From positions 1-29,102 of IMG/VR virus record IMGVR_UViG_3300026097_000074: a DNA stretch of 29,102 nt, one strand, 5' to 3'. Both the position numbers and the translations under genes were made by a program. Positions within the stretch are counted from its first letter, which is position 1. Every line of letters begins with the position of its first letter. This stretch comes from a virus. Below are positions 1-29,102 of the stretch, one piece after another. Under the pieces are notes generated by a model. It ran no database searches and had not been told where the DNA came from. It worked only from the letters and a program-made list of their open reading frames with translations.

Positions 1-43
1 CTTTTTGTTCCATGTTAGTTTTGTGAGCAGAAGATACAGCCAC

Positions 44-292
44 TTACTTTTTACCTCCCCATACCTGAGATCCCGGAACCTTAATAAATCTTTTATTTGT
101 TTCTTCTTTATTAGGGTTTTCGATAGTTACCATAACTTTCTTACCGAGAGAAAAAGCTTTTCTTTGATTAGCCAGACGTTGTCCGCTATCAAGATAATCT
201 CGTCTCATTGCTTTACATACACTTTTTGATACATTTGAGTGTACTCCTGCAGACACATATCCCTTACTTTTTCCGCCTTTTTTAGTAGCCAT
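44..292 (-). CDS. small basic phage protein, unknown function
   Basis: An 82-residue, lysine/arginine- and glycine-rich protein beginning MATKKGGKSKGYVSAG. I recognise no domain, catalytic motif or membrane segment. The basic composition suggests nucleic-acid or RNA contact, but this is inference only. The start is well supported: TTAGGAG lies 9 bases upstream of ATG, and a sigma70-like promoter lies at 328-356, so it probably begins a transcript running out of the window. Confidence 0.75.
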   Translation of the reverse strand: MATKKGGKSKGYVSAGVHSNVSKSVCKAMRRDYLDSGQRLANQRKAFSLGKKVMVTIENPNKEETNKRFIKVPGSQVWGGKK

Positions 293-327
293 ACTATTAT
301 TCTCCTAATTTAATAGACTATAATTAT

Positions 328-356
328 AATATACAATAAACTACACTATGTTGCAA
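328..356 (-). promoter_or_regulatory. sigma70-like promoter
   Basis: On the minus strand TTGCAA (356-351) is separated by 17 bases from TATATT (333-328). It lies about 35 bases upstream of the ATG at 292 in the gap after the preceding gene. The -35 box matches consensus at four of six bases and the -10 at five of six. Confidence 0.4.
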
Positions 357-418
357 ATGTAATCTATAAACTTTAGGTTACTTAATACGTGATAGAGTGA
401 CAATAACTACTGAGCGTA

Positions 419-574
419 TTACCTTTTTAAAGACTTACGCAGCTCCGACCCTTCAAAATTATCCATTTTTAAAAATTTAGCAAGAACAGCATTAGTAGGG
501 TCTAACTTAAATACTTCCTTTGCTAACTGTTCAATCATATTATAGTCTATTTGAGTTTTGATATGTTTACCCAT
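419..574 (-). CDS. small overlapping protein, unknown function
   Basis: A 51-residue ORF starting MGKHIKTQIDYNMIEQLAKE and ending with the basic tail LRKSLKR. Its ATG overlaps the stop of the nucleotidyltransferase gene by 8 bases (ATGGGTAA), a normal coupling arrangement in this genome. AGAGAAAGC upstream is a weak ribosome-binding site. No recognised family. Likely helical with no membrane segment. The overlap and codon use like its neighbours support it as real. Confidence 0.55.
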   Translation of the reverse strand: MGKHIKTQIDYNMIEQLAKEVFKLDPTNAVLAKFLKMDNFEGSELRKSLKR

Positions 575-986
575 TGCTTTCTCTTTCTGCTACTCGTTTA
601 CGCAAATCACTAGAGGAGAAACGGTGATCTCGCTTATTAAAGTATAGTTGAATACCTCGTTTTTTACAAATATCCTTACCTGTAAAATCTTTCTCTCGGT
701 ACTCTTCTCCTAGTATTCTAATATCTATATGGTACATAGCTAATATGTCTTCTAGATCAGATTCTCTAGAGTAAGGAACAATTTCATCTACATAACGAAC
801 ACCTTTAAGTTGGGTATAGCGTTCTACAATAGTTTGAACTGGTGAGTTTTTTTCTGGCCTATCTATTGTAGGCTCTATTTGTAGCCCACAAATTAAATAG
901 TCACACTGTCCTTTTGCTTCACGCAACATCTGTATATGCCCCGCATGTAATAGGTCAAATGACGAAGCCACAAAACCAACTTTCAT
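567..986 (-). CDS. TagD-like cytidylyltransferase-family protein
   Basis: A 139-residue protein of the nucleotidyltransferase (HIGH) superfamily, close to glycerol-3-phosphate cytidylyltransferases. The nucleotide-binding HAGH lies at residues 14-17 after the first beta strand, and the C-terminal FSSSDLRKRV resembles the family's second phosphate-binding motif (ISTT-type). Such enzymes join CMP or AMP to a phosphorylated alcohol or acid. The substrate cannot be read from sequence. AAGGTG precedes the ATG at about 9 bases. It follows the methyltransferase gene with a 2-base gap. A second family member lies at 28073-28480, so the phage carries two. Confidence 0.85.
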   Translation of the reverse strand: MKVGFVASSFDLLHAGHIQMLREAKGQCDYLICGLQIEPTIDRPEKNSPVQTIVERYTQLKGVRYVDEIVPYSRESDLEDILAMYHIDIRILGEEYREKDFTGKDICKKRGIQLYFNKRDHRFSSSDLRKRVAERESNG

Positions 987-988
987 TG

Positions 989-1594
989 TTAAGACACCTT
1001 ATGCTCTTCTAGAGTTAAGAAAGACTTCCTAAACCACCAAGTGGTGTTAAGAAAAACATTTACATTACCGCAACTGTCTTTTACTGCTTTTTCTACCTCT
1101 TCAAAGTCATAGTCATCTCCAGAGATTATCCCTCCTAGCTTAATTTTAGGGTACCAAACTTCTATGTCTTCTACAACGTCTTCATAAGCATGAGATGCAT
1201 CGATCATTAAAAATGATATAGAACGATCTGCATATTGTTCAGCCGCTTCTGTAGATTTTGCTTTTACAGGAGTTATATACTCTGCTACCCCCGCTAGTTT
1301 GATATTATTAATAAAAGTAGATAAGAAGTCGCCTCCATGCTTTTTTACAGCATCGTAGTGAGGCTCATCACTAAAGTCAGATAGTTCAAATATATCGACT
1401 GCATGAAAATCAATATTCTTGCCACTATCTTTTATAAACTTACCCATAGCGGCAGTACTTTGCCCTAAAAAGCTGCCTACCTCAACAAATAAAGCACCAT
1501 CTTCTGAGTTGTTTACTATCTCATTATAAAACTGTAAATACCTAGAATATCCAAATATTTTATGGTCGTTAACACTTATATAATGACCTGACAT
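989..1594 (-). CDS. class I SAM-dependent methyltransferase
   Basis: A 201-residue Rossmann methyltransferase of the Methyltransf_24 / cephalosporin-hydroxylase-like type. The SAM-binding loop VEVGSFLG is at 37-44, the acidic end of the second strand (HAVDIFE) at 64-70, IDASHAYEDV at 131-140 and the post-IV segment GGIISGDDYD at 154-163. Targets in this family are usually small molecules or sugars. Start and stop are tightly packed: its ATG overlaps the stop of the MazG gene (TAATG) behind GGAG. Together with the neighbouring nucleotidyltransferase it suggests modification of a glycan or small metabolite, which is inference. Confidence 0.85.
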   Translation of the reverse strand: MSGHYISVNDHKIFGYSRYLQFYNEIVNNSEDGALFVEVGSFLGQSTAAMGKFIKDSGKNIDFHAVDIFELSDFSDEPHYDAVKKHGGDFLSTFINNIKLAGVAEYITPVKAKSTEAAEQYADRSISFLMIDASHAYEDVVEDIEVWYPKIKLGGIISGDDYDFEEVEKAVKDSCGNVNVFLNTTWWFRKSFLTLEEHKVS

Positions 1595-1998
1595 TACAGA
1601 TCTCCTTCTTGCCTGTTTTCACTATGCCAAGCATTAAACGAGCCCCCAGGGTACCTAGACTCTAACTTATCAATGTTTTCTTGTATTACTTCATTAGGGT
1701 CCAAATTAAGTGCCCTACAGCTATTGATCCAGTACCAAATAATGTCGCCAAGTTCTCGTTTAATATGGAACTGTGTATCATGATCCATAGGTTTACCTTG
1801 GAATACGCATTTTTTAACAATTTCTGCAAACTCTCCTCCTTCGCTAGCTATGCCTATCGCTCCTGTCATCAGCAGGGCTACATTAACTTCTTTGTTCAGT
1901 TTATTTAGTTCTTCTACTAGAGACTCTAAATTACTTGAAGGGTCGCTAGTAACTTGTTCTACAAAATTTTTATACAAGTTTAAATTTATAATTTTCAT
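1594..1998 (-). CDS. MazG-like nucleotide pyrophosphohydrolase
   Basis: A 134-residue all-alpha NTP pyrophosphohydrolase. The metal-binding helices are visible as EGGEFAE at 53-59 and RELGD at 81-85, the E-x(2)-E plus E-x(2)-D arrangement of MazG/dUTPase-like enzymes. These hydrolyse (d)NTPs to monophosphate and pyrophosphate. Phage copies are thought to adjust nucleotide pools or host starvation signalling. CGGAT precedes the ATG. The stop is fused to the next ATG (TAATG), so it is co-translated with the methyltransferase. Confidence 0.88.
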   Translation of the reverse strand: MKIINLNLYKNFVEQVTSDPSSNLESLVEELNKLNKEVNVALLMTGAIGIASEGGEFAEIVKKCVFQGKPMDHDTQFHIKRELGDIIWYWINSCRALNLDPNEVIQENIDKLESRYPGGSFNAWHSENRQEGDL

Positions 1999-2016
1999 AA
2001 TTTATCCGTAAGTTAT

Positions 2017-2033
2017 GCCTATAGGTAATAGGC
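2017..2033 (-). other. short hairpin before the MazG gene
   Basis: GCCTAT (2017-2022) and ATAGGC (2028-2033) form a 6-bp stem with a 5-base loop, between the peroxiredoxin stop and the MazG start. There is no T-run, so it is not a classic terminator. It may stabilise a transcript end. Confidence 0.3.
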
Positions 2034-2047
2034 TATATGTTTTTATT

Positions 2048-2587
2048 TTATATATGTTTTAGTACTCTATGTAAGTAATCTAAAATATTACTAGGAGAAC
2101 TAGTAAAATATGGGTCTTTTTCAATATTATTACTAATACCTGGCTCTAAAAATACTTGCTCTATAGTTTTATTGTTAACAACCATAGCATAACGCCAGGA
2201 TCTTTTTCCTAAGCCTAAGTTACTTTTTTCTACAAGCATCCCTAATCTTTCAGTAAACTCTCCTGTAGGGTCTGGTATATAGTCTATGTTTTTTACCTTA
2301 TTAGCTGTAAACCAAGCATTAAGAACATAGGTATCGTTAACTGATAGACAATATATATTATCGATATTACAGTTCAAAATACTCTCTGAAGAAGTAATAA
2401 AGTCGGGTAGTTGTCTAGTAGAGCATGTAGGAGTAAAAGCTCCTGGCACACTGAACATAACTACTCTTTTATTACTAAAAAAAGTATCACTTGATAGTAT
2501 CTGAGGTACAGATTTTGTAACTTTTAACGTAGTAAAAGTAGGCACTTTCGTACCTACTAAATTAGCTCCATTCGAAATTAGGGTCAT
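2048..2587 (-). CDS. peroxiredoxin (Prx5-like)
   Basis: A 179-residue thioredoxin-fold peroxidase. The active-site stretch VPGAFTPTCS carries the peroxidatic Cys55 with the Pro/Thr of the PxxxTxxC motif, and SWRYAMVV supplies the conserved arginine region. It reduces hydrogen peroxide and alkyl peroxides using glutaredoxin or thioredoxin. Glutaredoxin-like genes occur at 23891-24371. Further cysteines (C73, C80) could be resolving residues. The start overlaps the previous gene by 26 bases. A paralogue without the active-site Cys lies at 24328-24741. Confidence 0.9.
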   Translation of the reverse strand: MTLISNGANLVGTKVPTFTTLKVTKSVPQILSSDTFFSNKRVVMFSVPGAFTPTCSTRQLPDFITSSESILNCNIDNIYCLSVNDTYVLNAWFTANKVKNIDYIPDPTGEFTERLGMLVEKSNLGLGKRSWRYAMVVNNKTIEQVFLEPGISNNIEKDPYFTSSPSNILDYLHRVLKHI

Positions 2588-2786
2588 CTTCTAGCCAAAT
2601 CCACATACCGTCGTATGTTTTTTTATTTTTAGGCCCAAAAGTACGGTTAGCAGATTTCAATAGCATTTTATCTTCTTCTACCTCTCTGACTTCCCATAGA
2701 TTACCATTTATCTCAATACGTAAGTTACCTAGTTTTGTTTTAGGTGTTAGACTTACCCAGTCGCTTTTCTTTACTAAGTTTTTCAT
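2562..2786 (-). CDS. small hypothetical phage protein
   Basis: A 74-residue protein starting MKNLVKKSDWVSLTPKTKLG, with a predicted beta-rich core around EINGNLWEVREVEEDKMLLK. I do not recognise the family. I chose the ATG at 2786 because TAGGATATAAC gives an AGGA at normal spacing. A longer reading to 2846 would overlap the upstream gene by 47 bases without a binding site. It overlaps the peroxiredoxin start by 26 bases and probably shares its transcript. Confidence 0.7.
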   Translation of the reverse strand: MKNLVKKSDWVSLTPKTKLGNLRIEINGNLWEVREVEEDKMLLKSANRTFGPKNKKTYDGMWIWLEDDPNFEWS

Positions 2787-2799
2787 GTTATATCCTAGA

Positions 2800-3528
2800 T
2801 TAGTCCCATAGGCCCTGATAGTACTTACCAAACAGTCGAAAACCATTTTCTATGCGCTTTGCATATGCCTTACGAGCATCCCAGTCGGTCTCTGCAGTAT
2901 GATTAGGGCCTTTAACCATCTCACTAGTGCCGTCTTCGTCAATCTTTTTAAAGCGAAAGTCATAATCACCTGTGGTAAACTGAGACTCCCACTCTTCGTT
3001 AGGGCCCCCACTAAGGCTGTCAAAAGCAAAAATCATTTCACTCATAACCCAATCCCAGCGAGCATGATGGTTATCGTCAATATCGTAGTCATTTTCTTTT
3101 GGAGGAGCAGCAGTGCTACGTAGATTCTCAGGAACATCTTCATCGTCTACAGAAGGAGATCCGTGTTTAGTCTCTTTTAGCTGATACAGCATAGGACGAA
3201 TTATATATCCTAATGTATCATCCATGCTCCACGTATCCCATGGGTCTATTCGAACATATACAGTTCGATTCTTTTTAGAGTTTACCCAGCTTAGAAAACG
3301 ATAAAGAAGCGTTTCTTTTCTGTTTCCGCCAAACAGGTCTCGTTCTTCACCTATTGCTAGCTTAGGCTGCACAGCACCATAAGCTAGCCAATCCCCAAAC
3401 TTATGTACACGATCTGCGGTGTAAGGAAATCCGTGCTCATCTTTTTCTTTAGGTACCCAAAACATTAGCACTTCTGCTAACTGATAAGGACCAAACCAGG
3501 AAGTATAGGGGTTAATTTTAACACGCAT
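2800..3528 (-). CDS. conserved phage protein of unknown function
   Basis: A 242-residue protein of a family common in marine T4-like and other phages but without known function. Recognisable conserved blocks are NPYTSWFGPYQLAE near the N-terminus, VRIDPWDTWSMDDTL at about 92-106, KETKHGSPSVDDEDVPENL at about 118-136, and the C-terminal NGFRLFGKYYQGLWD. Tryptophan- and aspartate-rich, no membrane segments. The stop of the upstream zinc-binding gene lies one base before its ATG, with no strong ribosome-binding site, so translation is probably coupled. Confidence 0.85.
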   Translation of the reverse strand: MRVKINPYTSWFGPYQLAEVLMFWVPKEKDEHGFPYTADRVHKFGDWLAYGAVQPKLAIGEERDLFGGNRKETLLYRFLSWVNSKKNRTVYVRIDPWDTWSMDDTLGYIIRPMLYQLKETKHGSPSVDDEDVPENLRSTAAPPKENDYDIDDNHHARWDWVMSEMIFAFDSLSGGPNEEWESQFTTGDYDFRFKKIDEDGTSEMVKGPNHTAETDWDARKAYAKRIENGFRLFGKYYQGLWD

Positions 3529-3529
3529 T

Positions 3530-3760
3530 TTAGATTACTTTCGTAAAAGTTGGACAGTCATTTTCTGAGCAGTAATAACCCGATGTGTCTTCAAAAGTCA
3601 TGCTGCACTTAGAACATGTAATTGACTTTGAAGGGCAATATGGTTGAAGAGAGGTATCTCCCTGATAGATATAAGGATCGTGGGGGCGGTTTATAATGTC
3701 CTCAAGCTTGTCTAGTTTTTTTAAAATCTTCTCGAGGTCTTGTTTAATATCATCGCTCAT
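3530..3760 (-). CDS. small coiled-coil and zinc-ribbon-like protein
   Basis: A 76-residue protein. The N-terminal half (MSDDIKQDLEKILKKLDKLE) looks like a short coiled coil, and the C-terminal half has five cysteines in CPS..CSKC..YYCSENDC order, suggesting a zinc ribbon. Function unknown. The ATG at 3760 is preferred over 3775 because AAAGGATCAAAA places AGGA correctly only for the inner start. It overlaps the end of the upstream gene by 11 bases. Confidence 0.7.
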   Translation of the reverse strand: MSDDIKQDLEKILKKLDKLEDIINRPHDPYIYQGDTSLQPYCPSKSITCSKCSMTFEDTSGYYCSENDCPTFTKVI

Positions 3761-4097
3761 TTTTGATCCTTTCATCTCGGAAGTTTTTCACATCGATCAT
3801 AGCAGATTGAAGTACATTTGAGTAGTTGAGAACAGACTGTTCGTCCAAAACGAGTGTTGTCTGCATTTCAGCATAGCCACGAGTGAGAATCTGCCAGATC
3901 TGCTTCCAGCGAGTTTTACTCCACCACTTAGTATGATGATTCGAGTGGAGGTGTACCTGTACGTGCATATCATCTGCTTCCACTTCGACTGTGTGAGCGC
4001 AGTCGTCATTGCCACAATCACACTGCACATAGTAGAACTTTGCAAGCCCAAAGTCACCCTGTTTCAGAATACCTGTTGCTGGTTCTTGCGGTATCAT
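3750..4097 (-). CDS. conserved phage protein with CxC metal motif
   Basis: A 115-residue protein with YYVQCDCGNDDCAHTVEVEADD near residues 22-43, a Cys/His cluster that resembles a structural zinc site. A similar block is common in small phage proteins that carry no function assignment. The rest is hydrophilic with an aromatic stretch (KWWSKTRWKQIWQI). AAGGAAAACACT precedes the ATG. It lies between the SLOG gene and the small zinc-ribbon gene. Confidence 0.7.
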   Translation of the reverse strand: MIPQEPATGILKQGDFGLAKFYYVQCDCGNDDCAHTVEVEADDMHVQVHLHSNHHTKWWSKTRWKQIWQILTRGYAEMQTTLVLDEQSVLNYSNVLQSAMIDVKNFRDERIKNER

Positions 4098-4118
4098 AGT
4101 GTTTTCCTTTTTGTTACT

Positions 4119-4541
4119 CTAGAACATCACATTATAATGTGGAACACTATGTTTGACAAGTAAATCTTTCATGTGTGAAGTACCTTTGCCCCCTGGAAAT
4201 GCTATGCCAAAATGTGGGTTAGATTCTCTTAGCATTTGTAAATTTCTAATTGGTCCCGCACTTTTTCCATGAGCAGTCCAATCTGCTTTATATTCAGTAG
4301 CAGGTACATTATTAATATCTGCCCACTTAGCTGCTAAGATGTCGGCGCCTTCGGCGCCTCCGTGAACTAACCGTAATAGTTTATCCTCAGAGGTACACAT
4401 ATGCAATACAGTGCTCAAAACTTTATTTAATCTTTTACGTTCTACTAAACTATTAACGCCTTTACCATATGCTCTACCTCCACATACTAGAACCACAGCC
4501 TCTAAATCTTCTGTAGCTTTTAATACGTCGATAAATTTCAT
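4119..4541 (-). CDS. SLOG-family (DUF2493, YspA-like) protein
   Basis: A 140-residue Rossmann-like protein of the SLOG superfamily, DUF2493/YspA branch. Signature segments are VLVCGGRAYG (17-26), LVHGGAEGAD (58-67), GKSAGPIRN (92-100) and AFPGGKGT (114-121), forming a nucleotide or ligand pocket. SLOG proteins sense or process nucleotide-derived ligands, including NAD and ADP-ribose derivatives. What this one binds is unknown. No Shine-Dalgarno is visible before the ATG. The 5' side abuts the Y RNA-like element at 4581-4705, so it may share that transcript. Confidence 0.85.
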   Translation of the reverse strand: MKFIDVLKATEDLEAVVLVCGGRAYGKGVNSLVERKRLNKVLSTVLHMCTSEDKLLRLVHGGAEGADILAAKWADINNVPATEYKADWTAHGKSAGPIRNLQMLRESNPHFGIAFPGGKGTSHMKDLLVKHSVPHYNVMF

Positions 4542-4580
4542 ATGTTAAACCGTTATTAGAGTTGAAGGGTATTTTGTTTA

Positions 4581-4705
4581 CTGGATCAACTTTTTGCTTT
4601 TATACGCGGCTTTACCGATTTGCCTACACCCCGTCATGGTCGGGGCGGTGGGACTCGAACACCACAAACACGTGCTCCTAGCTTTTTGTTGCTGTAATGA
4701 TCCAA
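4581..4705 (-). ncRNA. YrlA-like Y RNA candidate (circularly permuted tRNA mimic)
   Basis: Read on the minus strand, the order is: outer helix strand UUGGAUCA (4705-4698), T arm with loop TTCGAGT (4659-4653; stem GTGG-t-G/CCCAC with one bulged T), acceptor 3' strand CGCCCCG (4647-4641), A, CCA, three bases TGA, acceptor 5' strand CGGGGTG (4633-4627), TA, D arm GGC/GCC with AAATCGGTAAA loop, then outer strand UGAUCCAG (4588-4581). All seven acceptor pairs form (one G-U), and the outer helix is 8 bp. The acceptor resembles bacterial tRNA-Pro. In a normal tRNA the D arm comes first; here the halves are swapped, with the ends where the anticodon arm would be. Known YrlA-type Y RNAs are tRNA mimics encoded beside Ro60 genes. 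The adjacent DUF2828/Ro60-like gene supports that reading. The alternative is a relic of a tandem tRNA-Pro duplication. Confidence 0.65.
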
Positions 4706-4708
4706 AGA

Positions 4709-4726
4709 TTAGGCCCGAAGGCCTAA
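4709..4726 (-). terminator. UUCG-loop hairpin after the Ro60-like gene
   Basis: TTAGGCC-TTCG-GGCCTAA on the minus strand is a perfect 7-bp stem closed by a C(UUCG)G tetraloop, 4 bases after the stop of the DUF2828 gene. No U-run follows, so it may protect the mRNA 3' end or separate mRNA from the Y RNA-like element by processing rather than terminate. Confidence 0.5.
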
Positions 4727-4730
4727 CTGA

Positions 4731-6173
4731 TTAGTAGTCGTAACGATCAGACATGAGAGTCTTGCACATTACATTAAAGGGAGTGAAGTCTTCTAGTTCC
4801 TTCACAGAAAGAACTGCCTTCATGATCGCCGGGCTGAAGCCAGATACGTGACATACACCTCGATCGTCGAATCGAACGGGGGTATTGTCGCGACCGTATG
4901 GAGATAGGTTCCAGAAAACGATCTTAGGAACTTCGTAACCTGCTTTAGCATACTTACGCTTGATCATCTCTTGTGCAGAGTCATCGAAGCGAGTGCAAGA
5001 ATCAAATTGCATATCCGAGAGGATGAGCAACATTTCAGGCATATCTACTTGAGCAACATTACCCTTCACAGCAACACGAAGAATTTCTTCGAATGCCACG
5101 TGAAGATTAGTATTCATACTCCAGCGTGTCTTCTCGAGTTGAGCAACACGCTGTGACAGAGTACCCGTCAGAACTTCAAGATTTGGCCTACCGCTGAAAG
5201 TAAGGAACATGTCCTTAAAATCAGAGGTGTTCTTCTCAGATAGATATAGACCCAGAGAGATTGCCACGTCAATTGGCTGAACATAACCCTTGCCCCCGTA
5301 AGAGTAGCGGATGCTACCCATGGAACCGGAAACGTCAACCATCGGCATGATACGAGCGTCGCCAACGTAGTTAGGCAGAGCCTTCCATTGTTCGTTAGCA
5401 ACAGCTGCATTACCCTTCACAACAGACTTCACAACATCATATGGGTATACCGCAGATGCATTGATCTTAACCTTAGAGCTACGTTCAGATTCAGGCTTTT
5501 GAAGTTCACGAAGGTACGCGCTATAAGCCTCTCCTGCATTACGCCCAAAAGCCTTTTGATAACGAGCAGAGGCTAGTGAAGGAACGTGCGAGAAGTTAAT
5601 GCTTTCCCACCTCTTAGCGCACATCTGAGACTCTACGACGCTGGTCAGAGCTGAGAGCATTTTACGGTACTCACGAGGATTCATTTTCATGAACGTACAA
5701 AGTTCACGTGCAATTGCTCTTTTACTGGACTTCTCGCGAGGAGCCCACTTGGCAGCAAGACCGTCACCGTTACGAAGAGCGTCTGCATACATCTCAAGCG
5801 CCTTACGACGGTTGATTGGGTCTGCATATGTAAATAGATCGTCCCAACGACCAAGGAACGGAATCTTGTGCATTAGACGGCCAGCAAGACTAGGGTTAGC
5901 AGACTCAAGAGCAACAAGCAGATCACGAAACTGTTTACGCTCTCCTGCCCCGGAACGAATATCCCGAGTCCATAGAAGAGCGCGTATTGCTAGATCTTCA
6001 TTATCAGCAAGAGCTGCTTGAAACTCTTTTATAAGAGACGTACCACGACTAGACCCTGCTTTACCAAAGAAGTCTAGCACCGCAGACGCAGAAGTCTTAC
6101 GAGCTTTCATACCGTTGGTAGTACGAGTAGGAGTTTCATTAATATAGTTTACTGCTGCAGTCTTAAAAGACAT
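4731..6173 (-). CDS. DUF2828/TROVE-type (Ro60-like) protein with vWA domain
   Basis: A 480-residue protein. Residues 1-260 form an alpha-helical repeat domain of the DUF2828 type, with WTRDIRSGAGERKQF (68-82), FLGRWDDLF (106-114), FSHVPSLASARY (194-205) and INASAVYPYD (237-246). Residues 270-480 are a von Willebrand A domain with an intact metal site: DVSGS (280-284), a Thr in MNTN (353-356) and LSDMQFD (385-391). This ring-plus-vWA plan is that of Ro60/Rsr, which binds misfolded RNAs and Y RNAs and, in bacteria, works with PNPase in RNA turnover. AAGGA lies 7 bases before ATG. The gene looks richer in G+C than its neighbours. tRNA-like RNAs sit directly on both sides. RNA binding is inferred. 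Confidence 0.85.
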   Translation of the reverse strand: MSFKTAAVNYINETPTRTTNGMKARKTSASAVLDFFGKAGSSRGTSLIKEFQAALADNEDLAIRALLWTRDIRSGAGERKQFRDLLVALESANPSLAGRLMHKIPFLGRWDDLFTYADPINRRKALEMYADALRNGDGLAAKWAPREKSSKRAIARELCTFMKMNPREYRKMLSALTSVVESQMCAKRWESINFSHVPSLASARYQKAFGRNAGEAYSAYLRELQKPESERSSKVKINASAVYPYDVVKSVVKGNAAVANEQWKALPNYVGDARIMPMVDVSGSMGSIRYSYGGKGYVQPIDVAISLGLYLSEKNTSDFKDMFLTFSGRPNLEVLTGTLSQRVAQLEKTRWSMNTNLHVAFEEILRVAVKGNVAQVDMPEMLLILSDMQFDSCTRFDDSAQEMIKRKYAKAGYEVPKIVFWNLSPYGRDNTPVRFDDRGVCHVSGFSPAIMKAVLSVKELEDFTPFNVMCKTLMSDRYDY

Positions 6174-6190
6174 AGTATATTCCTTTTTTC

Positions 6191-6277
6191 AGGTTGGATT
6201 TACGGATTCGAACCGCTAAGTTTGTTTTATATACAAATTGGGAACCATTCCCGAGGTTTATTTGCTGAAACCAACCT
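6191..6277 (-). ncRNA. tRNA-like structured RNA upstream of the Ro60-like gene
   Basis: Outer helix AGGTTGG (6277-6271) with CCAACCT (6197-6191). Inside are hairpins GGGAA-TGG-TTCCC, TTTGT-ATATAAA-ACAAA (a 7-base anticodon-like loop) and a T arm with a canonical TTCGAAT loop. There is no recognisable D arm. The 5' sequence AGGTTRGTTTCAGCAAA is shared with the element at 6293-6392. It ends 17 bases before the ATG of the Ro60-like gene. It could be a second Y RNA or a decayed tRNA. Confidence 0.5.
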
Positions 6278-6292
6278 ATGGTTTCAATATTC

Positions 6293-6392
6293 AGGTTAGG
6301 TGTTTTGCTACGGGGATCGAACCCGCTACCGATTGATTACAAGTCAATTGCTCTACCTATGAGCTAAGCTAATTGTTTGCTGAAACTAACCT
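6293..6392 (-). ncRNA. outer-helix RNA enclosing a tRNA-Thr(UGU)-like body
   Basis: AGGTTAG (6392-6386) pairs with CTAACCT (6299-6293), enclosing the tRNA-Thr-like body at 6303-6373. The same helix in the neighbouring element has G-C in place of A-T at the sixth position, a compensatory change. A linker TTTCAGCAAACA separates the helix from the tRNA-like body. Confidence 0.45.
6303..6373 (-). tRNA. tRNA-Thr(UGU)-like, acceptor stem degenerate
   Basis: D arm GCTC/GAGC with GG-containing loop, anticodon arm ATTGA/TCAAT with loop CTTGTAA (anticodon UGU) and T arm GCGGG/CCCGT with TTCGATC are all intact. The acceptor strands ATTAGCT and AGCAAAA pair at only five of seven positions and no CCA follows. 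An intact tRNA-Thr(UGU) exists at 19904-19980, so this copy is either decayed or a tRNA mimic. Confidence 0.5.
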
Positions 6393-6393
6393 T

Positions 6394-6585
6394 TTATTCA
6401 CGTTTTAAAGAGAATACTTTTTTTACTACCTCTAGCAATAATAGTACGAAGTTAATAAGTAGTATTAAAGTCCATAGTAGTATATTTAAGTTTTGTCGCT
6501 CTTGAGGGCCTTGATTGTCTCTACTAGCCCTTACCCAGTATACACCACTAGAGTGATTTTGGGGTTTTAGCCCTGCCTGCTTCAT
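6394..6585 (-). CDS. small single-pass membrane protein
   Basis: A 63-residue ORF with one clear membrane segment (ILLWTLILLINFVLLLLEVV, about residues 35-54) and a short basic tail (KKVFSLKRE). The N-terminus is polar. No family recognised. There is no good ribosome-binding site at the ATG, which lowers confidence. The segment between it and the tRNA-like RNA is only a few bases. Confidence 0.45.
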   Translation of the reverse strand: MKQAGLKPQNHSSGVYWVRASRDNQGPQERQNLNILLWTLILLINFVLLLLEVVKKVFSLKRE

Positions 6586-6596
6586 AATACTTTACA

Positions 6597-6791
6597 TTAC
6601 TCTTTAAACATTTCATCCCACTCATCGTCACTAATTCCTGTAAGTATAAACTCTCTATCACTATCATTAAGATGGGGGAAAGCCTTTTGTATTAAAGAAC
6701 CCGACCTCCAACTATCTAATTGTTCTTGTGTGATAGGCAAGTCTTTTTTACGAATTTCCCCAGTAAAGGGAGATACTCTCTCTACTATCAT
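6597..6791 (-). CDS. conserved small phage protein
   Basis: A 64-residue protein starting MIVERVSPFTGEIRKKDL, with ITQEQLDSWRSG, IQKAFPHLNDSDREFILTG and ISDDEWDEMF. This pattern is a widespread short phage family (SPFTG...EQ...W..G..IQ.A.P.L...REF...GI...EWDE) without known function. The start at 6791 is chosen over 6818 because AAGGAAAATATA precedes it at correct spacing. Confidence 0.8.
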   Translation of the reverse strand: MIVERVSPFTGEIRKKDLPITQEQLDSWRSGSLIQKAFPHLNDSDREFILTGISDDEWDEMFKE

Positions 6792-6874
6792 TATATTTTC
6801 CTTATTACAAGATACCACACTATTAAGTGTATAGCAAACACAAAATAGAGTTGTTTTTCTTTATTGAGGTATTT

Positions 6875-6951
6875 TGGTGCTCCTGGAGGGACTCGAACCC
6901 CCAACCTACCCGTTATGAGCGGGTAGCTCTAACCAATTGAGCTACAAGAGC
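6875..6951 (-). tRNA. tRNA (CAU), elongator Met or Ile2
   Basis: Full cloverleaf: acceptor GCTCTTG/CAGGAGC, D arm GCTC-AATTGGTTA-GAGC, anticodon arm ACCCG/CGGGT with loop CTCATAA, T loop TTCGAGT, A73 and encoded CCA. Sequence alone does not tell elongator Met from lysidine-type Ile. The D stem lacks the initiator pattern. Confidence 0.9.
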
Positions 6952-6963
6952 AGTTTATATACT

Positions 6964-6993
6964 ATAATAACAAAAAAATAGCAACTAAGTCAA
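6964..6993 (-). promoter_or_regulatory. sigma70-like promoter for the left tRNA(CAU)
   Basis: TTGACT (6993-6988), 18-base spacer, TATTAT (6969-6964). The expected start lies a few bases before the tRNA 5' end at 6951. Both boxes match consensus at five of six bases. Confidence 0.6.
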
Positions 6994-7038
6994 TAGATAT
7001 ATTACTTTACTATGCACTATTACACAAAGTAAATTAAA

Positions 7039-7194
7039 CTATGAAAGCTGAAGTAGTTCTTTACAGCTAAAGATTGTATAAATACACCTAATAGCAGGAA
7101 GATGCTTTTTATATTCTGTAGCTTGTACTTCAGAGTCAAAAGGGCCATATAAGTTACTATGGCCCCAAGTTTCTTCTTTTACGTACCAAAACAT
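7039..7194 (-). CDS. small hypothetical phage protein
   Basis: A 51-residue ORF beginning MFWYVKEETWGHSNLYGPFD and containing SEVQATEYKKHLPAIRC. The aromatic first strand followed by a helix resembles many tiny phage proteins, but I recognise no family. AAAAGGAGAACATT directly precedes the ATG, a strong ribosome-binding site. It lies between tRNA-His and the promoter at 6964-6993. Confidence 0.75.
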   Translation of the reverse strand: MFWYVKEETWGHSNLYGPFDSEVQATEYKKHLPAIRCIYTIFSCKELLQLS

Positions 7195-7210
7195 AATGTT
7201 CTCCTTTTAT

Positions 7211-7286
7211 TGGTCCCGACTTCTGGACTCGAACCAGACCTAAAAGATCCACAATCTTTCGTGCTAACCACTAACACTAAGTCGGA
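7211..7286 (-). tRNA. tRNA-His(GUG), without G-1, A73
   Basis: Acceptor TCCGACT/AGTCGGG, D arm GTGT/GCAC, anticodon arm AAAGA/TCTTT with loop TTGTGGA, T arm TCTGG/CCAGA. The base before position 1 is T and the discriminator is A, so the nearly universal G-1:C73 pair is absent. CCA is encoded. Confidence 0.9.
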
Positions 7287-7297
7287 AACTAATATTA

Positions 7298-7564
7298 CTA
7301 GTAACTACCATAGTTTAAAGATTTAAGAAGCTGAGCTGTTTGAGTTCGTTTTTTTACTTCTGCTCGGGGATAAAAGCAGTCTTTTAGTGTCCTATTGCTA
7401 CTTACTAGTTTATAACTATAACCTTCGTGCTTATGCGCCTCATGCCACTCTAGCGCTTCTTCTTTAGAAGCGTGCTTACTAGCTAAAACCCACCACTCTC
7501 GCTTTTCGTAGGGTATCTCATCAAATATGTCACTCATTTTATGAATTGAATACCTATAGAACAT
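7298..7564 (-). CDS. small hypothetical phage protein
   Basis: An 88-residue hydrophilic protein with a beta-alpha pattern: REWWVLASKHASKEEALEWHEAHKHEGYSYKLVSSNRT at about 22-59. No catalytic motif. CAGGATAAATT before the ATG at 7564 supports this start over the inner Met10, which lacks a binding site. Confidence 0.7.
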   Translation of the reverse strand: MFYRYSIHKMSDIFDEIPYEKREWWVLASKHASKEEALEWHEAHKHEGYSYKLVSSNRTLKDCFYPRAEVKKRTQTAQLLKSLNYGSY

Positions 7565-7587
7565 AATTTATCCTGTAGTAATAAATA

Positions 7588-7809
7588 TTAATGTTTATTG
7601 CACACAAAAGAGTACATCTCTTGAGCTTTTTTCATCATATCTTCAAAAGTATAAGGAGTAAAAGCTTTCGTATAGTCCTCAGACTTGATAGTACCGAGTT
7701 TTTTCATTTTTTCTGCATACTCAGTATTCATTTCAATCTGCTTATCCATGTACTCTTTAGCTAGTTCAAGCATATCAGAGCGAAGTTCAAAAGGGGTCTT
7801 ACTGCTCAT
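7588..7809 (-). CDS. conserved small helical phage protein
   Basis: A 73-residue, all-helical protein starting MSSKTPFELRSDMLELAKEY and ending MMKKAQEMYSFVCNKH. The TPFE.R.D.L..A and A.E.YSFV blocks recur in short proteins of marine T4-like phages, with no known function. AAGGAGATAAAAA precedes the ATG, and the ATGA overlap with the previous stop shows translational coupling. Confidence 0.75.
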   Translation of the reverse strand: MSSKTPFELRSDMLELAKEYMDKQIEMNTEYAEKMKKLGTIKSEDYTKAFTPYTFEDMMKKAQEMYSFVCNKH

Positions 7810-8000
7810 TTTTTATCTCCTTGTGTCATTTTATCAAAAGTATATTTCATCATGCCTTCAGAATTATCAAGTAGCATGGTTGCAAACTGAGTCTGAGCGT
7901 CTATGTATTTGTGAGCCATTGAGTTTAACTCTGAGTCTTGAATGACTCGGTTAGTCATGCTTTTTTTAGCACTTTGAAAGTAATTAATAAACATTTTCAT
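7806..8000 (-). CDS. small helical phage protein
   Basis: A 64-residue, glutamine- and methionine-rich helical protein (MKMFINYFQSAKKSMTNRVI...). The pattern of amphipathic helices is somewhat like short phasin-type proteins, a weak resemblance. AGGAGAACAAAT precedes the ATG. It overlaps the next gene by ATGA and seems to form a two-gene unit with it. Confidence 0.65.
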   Translation of the reverse strand: MKMFINYFQSAKKSMTNRVIQDSELNSMAHKYIDAQTQFATMLLDNSEGMMKYTFDKMTQGDKK

Positions 8001-8027
8001 ATTTGTTCTCCTGTGTTGTGTGTAGGT

Positions 8028-8050
8028 GAGGAGCTGACCGTTGACTCCTC
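8028..8050 (-). other. leader hairpin
   Basis: GAGGAG and CTCCTC form a 6-bp stem with an 11-base loop about 30 bases upstream of the ATG at 8000. No U-run follows. The GAGGAG arm mimics a ribosome-binding site but is not placed to act as one. Confidence 0.3.
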
Positions 8051-8092
8051 GCGAGACTATTTCTGGCGTCTAACCCACTTAATATTTATGAT

Positions 8093-8734
8093 TTATATTA
8101 TACTGTAACTGTTAATATGTTCATCGACCCAATGCGAGACATCTAATAGTTCAGCCATAAGATCTTCAGAGTTACACCATGGATCAGTGATTACAAGCTG
8201 GCCGTTTTTGCGCTGTAAAATATTATCAGTATGAAGATCAACTCTACGAACATTCCACTGATCATCGTAGTCATCATACTCGCACTCGTCATCTAAGTCA
8301 CTACGATCTCTAATTTTGTCCATAATCTGTAGCATATATCCTGGATGAGGTACAAGTTTTGGGAAATTTACAATAATATCTAACCACTGATTGCGATCTA
8401 TACTGCCTATAATATAGTCTCTAATAGCTGACTTTGCTTTAAAAACATCTCCTGACAGGTAAGAGCTTGCTACCAACCGTTCCATTATACACACATAGTA
8501 TGAGTCATTGTCCTGAATATTGAGAGAAAATATCTTAGGAACACACGGATTATCTTGATTTGGTTCGATAATCTCTTTATAGTAACAAAGCCAAGGATCA
8601 TTAAGGTTATTACCAATCTTAATGATGCGATCCATATGGGATAGCGATTCAAGAGCTGCTGCATAGCATCCAGAGCCAATAATAACGTTGCCACGCTTAG
8701 TCATAGATTTGATAATATTGAAAGCGGTTGCCAT
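8093..8734 (-). CDS. protein-kinase-fold protein (paralogue 1)
   Basis: A 213-residue protein with the landmarks of a minimal kinase fold: glycine loop IGSGCYAAAL (19-28), IIKIGN with the candidate ATP-binding Lys39, a catalytic loop of the form VDLHTDNILQ, and VITDP in the place of the DFG metal motif. The HTDN motif lacks the usual HRD Asp, but DLH can supply it, as in aminoglycoside-kinase-like folds. Substrate unknown. A shorter paralogue lies at 16918-17388; both begin MATAF.IIK. AGGAGATACAAA precedes the ATG. Confidence 0.7.
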   Translation of the reverse strand: MATAFNIIKSMTKRGNVIIGSGCYAAALESLSHMDRIIKIGNNLNDPWLCYYKEIIEPNQDNPCVPKIFSLNIQDNDSYYVCIMERLVASSYLSGDVFKAKSAIRDYIIGSIDRNQWLDIIVNFPKLVPHPGYMLQIMDKIRDRSDLDDECEYDDYDDQWNVRRVDLHTDNILQRKNGQLVITDPWCNSEDLMAELLDVSHWVDEHINSYSII

Positions 8735-8759
8735 TTTGTATCTCCTGTATTATATGTCT

Positions 8760-8788
8760 ATTATATAAGTAAATAAACTGTAAAACAA
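8760..8788 (-). promoter_or_regulatory. possible sigma70-like promoter for kinase paralogue 1
   Basis: Perfect -10 TATAAT (8765-8760) with TTGTTT (8788-8783) at 17 bases. It lies between the structured RNA at 8828-9002 and the ATG at 8734, so the kinase gene may be transcribed on its own. Confidence 0.4.
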
Positions 8789-8827
8789 GAAAAAACAAAA
8801 AGTCGAAGGTTAGGGATAGTATAAAAG

Positions 8828-9002
8828 AAACAAGACATAAACCGCCATGTAAACAACCAGCGAAAAAGAGTTTCGCCACCCCGAACAGTGCAGCAATAAC
8901 CTCTCGAGGTGAGATCACGATTAGCCTACCCACTGAACCTAGCGATTGTTTATAAAGGGCATGACACCCCGACAGACCTGTTCTCACACAGTTGTCTTGC
9001 TT
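8828..9002 (-). ncRNA. structured RNA candidate, 175 bases
   Basis: GAAGCAAGAC (9002-8993) pairs with GTCTTGTTTC (8837-8828) over 10 bp with one G-U, closing the whole element. Inside are GCGAAA-CTCTT-TTTCGC, GTGAGA with TCTCAC, and TAAACAA with TTGTTTA; the last two cross, implying a pseudoknot. Base composition is richer in G+C than flanking genes, as expected of RNA. An ORF running through it (8697-9005) starts with TTG without a binding site and is probably chance. It begins just after tRNA-Arg. Confidence 0.5.
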
Positions 9003-9007
9003 CAACT

Positions 9008-9083
9008 TGGAACTCCCGGCAGGACTCGAACCTGCAACACCTAGATTCGTAATCTAGTGCTCTTCCAGTTGAGCTACGGAAGT
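9008..9083 (-). tRNA. tRNA-Arg(ACG)
   Basis: Acceptor ACTTCCG/CGGGAGT, D arm GCTC/GAGC, anticodon arm CTAGA/TCTAG with loop TTACGAA, T arm GCAGG/CCTGC, encoded CCA. The discriminator is T, uncommon for Arg. Confidence 0.9.
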
Positions 9084-9086
9084 AAT

Positions 9087-9161
9087 TGGTAGCCCCACCG
9101 GGACTCGAACCCGGTTCTCCGCCTTGAAAGGGCAGCGATCTAACCCATAATCTATGGGGCC
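9087..9161 (-). tRNA. tRNA-Glu(UUC)
   Basis: Acceptor GGCCCCA/TGGGGCT (1:72 is G-U), anticodon arm CTGCC/GGCGG with loop CTTTCAA, T loop TTCGAGT, A73, encoded CCA. Only 3 bases separate it from tRNA-Arg. Confidence 0.92.
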
Positions 9162-9167
9162 ATTGTT

Positions 9168-9234
9168 TGGTAGTAGAAGATAGACTCGAACTATCCCTAA
9201 AGGCTTATGAGACCTTCGTACAGACCTCTTTACT
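9168..9234 (-). tRNA. tRNA(CAU)-like, D arm missing or degenerate
   Basis: T arm GATAG/CTATC with TTCGAGT, anticodon arm AAGGT/GCCTT with loop CTCATAA, A73 and CCA are intact. The best 5' strand AGTAAAG pairs with TTCTACT at six of seven positions (one G-U), but only 11 bases remain between acceptor and anticodon stem, so no normal D arm can form. Probably a decayed Met/Ile tRNA. Confidence 0.5.
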
Positions 9235-9277
9235 CATTAGCAAGTCAGTTGTAATTTCAAATGCTTTATCCATCGTT

Positions 9278-9796
9278 TTACCTTTCTTGCCATTGACCCA
9301 TAATACTTTGGGCCCTTTTCATATGCTTATACAGCAATCCATTTTCCGGATCGGTATGTATCCAACGTTTCTTACCCAAAATCAATTCAAACCCATAGTC
9401 GTTATCATCAAAAATGATATAGTCTTTAATGTCTTGGCCATAATCTTCAAGGTAATCACGTATCTCGTGGCTACGATTATAACGTGAAGGCTTATTCACC
9501 CATAGATTATCTGGGTCAGTTTTCCACATTTTTGCAAAAGTACCTCTGAATCCAGAATTGCCAAACGCTGCACGTACCCAGTGCGCTATATTGTTATCGT
9601 CATTACGTAGATAATTCTTCCAAGTTGATATCAGAACGAACTCAACTGCGTAACGATCATGTATACGATTCATAAAATCAACTGCGACTGGATCAAAACG
9701 ATGCCACATTTCATAGCTGGCATTGTGCGCATAGTGGACACGAGACGAGGTAAAAACACCGTCAATGTCTAAAAACACTAGATATTTACGTGTCAT
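9278..9796 (-). CDS. HAD-fold protein, Swiss Army Knife RNA-repair type
   Basis: A 172-residue HAD hydrolase-like protein. Motif I is LDIDGVF (9-15) with Asp10 and Asp12, motif II is the serine/threonine of VLISTWKNYL, and motif III/IV is DYIIFDDNDYGF near the C-terminus. It ends with HTDPENGLLYKH, typical of the HAD domain found in Swiss Army Knife RNA-repair proteins, where it is thought to remove terminal phosphates. Its position inside a tRNA cluster fits a role in RNA or tRNA end repair, by analogy with T4 Pnkp; this is inference. Generic 5' nucleotidase activity is the alternative. AAGGA precedes the ATG at about 10 bases. Confidence 0.75.
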   Translation of the reverse strand: MTRKYLVFLDIDGVFTSSRVHYAHNASYEMWHRFDPVAVDFMNRIHDRYAVEFVLISTWKNYLRNDDNNIAHWVRAAFGNSGFRGTFAKMWKTDPDNLWVNKPSRYNRSHEIRDYLEDYGQDIKDYIIFDDNDYGFELILGKKRWIHTDPENGLLYKHMKRAQSIMGQWQER

Positions 9797-9824
9797 CTCT
9801 CATTTCCTTCTTGTGTATACGATA

Positions 9825-9861
9825 CAGCACTAGCTGCTCTGCCAGACTGAGCTGCGTGTAC
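9825..9861 (-). pseudogene. tRNA remnant (acceptor and D arm only)
   Basis: 5' strand GTACACG, D arm GCTC-AGTCTGGCA-GAGC, then CGTATAC, which can still pair with the 5' strand at six of seven positions. Anticodon and T arms are gone. The acceptor is identical to that of tRNA-Cys at 10043-10126, suggesting a deletion after duplication or recombination. Confidence 0.6.
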
Positions 9862-9867
9862 ATTTTA

Positions 9868-9952
9868 TGGTGGGGAAGTGTGGTTACGCTCCACTCCCGG
9901 TCAAAGACGAGTTTTACAGACTCGCTGCGGAAACTATCCGCTTTACCTCCCC
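9868..9952 (-). tRNA. tRNA-Tyr(GUA), atypical T loop
   Basis: Acceptor GGGGAGG/CTTCCCC, anticodon arm CGAGT/ACTCG with loop CTGTAAA, long variable region as in bacterial Tyr, A73, CCA. The T loop is AGCGTAA instead of TTCGANT, and the best D-region stem GCGG/CCGC has no GG in its loop. Only four T-stem pairs form. Confidence 0.75.
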
Positions 9953-9957
9953 ATTAC

Positions 9958-10034
9958 TGGTTGTCCTAGAGTGACTCGAACACTCGACCTCAGAGTTATC
10001 AGCTCTGCGCTCTTGCCATCTGAGCTATAGGACA
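9958..10034 (-). tRNA. tRNA-Ile(GAU)
   Basis: Acceptor TGTCCTA/TAGGACA, D arm GCTC/GAGC, anticodon arm CAGAG/CTCTG with loop CTGATAA, T arm GAGTG/CACTC, A73, CCA encoded. Confidence 0.93.
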
Positions 10035-10042
10035 TTAATATT

Positions 10043-10126
10043 TGGAGTACACGGCGTGAATCGAACACGCTACCTTTCGGTACCTCTGATTTGCAGTCAG
10101 GTGCCTTTCCATCCGGCCCCGTGTAC
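10043..10126 (-). tRNA. tRNA-Cys(GCA) with long variable arm
   Basis: Acceptor GTACACG/CGTGTAC, D arm GCC/GGC, anticodon loop CTGCAAA, T arm GCGTG/CACGC with TTCGATT, U73 (the Cys identity base), CCA. The variable region folds as TACC-GAAA-GGTA, a class II-like arm unusual for Cys. Position 8 is G instead of T. Confidence 0.85.
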
Positions 10127-10127
10127 A

Positions 10128-10331
10128 TTATTTCATTCTGTTCAAATTAGCTTCAAGAACCGAAGTGATTTGTTTAACAGTAGAATCAGACGCTCTGTCA
10201 ACGATTTCTGAACCAGTGCGAAGTCTATATGATTCTACTGTTGTCATAGCAGCCTTAAATCCATCAAGATATGCTTCTTTAGCAAGTCGTTGATCTTCAC
10301 AACGCAATGCTTCAAATTCTTGTTTATTCAT
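10128..10331 (-). CDS. small helical protein, unknown function
   Basis: A 67-residue protein beginning MNKQEFEALRCEDQRLAKEA, predicted almost entirely helical. No family recognised. The ATG at 10331 follows AGAGGTAAC at good spacing; a longer start at 10349 has no site. Its stop lies directly before the tRNA-Cys gene, so they probably share a transcript. Confidence 0.6.
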   Translation of the reverse strand: MNKQEFEALRCEDQRLAKEAYLDGFKAAMTTVESYRLRTGSEIVDRASDSTVKQITSVLEANLNRMK

Positions 10332-10355
10332 GTTACCTCTTTCCATCACTTAGAA

Positions 10356-10461
10356 GATACACTCAGACCTCTAGAAAGTCTATATGTTTGTGTCGCAAAC
10401 TAAGGAATTCAAACCCTCACAGAACAAACCTATTCCGCTACATGTCACCCTAGAGTGTATC
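10356..10461 (-). ncRNA. second permuted tRNA-like (Y RNA-like) candidate
   Basis: Outer helix GATACACTC (10461-10453) with GAGTGTATC (10364-10356), 9 perfect bp. Inside, in order: T arm-like hairpin with loop TTTGAAT, an acceptor-like hairpin GTTTG-CGACA-CAAAC, and a D arm-like hairpin AGAC/GTCT. T arm, closed acceptor, D arm is the order seen in the 4581-4705 element. The T loop deviates (T56, T61) and the D loop lacks a clear GG. A decayed tRNA is the alternative. Confidence 0.4.
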
Positions 10462-10471
10462 ATCAAAACTA

Positions 10472-10548
10472 TGGTGTGCCCTCAGAGATTCGAACTCTGG
10501 ACCTTCCGATTAAAAGTCGGACGCTCTAACCAGCTGAGCTAAGGGCGC
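10472..10548 (-). tRNA. tRNA-Lys(UUU)
   Basis: Acceptor GCGCCCT/AGGGCAC (2:71 mismatched C-A), D arm GCTC/GAGC, anticodon arm TCCGA/TCGGA with loop CTTTTAA, T arm CAGAG/CTCTG, A73, CCA encoded. Confidence 0.92.
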
Positions 10549-10579
10549 AAAAAAACCTCCTAAGCATATTGCTTGGAGG
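10549..10579 (-). terminator. rho-independent terminator touching the tRNA-Lys 5' end
   Basis: CCTCC/GGAGG and AAGCA/TGCTT pair around one bulged A with a 3-base loop, followed by seven T residues on the minus strand. The T-run ends at the first base of tRNA-Lys (10548). It should end transcripts of the gene at 10709-10990. Confidence 0.8.
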
Positions 10580-10708
10580 GTGTATTGGCTGATAAATATA
10601 AATACACTATCAGACATAACCCTCTAAAATGCCAAAGCAATACTTGCTGCACTTAGTGATGTTTTTAATAAAAATATACTTTGTTAATTTAGTCATTATT
10701 GCTTTTTT

Positions 10709-10990
10709 TTAAATTATATAGCCCTGAACATAGGCTGAGATTACACGATCTTGGGCTGTTTTAGCCATAATATTTTTTCGCCACTGGGTACGAGGCTGTT
10801 TAGTTACTTTACAAAAGCAAGCAAAGGCGCGACCTCGCTCATACCTTGATGAATCTGCACGATTCGATATTGCGTAGTCAAAATCACGACTCTTAAGCGC
10901 ATCTTCGTACCCTTGGCGAAAGTAAGGGCACCGGGCAATTTGATATTTAAAACGGTTAACAGAAACTTTTTGGTGTGTTAGGTTTTTCAT
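10709..10990 (-). CDS. hypothetical phage protein, YERGR-type
   Basis: A 93-residue basic protein. The centre, RQGYEDALKSRDFDYAIS...SRYERGRAFACFCK, resembles a short phage motif in which a helix is followed by RY.RGR.FA. Function unknown; the basic C-terminus (TQWRKNIMAKTAQDR) suggests nucleic-acid contact. CGGAGAGACGC precedes the ATG. Two T4-late-type octamers lie 13-30 bases upstream and a strong terminator downstream, so it is a one-gene unit. Confidence 0.7.
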   Translation of the reverse strand: MKNLTHQKVSVNRFKYQIARCPYFRQGYEDALKSRDFDYAISNRADSSRYERGRAFACFCKVTKQPRTQWRKNIMAKTAQDRVISAYVQGYII

Positions 10991-11002
10991 GCGTCTCTCC
11001 GT

Positions 11003-11020
11003 TATTTATAGTTATTTATA
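11003..11020 (-). promoter_or_regulatory. tandem T4-type late promoter octamers
   Basis: TATAAATAAC occurs twice in direct tandem (11020-11011 and 11010-11001), each containing the exact T4 late consensus TATAAATA. It lies just upstream of the gene starting at 10990. Two octamers 10 bases apart would give start sites one helical turn apart. Confidence 0.55.
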
Positions 11021-11052
11021 ACATTTAAAAACCAAGATAGCAAATAAAAAGT

Positions 11053-11144
11053 TGGCGGATGGACTGGGATTCGAACCCAGGGAAGAACTTTCACTCTTCA
11101 ACTCCTTAGCAGGGAGCCCCAATCGGCCGCTCTGGCACCCATCC
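11053..11144 (-). tRNA. tRNA-Ser(GCU)
   Basis: Class II tRNA: acceptor GGATGGG/TCCATCC, anticodon loop CTGCTAA, long variable arm (GAAGAGTG...TTCTTC), T arm CTGGG/CCCAG, G73 as usual for Ser, CCA encoded. Confidence 0.92.
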
Positions 11145-11169
11145 TATAATATTTTAACCTTACATAAAA

Positions 11170-11334
11170 GAATACACAGTCTCTTAGACCACATGGCTCA
11201 CGCCAAGGTTGTCGAACCACTTCAACATCTCAAGATTTAGAAGTCTTGCGCCTTATTTGTGACTGCAATCACTGGTTCTAGATTGTTCAAAACTATACTC
11301 TATTGCAGTAGAGCATACAGTTTCTAGTGTACTC
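11170..11334 (-). ncRNA. structured RNA candidate with T-arm-like element
   Basis: GAGTACAC (11334-11327) pairs with GTGTATTC (11177-11170), 8 bp with one G-U, enclosing about 165 bases. Inside are a long irregular hairpin (AAACTGTAT with GTATAGTTT), GTGA-TTGCAG-TCAC, CAAGA-CTTCTAAA-TCTTG, a T-arm-like loop TTCGACA, TGGC-GTGA-GCCA with a GNRA tetraloop, and GTCT-AAG-AGAC. No ORF of note. Function unknown. Confidence 0.4.
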
Positions 11335-11343
11335 ATTAATGAA

Positions 11344-11419
11344 TGGCTGGAGAACAGGGACTCGAACCCCGAATCTTCTGGACCAAAACCAGCTGCGTTA
11401 CCAATTACGCTATTCTCCA
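11344..11419 (-). tRNA. tRNA-Gln(UUG)
   Basis: Acceptor TGGAGAA/TTCTCCA with U1-A72 and G73, both typical of Gln. Anticodon loop TTTTGGT gives UUG; the 27:43 pair is missing. T loop TTCGAGT, CCA encoded. Confidence 0.9.
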
Positions 11420-11520
11420 ATAATGAGTGACCTAACAGACGATCTTAATGGGTATTGACTTTCCTTTTGTCTCAGGGTTTCTGGTTTGCCACTCTCTACT
11501 ACAAACCCTTTTTCGATTAT

Positions 11521-11596
11521 TGGTGCGAGATGAGAGACTCGAACTCCCGACCCCAGTCTTGTAAGGACCATGCTCTACCAACTGAGCTAATCTCGC
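11521..11596 (-). tRNA. tRNA-Val(UAC)
   Basis: Acceptor GCGAGAT/ATCTCGC, D arm GCTC/GAGC, anticodon loop CTTACAA, T arm GGGAG/CTCTC, A73, CCA. The spacer between it and tRNA-Gln (11420-11520) shows only a weak hairpin and no gene. Confidence 0.93.
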
Positions 11597-11603
11597 ATTG
11601 TAT

Positions 11604-11677
11604 TGGCGACCCTACGGGGGCTTGAACCCCGTTCTCCCGGTAGACAGCCGAGCGTAATACCCATATACCATAGGGCC
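11604..11677 (-). tRNA. tRNA-Asp(GUC)
   Basis: Acceptor GGCCCTA/TAGGGTC, D arm GTA/TAC, anticodon loop CTGTCTA, T loop TTCAAGC, G73 as expected for Asp, CCA encoded. Confidence 0.92.
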
Positions 11678-11686
11678 AATATTTAT

Positions 11687-12235
11687 TTATTTTGACTCTA
11701 ACACCCCTGACCAGTACAAATAATCAGTCCAGCTATAGTGCAGGTTAGATACGTCTAAACTAACTTGTTGTTTCTTCTTAGCCAACTGTCTTTGTGTAGG
11801 TGTACGTGGCTTCTTTATAGGGTGCATATCCTGCTTATTACTCTTTTTAGTATTACAAGGTACACAGCAAGATACAATATTATCAAACGAAGTTTCGCCT
11901 CCTTTAGACCTAGGAAGTACATGATCAAAAGTAAGTTCGTAGCTAGAAAACCGTTTAGTACAGTACTGACAAGTAAAATCATCTCTTAAGAATATATTGT
12001 AACGGTTAAAAACAACTCGCTCAGGACGTTTAATATACTGTTTAAGAGCTACTACAGAAGGCGGTGCGTACTCAAAGCTAGGAGAGCGAAAAGTAGCATC
12101 ATACTCCTCTAAAACAGTTATACGATCTTTTAAGAAGTTTCTAAGCGTGCGTTCGAATCCCCAAGTAGATAAAGGGAAAACGCTAATAGGAGTATAATCT
12201 GCATTTAAAACAAGGGCTCTATAAGTATGTGTCAT
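11687..12235 (-). CDS. HNH endonuclease
   Basis: A 182-residue HNH nuclease. The zinc knuckle Cys89/Cys92 (CQYC) and Cys124/Cys127 (CVPC) flank the catalytic LTFDHVLPRSKGG, with Asp104-His105, and Asn119 in the second half. The N-terminal 85 residues resemble the leader of free-standing bacterial and phage HNH proteins. It sits between tRNA-Asp and tRNA-Gly with no Shine-Dalgarno and almost no spacing, which suits a mobile, homing-type gene inserted in a tRNA array; the C-terminal basic tail (KKPRTPTQRQLAKKKQQ) could bind DNA. A DNA-processing role in packaging is possible but less likely here. Confidence 0.88.
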   Translation of the reverse strand: MTHTYRALVLNADYTPISVFPLSTWGFERTLRNFLKDRITVLEEYDATFRSPSFEYAPPSVVALKQYIKRPERVVFNRYNIFLRDDFTCQYCTKRFSSYELTFDHVLPRSKGGETSFDNIVSCCVPCNTKKSNKQDMHPIKKPRTPTQRQLAKKKQQVSLDVSNLHYSWTDYLYWSGVLESK

Positions 12236-12251
12236 ATTATCTATATATTTT

Positions 12252-12326
12252 TGGAGCGGAGAATGGGGTTCGAACCCACGACCACTTGCTTGGCAAGCAA
12301 GAGCTCTACCACTGAGCTACCTCCGC
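12252..12326 (-). tRNA. tRNA-Gly(GCC)
   Basis: Acceptor GCGGAGG/TCTCCGC, D arm GCTC/GAGC, anticodon arm CTTGC/GCAAG with loop TTGCCAA, T arm GTGGG/CCCAT, U73 typical of Gly, CCA encoded. Confidence 0.93.
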
Positions 12327-12333
12327 GTTATTA

Positions 12334-12408
12334 TGGTGGACCCTCGGGGAATCGAACCCCGACTTTTGCCGTGCAAAGGCAATGTGCTCCCGTTATCACT
12401 AAGGGCCC
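12334..12408 (-). tRNA. tRNA-Ala(UGC)
   Basis: Acceptor GGGCCCT/AGGGTCC contains the G3-U70 wobble that defines Ala. Anticodon loop TTTGCAC, T arm CGGGG/CCCCG, A73, CCA encoded. Confidence 0.93.
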
Positions 12409-12410
12409 AA

Positions 12411-12530
12411 TTATACTAATGTAAGTGCAGTTCCTAGAAAAACACTTACGATTATTCCGTACATAATCAGGACACTTTTGAAGGATCCATAATTGCGTAT
12501 TTGACTTCTAACCCAAACGTCTTTATTCAT
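12411..12530 (-). CDS. tiny single-pass membrane protein
   Basis: A 39-residue ORF: polar, basic N-terminus (MNKDVWVRSQIRNYGSFK) followed by one membrane segment (VLIMYGIIVSVFLGTALTLV) that reaches the stop. GGGAGGATAACACCA gives a strong ribosome-binding site at the ATG. No family recognised. It ends 2 bases before tRNA-Ala, so it is probably co-transcribed with it. A membrane-active or host-envelope role is plausible but unproven. Confidence 0.7.
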   Translation of the reverse strand: MNKDVWVRSQIRNYGSFKSVLIMYGIIVSVFLGTALTLV

Positions 12531-12598
12531 TGGTGTTATCCTCCCTACAAGTGCGAACACTATTTATTCTGACTAGGAGGGACCAATTCTCCTAGCAG

Positions 12599-12666
12599 GT
12601 AGATGATGCATGATCACTTCAACGAGTTAGGTCACACTCTCAGTGCTGATCAGTGGGATCATCTAC
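12599..12666 (-). ncRNA. long hairpin after tRNA-Ser(UGA)
   Basis: GTAGATGAT (12666-12658) and ATCATCTAC (12607-12599) form 9 perfect bp. Inside, two TGATCA palindromes can pair over 6 bp above a small asymmetric loop, topped by CACT-GAG-AGTG. It begins 6 bases after the tRNA-Ser CCA. It could be a processing or 3'-end structure, or a decayed tRNA. Confidence 0.4.
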
Positions 12667-12671
12667 AGTAT

Positions 12672-12761
12672 TGGCGGAAAGGGTGGGATTCGAACCCACG
12701 GTAGAGTTTCCCCTACGCTAGTTTTCAAGACTAGAGCCTTAAGCCGCTCGGCCACCTTTCC
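12672..12761 (-). tRNA. tRNA-Ser(UGA)
   Basis: Class II: acceptor GGAAAGG/CCTTTCC, D arm GCC/GGC, anticodon arm CTAGT/ACTAG with loop CTTGAAA, variable arm GTAGGG-GAAA-CTCTAC, T arm GTGGG/CCCAC, G73, CCA encoded. Confidence 0.93.
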
Positions 12762-12767
12762 ATTAAT

Positions 12768-12849
12768 TGGTGCCAGTTTCTCCCTACTGGCAGGTCTCCT
12801 AGCTATCTCACTTGATACTAAGCCTCAAGCTTCATTGCGTCTAGGACCT
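12768..12849 (-). ncRNA. structured RNA ending in a CCA-tipped minihelix
   Basis: AGGTC-CTAG (12849-12841) pairs with CTAG-GA-GACCT (12802-12792), 9 bp with a 2-base bulge, around the hairpin CTTGA/TCAAG. Directly stacked is GCCAGT-AGGGAGAA-ACTGGC (12791-12772) followed by ACCA. It fills the gap between tRNA-Trp and tRNA-Ser. A relic tRNA or a tRNA-like 3' end are both possible. Confidence 0.35.
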
Positions 12850-12856
12850 TGGCTAT

Positions 12857-12930
12857 TGGCAGGGGTACGAGGTTACGATCCCCGGACTTCAGTTTTGGAG
12901 ACTGACGTGATTCCATTTCACCACACCCCC
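12857..12930 (-). tRNA. tRNA-Trp(CCA), atypical T loop
   Basis: Acceptor GGGGGTG/TACCCCT (G-U at both ends), D arm GTG/CAC with GG in the loop, anticodon arm TCAGT/ACTGA with loop CTCCAAA, T stem CGGGG/CCTCG, G73 as in Trp, CCA. The T loop is ATCGTAA, with A54 and T58 swapped relative to the usual T54/A58. Confidence 0.85.
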
Positions 12931-12952
12931 TTAAATTTCTAACCGAAAGCAA

Positions 12953-13025
12953 ACCTGTTACAGGATTCGAACCCACACTGTACAGATTCTAAGTCTGGCG
13001 ACTCCTGCCAATGATCTACGCCGAT
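12953..13025 (-). tRNA. tRNA-Leu(UAG)-like, acceptor lost
   Basis: Anticodon loop CTTAGAA on a CAGA/TCTG stem, D stem GAT/GTC with GG loop, and T loop TTCGAAT are present. The 5' strand ATCGGCG and the 3' strand AACAGGT cannot pair, no CCA follows and the variable arm is too short for Leu. An intact Leu(UAG) gene exists at 19638-19720. Probably a pseudogene. Confidence 0.5.
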
Positions 13026-13026
13026 A

Positions 13027-13230
13027 TTAGCCCGATATATAAGTATCGTTTTTAGGTCTATACCATATTTTTTGATTATATAACAAACCTTTAAGATTAT
13101 GCAAGTCTTTTATTTCTTTTTTATCACTATTATCTATTGATTTTATAGTTAAAGCGCTTATTCTAAAGTCAATAGCTTTCTCAATTAAATATATATCATC
13201 TATATCTAGTCTGAAATTCTTATTGTACAT
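13027..13230 (-). CDS. small hypothetical protein
   Basis: A 67-residue protein starting MYNKNFRLDIDDIYLIEKAI, hydrophilic with two predicted helices (DIYLIEKAIDFRISALTI and KKEIKDLHNLKGLLYNQ). No family recognised. AAGAAGTGGT before the ATG is a modest ribosome-binding site. It lies between a broken tRNA-Leu copy and tRNA-Gly. Confidence 0.6.
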   Translation of the reverse strand: MYNKNFRLDIDDIYLIEKAIDFRISALTIKSIDNSDKKEIKDLHNLKGLLYNQKIWYRPKNDTYISG

Positions 13231-13245
13231 ATTACCACTTCTTTT

Positions 13246-13328
13246 TGGAGCGGGCAGGGAGAATCGAACTCCTTACACACAGCTTGGAAGGCTGCTGATA
13301 GGACCACCTACCACAAAGTTCTACCCGC
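13246..13328 (-). tRNA. tRNA-Gly(UCC), enlarged D region
   Basis: Acceptor GCGGGTA/TGCCCGC, anticodon arm GCAGC/GCTGT with loop CTTCCAA, T loop TTCGATT, U73 typical of Gly, CCA. The segment between acceptor and anticodon stem is about 26 bases and contains TAGG-TGGT-CCTA instead of a normal D arm. Confidence 0.82.
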
Positions 13329-13333
13329 ATATT

Positions 13334-13984
13334 TTACATTTTTTCTATTTTATACAGAGAGTAATATTTTTTCGGCCTAACACCTATATCATTAGTTCTA
13401 AATGCTAAAAAGTCTTGCTCATTATCAAATGTTATATACGTACTAGGGGTTGTCTGTCTTAGAATATCATTAACTAAGCTGTGTGAGTAACCATTTTCGT
13501 GAAAATAGTTAACAAAGTCAGTCACATCTCTGTTGTGTTTCTGTATCATTTCCATCAAACTAAACTCGATGGGAAGAAAGGTAATGTAAGGAGTGTGAAA
13601 GCCCATCTTACCTTCTATAGTTAAGTTATTTGAGGCCATTGCAATCATAGCACACGCACTCATACATAGAGTATCTTGCTCTACTACTACTGCAATGTTA
13701 TAATCTGCTAGGTGCCTGCCTATAATGTAAGCATCTCGTACAAAACCACCGGTACTATTAATTACTAATACATCTGTGTCATATACCATAAGTATACGTC
13801 TTAACTGAAGCGCAATCCCTGAACTTATGTAGCCTTTATAATATAAAAAGGATTTGTCTTCTACTTGCTCGTACACAATTTGCAGTTCTGGTTTATTAAC
13901 TATTATCTCTTTTGTGGCTGCTGTAACAGTAAAAGGAGTCATAAGCGCTGAAACCAGGGCTATTACTTTAAAGAAGTTACTCAT
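13334..13984 (-). CDS. secreted ClpP-like serine protease homologue
   Basis: A 216-residue protein. Residues 1-22 form a signal peptide (MSNFFKVIALVSALMTPFTVTAA) with an AxA-type cleavage site. The body follows the ClpP/crotonase fold: VLVINSTGGFVRDAYIIGRHL (72-92, the oxyanion-forming GG), CMSACAMIAMA with the candidate nucleophile Ser109, and GFHTPY with His130. Length and sequence resemble bacterial periplasmic ClpP-like proteins of unknown target. A phage could use it on envelope proteins, or it may act as a non-ATP-dependent peptidase; both are inference. There is no strong binding site at the ATG. Confidence 0.78.
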   Translation of the reverse strand: MSNFFKVIALVSALMTPFTVTAATKEIIVNKPELQIVYEQVEDKSFLYYKGYISSGIALQLRRILMVYDTDVLVINSTGGFVRDAYIIGRHLADYNIAVVVEQDTLCMSACAMIAMASNNLTIEGKMGFHTPYITFLPIEFSLMEMIQKHNRDVTDFVNYFHENGYSHSLVNDILRQTTPSTYITFDNEQDFLAFRTNDIGVRPKKYYSLYKIEKM

Positions 13985-14007
13985 TTCATTTTAACACCCC
14001 TATATTT

Positions 14008-14815
14008 ACCTACAAAACAGCAGACAGCTTCTAAGTTTATACTTTCCGCTATAGGCAATTACTAACGAAGTCTAGCTTATTTGTAGGTGCTCGTCTCTCC
14101 GAGCTGTCACACCGATTCTACATTATAAGAAACTCTTCGCGTTGGTGTAACGCGGATTGGTTTCGTATCGCATATTATCCACAAGTTAATTAACTGGATG
14201 GTCTGTGGACTCAACGATACTATTTTCCAATCATTCTGATTATGTAGGTTGCCCTACTTACTTGGTTGCAGTATCCATCCTATGGCGGTGTTTCGTTTGC
14301 CAGACGTGACAGCTTGTTAAATAACTGCCATCAATTTATAAAGTAGCTCACTGCTTAATTTTATCTCTTAGCTGTTTAGTAGGCGTATACTTATTTTTTT
14401 GTTCTATCCGACGCAAAATCGCTGCATTACAATAATGCTACAGAAATATTAACAGGGTCATTTTTTGCTACATCCAAGCTAAATATTATTGCGGAACTGA
14501 CCCTAAATACGGGGTGCCCTATCTCCTCCGGTTAAGACCAGCAAAGATTTGATTTCTTCCTGAACCGACACCCAATTCAGATATAGACTGTTACTTAGTT
14601 GCAAAACAGATTATCAACAGTCTAAGTTCATCTGCGCAACCTCATCTAGTATTCGATGAGGATTTAAATGGGATTCACTAAGTGAAGAGCCCTCTCGAAA
14701 TCCTTACGGACTCGGAATCGATAGGTATCTCTCCTATCTGAGGACCACGACTTTTATTATAGTGAGTTTGGCTCCACAGCTTTCAGACTTCTCACTTTAG
14801 CCTCCAATAAGGAGG
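14008..14815 (-). ncRNA. giant structured RNA candidate (GOLLD/ROOL type)
   Basis: About 810 bases without a usable ORF, inside the tRNA array directly after tRNA-Pro. Helices on the minus strand include ACCTACAAA/TTTGTAGGT (14088-14080 with 14016-14008, 9 bp), AGCTGTCAC with GTGACAGCT (14314-14306 with 14110-14102, 9 bp), AGACTGTT/AACAGTCT (14616-14623 with 14585-14592, 8 bp) overlapping an ACTTAG/CTAAGT pairing as a pseudoknot, AGGGTCA/TGACCCT (14504-14498 with 14460-14454), CCTCATC/GATGAGG, CGCGTT/AACGCG, GCTCG/CGAGC and GTAGG-GCAA-CCTAC with a GNRA loop. Giant GOLLD and ROOL RNAs are known from phages beside tRNAs. The size fits GOLLD best. Family assignment is inference; structure is seen directly. 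Confidence 0.7.
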
Positions 14816-14819
14816 ATTT

Positions 14820-14897
14820 TGGTCAGGATAGAAGGATTCGAACCTTCGGCCTCTGCAGTCCAAGTGCAGCACTCTAACCAGACTGAGCTATACCCTG
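14820..14897 (-). tRNA. tRNA-Pro(UGG)
   Basis: Acceptor CAGGGTA/TATCCTG with C1-G72 and A73, as in bacterial Pro. D arm GCTC/GAGT, anticodon arm CTGCA/TGCAG with loop CTTGGAC, T arm GAAGG/CCTTC, CCA encoded. The giant RNA begins only a few bases after the CCA. Confidence 0.92.
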
Positions 14898-14914
14898 ATA
14901 TTATTTTTTGTTTA

Positions 14915-15006
14915 TGGTAGAAGTGCCTGGAGTTGAACCAGGTCGAGAACGCTAATCTGGCGCTGAAAGGCTTATAAGACCTCCCTGTGTACCGACACCC
15001 ACTTCC
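14915..15006 (-). tRNA. tRNA (UAU), Ile by codon, with class II variable arm
   Basis: Acceptor GGAAGTG/CACTTCT, T arm CCTGG/CCAGG with TTCAACT, A73, CCA. Anticodon stem GAGGT/GCCTT with loop CTTATAA gives UAU, which reads AUA. The variable arm folds GCGC-CAGATTA-GCGT, unusual for Ile. The D region is a tight hairpin GTGT-CGGT-ACAC. Confidence 0.75.
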
Positions 15007-15013
15007 AAAATTC

Positions 15014-15301
15014 TTAATCTATGACGCCCAAAATATCTGATTCTTCTATAATCAGAGCGTCTTCTCCTTGCACAGACACTTCAGTACCTGACCACTTGCC
15101 GAACAAGATTTTATCGCCTACGGTTACGTTCATAGGGATATGACTTCCTGAATCTGTGTATCTTCCTTGTCCTACAGCCAGCACTTTACCTTCTGAAGGT
15201 TTTTCTTTTGAAGATTCGGGGATAATTAGTCCACCATCAGTCTTTTCTACGGTATCTGCTCTTTTAATTAGGACACGCGATCCTAAAGGTCTAAAATTCA
15301 T
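15014..15301 (-). CDS. groES: GroES co-chaperonin (Cpn10)
   Basis: A 95-residue, full-length GroES. It begins MNFRPLGSRVLIKRADTVEK. The mobile loop TDGGLIIPESSKEKPSEG carries the hydrophobic tripeptide that docks on GroEL, and GKVLAVGQGR and VGDKILFGKWSGTEV form the dome and barrel strands. It would cap host GroEL to help fold phage proteins, as T4 gp31 does with an unrelated sequence. CAGGATTAACAAT supports the ATG at 15301; longer readings run into tRNA-Leu. It sits between tRNA genes and is probably on the same transcript. Confidence 0.93.
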   Translation of the reverse strand: MNFRPLGSRVLIKRADTVEKTDGGLIIPESSKEKPSEGKVLAVGQGRYTDSGSHIPMNVTVGDKILFGKWSGTEVSVQGEDALIIEESDILGVID

Positions 15302-15328
15302 ATTGTTAATCCTGTATATATTATATGT

Positions 15329-15412
15329 TGGTAGCCGCAGCCGGACTCGAACCGGCACGCCCGAAGGCAACAGATTTTAAGTCTGGTGTGTCTACCTTTT
15401 CACCATGCGGCC
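15329..15412 (-). tRNA. tRNA-Leu(UAA)
   Basis: Class II: acceptor GGCCGCA/TGCGGCT, D arm GTG/CAC, anticodon arm CCAGA/TCTGT with loop CTTAAAA, variable arm TGCC-TTCG-GGCG with a UUCG loop, T arm GCCGG/CCGGC, A73, CCA encoded. Confidence 0.93.
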
Positions 15413-15458
15413 ATATAATCTATAATATATTAATTATAACAAAAAAGCAAGAATAAAA

Positions 15459-15650
15459 TTAATCTAAGTCGATGTAGTAGCCGCAGCCACGTAGCCAATA
15501 GTTTACATGTGTATAAATATCATTAACAGTCACATCTACGCCTTTAGGAATGTCAATACTATACTCTACAGAAGCATCTAAGTTAGATACATTAATATCA
15601 GAATCTTTATCTGAATAGTCAGGGGCCCAACTAAAGGTTATATTAGGCAT
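15459..15650 (-). CDS. small acidic hypothetical protein
   Basis: A 63-residue acidic protein starting MPNITFSWAPDYSDKDSDIN and ending NYWLRGCGYYIDLD, likely beta-rich. No family recognised. AAGGATTTAATAA precedes the ATG, and a late-type octamer lies about 37 bases upstream, so late expression is likely. Confidence 0.65.
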   Translation of the reverse strand: MPNITFSWAPDYSDKDSDINVSNLDASVEYSIDIPKGVDVTVNDIYTHVNYWLRGCGYYIDLD

Positions 15651-15686
15651 TTATTAAATCCTTATATATTATTTTGTTTCTATAAT

Positions 15687-15694
15687 TATTTATA
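15687..15694 (-). promoter_or_regulatory. T4-type late promoter octamer
   Basis: TATAAATA on the minus strand, about 37 bases upstream of the ATG at 15650 and just downstream of the hairpin at 15719-15744. Exact match to the T4 late consensus. Confidence 0.5.
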
Positions 15695-15718
15695 CGATAT
15701 ATTTAAGTGTTAAGCAAT

Positions 15719-15744
15719 AACGGAGCTACGTTAGCAGCTCCGTT
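15719..15744 (-). terminator. strong hairpin ending the small heat-shock operon
   Basis: AACGGAGCT and AGCTCCGTT form 9 perfect bp with an 8-base loop, 10 bases after the stop at 15754. No long U-run follows on the minus strand, so it may act as a weak terminator or 3' stabiliser. Confidence 0.5.
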
Positions 15745-15753
15745 TAGTAGTAC

Positions 15754-15909
15754 TTAAATCCAATTTTTTAAATTGGGGTTTTCTAGGTGCCTGATTCTTC
15801 GCTCTAAATCAGTCATATCTGTTGCTTTTGCTAGATATTTTTCGTCTAGATCTGAGCGTTGTTTAGGCTTTAGGCTTTTTACTATGTTTTTAACTATGCT
15901 TAAGATCAC
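15754..15909 (-). CDS. DUF3563-like small protein (GTG start)
   Basis: A 51-residue protein starting at GTG, behind AAAGGAG at ideal spacing, and overlapping the end of the upstream gene by 20 bases. The centre DLDEKYLAKATDMTDLERRIRHLEN resembles the short DUF3563 family (YL..A.D..DLERR.R), seen in proteobacteria and phages and of unknown function. The N-terminus (ILSIVKNIVKSLKP) is a short basic helix. No ATG fits the same reading frame near the start. Confidence 0.65.
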   Translation of the reverse strand: MILSIVKNIVKSLKPKQRSDLDEKYLAKATDMTDLERRIRHLENPNLKNWI

Positions 15910-16135
15910 TAAGATCTCCTTTATTTACTGCACTTAGTACAGACTCAAAGCTTTCTTTTCTGAACTCAGTCCTCCATAGTTGGACTGCAACATTATAGTT
16001 AGCTTGTTGTTCTTTTGCATAAATAAAAGCCTTAAATAGTTTATAAAGCACAGAACCTAAAATTGTTAAGATATATAATATAAGGTCTGAAATAGGCTTT
16101 ATAAAATCAGCGGTTGTTAGAACTGCTTGTCTCAT
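15890..16135 (-). CDS. small membrane protein
   Basis: An 81-residue protein starting MRQAVLTTADFIKPISDLIL, with one long hydrophobic helix (LILYILTILGSVLYKLFKAF, about 18-37) followed by a charged tail. Function unknown. The ATG at 16135 is chosen because GAGGAGAGTAAAA precedes it; an upstream start at 16159 lacks a site. The gene overlaps the end of the heat-shock gene by 29 bases, pointing to one co-translated operon. Confidence 0.7.
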   Translation of the reverse strand: MRQAVLTTADFIKPISDLILYILTILGSVLYKLFKAFIYAKEQQANYNVAVQLWRTEFRKESFESVLSAVNKGDLSDLKHS

Positions 16136-16565
16136 TTTTACTCTCCTCGTAATTTCCAATTTTTATTTTACGAGGACGCATTTCTTCTGGGACAACATAC
16201 CTCAGCTCTACTGCAAGTATGCCGTCTACTAGATTTGCTCCACTTACGTGTACGTGTTCAGACAGCCTAAAGGTGCGTTTGAATTTCTTAGTAGAAATAC
16301 CACGATGAATATACTCGCGACCTTTGGAAGTATGTTCTCCAGTAATAGTTAGTGTACGATCTTTTACCTCAATAGAAATCTCGTCACGCATAAAACCGGC
16401 TACAGCTAACTCAATAAGATAGTCTGTATCGCTTGTTTTAATTATATTATGAGGAGGGTAGTGATCATTAGCATGTCTTGCTACATGATCTAGTTCATTT
16501 AGTAAGTGATCGAACCCCACAAATGAAGAACGTGGGAATAGTGTTTGTGTTTGTATGCCTGTCAT
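16107..16565 (-). CDS. small heat-shock protein (Hsp20/IbpA-like)
   Basis: A 152-residue alpha-crystallin protein. After an N-terminal arm (MTGIQTQTLFPRSSFVGFDH), the crystallin domain runs from about PPHNI to about RKIKI and includes LIELAVAGFMRDEISIEVKD and LTITGEHTSKGREYIHRGI, with the usual A-x-x-x-G-I/V-L signature as GANLVDGILAVEL. The IxI tail motif may be IKI. It holds unfolding proteins during infection. The ATG at 16565 follows AAGGAGATAAC, and that binding site is itself locked in a ROSE-like hairpin (16570-16593). An in-frame TTG upstream lies inside the hairpin. Confidence 0.93.
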   Translation of the reverse strand: MTGIQTQTLFPRSSFVGFDHLLNELDHVARHANDHYPPHNIIKTSDTDYLIELAVAGFMRDEISIEVKDRTLTITGEHTSKGREYIHRGISTKKFKRTFRLSEHVHVSGANLVDGILAVELRYVVPEEMRPRKIKIGNYEESKNETSSSNNR

Positions 16566-16569
16566 TGTT

Positions 16570-16621
16570 ATCTCCTTTTTCGTCAAGCAAGATGTTTTAG
16601 AGACCGATATTTCGCATCTCC
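16570..16621 (-). promoter_or_regulatory. ROSE-like RNA thermometer in the Hsp20 leader
   Basis: ATCTTGCTT (16593-16585) pairs with the Shine-Dalgarno stretch AAGGAGAT (16577-16570) through a 7-base loop, with one bulged G and one U-G pair. The anti-SD strand holds UUGCU, the conserved UYGCU motif of ROSE thermometers, with the bulged G opposite the binding site. A second hairpin (AGAGACC... / GGAGA, 16600-16621) lies upstream. Heating should open the stem. Confidence 0.65.
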
Positions 16622-16699
16622 AAGTACCATAGTACTATAAAATATAGCATATAGCAACTATAATTTTACTAATCTCTGCATATTTGTATTTACAACCTG

Positions 16700-16918
16700 T
16701 TAGTCGCTAAAAACACCTTCAGGTTTATTCATTGCAGCAATAAGATCTTCCCACATTTCAGGACTGATAACTATAGCATTATGCCTTTCAAGTTCTTCAT
16801 TCCATTGCCGTATGAAAACAACCTCTTCAAAAGCATTTATTTTTATATCTTCGTATAAGCCATAGTTATCCATAATGGTTATTTCAATATCTTCATAATC
16901 AAATTCTACGGTAAACAT
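16700..16918 (-). CDS. conserved small phage protein
   Basis: A 72-residue acidic protein starting MFTVEFDYEDIEITIMDNYG and ending with MWEDLIAAMNKPEGVF. The EYDYEDI.IT...D and MWE.L..A...P.G blocks are like a short family in marine T4-like phages with no known role. Its ATG overlaps the stop of kinase paralogue 2 (TAATG), so it is translated with the kinase-like protein. Confidence 0.72.
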   Translation of the reverse strand: MFTVEFDYEDIEITIMDNYGLYEDIKINAFEEVVFIRQWNEELERHNAIVISPEMWEDLIAAMNKPEGVFSD

Positions 16919-17388
16919 TAGCAGTTGTACTCTTTATGTTTATAGTGATAGTCTAACCAGTCTGATACATCAAGAATGTCATACATATTTGTCCCGCATA
17001 GAGGATCACTTAATACTAAAGTTCCATTCTCTCTGCACATAACATTATTAGTATGTAAATCTAAGTCAGAGTCTTTATTTTTATATTTAGTTAGTATAGA
17101 TATAGACTCCTCTAAAAGAGTAAAGTCTATTTTGTTATTATGTTCTAACCGCTCTATTGTAGCTATATAATAGTTATCACTTTTATATGTATTATATACC
17201 TTTAAAAAGTTTGTAAGAGGATTTCTTTTTGCTATCTCTATATAGTCTAAAAAGGGGTCATTAATATCACTTCCTATTTTTATAGCCTGATACTTACTCA
17301 AACCAAAGACAGCAGAGTACCTACCTGCGCCTAGTACTTCTAAGTTGTTTTTTATAGCGTTTTTAATTATTGTAAAAGCTGTTGCCAT
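16918..17388 (-). CDS. protein-kinase-fold protein (paralogue 2)
   Basis: A 156-residue, shortened paralogue of 8093-8734. Glycine loop LGAGRYSAVF (19-28), AIKIGS with Lys37, DLDLHTNNVMCRENGTLVLSDP for the catalytic and metal-binding loops. The middle region is about 55 residues shorter than in paralogue 1. A phosphotransferase role is plausible, but the reduced size makes a binding-only role possible. The ATG at 17388 follows TTAGGAGTGTTA; an earlier in-frame start at 17406 has no site. A structured leader lies just upstream. Confidence 0.68.
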   Translation of the reverse strand: MATAFTIIKNAIKNNLEVLGAGRYSAVFGLSKYQAIKIGSDINDPFLDYIEIAKRNPLTNFLKVYNTYKSDNYYIATIERLEHNNKIDFTLLEESISILTKYKNKDSDLDLHTNNVMCRENGTLVLSDPLCGTNMYDILDVSDWLDYHYKHKEYNC

Positions 17389-17408
17389 TAACACTCCTAA
17401 TTGCATAA

Positions 17409-17567
17409 GGGCGTACCTAATAATAGATACGCCCCCAGTTTGTGTTGCCTCTTCCCGAAAGAGGACTTAATGCGCCCACAAATAAACGACTAAACAAATT
17501 TTTCGGGTAGGACGTGTTTAGTTCGACCTAATTATAGTCTTTTGGTTTACTGGCGACTATAAGCCAG
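17409..17567 (-). ncRNA. structured leader or ncRNA with H-type pseudoknot
   Basis: On the minus strand CTGGC (17567-17563) pairs with GCCAG (17554-17550), and the intervening TTATAGTC (17562-17555) pairs with GACTATAA (17539-17532): 5 + 8 bp in pseudoknot order. Then come ACTAAAC/GTTTAGT, CCTCTT-TCGGG-AAGAGG and GGGCGTA/TACGCCC (17434-17409), which ends 8 bases before the kinase gene's binding site. No ORF. It could be a riboswitch-like leader or a separate RNA. Confidence 0.5.
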
Positions 17568-17586
17568 CCCCTAACTACCTTAGCTT

Positions 17587-18327
17587 TTAAGCTTTAGGAT
17601 AGGGGAATAAATACTCTTCTTCTAATATTCTTTTGGTAGTGCGCCAACTATCTACAGCATAGACTTTATCTTCTTCAAGGCCTCTATTTAGAATAGCCTT
17701 ATGCAAGGTATAGTCATTACCGTTAGCTGCTGTGTCATCAGCAAAAAAAGATACTGCTATGTTATCGAAGTACTTTAGTATTTGGCTTTTATCTGCATTT
17801 TTATCATAAATATCAAAACCAGTTTTGCCTGCTATCTGAGCTACTAGGTTATGAGACTCTGCGAATACCTCGTTAAACTCTTTTACTAGTTTCTCGCGCT
17901 CATTATATTTTTCGTCAAACTCTTTATACCTATTTCTTTGTTCTTTATTTGCATTTCTACCTAAAACAGAAAAGTTTAGCATACCAGGCCTATAATCAAA
18001 ATGTGCGCCTGTTTTTTCGTTCCAATAACTAGCACTCAATACGTCTGTTAAATAAGATATAACTTCTTTCGGAGGTTTCCAATCCTTACTATATATTTCA
18101 GTGCTTTTAGTCCATATTGAGTTACCAGAACAATTAAAAGAGTATGCTACATAGTTATGTAAAAAATCTTCTCCTAGCTGCTCTACAGTCTTTATATAGT
18201 CACTACCAGTTACAAGATACATAACATTTGTATAAGCTAATTCTTTTAGCTCCATCAAAAAATATTTGTCAACTTCTTGTCTACTCTCTGTTAGTGTGCC
18301 GTCTACATCAAACAGTAAATTAGCCAT
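17587..18327 (-). CDS. HAD phosphatase, phosphomannomutase-like
   Basis: A 246-residue HAD protein with motif I FDVDGTLT (6-13). The middle RPGMLNFSVLGRNANKEQRN and the segment QIAGKTGFDIYDKNADKSQ match the cap and substrate loop of the eukaryotic-type phosphomannomutase family, including R..ML..S..GR and G..GFD.....DK. Motif IV is FFADDTA. A mutase or sugar-phosphate phosphatase is likely. It may serve the sugar genes at 27006-28480, which is inference. AAGGAATAAA precedes the ATG. Confidence 0.85.
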   Translation of the reverse strand: MANLLFDVDGTLTESRQEVDKYFLMELKELAYTNVMYLVTGSDYIKTVEQLGEDFLHNYVAYSFNCSGNSIWTKSTEIYSKDWKPPKEVISYLTDVLSASYWNEKTGAHFDYRPGMLNFSVLGRNANKEQRNRYKEFDEKYNEREKLVKEFNEVFAESHNLVAQIAGKTGFDIYDKNADKSQILKYFDNIAVSFFADDTAANGNDYTLHKAILNRGLEEDKVYAVDSWRTTKRILEEEYLFPYPKA

Positions 18328-18335
18328 TTTATTCC

Positions 18336-18662
18336 TTATTCATATAGTTCTTCTAAGTAATCCGCTACAAACCTTAGAGCTTCTTTAGCATCTTTTACTA
18401 CTTTATGCTCCTGCTCATCTTCATAGTTGTCTAACCTAGTATAGGCTTTAAGAGAGATAGCGTGCTCTTCTATACTGGCTTTCCACTCTTCTTTATCCCT
18501 AAAATCTGTAGGCCAAGCACTACAATCACTACCCAAGTAAGACCGCAAAAGTTTATATGTTGAAAAGGCCATAATCTTGTCTAGGTGATTTAGTTCTTGA
18601 TTATCTATAGAGACAAAAGATACTTCATCTACAACCCCTACATCAGTAACATACATTATCAT
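18336..18662 (-). CDS. hypothetical protein
   Basis: A 108-residue acidic protein (MIMYVTDVGVVDEVSFVSID...), with an N-terminal beta-rich part and a helical C-terminal half (DAKEALRFVADYLEELYE). No family recognised. AAAGGATAGTAAAG supports the ATG at 18662. Closely packed between the HAD phosphatase and the SWIM-like gene. Confidence 0.65.
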   Translation of the reverse strand: MIMYVTDVGVVDEVSFVSIDNQELNHLDKIMAFSTYKLLRSYLGSDCSAWPTDFRDKEEWKASIEEHAISLKAYTRLDNYEDEQEHKVVKDAKEALRFVADYLEELYE

Positions 18663-18667
18663 CTTTA

Positions 18668-18961
18668 CTATCCTTTTGATACTTCATCCATAAAACTTTC
18701 TAGCTGATCTAAAATCTCTGAATGGGAGTTTACAACTCTCCACTCACTATCTAGTAAAACCCAGTCAAAATCTTGCATTTCTTCTAGAGCTTGAACCATT
18801 AAGCAGTGCTTATGTTCTGTTTTATTTTTTTGCCTATAAAACCCCATGCAGTCACAAGAATAGTAACCTTTGTTACTTTTTGTTACGTTATATGTTTTAG
18901 GATCTTCTTTAAGGTTAGTCACTTCATAACTAGTACTATTAAGTTTTTTTACAGAATACAT
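18668..18961 (-). CDS. SWIM-type zinc-finger-like protein
   Basis: A 97-residue protein with YYSCDCMGFYRQ and KHKHC-type residues (CDC at about 35-37, HKHC at about 50-53), matching the CxC...CxH-like pattern of SWIM zinc fingers in order and spacing, although the second half here reads H-K-H-C. SWIM domains bind nucleic acid or protein. The C-terminal half is an acidic helix. AAGGATTAATACTC precedes the ATG. Confidence 0.65.
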   Translation of the reverse strand: MYSVKKLNSTSYEVTNLKEDPKTYNVTKSNKGYYSCDCMGFYRQKNKTEHKHCLMVQALEEMQDFDWVLLDSEWRVVNSHSEILDQLESFMDEVSKG

Positions 18962-19000
18962 GAGTATTAATCCTTACTGATAGGTTAGTAATTTTATTTT

Positions 19001-19077
19001 TGGCGCTCCCGGCAGGACTCGAACCTGCAACCTACTGATTAGAAGTCAGTTGCTCTATCCAGTTGAGCTACGGAAGC
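19001..19077 (-). tRNA. tRNA-Arg(UCU)
   Basis: Acceptor GCTTCCG/CGGGAGC, D arm GCTC/GAGC, anticodon arm ACTGA/TCAGT with loop CTTCTAA, T arm GCAGG/CCTGC, G73, CCA encoded. Closely similar in acceptor and T arm to tRNA-Arg(ACG) at 9008-9083. Confidence 0.93.
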
Positions 19078-19081
19078 AATA

Positions 19082-19099
19082 ATACTTTATATAAAGTAT
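19082..19099. repeat. 18-bp perfect palindrome
   Basis: ATACTTTATATAAAGTAT is its own reverse complement. It lies between tRNA-Arg and the methyltransferase stop. It could form a 7-8-bp RNA hairpin or be a dimeric-protein operator. There is no U-run. Confidence 0.5.
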
Positions 19100-19108
19100 C
19101 AGTATGTA

Positions 19109-19618
19109 TTATGCTTTTTCTGCTACACAACAGAAACTATTATTAAGGTCTGCGCCAGGGCTTACGAACCAATCACTCCAATACTCATTACTGTTTTGAA
19201 AGTAATCAGTCAATAATTGGTTAGTAAGAGCGTGATAGTGTTTTCTGTTATGCCAAGGTTGCCAGTACTTTTGTGAGTAATGAGGCAAGTACAAAAATAA
19301 AGTGCCTTTAGAGGGTAAAGAGTCTCTCCACAGATTTAAAGCACCTACCCAGTCCGGCAAGTGCTCTAAGCAATGAGAAGAGAAAATGTATTCTAAATTA
19401 TCAATATTTGGTAAGTTATAAGCGTCATAAGGGTCATCTATTGTTAAATCAATAGGTGTAGCTCCAGGATAACACCATTCAAGGGTCATGCAGCCAATAT
19501 CTAGCCCTACTGTTTTATCTTTCAAAAACTCATCCGCAAAAGGTTTTATAAACCTAGCAGCGTTACCAGTAGCTTGAAACGCTGGGTATTTGGTATTTTT
19601 AAAAGTTATAGTTTCCAT
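19109..19618 (-). CDS. class I SAM methyltransferase (UbiE/Methyltransf_11-like)
   Basis: A 169-residue Rossmann methyltransferase. The glycine-rich SAM loop is reduced to VGLDIGC (37-43). DPYDAYNLP follows the second strand, and IFSSHCLEHLPDWVGALNLWRDSLPSKGTLFLYLP holds the typical post-IV region of Methyltransf_11 enzymes. Target unknown; many such phage enzymes act on glycans or small molecules. TAGG precedes the ATG at about 8 bases. It is flanked by tRNA genes on both sides. Confidence 0.8.
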   Translation of the reverse strand: METITFKNTKYPAFQATGNAARFIKPFADEFLKDKTVGLDIGCMTLEWCYPGATPIDLTIDDPYDAYNLPNIDNLEYIFSSHCLEHLPDWVGALNLWRDSLPSKGTLFLYLPHYSQKYWQPWHNRKHYHALTNQLLTDYFQNSNEYWSDWFVSPGADLNNSFCCVAEKA

Positions 19619-19637
19619 TATGAGCCTATTAAATTAT

Positions 19638-19720
19638 TGGTGGGAGTAGAGAGATTCGAACTCTCACGCTAAAAGCACAGGTACCTAAAACCTGCGTGTC
19701 TACCATTTCACCATACTCCC
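19638..19720 (-). tRNA. tRNA-Leu(UAG)
   Basis: Acceptor GGGAGTA/TACTCCC, D arm GTG/CAC, anticodon arm CAGGT/ACCTG with loop TTTAGGT, short variable arm (GCT-TTTA-GC), T arm GAGAG/CTCTC, A73, CCA encoded. Confidence 0.93.
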
Positions 19721-19727
19721 TAAGTGA

Positions 19728-19886
19728 TTAGCAGTAAATATCTAGTATTCTTTTTTTAGTATTACTATGCTTAGTATAAGATTTGTAGCAAGGTTTTACT
19801 TTATTCTTTTTAGAGTTATAATCAATAGGCACTATTTTAGTGTAAGGATACATTACAGGATAAAAAGAATATTTTTCTACTGTCAT
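19728..19886 (-). CDS. small hypothetical protein
   Basis: A 52-residue ORF rich in Lys and Tyr (MTVEKYSFYPVMYPYTKIVP..., ending KKRILDIYC). It fills the space between tRNA-Thr and tRNA-Leu almost exactly. The ribosome-binding site is weak (AGAG). Codon use resembles neighbouring phage genes, but a chance ORF cannot be excluded. Confidence 0.5.
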   Translation of the reverse strand: MTVEKYSFYPVMYPYTKIVPIDYNSKKNKVKPCYKSYTKHSNTKKRILDIYC

Positions 19887-19903
19887 TAGTATTACTCTAC
19901 TAT

Positions 19904-19980
19904 TGGTGCCCCAGCACGGATTCGAACCGCGGACCTTCGCTTTACAAGAGCGCTGCTCTGGCCAACTGAGCTACAAGGGC
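19904..19980 (-). tRNA. tRNA-Thr(UGU)
   Basis: Acceptor GCCCTTG/CTGGGGC (one T-T mismatch at 6:67), D arm GCTC/GAGC, anticodon arm GCGCT/AGCGA with loop CTTGTAA, T arm CGCGG/CCGTG, A73, CCA encoded. Confidence 0.92.
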
Positions 19981-19998
19981 GGTTTTTATGTTTTTATT

Positions 19999-20075
19999 TG
20001 GTTGCGAGAGGTAGGATTCGAACCTACGACCTCCTGGTTATGAGCCAGGCGAGCTGACCGCTGCTCCACTCCGCA
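19999..20075 (-). tRNA. initiator-type tRNA-fMet(CAU)
   Basis: D arm GAGC-AGCGGTCA-GCTC has the A11-U24 pair of bacterial initiators; anticodon arm CCTGG/CCAGG with loop CTCATAA; A73; CCA. The acceptor TGCGGAG pairs fully with CTCtCGCA, but only with one bulged T on the 3' strand. Position 1:72 is U-A instead of the usual C-A mismatch. Confidence 0.85.
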
Positions 20076-20085
20076 ATAATTCTAT

Positions 20086-20117
20086 ATCAGAGGCAACCAG
20101 TCCTTTGCCTTCCTGAT
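20086..20117 (-). other. 11-bp hairpin in the tRNA spacer
   Basis: ATCAG-AGGCAA pairs with TTGCCT-tc-CTGAT: 11 bp with a 2-base bulge and 8-base loop. It lies just downstream of tRNA-Asn, ending about 10 bases before tRNA-fMet. Probably a processing or spacing structure. Confidence 0.4.
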
Positions 20118-20179
20118 TCTTTGTTTGCCTTGCCTAAGAAGTATTAGACTGTAGGCTGGATCAATAGACCCAATATGTT

Positions 20180-20255
20180 TGGCTCCCTGTGCTGGGCTCG
20201 AACCAACGACAATCTGATTAACAGTCAGACGCTCTACCAACTGAGCTAACAGGGA
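20180..20255 (-). tRNA. tRNA-Asn(GUU)
   Basis: Acceptor TCCCTGT/ACAGGGA, D arm GCTC/GAGC, anticodon arm TCTGA/TCAGA with loop CTGTTAA, T arm GTTGG/CCAGC, G73 as expected, CCA encoded. First tRNA of the right-hand group. Confidence 0.93.
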
Positions 20256-20276
20256 ATAAATAGAAAGAAGTATTTG

Positions 20277-20285
20277 ATTATATCA
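20277..20285 (-). promoter_or_regulatory. extended -10 promoter for the right tRNA group
   Basis: TGATATAAT on the minus strand is a perfect extended -10 (TGnTATAAT), about 22 bases upstream of tRNA-Asn. No clear -35 box, which extended -10 promoters do not need. Confidence 0.55.
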
Positions 20286-20336
20286 ATGCCTAATAATTAA
20301 TTCTATCTTATTTTTTACTTGTATGCAAGCTAAAAA

Positions 20337-20654
20337 TTACATCAATACGTCTATTTTAGGGTACATAAGTTTGTCATAAAACCTACTAAAAGCTAAAAAA
20401 TCTTCATAATATGAAAATTTAAATACAATATGGTTTTCGTACCCAGGATGAAACTTACATACTTTCCAGTAGCCATTGCAATTATCTATAGCCCAGCTTT
20501 TTATACTCATAAATTTTTTATCTTCTAGAGCAGTAAAAGAGGTTATAAACTCTAAATAAGGTATTTTTTTTGAGCCTTTATTGTACTCTTCTGTAACCTT
20601 ATTTTGTTTACAGTAGTTATATATTTCTATATCTGACCAATTTTTTTCTATCAT
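20337..20654 (-). CDS. hypothetical protein
   Basis: A 105-residue protein (MIEKNWSDIEIYNYCKQNKV...), rich in aromatic residues, with a predicted mixed alpha/beta fold; IVFKFSYYEDFLAFSRFYDKL is its most notable stretch. No family recognised. The ATG has no Shine-Dalgarno and lies 8 bases after a 10-bp hairpin, so initiation may depend on that leader structure. Confidence 0.65.
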   Translation of the reverse strand: MIEKNWSDIEIYNYCKQNKVTEEYNKGSKKIPYLEFITSFTALEDKKFMSIKSWAIDNCNGYWKVCKFHPGYENHIVFKFSYYEDFLAFSRFYDKLMYPKIDVLM

Positions 20655-20662
20655 GCACTACA

Positions 20663-20689
20663 ATAAAGGGCTATAAATAAGCCCTTTAT
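20663..20689 (-). terminator. 10-bp hairpin between small-gene operon and 20337-20654
   Basis: ATAAAGGGCT and AGCCCTTTAT pair perfectly over 10 bp with a 7-base loop. T-rich sequence flanks it on the plus strand (CCTTTTTATC); on the minus strand only TTTATTG follows. Likely a terminator for the upstream operon, with the next ATG directly behind it. Confidence 0.5.
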
Positions 20690-20767
20690 CCTTTTTATCT
20701 TATTAATTTTATTTTTATATAACAATTATCATTGTCTCATATTAAAAACTATTTGTAAAGAAAAAAA

Positions 20768-21052
20768 TTACTTTTTAGAGTTAATTGTTCTAAAAGGTTT
20801 TTTATATACAGGAGGGAGTACAGTTTCTTTAGTAGAAATATCTACTTCTAACTCTTCCATCACTGGAGAAGCTGTTTTTTCTGTATCATCTTCACTAATA
20901 GTGCTTGTAATATCGATTGTATCCGCCTCGGCATCTTTAACTTTGATCCACTCGGCTTCTAGGCTGGCAGCTGCTTCGCCTCGAATATCATTGGCATTTA
21001 GTTTTTTTCTAACCTCGTGAATAGTGGTTAATTTAAGTAACTTATCTAACAT
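20768..21052 (-). CDS. acidic hypothetical protein
   Basis: A 94-residue protein: a helical N-terminal half (MLDKLLKLTTIHEVRKKLNA...EAAASLEAEWIKVKDAEA) and a low-complexity acidic linker rich in Thr, Glu and Asp, ending in the basic KKPFRTINSKK. No family recognised. AAGGAAGAATAAT precedes the ATG. It follows 21054-21365 directly. The region 20690-20767 after it holds only AT-rich spacer. Confidence 0.6.
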   Translation of the reverse strand: MLDKLLKLTTIHEVRKKLNANDIRGEAAASLEAEWIKVKDAEADTIDITSTISEDDTEKTASPVMEELEVDISTKETVLPPVYKKPFRTINSKK

Positions 21053-21053
21053 A

Positions 21054-21365
21054 TTATTCTTCCTTTTGTAAGACAGTAATTATAGTAGCTATAGATTCTT
21101 TTGTGGCCCCTAATAGTCCAGGGACTTCTTTAGCTATTATACTTTCTAACTCTCTTAAAAGCTCTTTTTTACTTTTACCTGTTTTTTTAGTGTATTTAGT
21201 GTTAGAGGGCTTATAAACTTTCTCGTGAACTAATTTACTGCGTACACTTTTAACAGGCTTTTCTAGTATACGAGCGATTTCTTCTATACCATCAGTACCA
21301 TGTACTTTATACAAACTTAACAACTCTGCAGTTTCTTCTTGTGTGTACCCAGATTTATTAACCAA
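21054..21365 (-). CDS. SANT/HTH-like phage protein (TTG start)
   Basis: A 103-residue protein starting YTQEETAELLSLYKVHGTDGIEEIARILEKPVKSVRSKLVHEKVY. This Myb/SANT-like helix-turn-helix pattern recurs in marine T4-like phages and suggests DNA binding or regulation. The rest is basic and helical. The start codon is TTG at 21365, preceded by GAGGATAAAAAA at good spacing; no ATG lies nearby in frame. Confidence 0.7.
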   Translation of the reverse strand: MVNKSGYTQEETAELLSLYKVHGTDGIEEIARILEKPVKSVRSKLVHEKVYKPSNTKYTKKTGKSKKELLRELESIIAKEVPGLLGATKESIATIITVLQKEE

Positions 21366-21415
21366 TTTTTTATCCTCAAGTTTAGTTAATTACGTATATT
21401 AGTTATAGTTAAAGG

Positions 21416-21688
21416 TTAGTCTTCTGAGTCGTCTCTCTCGTACCTCAAGTAATGTCTACCAACAGTACCATCAGCATATTCTATATAAGACTCTTGGCCG
21501 TCTCCTAACATAGTTAGGGCGTCATTACCCTCAGAAAGAGTGTTAAAATTAAAAGTTAAGTCGTACTCATTAAAAGTACCCGTAAAAGATGACTGATAAG
21601 AGTCCGCGCCTAGCTGAGAGGCTATCTCTGCTGCTTCATCTTTATTTACTAAAGGCACATTACTAGATTTAATTATCATTTTTGGCAT
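21416..21688 (-). CDS. hypothetical protein
   Basis: A 90-residue acidic protein with MPKMIIKSSN at the start and beta-rich segments (SFTGTFNEYDLTFNF, QESYIEYADGTVGRHYLRYE). No family recognised. AAGGATAATAACT supports the ATG at 21688. Overlaps the previous gene by 20 bases. Confidence 0.65.
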   Translation of the reverse strand: MPKMIIKSSNVPLVNKDEAAEIASQLGADSYQSSFTGTFNEYDLTFNFNTLSEGNDALTMLGDGQESYIEYADGTVGRHYLRYERDDSED

Positions 21689-22025
21689 AGTTATTATCCT
21701 TACTATCTAGATTCTCTACTAAGCTTTCTAACTGATAAGGGTTTTCGTCTAGCTGAGTATTAATAGAATCTAAAATGTCAATACATGGGTGTTCTAGGTT
21801 TCTAGCCCTAAAAATTATTGCGGTAGCTAAATAGGATAAGCACTCTATGTCCTTAACTATGTCGCTATCTTCATTTGAACAATCATATCCTAACTCTTCC
21901 AAAAGCATTAAAGACTCTACAAAAACTAACTGTGATAAATCTTCTGAATCAGTAAACACTGTATTTGTCTCTTCTACAACTTTTTTGTTTTTTATTCTAT
22001 TAGCTAGGTTTATGACTTCACCCAT
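21669..22025 (-). CDS. hypothetical phage protein
   Basis: A 118-residue acidic protein starting MGEVINLANRIKNKKV. The short MG.VI.L..R start followed by an acidic helical body (LVFVESLMLLEELGYDC...) is like small proteins of T4-like marine phages with no known function. Its ATG overlaps the ligase stop by 8 bases (ATGGGTGA) behind AAGGGGAATTTA, so it is co-translated with the ligase. Confidence 0.65.
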   Translation of the reverse strand: MGEVINLANRIKNKKVVEETNTVFTDSEDLSQLVFVESLMLLEELGYDCSNEDSDIVKDIECLSYLATAIIFRARNLEHPCIDILDSINTQLDENPYQLESLVENLDSKDNNYAKNDN

Positions 22026-23742
22026 TAAATTCCCCTTTTAATATAGAGCGTTTATTTTCCCAATAATTAATTATTGGCACACCGTAGTGTTTAGCTCTAT
22101 TTGTTTTGCTTGTTTCTTCTCCAGCAGATATTAGAAAGTCTAAATCTTTCGTTACCCCGTCTTTAACTACTACTCCATACTCTCTTAAATGGTCTTTTAG
22201 ATCATTTTTAGTCATATCTAGTTTACCAGAGATTGCAATTTTTATTAAATCTTCTTCGAAGCGTTCAGGCTCTCTTTCTAGAGAATAAGGAAGATTAGAT
22301 ACCCACTCTTCATTTACATCTAGCCAAGCAAGAATGCTATCTATAGTTTTAGGCCCTATATTATTAATACTCTCGTACTCAATATCCCTTAACCTATCGA
22401 ACCTATTTATCTTTTGAGTAATAGCTTTAGCAGTAGATTTGCCTACTCCTGGAATACCTAAAGAAGCTAATACTGTTTCATAAGGTTTAGGCCTGTTTAG
22501 TTCTTGTAAAATTTTATAACCATTTTTTCCTAGAACATCCCAATCAATGCTATCATCAAACAGCTCAGAAGGATGAGTAATATTTAGTTTTTCAATGGAT
22601 CTAGGACCTAGCCCTTTAACTCCTAGCTGTTTTACAAAGTATTCTACAAGTCTTTTATAATCTGCTGAGGAAGCATACAATTTAGGCCCTTGCTTAGTAA
22701 GAGTCATTCCAAGCTGTTGCTCAGCATCTTTTACACTAAACCTAGGGAAAGAAGAACTATTAACTACTTTAACAAACTGAGGAGTAATTTGTCTTTCTAT
22801 TTCTATTTTATCGCCAGGGCCTAGGTTATTAGCTTCTACATAGTCGATATTATGCAGTATAACTCTAGAAATTGTAGCGTCATCAATTACTACAGGGTCT
22901 ACTACTGCTACAGGAGTCACTACTCCTGATCTACCAACACTCCATACAATATCTTGCAAAACTGTAGTAGCCGTAAAGGCCCCACGCTCTTTCAGAGCGA
23001 CGGCAAATCTAGGGTACTTAGAGGTATATCCTAAACTTTTTTCCTTAGAATAGTCATCTACTCGGTAAACCACTCCATCACTAGGGTATACACTACAATC
23101 AGTGTTAAAGGGTGTGAGAAACCCTAAAGACTCTGCATAAGCCATTCTAGTAGTATATTTTTTGGTAATACCTAAAACATCGTGAGCAATAAACTTTAAC
23201 TGCCTATCTTCTATGTCTTTTACCTTATTTACGCCTAAAGACCCACTAACAAAGTTTCTAAAGTTAGTTATATTCTCTTTATCTGTAACAGCCTCGCCAG
23301 TAATAGTTACCACATAGCCAGAAGGCTCAATAGCGTTAGGAATGCCTTCAATAGCAGGCAGAAGATGAGTTACATTCTCCCCAAACTCTCCATCTCCTCT
23401 GGTGAGCAAGTGTATTAGAGAACCGTTTTTATCATAAGTAACAGATAAATTACTTCCATCTATTTTTATAGTGCTGACGGTAAAAGAGGGGTCAATCTCA
23501 GAAGAGGTATACACCTTCTTAAGAGAGTACAAATGATAAGGGTGCTTAACCTTACCTTTAGCCCCTCCAACACGCATAGTAGGGCTAGAAGAGTCTGCCC
23601 AGCCTTGCCGCTCTTCTGCTAAGGCGAGCCTCTCGTAAAGTACATCATATTCTGCATCAGACAATACTGATTTACTTTTATTATAGTATAAATCAGCATG
23701 ATATTTTACAGTTTCTAACAAAGATTTATAATCTTGCTGCAT
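22018..23742 (-). CDS. ligA: NAD-dependent DNA ligase (LigA-like)
   Basis: A 574-residue ligase. The NMN-binding Ia domain opens the protein (YHADLYYNKSKSVLSDAEYD), the nucleotidyl-lysine motif is KIDG at 93-96, RGDGEFGENVT and SDGVVYRVDDY are further core motifs, and the OB domain includes GRSGVVTPVAVVDPV. Helix-hairpin-helix repeats follow (LGVKGLGPRSIEKL, LGIPGVGKSTA, INNIGPKTIDS), and a BRCT domain ends it (from about 497). The four-cysteine zinc finger between OB and HhH is absent, which partly explains the length below the usual 670. AAAAGG precedes the ATG. Confidence 0.93.
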   Translation of the reverse strand: MQQDYKSLLETVKYHADLYYNKSKSVLSDAEYDVLYERLALAEERQGWADSSSPTMRVGGAKGKVKHPYHLYSLKKVYTSSEIDPSFTVSTIKIDGSNLSVTYDKNGSLIHLLTRGDGEFGENVTHLLPAIEGIPNAIEPSGYVVTITGEAVTDKENITNFRNFVSGSLGVNKVKDIEDRQLKFIAHDVLGITKKYTTRMAYAESLGFLTPFNTDCSVYPSDGVVYRVDDYSKEKSLGYTSKYPRFAVALKERGAFTATTVLQDIVWSVGRSGVVTPVAVVDPVVIDDATISRVILHNIDYVEANNLGPGDKIEIERQITPQFVKVVNSSSFPRFSVKDAEQQLGMTLTKQGPKLYASSADYKRLVEYFVKQLGVKGLGPRSIEKLNITHPSELFDDSIDWDVLGKNGYKILQELNRPKPYETVLASLGIPGVGKSTAKAITQKINRFDRLRDIEYESINNIGPKTIDSILAWLDVNEEWVSNLPYSLEREPERFEEDLIKIAISGKLDMTKNDLKDHLREYGVVVKDGVTKDLDFLISAGEETSKTNRAKHYGVPIINYWENKRSILKGEFNG

Positions 23743-23757
23743 AGTAACCTTTTTATC

Positions 23758-23838
23758 TTATTGTGTTAAAAATAAATATACTGGCAAATATATAAACCAG
23801 AATACTAAAAAGTAAAAAATATAAAGTGTTATAATCAT
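23758..23838 (-). CDS. tiny membrane peptide, uncertain
   Basis: A 26-residue ORF (MIITLYIFYFLVFWFIYLPV...) that is almost wholly a membrane helix. It lies between the promoter at 23845-23873 and the ligase. Only a weak AAAG precedes the ATG. Possible leader peptide; may be chance in AT-rich DNA. Confidence 0.3.
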   Translation of the reverse strand: MIITLYIFYFLVFWFIYLPVYLFLTQ

Positions 23839-23844
23839 TATACT

Positions 23845-23873
23845 ACTTTAACATAGTTTATTAATAAAGTCAA
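23845..23873 (-). promoter_or_regulatory. sigma70-like promoter for the ligase operon
   Basis: TTGACT (23873-23868), 17-base spacer, TAAAGT (23850-23845), about 100 bases upstream of the ligase ATG. The same -10 box and spacing occur upstream of uvsE. Confidence 0.55.
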
Positions 23874-23890
23874 TAGTTATATTATTTTAA

Positions 23891-24115
23891 CTAGGATATA
23901 TTATAGTATTTTTTTACATTCTCATACCCACCTATTACTTTACCGTTCTCAAGTATATAAGGAACAGTTTTAGCAGTAGGAAACTTAACAATAAACTCTT
24001 CTCTAGTAATATCTACACCAATCGTATACAAAGTAAAAGGGATATTATGTTTTTTAAGCAAGTTTTTTGCTTTTACGCAGCTAGGGCAAGTCTCTTTAGT
24101 GTACATTTCTATCAT
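23891..24115 (-). CDS. glutaredoxin
   Basis: A 74-residue, minimal glutaredoxin: redox motif CPSC (Cys10, Cys13), cis-proline TVPYI, and GKVIGGYENV for glutathione binding. It can reduce ribonucleotide reductase or the phage peroxiredoxin. Its ATG lies inside the end of the upstream gene, a 20-base overlap, with no separate binding site. Confidence 0.9.
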   Translation of the reverse strand: MIEMYTKETCPSCVKAKNLLKKHNIPFTLYTIGVDITREEFIVKFPTAKTVPYILENGKVIGGYENVKKYYNIS

Positions 24116-24371
24116 TTAAATACTCTTTTATTCTTTTTTGTGCCTTCTCTATACTATTTACAAACTCGTCATTTATAAATATAATAGGAGAAGTATAGAA
24201 CTTTCTGCCGTATTCGTTCTCTATCTCTGCTAATGTAGTGTCATACTTTATGTGCATATAGTTTCTATCTTGTAAGCGTACTACTTTAGTGACTAAATTC
24301 GTACTTTTACAGTACTCTATAAAGTCATTAGAGGCTATACAGCTCATTTTTGAGTAGATTAGTATTTTCAT
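24096..24371 (-). CDS. glutaredoxin-like protein with CxxS site
   Basis: A 91-residue thioredoxin-fold protein. The active-site position reads CIAS (Cys11, Ser14), the monothiol variant, and YTSPIIFINDEFV provides the cis-proline strand. It is more diverged than its neighbour. Start choice: the ATG at 24371 keeps the first beta strand but overlaps the upstream gene by 44 bases and lacks a Shine-Dalgarno. A regulatory or iron-sulfur role is possible. Confidence 0.65.
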   Translation of the reverse strand: MKILIYSKMSCIASNDFIEYCKSTNLVTKVVRLQDRNYMHIKYDTTLAEIENEYGRKFYTSPIIFINDEFVNSIEKAQKRIKEYLNDRNVH

Positions 24372-24741
24372 TACATTTTAGTATATTATTATTGTGTACT
24401 ACGCATTCATAGTATTTTGACCTAAAACCTAGTAAATGTGTATAAGTTAAGGCTCCCAGTGCTTCTGTAAAATGCCCATTGCCATCAGGTAATACAGTTA
24501 TATTTTTTATGTCTAAATCATTAGCCCAGTTATCTATGACATAAGAATCATTCATAGCTATAACATATATATCGTCATACGTACTCTTAAGTACTGTATA
24601 GTGTTTATCTATATTTTTAAGTATACTACTGTCAATATAAGCGCCTTTAAGCCCAAATAGTAATATACGCTTATCTAAAGGGAACGCTTCGTAGCTATTA
24701 GTATATCTACAGTTGTAAAACTTTATTAAGGGCAGCTTCAT
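24328..24741 (-). CDS. peroxiredoxin-like protein without the peroxidatic Cys
   Basis: A 137-residue protein that aligns along its length with the peroxiredoxin at 2048-2587: DDIYVIAMNDSYVIDNWANDLDIKNITVLPDGNGHFTEALG matches DNIYCLSVNDTYVLNAWF...IPDPTGEFTERLG. The active-site loop is KGAYIDSS instead of PGAFTPTCS, so the catalytic cysteine is Ser. It probably no longer reduces peroxide; binding or scaffold roles are open. There is no clear ribosome-binding site. Confidence 0.7.
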   Translation of the reverse strand: MKLPLIKFYNCRYTNSYEAFPLDKRILLFGLKGAYIDSSILKNIDKHYTVLKSTYDDIYVIAMNDSYVIDNWANDLDIKNITVLPDGNGHFTEALGALTYTHLLGFRSKYYECVVHNNNILKCNENTNLLKNELYSL

Positions 24742-24750
24742 ATATAGTAG

Positions 24751-25215
24751 TTACTTTAATGTTAATATAGTGGTATTATAGTTTTTATCCCACATATGTT
24801 CTATACCATCAAAATAGTCAGCTAAAGGCAGTACTAGGTCTAATGATATGATAGAGCTTAATACTATGATACTTTTACTTTTACTATTTTTTGTTACTAT
24901 CTCTAAGTATTCTTTAGTTACGCTATCTTCTAATATTATAATATCAAATAGTTTTGAAGGATAGTGCTCTATCGAAGCAGAAAAAGTAGGTATAACATTA
25001 TGATAGGCGTTATTTTGAGTATAAAAATTAAAAGTACAAAACTTCTTGTAATCGTACTCTGAAGTATAAACTTTGTTTGCTCTATCAGCCATCCAAAATG
25101 TAAGGTAACTATAGCCCTGCTGAAATACTAAGGTATCTTTATTTATAGAGTTGTTCAGGTACTTAACGGCTTCTGCTGATAGAGCTATTTGATTGTTACT
25201 AGAAATAATAGTCAT
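24751..25215 (-). CDS. possible SAM-methyltransferase-like protein
   Basis: A 154-residue protein with a Rossmann-like outline: TLVFQQGYSYLTFWMADRANKVYTSEYD resembles the SAM loop and second strand of class I methyltransferases, and FDIIILED plus KSIIVLSSI the fourth and fifth strands. Classic glycines of the SAM loop are mostly missing, so activity is doubtful. Function unknown. Only a weak AAAG binding site precedes the ATG. Confidence 0.5.
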   Translation of the reverse strand: MTIISSNNQIALSAEAVKYLNNSINKDTLVFQQGYSYLTFWMADRANKVYTSEYDYKKFCTFNFYTQNNAYHNVIPTFSASIEHYPSKLFDIIILEDSVTKEYLEIVTKNSKSKSIIVLSSIISLDLVLPLADYFDGIEHMWDKNYNTTILTLK

Positions 25216-25224
25216 TACTGTACT

Positions 25225-25473
25225 TTATTTACAAATATCAATAATTTCTCTTATTCTCTGTTCTTTTTCTCCTAGTTCCTCAGTATTTTGCTTGTGCAGC
25301 AATCTAGCTGCAGCTCTAACATCAGATGGAGAAAGACCATATTCGTCTTTTAAATGTTTAACTCGTTCATTAATCTCAGCCCTGGAGGACTCTATAGCCC
25401 CCAAAAATGCTACTATATCGTTTATATTCTCAGAAATATCTTCATCGTTTAGTGGTTTATAGGTTTTTGTCAT
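25225..25473 (-). CDS. small coiled-coil protein
   Basis: An 82-residue helical protein: two helices (AFLGAIESSRAEINERVKHLKDEY and SPSDVRAAARLLHKQNTEELGEKEQRIREI) with a GLSP turn. The arrangement is reminiscent of the alphaproteobacterial GapR/DUF2312 nucleoid-associated family, a weak resemblance. Its ATG overlaps the upstream stop by four bases (ATGA). Confidence 0.6.
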   Translation of the reverse strand: MTKTYKPLNDEDISENINDIVAFLGAIESSRAEINERVKHLKDEYGLSPSDVRAAARLLHKQNTEELGEKEQRIREIIDICK

Positions 25474-25871
25474 GATGTTCCTGTTGGGTGTAAATATTTT
25501 GCTAAGTTAAATAGGGTTAATGCTATTTTTTGGCGTAACTTATAAGTATAGGTTAATTTAGGCTTTTTAGAGTACTCTATTACTCTTCCTGTAAATATTC
25601 GTACATCTATTGGGGTAGTACTCTTACTAATATAAATTGAAAAGCCAACAGGCGTCTCAATAAGAGAATATTCTTTAATCTGCCTAAACACATATCTTTT
25701 ATTTTTAGGAACCTCTATACTTAGCTGAGACCAACTATCTGGCTTTAGAGGGGTAACTTTAAACTCTGTAGAGGCAGAAAAGTTCCTTACTAGTTGTCTT
25801 GCAATAACCTCTACTTCTACCGTAGGATTATTGTCTATTACTTTAAATACGTTGCTTTTATTAAATAACAT
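25470..25871 (-). CDS. hypothetical protein
   Basis: A 133-residue protein with alternating strands (VEVEVIARQLVRNF, FKVTPLKPDSWSQLSIEVPKNKRYVFRQI) and a basic C-terminal helix (YKLRQKIALTLFNLAKYL). No family recognised. AAGAGTTTAAT before the ATG is a moderate binding site. The stop overlaps the next gene's ATG. Confidence 0.65.
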   Translation of the reverse strand: MLFNKSNVFKVIDNNPTVEVEVIARQLVRNFSASTEFKVTPLKPDSWSQLSIEVPKNKRYVFRQIKEYSLIETPVGFSIYISKSTTPIDVRIFTGRVIEYSKKPKLTYTYKLRQKIALTLFNLAKYLHPTGTS

Positions 25872-25884
25872 ATTAAACTCTTTT

Positions 25885-26958
25885 TTATATACTCTTTAGT
25901 TTGATAGGTTCATTAGCATATTCCTCTTCTTCTTTAATAAAAGAGTAAAAATGGTTTACTGCTACTTCTTTGTGTTTCGCCTCAATGTCAAAATCAGCAT
26001 ACTCTAGCATCATTACATGATTTGCCATTAGATCTTCATCCCAGAAAAGTTCAGAATGTGCATTAGGCTTCATCCAGTAGTCCATATTATCAGGATGAAA
26101 AGACTGAGACTTATGAAACAAAGGTCTAATCCCTTTCCAAGTCTTTACGGCTTCTTTGAACAAAGGATTATTTACTGTAATATGTTCTACGTCTCTAATA
26201 CGCCTATTTACTGCCTTAGGGCCTATACGTACTTTTTCTACTCCTACCATACGATGGCAAGCATAGTGATGAGTATCTAATGTAGCTCTAGTAGGTATTC
26301 TACTACATAGATCAACTACATGTTCAATATCATAACCATTAGGTTTATCTTCATTTTCTACAGCCAAACATCTTTGGGCATAATCAGATAGGTATTCAAA
26401 GTTAGTAGCGAATCGTTTAATACCATCTTCATGTTTTCCCCCATAAAGTCCTTGTAAGTGTATATTCATTACAAAATCTTCAGGAGTAAGCCCCATTAGA
26501 CTTCCATAAAGTGCATGGTACTCTAAATCTTTAATAGAGTTTTCTACCACATTAGCTTTATTAGAGGCTAGAACAGTATACTGTCCTGGATGCACACTTA
26601 ACCGAACTTCATTGTCTTTTGCCGCCTTACCGACTTTTTTCAAGATATCACAGATTTCTTCCCAGATTTCTGCATACCAATCATTAGTAAAGTCTAAGGT
26701 ATAGCAAGGAAAAAGCTCAGAAGAAATTCTAAAGCTTCTCAAGTTTTTAGGCTGGGTAGGAAAGTACGCAGTCACTACGTCTAGTAATTTATTACAGTTC
26801 TCTATAGCTTTACTTTGTACTCGTTTTTTGCCGCCTTCTTTAAGAGCATATGTTTTTGTAGTAGTACCAAAGTTATAGCGTTTTGCTAGCTGTTTATCGG
26901 CAAACTGACAACACTGACTAATTCTCCAATTTTTTTCTGAATCGTTAAAGTATTCCAT
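25885..26958 (-). CDS. uvsE: UV damage endonuclease (UvsE/UVDE)
   Basis: A 357-residue TIM-barrel UV damage endonuclease. Metal- and DNA-binding blocks are visible in order: FRISSELFPCY (about 75-85), RLSVHPGQYTVLAS, MNIHLQGLYGGK, LAVENED, RATLDTHHYACH, and the Lys/Gln/Ser of LFHKSQSFH. It nicks DNA 5' of UV photoproducts without a glycosylase step, useful for sunlit waters. TAGGAGAAACA precedes the ATG, and a sigma70-like promoter (26981-27009) lies just upstream. Confidence 0.93.
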   Translation of the reverse strand: MEYFNDSEKNWRISQCCQFADKQLAKRYNFGTTTKTYALKEGGKKRVQSKAIENCNKLLDVVTAYFPTQPKNLRSFRISSELFPCYTLDFTNDWYAEIWEEICDILKKVGKAAKDNEVRLSVHPGQYTVLASNKANVVENSIKDLEYHALYGSLMGLTPEDFVMNIHLQGLYGGKHEDGIKRFATNFEYLSDYAQRCLAVENEDKPNGYDIEHVVDLCSRIPTRATLDTHHYACHRMVGVEKVRIGPKAVNRRIRDVEHITVNNPLFKEAVKTWKGIRPLFHKSQSFHPDNMDYWMKPNAHSELFWDEDLMANHVMMLEYADFDIEAKHKEVAVNHFYSFIKEEEEYANEPIKLKSI

Positions 26959-26980
26959 TGTTTCTCCTAATTTATTCTAA

Positions 26981-27009
26981 ACTTTAACAAATTTAATAGG
27001 AAGTGTCAA
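26981..27009 (-). promoter_or_regulatory. sigma70-like promoter for uvsE
   Basis: Perfect -35 TTGACA (27009-27004), 17 bases, TAAAGT (26986-26981), 23 bases before the uvsE ATG. The -35 box overlaps the stop of the cupin gene. Confidence 0.65.
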
Positions 27010-27368
27010 GTTGTTTTTTGAGAGTCTCCTGGTATAATACGATAATTATCTTCTACAGAGTCGGGGGTAGATACTTCTACTATTGTACCTTCTTCAATGC
27101 ATTCTACTTGGTGAGGCGCACAAGGCTCGTTATGCCAAGTATCTCCTGCCTTAAGCTTATTAGTAATTTGAGTGCCATTAAGGGTATTTATCCAATGCAC
27201 ATAAAATACTCCATCTAGTATATACCAAGTCTCTTCTTTCTCTCTGTGAAAGTGCATAGAAAACTTAGAGCCTTTACTAAACTTCATAAGCTTCCCACAA
27301 TATTTGTCATTGGAAGCCCATATCAATTCATGTCCCCAGCCTTTGTTAACAAATCCTTTAAGTCTCAC
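27006..27368 (-). CDS. cupin, mannose-6-phosphate isomerase-like (GTG start)
   Basis: A 120-residue cupin. The two barrel motifs appear as MHFHREKEETWYILDG (His/Glu metal ligands) and PCAPHQVECIEEGTIVEVSTPD. The start, GWGHELIWASNDKYCGK, resembles the C-terminal domain of type II phosphomannose isomerases. It may isomerise or bind a phosphosugar. The start is GTG at 27368 with AAAGGA upstream. It overlaps the kinase gene by 11 bases and is likely part of the sugar unit with 27358-28480. Confidence 0.85.
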   Translation of the reverse strand: MRLKGFVNKGWGHELIWASNDKYCGKLMKFSKGSKFSMHFHREKEETWYILDGVFYVHWINTLNGTQITNKLKAGDTWHNEPCAPHQVECIEEGTIVEVSTPDSVEDNYRIIPGDSQKTT

Positions 27369-28134
27369 TATATATTTCCTTTAATGTAGGGGCGTATACG
27401 CCTATATGTTTTACAGTTACTGCAGCAGCTTGCATAGCAAAAGGTATGGATTTATCTATGCAGCTAGTTTTTAAATAACCAACAGCTAAAGCAGCTAAAA
27501 ATGTATCTCCTGCTCCACAAACATCGTGAGCTTCTACTTTAGGCGGAGTAAATACACTATCTCTATAAGTAACACTTCCTCCTCCTCTAGTAACAATTAA
27601 GTTAGGAGCCTGAGAAACTTTATCCTTATATTCTACTTCATTGATCTTTAAAAAACAATTACCAAATCTTTTAAGATCTGGCTTTTTTGTGTCTATAAAT
27701 ATAGGGCCTTTATAGCTACTAATTATTTTTTCTATAGCGCTATAGGTCAAAAAACCCTTGTCATAGTCAGATATTATTACAGCGTCATAATTACTACTGC
27801 CTTCGTTAAATATATTAAACTCATTAAAAGAAGAACTATTAATTTTTTGATCTACCCTAAGTAGTTGTTGATTAGACTTTATATCTATATATCTGTTTTT
27901 GTTTTCAAAAAAATGAGTTTTACAGCTAACTTCTACCCCTAATGCCTCAAGGTTACTTAAAACATTACTTGTCATACCTAATTTAGTCTGACTATTTACA
28001 TAGTCAAATACAGGGACAGGGGCTTCAGGGCTAATACGGGTTATATCACCGTAGTGATAAATATCATAACAACTATCCCCTATTAATAATACTCTGAATA
28101 AGGTTGGTTGTGGAGTATTTTGGTATTCTGTCAA
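27358..28134 (-). CDS. PfkB sugar kinase, HldE-kinase-like (TTG start)
   Basis: A 258-residue ribokinase-family enzyme. It begins with RVLLIGDSCYDIYHYGDITRISPEAPVPVF, the N-terminal signature of heptose-7-phosphate kinases (HldE domain I), and has the C-terminal PfkB motif VEAHDVCGAGDTFLAALAVG with the catalytic Asp of GAGD. The glycine-rich lid (KLGMTSNVLSNLEALG) is also typical. It is shorter than HldE's kinase domain by a segment in the middle. The start is a TTG at 28134 with AAGG 10 bases upstream. It overlaps the nucleotidyltransferase gene by 62 bases. Confidence 0.85.
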   Translation of the reverse strand: MTEYQNTPQPTLFRVLLIGDSCYDIYHYGDITRISPEAPVPVFDYVNSQTKLGMTSNVLSNLEALGVEVSCKTHFFENKNRYIDIKSNQQLLRVDQKINSSSFNEFNIFNEGSSNYDAVIISDYDKGFLTYSAIEKIISSYKGPIFIDTKKPDLKRFGNCFLKINEVEYKDKVSQAPNLIVTRGGGSVTYRDSVFTPPKVEAHDVCGAGDTFLAALAVGYLKTSCIDKSIPFAMQAAAVTVKHIGVYAPTLKEIYSET

Positions 28135-28480
28135 AAAATATAACCTTTTCTACTAAGTCTTTGCCTATTATATTTTTATTTTTGTACTCAGAACCAATAA
28201 TTAAATAATCTATCTTATTGTCTACAATAGTTTTTTTTAATTCTTCGTCTGAAGAAAATACTGAAACTGAATCTACGTACTTTATAGACTCTAGCATAAG
28301 TTTTCTATCTTCTTGTGGGTTGATGGGCCTATTACCTCCTTTTGAGGTTTTTACTCTATAATCAGAGTCTATAGCTATATGCAAGTTACTCGATATAGAG
28401 TAAGCAAACTTAAATAGCGCTAAATGCCCTACATGTATAATATCGTAACACCCGTTAGTCATAACCCTTTTAAAAGTCAA
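28073..28480 (-). CDS. HldE-type nucleotidyltransferase (TTG start)
   Basis: A 135-residue nucleotidyltransferase: KRVMTNGCYDIIHVGHLALF contains the HVGH motif, HIAIDSDYRV follows the second strand, and RIPKYSTTNLIQSI resembles the ISTT-type phosphate motif. Residues NRPINPQEDRKLMLESIKYVD match the HldE C-terminal (ADP-heptose synthase) family. GGAGGTACTA supports TTG at 28480, which keeps the first beta strand; the ATG at 28462 would cut it. Together with the kinase it forms a split HldE in reversed order. Confidence 0.82.
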   Translation of the reverse strand: MTFKRVMTNGCYDIIHVGHLALFKFAYSISSNLHIAIDSDYRVKTSKGGNRPINPQEDRKLMLESIKYVDSVSVFSSDEELKKTIVDNKIDYLIIGSEYKNKNIIGKDLVEKVIFFDRIPKYSTTNLIQSIINRG

Positions 28481-28877
28481 TAGTACCTCCAAAACTTTTA
28501 TAATTAACAGTAAGCTCTGTATTTTCTAGTATAGGCACTTTACTGATAAATAATTTATACTCGTGGCTCCAGATAACATTAGGATTTTCACTATGGTTTA
28601 AATAAAAACTTATATTAATATTATTTAAACCGCTTTTAGGTATCCAGATATTATCTTCATCACTTATAAAAAAACATTTATATAATTTGGCTACATTAGG
28701 GCTTATTCTACTAAGAAATTTTTTGTTTATTTTTACAAAGTCATATACGCTTCTAAAAATCACTACATTTTTTGGTATATCTTTAACAGCAAAAACACCT
28801 ACTCCGTGTATATCAGAGGGTGCTATTTTGCAGTATACATCATTATATGCTTCTAGAATTAACTTATCAAGACTCAT
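28470..28877 (-). CDS. SET-domain protein
   Basis: A 135-residue SET protein. SDIHGVGVFAVKDI (21-34) is the N-terminal SET motif, SFYLNHSENPNVIW the NHS/C-x-PN motif that binds SAM, and ENTELTVNYKSF the C-terminal GExL..NY-like motif. SET enzymes methylate lysines; phage copies are often called histone-methyltransferase-like, with targets unknown. Overlaps both neighbouring genes by 11 bases. Confidence 0.85.
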   Translation of the reverse strand: MSLDKLILEAYNDVYCKIAPSDIHGVGVFAVKDIPKNVVIFRSVYDFVKINKKFLSRISPNVAKLYKCFFISDEDNIWIPKSGLNNINISFYLNHSENPNVIWSHEYKLFISKVPILENTELTVNYKSFGGTIDF

Positions 28878-29097
28878 TTATAAAGATCATATTAGGAAGC
28901 ATAGGCTGGTCCTCGTCTTCGTCATTATCGTCTTTATTATCTGTCTCTTCAGATACTATAGAATAATCACTATAGTTATAAAAATCATATACTGAATCCA
29001 TATACTCAGAAGCTAGAGTAACTTTAGATTGGATCCAAGAAGGAAATTGTTCGTTATTGTCTATAGAGTTAACAAGGTCTTGGCTTTGAGCTGCCAT
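28867..29097 (-). CDS. small conserved phage protein
   Basis: A 76-residue protein with QFPSWIQSKVTLASEYMDSVYDFYNYS, a block (PSWIQ.K.T.A..Y.D.VYD) common in small marine phage proteins without known function. The tail is very acidic (EETDNKDDNDEDEDQP). AAGG lies directly before the ATG at 29097, so upstream context is cut off by the window edge. Confidence 0.7.
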   Translation of the reverse strand: MAAQSQDLVNSIDNNEQFPSWIQSKVTLASEYMDSVYDFYNYSDYSIVSEETDNKDDNDEDEDQPMLPNMIFINES

Positions 29098-29102
29098 CCT
29101 TC

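Follow-up and report, generated by a model that had tools for sequence, protein, structure and literature searches.

The window, a whole IMG/VR record of 29,102 bases, contains an RNA of about 730 bases that is real and evolutionarily conserved, has at least three pseudoknots and lies outside every catalogued family. This RNA is modular: its parts X and Y, joined in the window by a linker Z, occur together or separately in other aquatic phages.

A conserved noncoding RNA next to tRNA-Pro

The record carries 24 tRNAs, all on the minus strand (ARAGORN), as well as groES, Hsp20, NAD ligase, UvdE and other phage genes. The interval studied is bounded by a tRNA-Pro and by an ORF of 216 aa (Table 1), whose PHROG matches range from E 4.6e-9 (a function-unknown family) to 9e-4. 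A tRNA-Pro also stands 5' of the element in L014, L017 and L100. Elsewhere in the record, an Rfam tRNA match of 30.7 bits at 9171-9234 (minus strand), absent from the ARAGORN calls, adjoins tRNA-Glu; it is possibly a degenerate tRNA.

The first-pass annotation had described the interval as a gene-free RNA of about 810 bases with no usable ORF. The longest ORF inside 13985-14819 has indeed 35 codons, but the length has to be reduced: what is conserved is a highly structured noncoding RNA on the minus strand, 14815-14089 (~730 nt), and the last ~80 nt of the interval, beyond 14089, are not conserved. The minus strand folds at -239.5 kcal/mol versus -198.3 +/- 9.0 for shuffled sequences (z -4.55), and the plus strand has a z of -3.61. 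Within the helices that covary there are more G.U than A.C cells (21:6 for Y, 16:1 for X); the RNA is therefore the minus strand. It holds more than ten helices, most of them backed by relatives, where at least ten had been announced. Three pseudoknots are supported by relatives (PK1, PK2 and PK3) instead of the two candidates first proposed, and the GNRA hairpin that had been noticed turns out to be one of two GNRA-type hairpins, CC-GUAA-GG (in X1) and GUAGG-GCAA-CCUAC. The initial view of a giant structured noncoding phage RNA adjoining tRNAs is supported.

Table 1. Features of the RNA and its neighbours in the window; a slash separates the two strands of a helix.
Feature	Position	Strand	Remarks
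tRNA-Pro(tgg), CCA encoded	14820..14897	-	ARAGORN; Rfam 69 bits; immediate 5' neighbour of the RNA
5' hairpin of X, CCUCC-UUAUU-GGAGG	14801..14815	-	matching CCCC..GGGG hairpins in L011, L014, L017, L100
X1, GNRA-loop hairpin CGAGUCC GUAA GGAUUUCG	14696..14714	-	2/7 pairs doubly changed; 100% of cells paired
X2, GGG/CCC + UUCAC/GUGAA hairpin	14670..14692	-	double changes in both helices
X3, CCUCAUC/GAUGAGG hairpin	14640..14661	-	double changes once held-out L027 is included
PK1, H-type pseudoknot	14584..14634	-	X4 stem + 9-bp UAGACUGUU/AACAGUCUA
X4, CAGAU/AUCUG within PK1	14634-14630/14611-14607	-	
UAGACUGUU/AACAGUCUA, 9 bp of PK1	14624-14616/14592-14584	-	
X6 + conserved AGGAAGAAAUC + PK2	14512..14580	-	100% of cells paired
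X6 hairpin	14580-14576/14564-14560	-	double changes in 4/5 pairs
PK2, GGGUG/CACCC	14573-14569/14516-14512	-	double changes in 3/5 pairs
Z1, hairpin AGGGUCA...UGACCCU with conserved AGCUUGGAUGUAGCAAAAA	14454..14504	-	kept in L027, one compensatory pair
Z2, hairpin GAU-GGCAG / CUGUC-AC-GUC + invariant GUCUGGCAAACGAAACACCGCC	14284..14332	-	shared with L100
Y	14089..14280	-	13-sequence alignment; PK3
GNRA-type hairpin GUAGG-GCAA-CCUAC	14257-14244	-	
PK3	14148-14144/14113-14109	-	
Terminal hairpin GACA-GCUCG-GAGAGA-CGAGC, last element of Y	14089..14108	-	exact 20-mer family; covarying stems
Tail stem-loop, 9-bp closure ACCUACAAA/UUUGUAGGU (14088-14080/14016-14008)	14008..14088	-	candidate; z -2.78
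Downstream ORF, 216 aa	13334..13984	-	weak similarity to head-maturation/Clp-type proteases

Relatives in other tRNA arrays

Neither blastn against annotated phages nor a search through the adjacent 216-aa protein found relatives. A NAD ligase search led to two related contigs, L002 and L003; L003 has, within a tRNA array, a 75% match to 97 nt of the interval. The conserved core GTCGGTNNAGGAAGAAAT retrieved members in L009, L011, L014 and L017, and two further patterns retrieved the 3' part in more than 12 phage contigs. These sequence relatives all belong to uncultivated phages (IMG/VR), on contigs of uncertain completeness. Searches of annotated phages and plasmids recovered nothing beyond the 25-nt region of the terminal hairpin, in two Gordonia phages, and no X or full-length match. 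The pattern GTCGGTNNAGGAAGN{15,45}TAGGGC added no members of X; matches to CCTCTAAATGNTGAGGTNG were mostly chance occurrences in coding sequences, and T5-like capsid genes gave a 27-nt match (E 0.1) that was likewise put down to chance. Topic searches of the literature retrieved no description of X or Y.

The one full-length orthologue found is in a phage of 100.6 kb, where 640 ORF-free nucleotides (L100:7447-8086) fill the same slot, between tRNA-Pro and tRNA-Gly. The same phage has a permuted tmRNA of the alphaproteobacterial type at L100:11042-11452 (124.6 bits with RF01849, 111.6 bits with RF04321). At L003:7984-9676 a single array interval groups GOLLD (197 bits), a sub-threshold manA match, tRNA-Met and X, i.e. 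an "RNA island" between tRNAs. A tRNA with a CTA anticodon (called tRNA-Pyl by ARAGORN), a possible amber suppressor, is common in the Y-type phages (L021, L023, L026, L027, L032, L094, L096, L102 and L112).

Searches with models of known families

On 13900-14900, cmscan at E<=10 returned tRNA and noise only, and at Rfam gathering thresholds the whole record returned tRNAs only. The GOLLD model (RF02032, gathering score 150 bits) had no match in 13900-14900 at E<=10 or in the record; the same search detected GOLLD in L003 (197.1 bits) and in the contig of L097 (168 bits). Among 22 records searched whole, these two were the only ones with GOLLD, which is separate from X in the former and from Y in the latter. 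Because GOLLD coexists as a separate RNA, the window RNA is not orthologous to it. The ROOL model (RF03087, gathering score 99.1 bits) matched neither the 22 records nor the interval, a weaker test than that of GOLLD as no positive control rang. L100 matched neither model. For manA (RF01745) there was no match in the window, and L011 was positive. An HDV-like theta ribozyme, considered for its adjacency to tRNAs, was set aside after no HDV-type match was obtained with the Rfam models. The kinship with GOLLD or ROOL suggested by the first-pass annotation, which had proposed this very search, is therefore not retained, nor is an assignment to any other Rfam family at E<=10; its second suggestion, a possible new class, is supported.

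Module X

Module X extends over 14815-14512. Its core, GUCGGUNNAGGAAGAAAU with PK1 and PK2 around it, is present in the window. In five sequences the 44-pair structure of X is paired in 97.5% of cells, versus 36–43% when partners are slid by 1-3 columns, a control that flatters the structure since this was drawn from the tested sequences. Compensatory changes affect 13 of the 44 pairs, both pseudoknots included, and none of 500 shuffles reached as many. L027 and L009 stand outside that alignment. The covariance model of the X core (R1) detected both although neither was in its seed: L027:11226-11388, previously unrecognised, with 64 bits (E 1e-11) and L009 with 40.5 bits (E 2e-6). The window itself, a seed member, scores 142.6 bits. 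With these two sequences added, 91.1% of cells pair (32–46% when slid), double changes are found in 16 of 29 pairs, and again 0 of 500 shuffles did as well.

The loop of X1 is swapped between GNRA and UUCG among relatives, and X2 is missing in L011 and L003. PK1 shows compensatory double changes at 5 of 9 pairs, with 96.8% of cells paired over seven sequences. In L003 and L009 the GGGUG/CACCC of PK2 becomes GCCCG/CGGGC. Two long-range 9-bp helices had been claimed without coordinates, and we infer that they were UAGACUGUU/AACAGUCUA and ACCUACAAA/UUUGUAGGU: the first is real and covaries, as part of a pseudoknot, whereas the second, which closes the tail, is without homologue.

Linker Z and the 3' tail

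Z1 and its counterpart in L027 share 89% column identity, AGGGUCA/UGACCCU being replaced by AGGAUCA/UGAUCCU. Z2 has a covarying stem in L100 (GAC-AAUGG / CCAUU-GC-GUC), followed by 22 identical nucleotides (GUCUGGCAAACGAAACACCGCC). The gap of about 120 nt between Z1 and Z2 (~14453-14333) has no homologue; a strong local hairpin, UAGCAUUAUUGUAAUGCAG, lies there on the minus strand. A third 9-bp complementarity, AGCUGUCAC (14314-14306) with GUGACAGCU (14110-14102), was rejected: L100 lacks it and retains the Z2 hairpin instead, and conserved helices compete with it. No homologue was found for the tail (14088-14008), which is specific to the window phage; its candidate stem-loop stands at the position taken by tRNA-Gly in the relatives.

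Module Y and its terminal hairpin

Y is composed of a GGAUGG/CCAUCC pseudoknot, a GYAA-loop hairpin, a UCCACA/UGUGGA helix, a CGCGUU/AACGCG hairpin with PK3, and the terminal GACA/GARAGA hairpin; PK3 and the terminal hairpin are both present in the window. In 13 sequences, most of them from closely related phages of one group, 87.3% of its 40 pairs are intact versus 26–41% when slid, and 11 pairs show double changes. GGAUGG/CCAUCC and UCCACA/UGUGGA are strong helices, but being invariant they prove nothing alone. PK3 is found in 14/14 sequences of relatives in two unrelated versions, ACACC/GGUGU (or ACACU/RGUGU; n = 9) and AUGU/ACAU (n = 5). The sequence is wholly replaced from one to the other, and each version sits inside a hairpin with a covarying stem. 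Pairing is conserved among relatives in both X and Y, a point that the first-pass annotation had raised.

The terminal hairpin has a far wider distribution. The exact 20-mer GACAGCUCGGARAGACGAGC was found in at least 119 viral stretches, in 34 bacterial-genome stretches, with Pseudomonas, Clostridia, Bacteroidota and Actinomycetota among the sources, and in two Gordonia phages (loci: window 14089-14108, minus strand; L022, L024, L029, L030, L046-L081 and L114-L228). Loci with other stems (GCUUG/CAAGC, GCCCG/CGGGC, GGCCG/CGGCC and AAUUG/CAGUU) still have the GACA flank and a GARAGA hexaloop, where ~0.06 random matches were expected over the loci examined. No paper with the 20-mer was found in the open-access literature searched. 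In Pseudomonas prophage loci (L048:3013-3091 and L062:7071-7148) the hairpin comes ~95 nt after Proteo-phage-1 RNA (RF03044), along with a terminator-like stem that has a run of T. A search of 85 contexts for a shared helix immediately 5' of the GACA hairpin did no better than shuffles; PK3 therefore belongs to Y only. Short, well defined and present in different phyla, the hairpin offers a way to seek a partner.

Modules together and apart

The interval is pieced together from modules that occur independently, a point that the first reading had missed. X, Z and Y are together in the window and in L100, and a single array of L027 contains X, Z1, tRNA-sup, an ORF and Y. In L017 the part of X with GGGUGUCGGUGUAGGAAGAAAUCA and the end of Y are fused in a 284-nt hybrid between tRNA-Pro and tRNA-Gly. 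X alone accompanies manA in L011, lies in the GOLLD-carrying array of L003, and precedes a groES-like start by ~30 nt in L009. Y alone stands behind an ORF and before tRNA-Gly or tRNA-Leu in L023, L026, L032 and L102.

Possible roles of the RNA

The RNA probably represents a new family of large, modular noncoding RNAs, excised from the array and mainly trans-acting, similar to GOLLD and ROOL in its way of working but belonging to neither. It would be transcribed along with the tRNA array and released by tRNA processing, through 3' end maturation of tRNA-Pro and, in the relatives, RNase P at the following tRNA. By analogy with GOLLD and ROOL, the released RNA would then accumulate during infection as a compact, mainly trans-acting structural molecule, which may serve as an RNA scaffold or as a particle binding host machinery. 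X and Y would be separate domains shuffled among phages. Transcription, processing, abundance, trans action and oligomerisation are all what we infer for this RNA. The presence of GOLLD in the same arrays places the window RNA in the same RNA neighbourhood.

The main rival is a role in cis, X and Y being leader or spacer structures (riboswitch, antitermination, stability) for the gene or tRNA directly downstream. We regard it as possible: it is kept alive by the position of X before groES in L009 and, in L011, directly 5' of an RNA of the manA family, which is listed as cis-regulatory. The position of Y between ORF and tRNA, directly behind the ORF in L023, L026 and L027, and the frequent occurrence of the terminal hairpin tens of bases upstream of start codons point the same way. 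The element 3' of X or Y nevertheless varies (216-aa ORF, tRNA-Gly, tRNA-Leu, small ORF, manA, groES), tRNAs do not need a leader aptamer, and a multi-pseudoknot unit of ~730 nt, kept whole in L100, would make an unusually large leader.

Y, and above all its GACA/GARAGA hairpin, could also be a recognition or cleavage site separating tRNAs and mRNAs in a polycistronic transcript. In phages and prophages of several phyla the exact hairpin is often 3-12 nt 5' of tRNAs, in the relatives the hairpin of Y ends 4-6 nt 5' of tRNA-Gly, and L064 and L080 have it in tandem with covarying stems. Such a processing or insulation element seems unlikely, as it leaves X and Z1/Z2 unexplained, the window hairpin precedes a non-tRNA stem-loop and then an ORF, and many copies are far from tRNAs, as in the Pseudomonas prophages beside Proteo-phage-1 RNA.

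A highly diverged GOLLD or ROOL would share the size class, the tRNA-array habitat and the richness in pseudoknots, but is very improbable given the tRNA and noise that were the sole Rfam matches at E<=10, the lack of a match to either model in L100, and the separate GOLLD RNAs in the arrays of L003 and of L097's phage. Chance folding of a decaying intergenic region, which the helices found by eye and the parts without homologue (the tail and about 14453-14333 of Z) might evoke, has a negligible probability and is already refuted for X and Y by covariation and orthologues.

A broader version of the trans-acting reading is more doubtful: a class of giant modular RNAs unrelated to GOLLD and ROOL might form a particle during infection, its terminal hairpin being kept across many phyla for engaging a conserved host machine. 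As to a partner, the minus strand of 4731-6173 encodes a 480-aa protein similar to Ro60, with TROVE and VWA domains (PHROG 850, DUF2828/DUF7788). A Trove domain is the sole PDB fold match below E 0.001 of its predicted structure (moderate confidence, mean pLDDT 64). The protein is found in 9 of the 22 phage records with X or Y and in 682 annotated phages, none of them with X or Y found; it is too widespread to be retained as a specific partner. It might at most be an available, putative RNA-binding partner.

Comparison with known phage RNAs

Proteo-phage-1 RNA shares with the window RNA the same hairpin downstream of it in Pseudomonas prophages; it differs by its size (82 nt), its location outside tRNA arrays and the absence of a match in the window. 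Theta ribozymes (HDV-like) are phage RNAs adjoining tRNAs for which a role in tRNA-trailer processing has been proposed (PMC10879173). The manA RNA is, like X, a structured RNA of marine phages; in L011 it follows X immediately (62.1 bits), and the array of L003 has a sub-threshold match of 43.9 bits. X has nevertheless a distinct sequence and fold, and sits upstream of manA.

The closest likeness is to GOLLD and ROOL, which are found close to tRNA islands and assemble into cages made of RNA alone, with no known function (PMC12286853). GOLLD is a large, pseudoknot-rich RNA of phages and prophages located in tRNA arrays, and is itself modular, with a variable 5' domain and a conserved 3' domain (PMC12286853). 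It differs from the window RNA in that it has no covariance-model match there and is found alongside X or Y as a distinct RNA. ROOL, about 600 nt long, is a phage RNA that has several pseudoknots and occurs close to tRNA islands (PMC12286853); it too is large, pseudoknot-rich and close to phage tRNAs, but its model is likewise without match. Since habitat and size are what is shared, the window RNA may be said to "work like" GOLLD or ROOL, not to be one of them. Only a handful of large structured RNAs are known from bacteria and phages, the nanocage-forming GOLLD and ROOL being without known function. Another large RNA of the same niche, with covarying pseudoknots and interchangeable modules, makes it possible to test what the RNAs of tRNA arrays have in common.

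Follow-up and report, generated by a model that had tools for sequence, protein, structure and literature searches.

The DNA analysed here, referred to as the window, is a viral source record taken at its full length of 29,102 bases, and the gene of interest lies on its minus strand (Table 1). An earlier note, made from the letters of this DNA, had placed a phage Hsp20 gene at this position, in agreement with the Pfam HSP20 match of the encoded protein (E 2.5e-19). Homologs of this protein in viral contigs are 74-86% identical to it, and a megablast search against known phages returned tRNA-sized matches only and no near relative. The window also holds 23 tRNA genes recognized with Rfam, all on the minus strand and scattered among small ORFs between 6302 and 20255.

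Table 1 Features of the hsp20 locus and other genes of the window
Feature	Coordinates	Strand	Basis and details
hsp20, alpha-crystallin small heat-shock protein, 152 aa	16107..16565	-	Pfam HSP20; translation; start ATG 16565-16563, stop at 16107
Entire ROSE-like leader to AUG	16563..16623	-	ROSE_3 match at 16560-16623; model R1
Hairpin I	16597..16623	-	Fold; covariation over 47 and 63 leaders; arms 16623-16612 and 16607-16597, G16615 unpaired
Anti-SD arm AUCUUGCUU	16585..16593	-	Sequence; UUGCU at 16590-16586, bulged G16588
Shine-Dalgarno arm AAGGAGAU	16570..16577	-	Fold; RNAalifold consensus; compensatory changes of outer pairs
480-aa protein with DUF7788 and DUF2828	4731-6173	-	
Phosphomannomutase-like protein	17587-18327		Window
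NAD-dependent DNA ligase	22018-23742	-	
UvdE-type UV endonuclease	25885-26958	-	

Immediately upstream of hsp20, the leader comprises two hairpins in 61 nt. ROSE elements have two to four hairpins, span from about 60 to over 100 nt and lie in the 5' leaders of small heat-shock genes, and the element of the window agrees with all three. In the hairpin next to the gene, the Shine-Dalgarno (SD) sequence is paired: in the predicted fold, AAGGAGAU forms a helix with AUCUUGCUU, in which UUGCU faces AGGA and a G is left bulged. The earlier note had described just such a sequestered SD, with a UYGCU motif and a bulged G opposite it, and the SD-masking structure that it noticed is confirmed as real. 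Its description of this hairpin is exact, but the element ends at 16623, 2 nt beyond the range it gave (16570-16621). Its ROSE-like reading is supported in all these sequence-level points but overlooked hairpin I, how large the family is and the leaders of dnaK and groES. Hairpin I lies directly upstream of the SD hairpin and has the make-up UUGGAGAU-(G bulge)-CGA / UCGGUCUCUAA.

The comparative data show that both hairpins are RNA structures maintained across phages. Specifically, the fold of the window leader is beaten by only 3 of 200 dinucleotide shuffles (z -2.6), and hairpin I is seldom matched by shuffled upstream DNA. Eighty viral contigs with a homologous Hsp20 were gathered; all complete leaders among them share the two-hairpin plan, the CTTGCTT arm is present in every homologous leader read, and RNAalifold, run on 47 distinct homologous leaders, independently recovered the same two hairpins. 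Across these 47 leaders, G16588 is conserved without exception, the proposed pairs are kept in 96.0% of cases compared with a shuffled mean of 85.9%, and double-change cells number 79, compared with a shuffled mean of 22.8 and with 3-14 for slid partners. When cultured and motif-found phages were added to give 63 leaders that are at most 85% alike, the strongest 7 of 703 column pairs were all proposed pairs, although the anchors of this set were picked to maximise pairing and the RNAalifold consensus and pair counts of the 47 leaders give the cleaner evidence. Within the SD helix, the inner pairs show little variation, as an SD would, whereas the outer ones change between U-A, A-U and C-G.

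The hsp20 leader of the window is one member of a large family of phage leaders, hundreds strong, in marine and freshwater phages. A gene-blind scan of viral contigs for the motif TTGCTT, spacer, AAGGAG, spacer, ATGAC placed 70 of the 80 matches listed before hsp20, as counted by reading the match table. Model R1, built solely from the 47 leaders of the window's group, matched the window once (61.1 bits, E 3.9e-14, 16563-16623), a score that includes the contribution of the window sequence itself to the model, and gave 22 matches across 21 phage records, all of them preceding hsp20, dnaK or groES. It scored cyanophage leaders, which have UCGCU, at 16-21 bits and also scored leaders in which A replaces the bulged G, considered below. 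Of the phages in culture, those of Synechococcus and Prochlorococcus show the plan, as do the Pelagibacter phages HTVC008M, Mosig and HTVC115P, the last with a hairpin I without the bulge motif. It is also visible in Methylophilales phage Melnitz-3, Sinorhizobium phage Phosso, Phage C48C1 and Pseudomonas phage 30-2; no clear element precedes the hsp20 genes of Vibrio phage PWH3a-P1 and Salicola phage SCTP-2.

The relation of this family to catalogued thermometers is close but not one of membership. The Rfam search that the earlier note had suggested as a check yielded a full-length ROSE_3 (RF02523) match in the correct place, at 31.1 bits and hence under the gathering score of 43, and at gathering thresholds neither the window nor 20 relatives gave a ROSE match. 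Further ROSE_3 matches occur in 5 of 12 other viral loci and in three more records, two of them cultured phages, with scores over all matches of 20.5-36.1 bits that never reach 43; A-type contigs and dnaK leaders, searched likewise, gave none. By Rfam's own threshold, the leader is therefore not a ROSE_3 member: it shares the two-hairpin outline, including the unpaired G in hairpin I, but its SD helix region is shorter than that of the model. An identity as Freshwater-2 RNA was also considered and rejected (16 bits against 49.9, and without UYGCU). By published description rather than direct sequence comparison, the closest parallel is found in the Pseudomonas ibpA leaders, proven thermometers that have two hairpins in about 62 nt, U(U/C)GCU-SD pairing in the second, a free AUG and a small heat-shock gene downstream, but that are bacterial and have reported promoters that are sigma32-like, not T4-type late (PMC3669281). 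The ROSE-type E. coli ibpA leader shares a UCGCU/AGGAG SD hairpin and the small heat-shock gene; on E. coli, model R1 gave only a weak match at the ibpB leader (13.2 bits, E 0.19) and none at that of ibpA. Going by the account cited in PMC4166951, the lambda cIII leader is likewise a phage mRNA leader that changes with temperature, but it switches between two alternative conformations, lowers expression when hot and is not a ROSE element.

When other genes were scanned, dnaK and groES also proved to be preceded by this SD hairpin. A hairpin of this shape precedes 82 of 83 dnaK ORFs, on contigs gathered mainly by DnaK homology with a few found by motif, compared with 0 of 34 clpX and 7 of 93 clpS genes from the same contigs; in some contigs (L338 and L419), the leader stands before dnaK, groES and hsp20 together. 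To our knowledge, bacterial ROSE elements have been described for small heat-shock genes only, so that the dnaK and groES leaders come as a surprise and extend ROSE-type control beyond this gene class. Related contigs also carry what appear to be proteostasis cassettes, clpX, dnaK, hsp20 and clpS in L147 (4102-8447) and groES, groEL, hsp20 and clpS in L155 (10777-13607), where the names clpX, groEL and clpS are our assumption from recognizing the sequences rather than from a family search. In another contig (L179, about 1858, reverse strand), an TCTTGCTT/AAGGAGA SD hairpin precedes a 93-aa acidic non-chaperone protein, with no hairpin I seen alongside.

The available data are compatible with a model in which the leader acts in cis as a ROSE-like RNA thermometer, which we consider probable from its sequence and from its likeness to known elements. 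In a cool cell, the second hairpin would grip the hsp20 SD through the imperfect helix of U-U-[G]-C-U against A-G-G-A, a type of helix by which ROSE is defined, and allow little translation. Upon warming, this weak helix would melt and open the SD, while hairpin I would stay folded as a scaffold. The temperature response itself is likely by analogy with characterised ROSE elements, in which imperfect pairing with U(U/C)GCU hides the SD and gives way on warming. Because dnaK and groES of related phages also follow this leader, the three genes may form a small post-transcriptional heat-shock regulon. In addition, a T4-type late promoter, TATAAATA, is present as an exact copy in 69 of 152 G-type leaders, compared with 1 in shuffles, and mostly ends 8-10 nt before the Y of the hairpin I bulge motif; the window has no clear copy. 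In T4 biology, a late promoter so placed would set the mRNA start near hairpin I. Since TATAAATA ends a few bases upstream of hairpin I in most relatives, Hsp20 would there be a temperature-gated chaperone produced at a late stage of infection.

For the window alone, the standard energy model is suggestive of temperature-dependent opening centred near 20 C, with predicted unpaired SD fractions of 0.11 at 5 C, 0.52 at 20 C and 0.82 at 37 C that depend on the length of coding sequence included. Between 5 and 37 C, the family median rises from 0.41 to 0.60 and that of controls from 0.41 to 0.52, and predicted melting fails to distinguish the family from ordinary leaders in these phages. As the model, in addition, ignores non-canonical pairs, it carries little weight.

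A further feature speaks against pure melting. The unpaired base is a G in most leaders and an A mainly in one Hsp20 clade, where the A occupies the SD hairpin (UUACUU) and usually hairpin I too; such A-type relatives, with their UUACU, fall outside U(U/C)GCU. For the 205 distinct Hsp20 proteins whose leaders had calls for both hairpins, the letters in hairpin I and SD hairpin are GG in 164, AA in 36 and mixed in 5, and a comparison of hsp20 and dnaK leaders on the same contig gave about 37 G/G, 24 A/A and 1 G/A. Within the A clade, contig L268 carries G at all three positions, those of its two hsp20 hairpins and of its dnaK SD hairpin. The bulged base thus tends to co-vary between the two hairpins and between the two genes, which melting does not need and which looks like shared recognition. 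In A-type leaders (for example L343, L361 and L417), an extra short hairpin such as GAGCAUAGUGCUC or GGGCAUAGUGCCC also separates hairpin I from the SD hairpin; its stem varies among leaders.

Such recognition would be explained if the hairpins were chiefly a protein-binding translational operator, bound by phage Hsp20 or another factor that would repress hsp20, dnaK and groES until misfolded clients titrate it off. This alternative, which would be compatible with melting, we regard as a tentative possibility. It has a precedent in E. coli IbpA, which binds its own 5'UTR and represses its own translation until aggregates relieve the repression, and for which Arg93 is essential and R93K inactive (PMC10474464); in E. 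coli ibpA/ibpB, this self-repression comes on top of a ROSE-type leader. Besides the concordant bulge letters, hairpin I and the SD hairpin have a common core, Y-[bulge]-C against G-G, and most phage Hsp20 proteins carry Arg at the position aligned with Arg93. However, the A form is mostly confined to one clade, the few independent switches of the bulge leave the sign test for co-change not significant, and agreement between genes might also stem from shared descent or leader copying. Moreover, the Hsp20 clade of the window has Lys at the Arg93 position (ISTKKFKRTF), as assigned by a motif that in E. coli IbpA reads IAERNFERKF, which makes self-binding by the window's Hsp20 less likely.

Alternatively, the leader might act as a constitutive damper of translation or a stabiliser of the mRNA 5' end, with no response to temperature or ligand. 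The proximity of hairpin I to the inferred 5' end of late transcripts would suit such a role, as would the energy model, in which the temperature dependence of the family is little stronger than that of control leaders. Still, neither the U(U/C)GCU/AGGA geometry with its unpaired purine, kept across very divergent phages, nor its restriction to chaperone genes is required by a mere damper, and we consider this explanation improbable. That the structure is not selected and reflects chance complementarity to the SD has practically no probability, even though weak SD-complementary stretches are common and the Rfam match lies under its cut-off, as it is already refuted by covariation and compensatory changes and opposed by gene specificity and the whole-record model searches.

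The thermometer and operator readings might also be combined. T4-like marine tailed phages and some jumbo phages would then possess their own post-transcriptional heat-shock regulon, in which one operator, shared by hsp20, dnaK and groES and existing in a G and an A form, responds to temperature by melting and is also recognized by a phage chaperone via the unpaired purine; at present, we hold this to be rather unlikely. Cyanophages have hsp20 as a core gene whose role has only been guessed at, with capsid scaffolding among the suggestions (PMC3037559). A conserved thermometer-like leader would imply post-transcriptional control of the Hsp20 dose, and the infection of abundant marine bacteria by phages may be adjusted to the temperature of the water or to protein-folding stress. 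The open-access literature searched gave nothing relevant on cyanophage RNA thermometers or phage hsp20 thermosensors and, as far as it shows, the wide spread of the family among phages, its use before dnaK and groES, and the A form are new.

Close bacterial homologs of the Hsp20 protein trace to a single locus, on a contig in a Rhodobacteraceae metagenome bin that is taken to be phage. Across 115 genomes of the class to which this bin belongs, no ROSE_3 match rose above the cut-off. Two weak matches inside the bin are accompanied by late promoters and Hsp20, and their contigs are therefore probably phage. A further sub-threshold match in the same class (L432 in G065, 32.8 bits) lies in a stretch with a ClpB-like gene. 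Finally, one related phage contig (L077, 1925-2290) encodes a permuted tmRNA of alphaproteobacterial type, hinting at an alphaproteobacterial host or origin.
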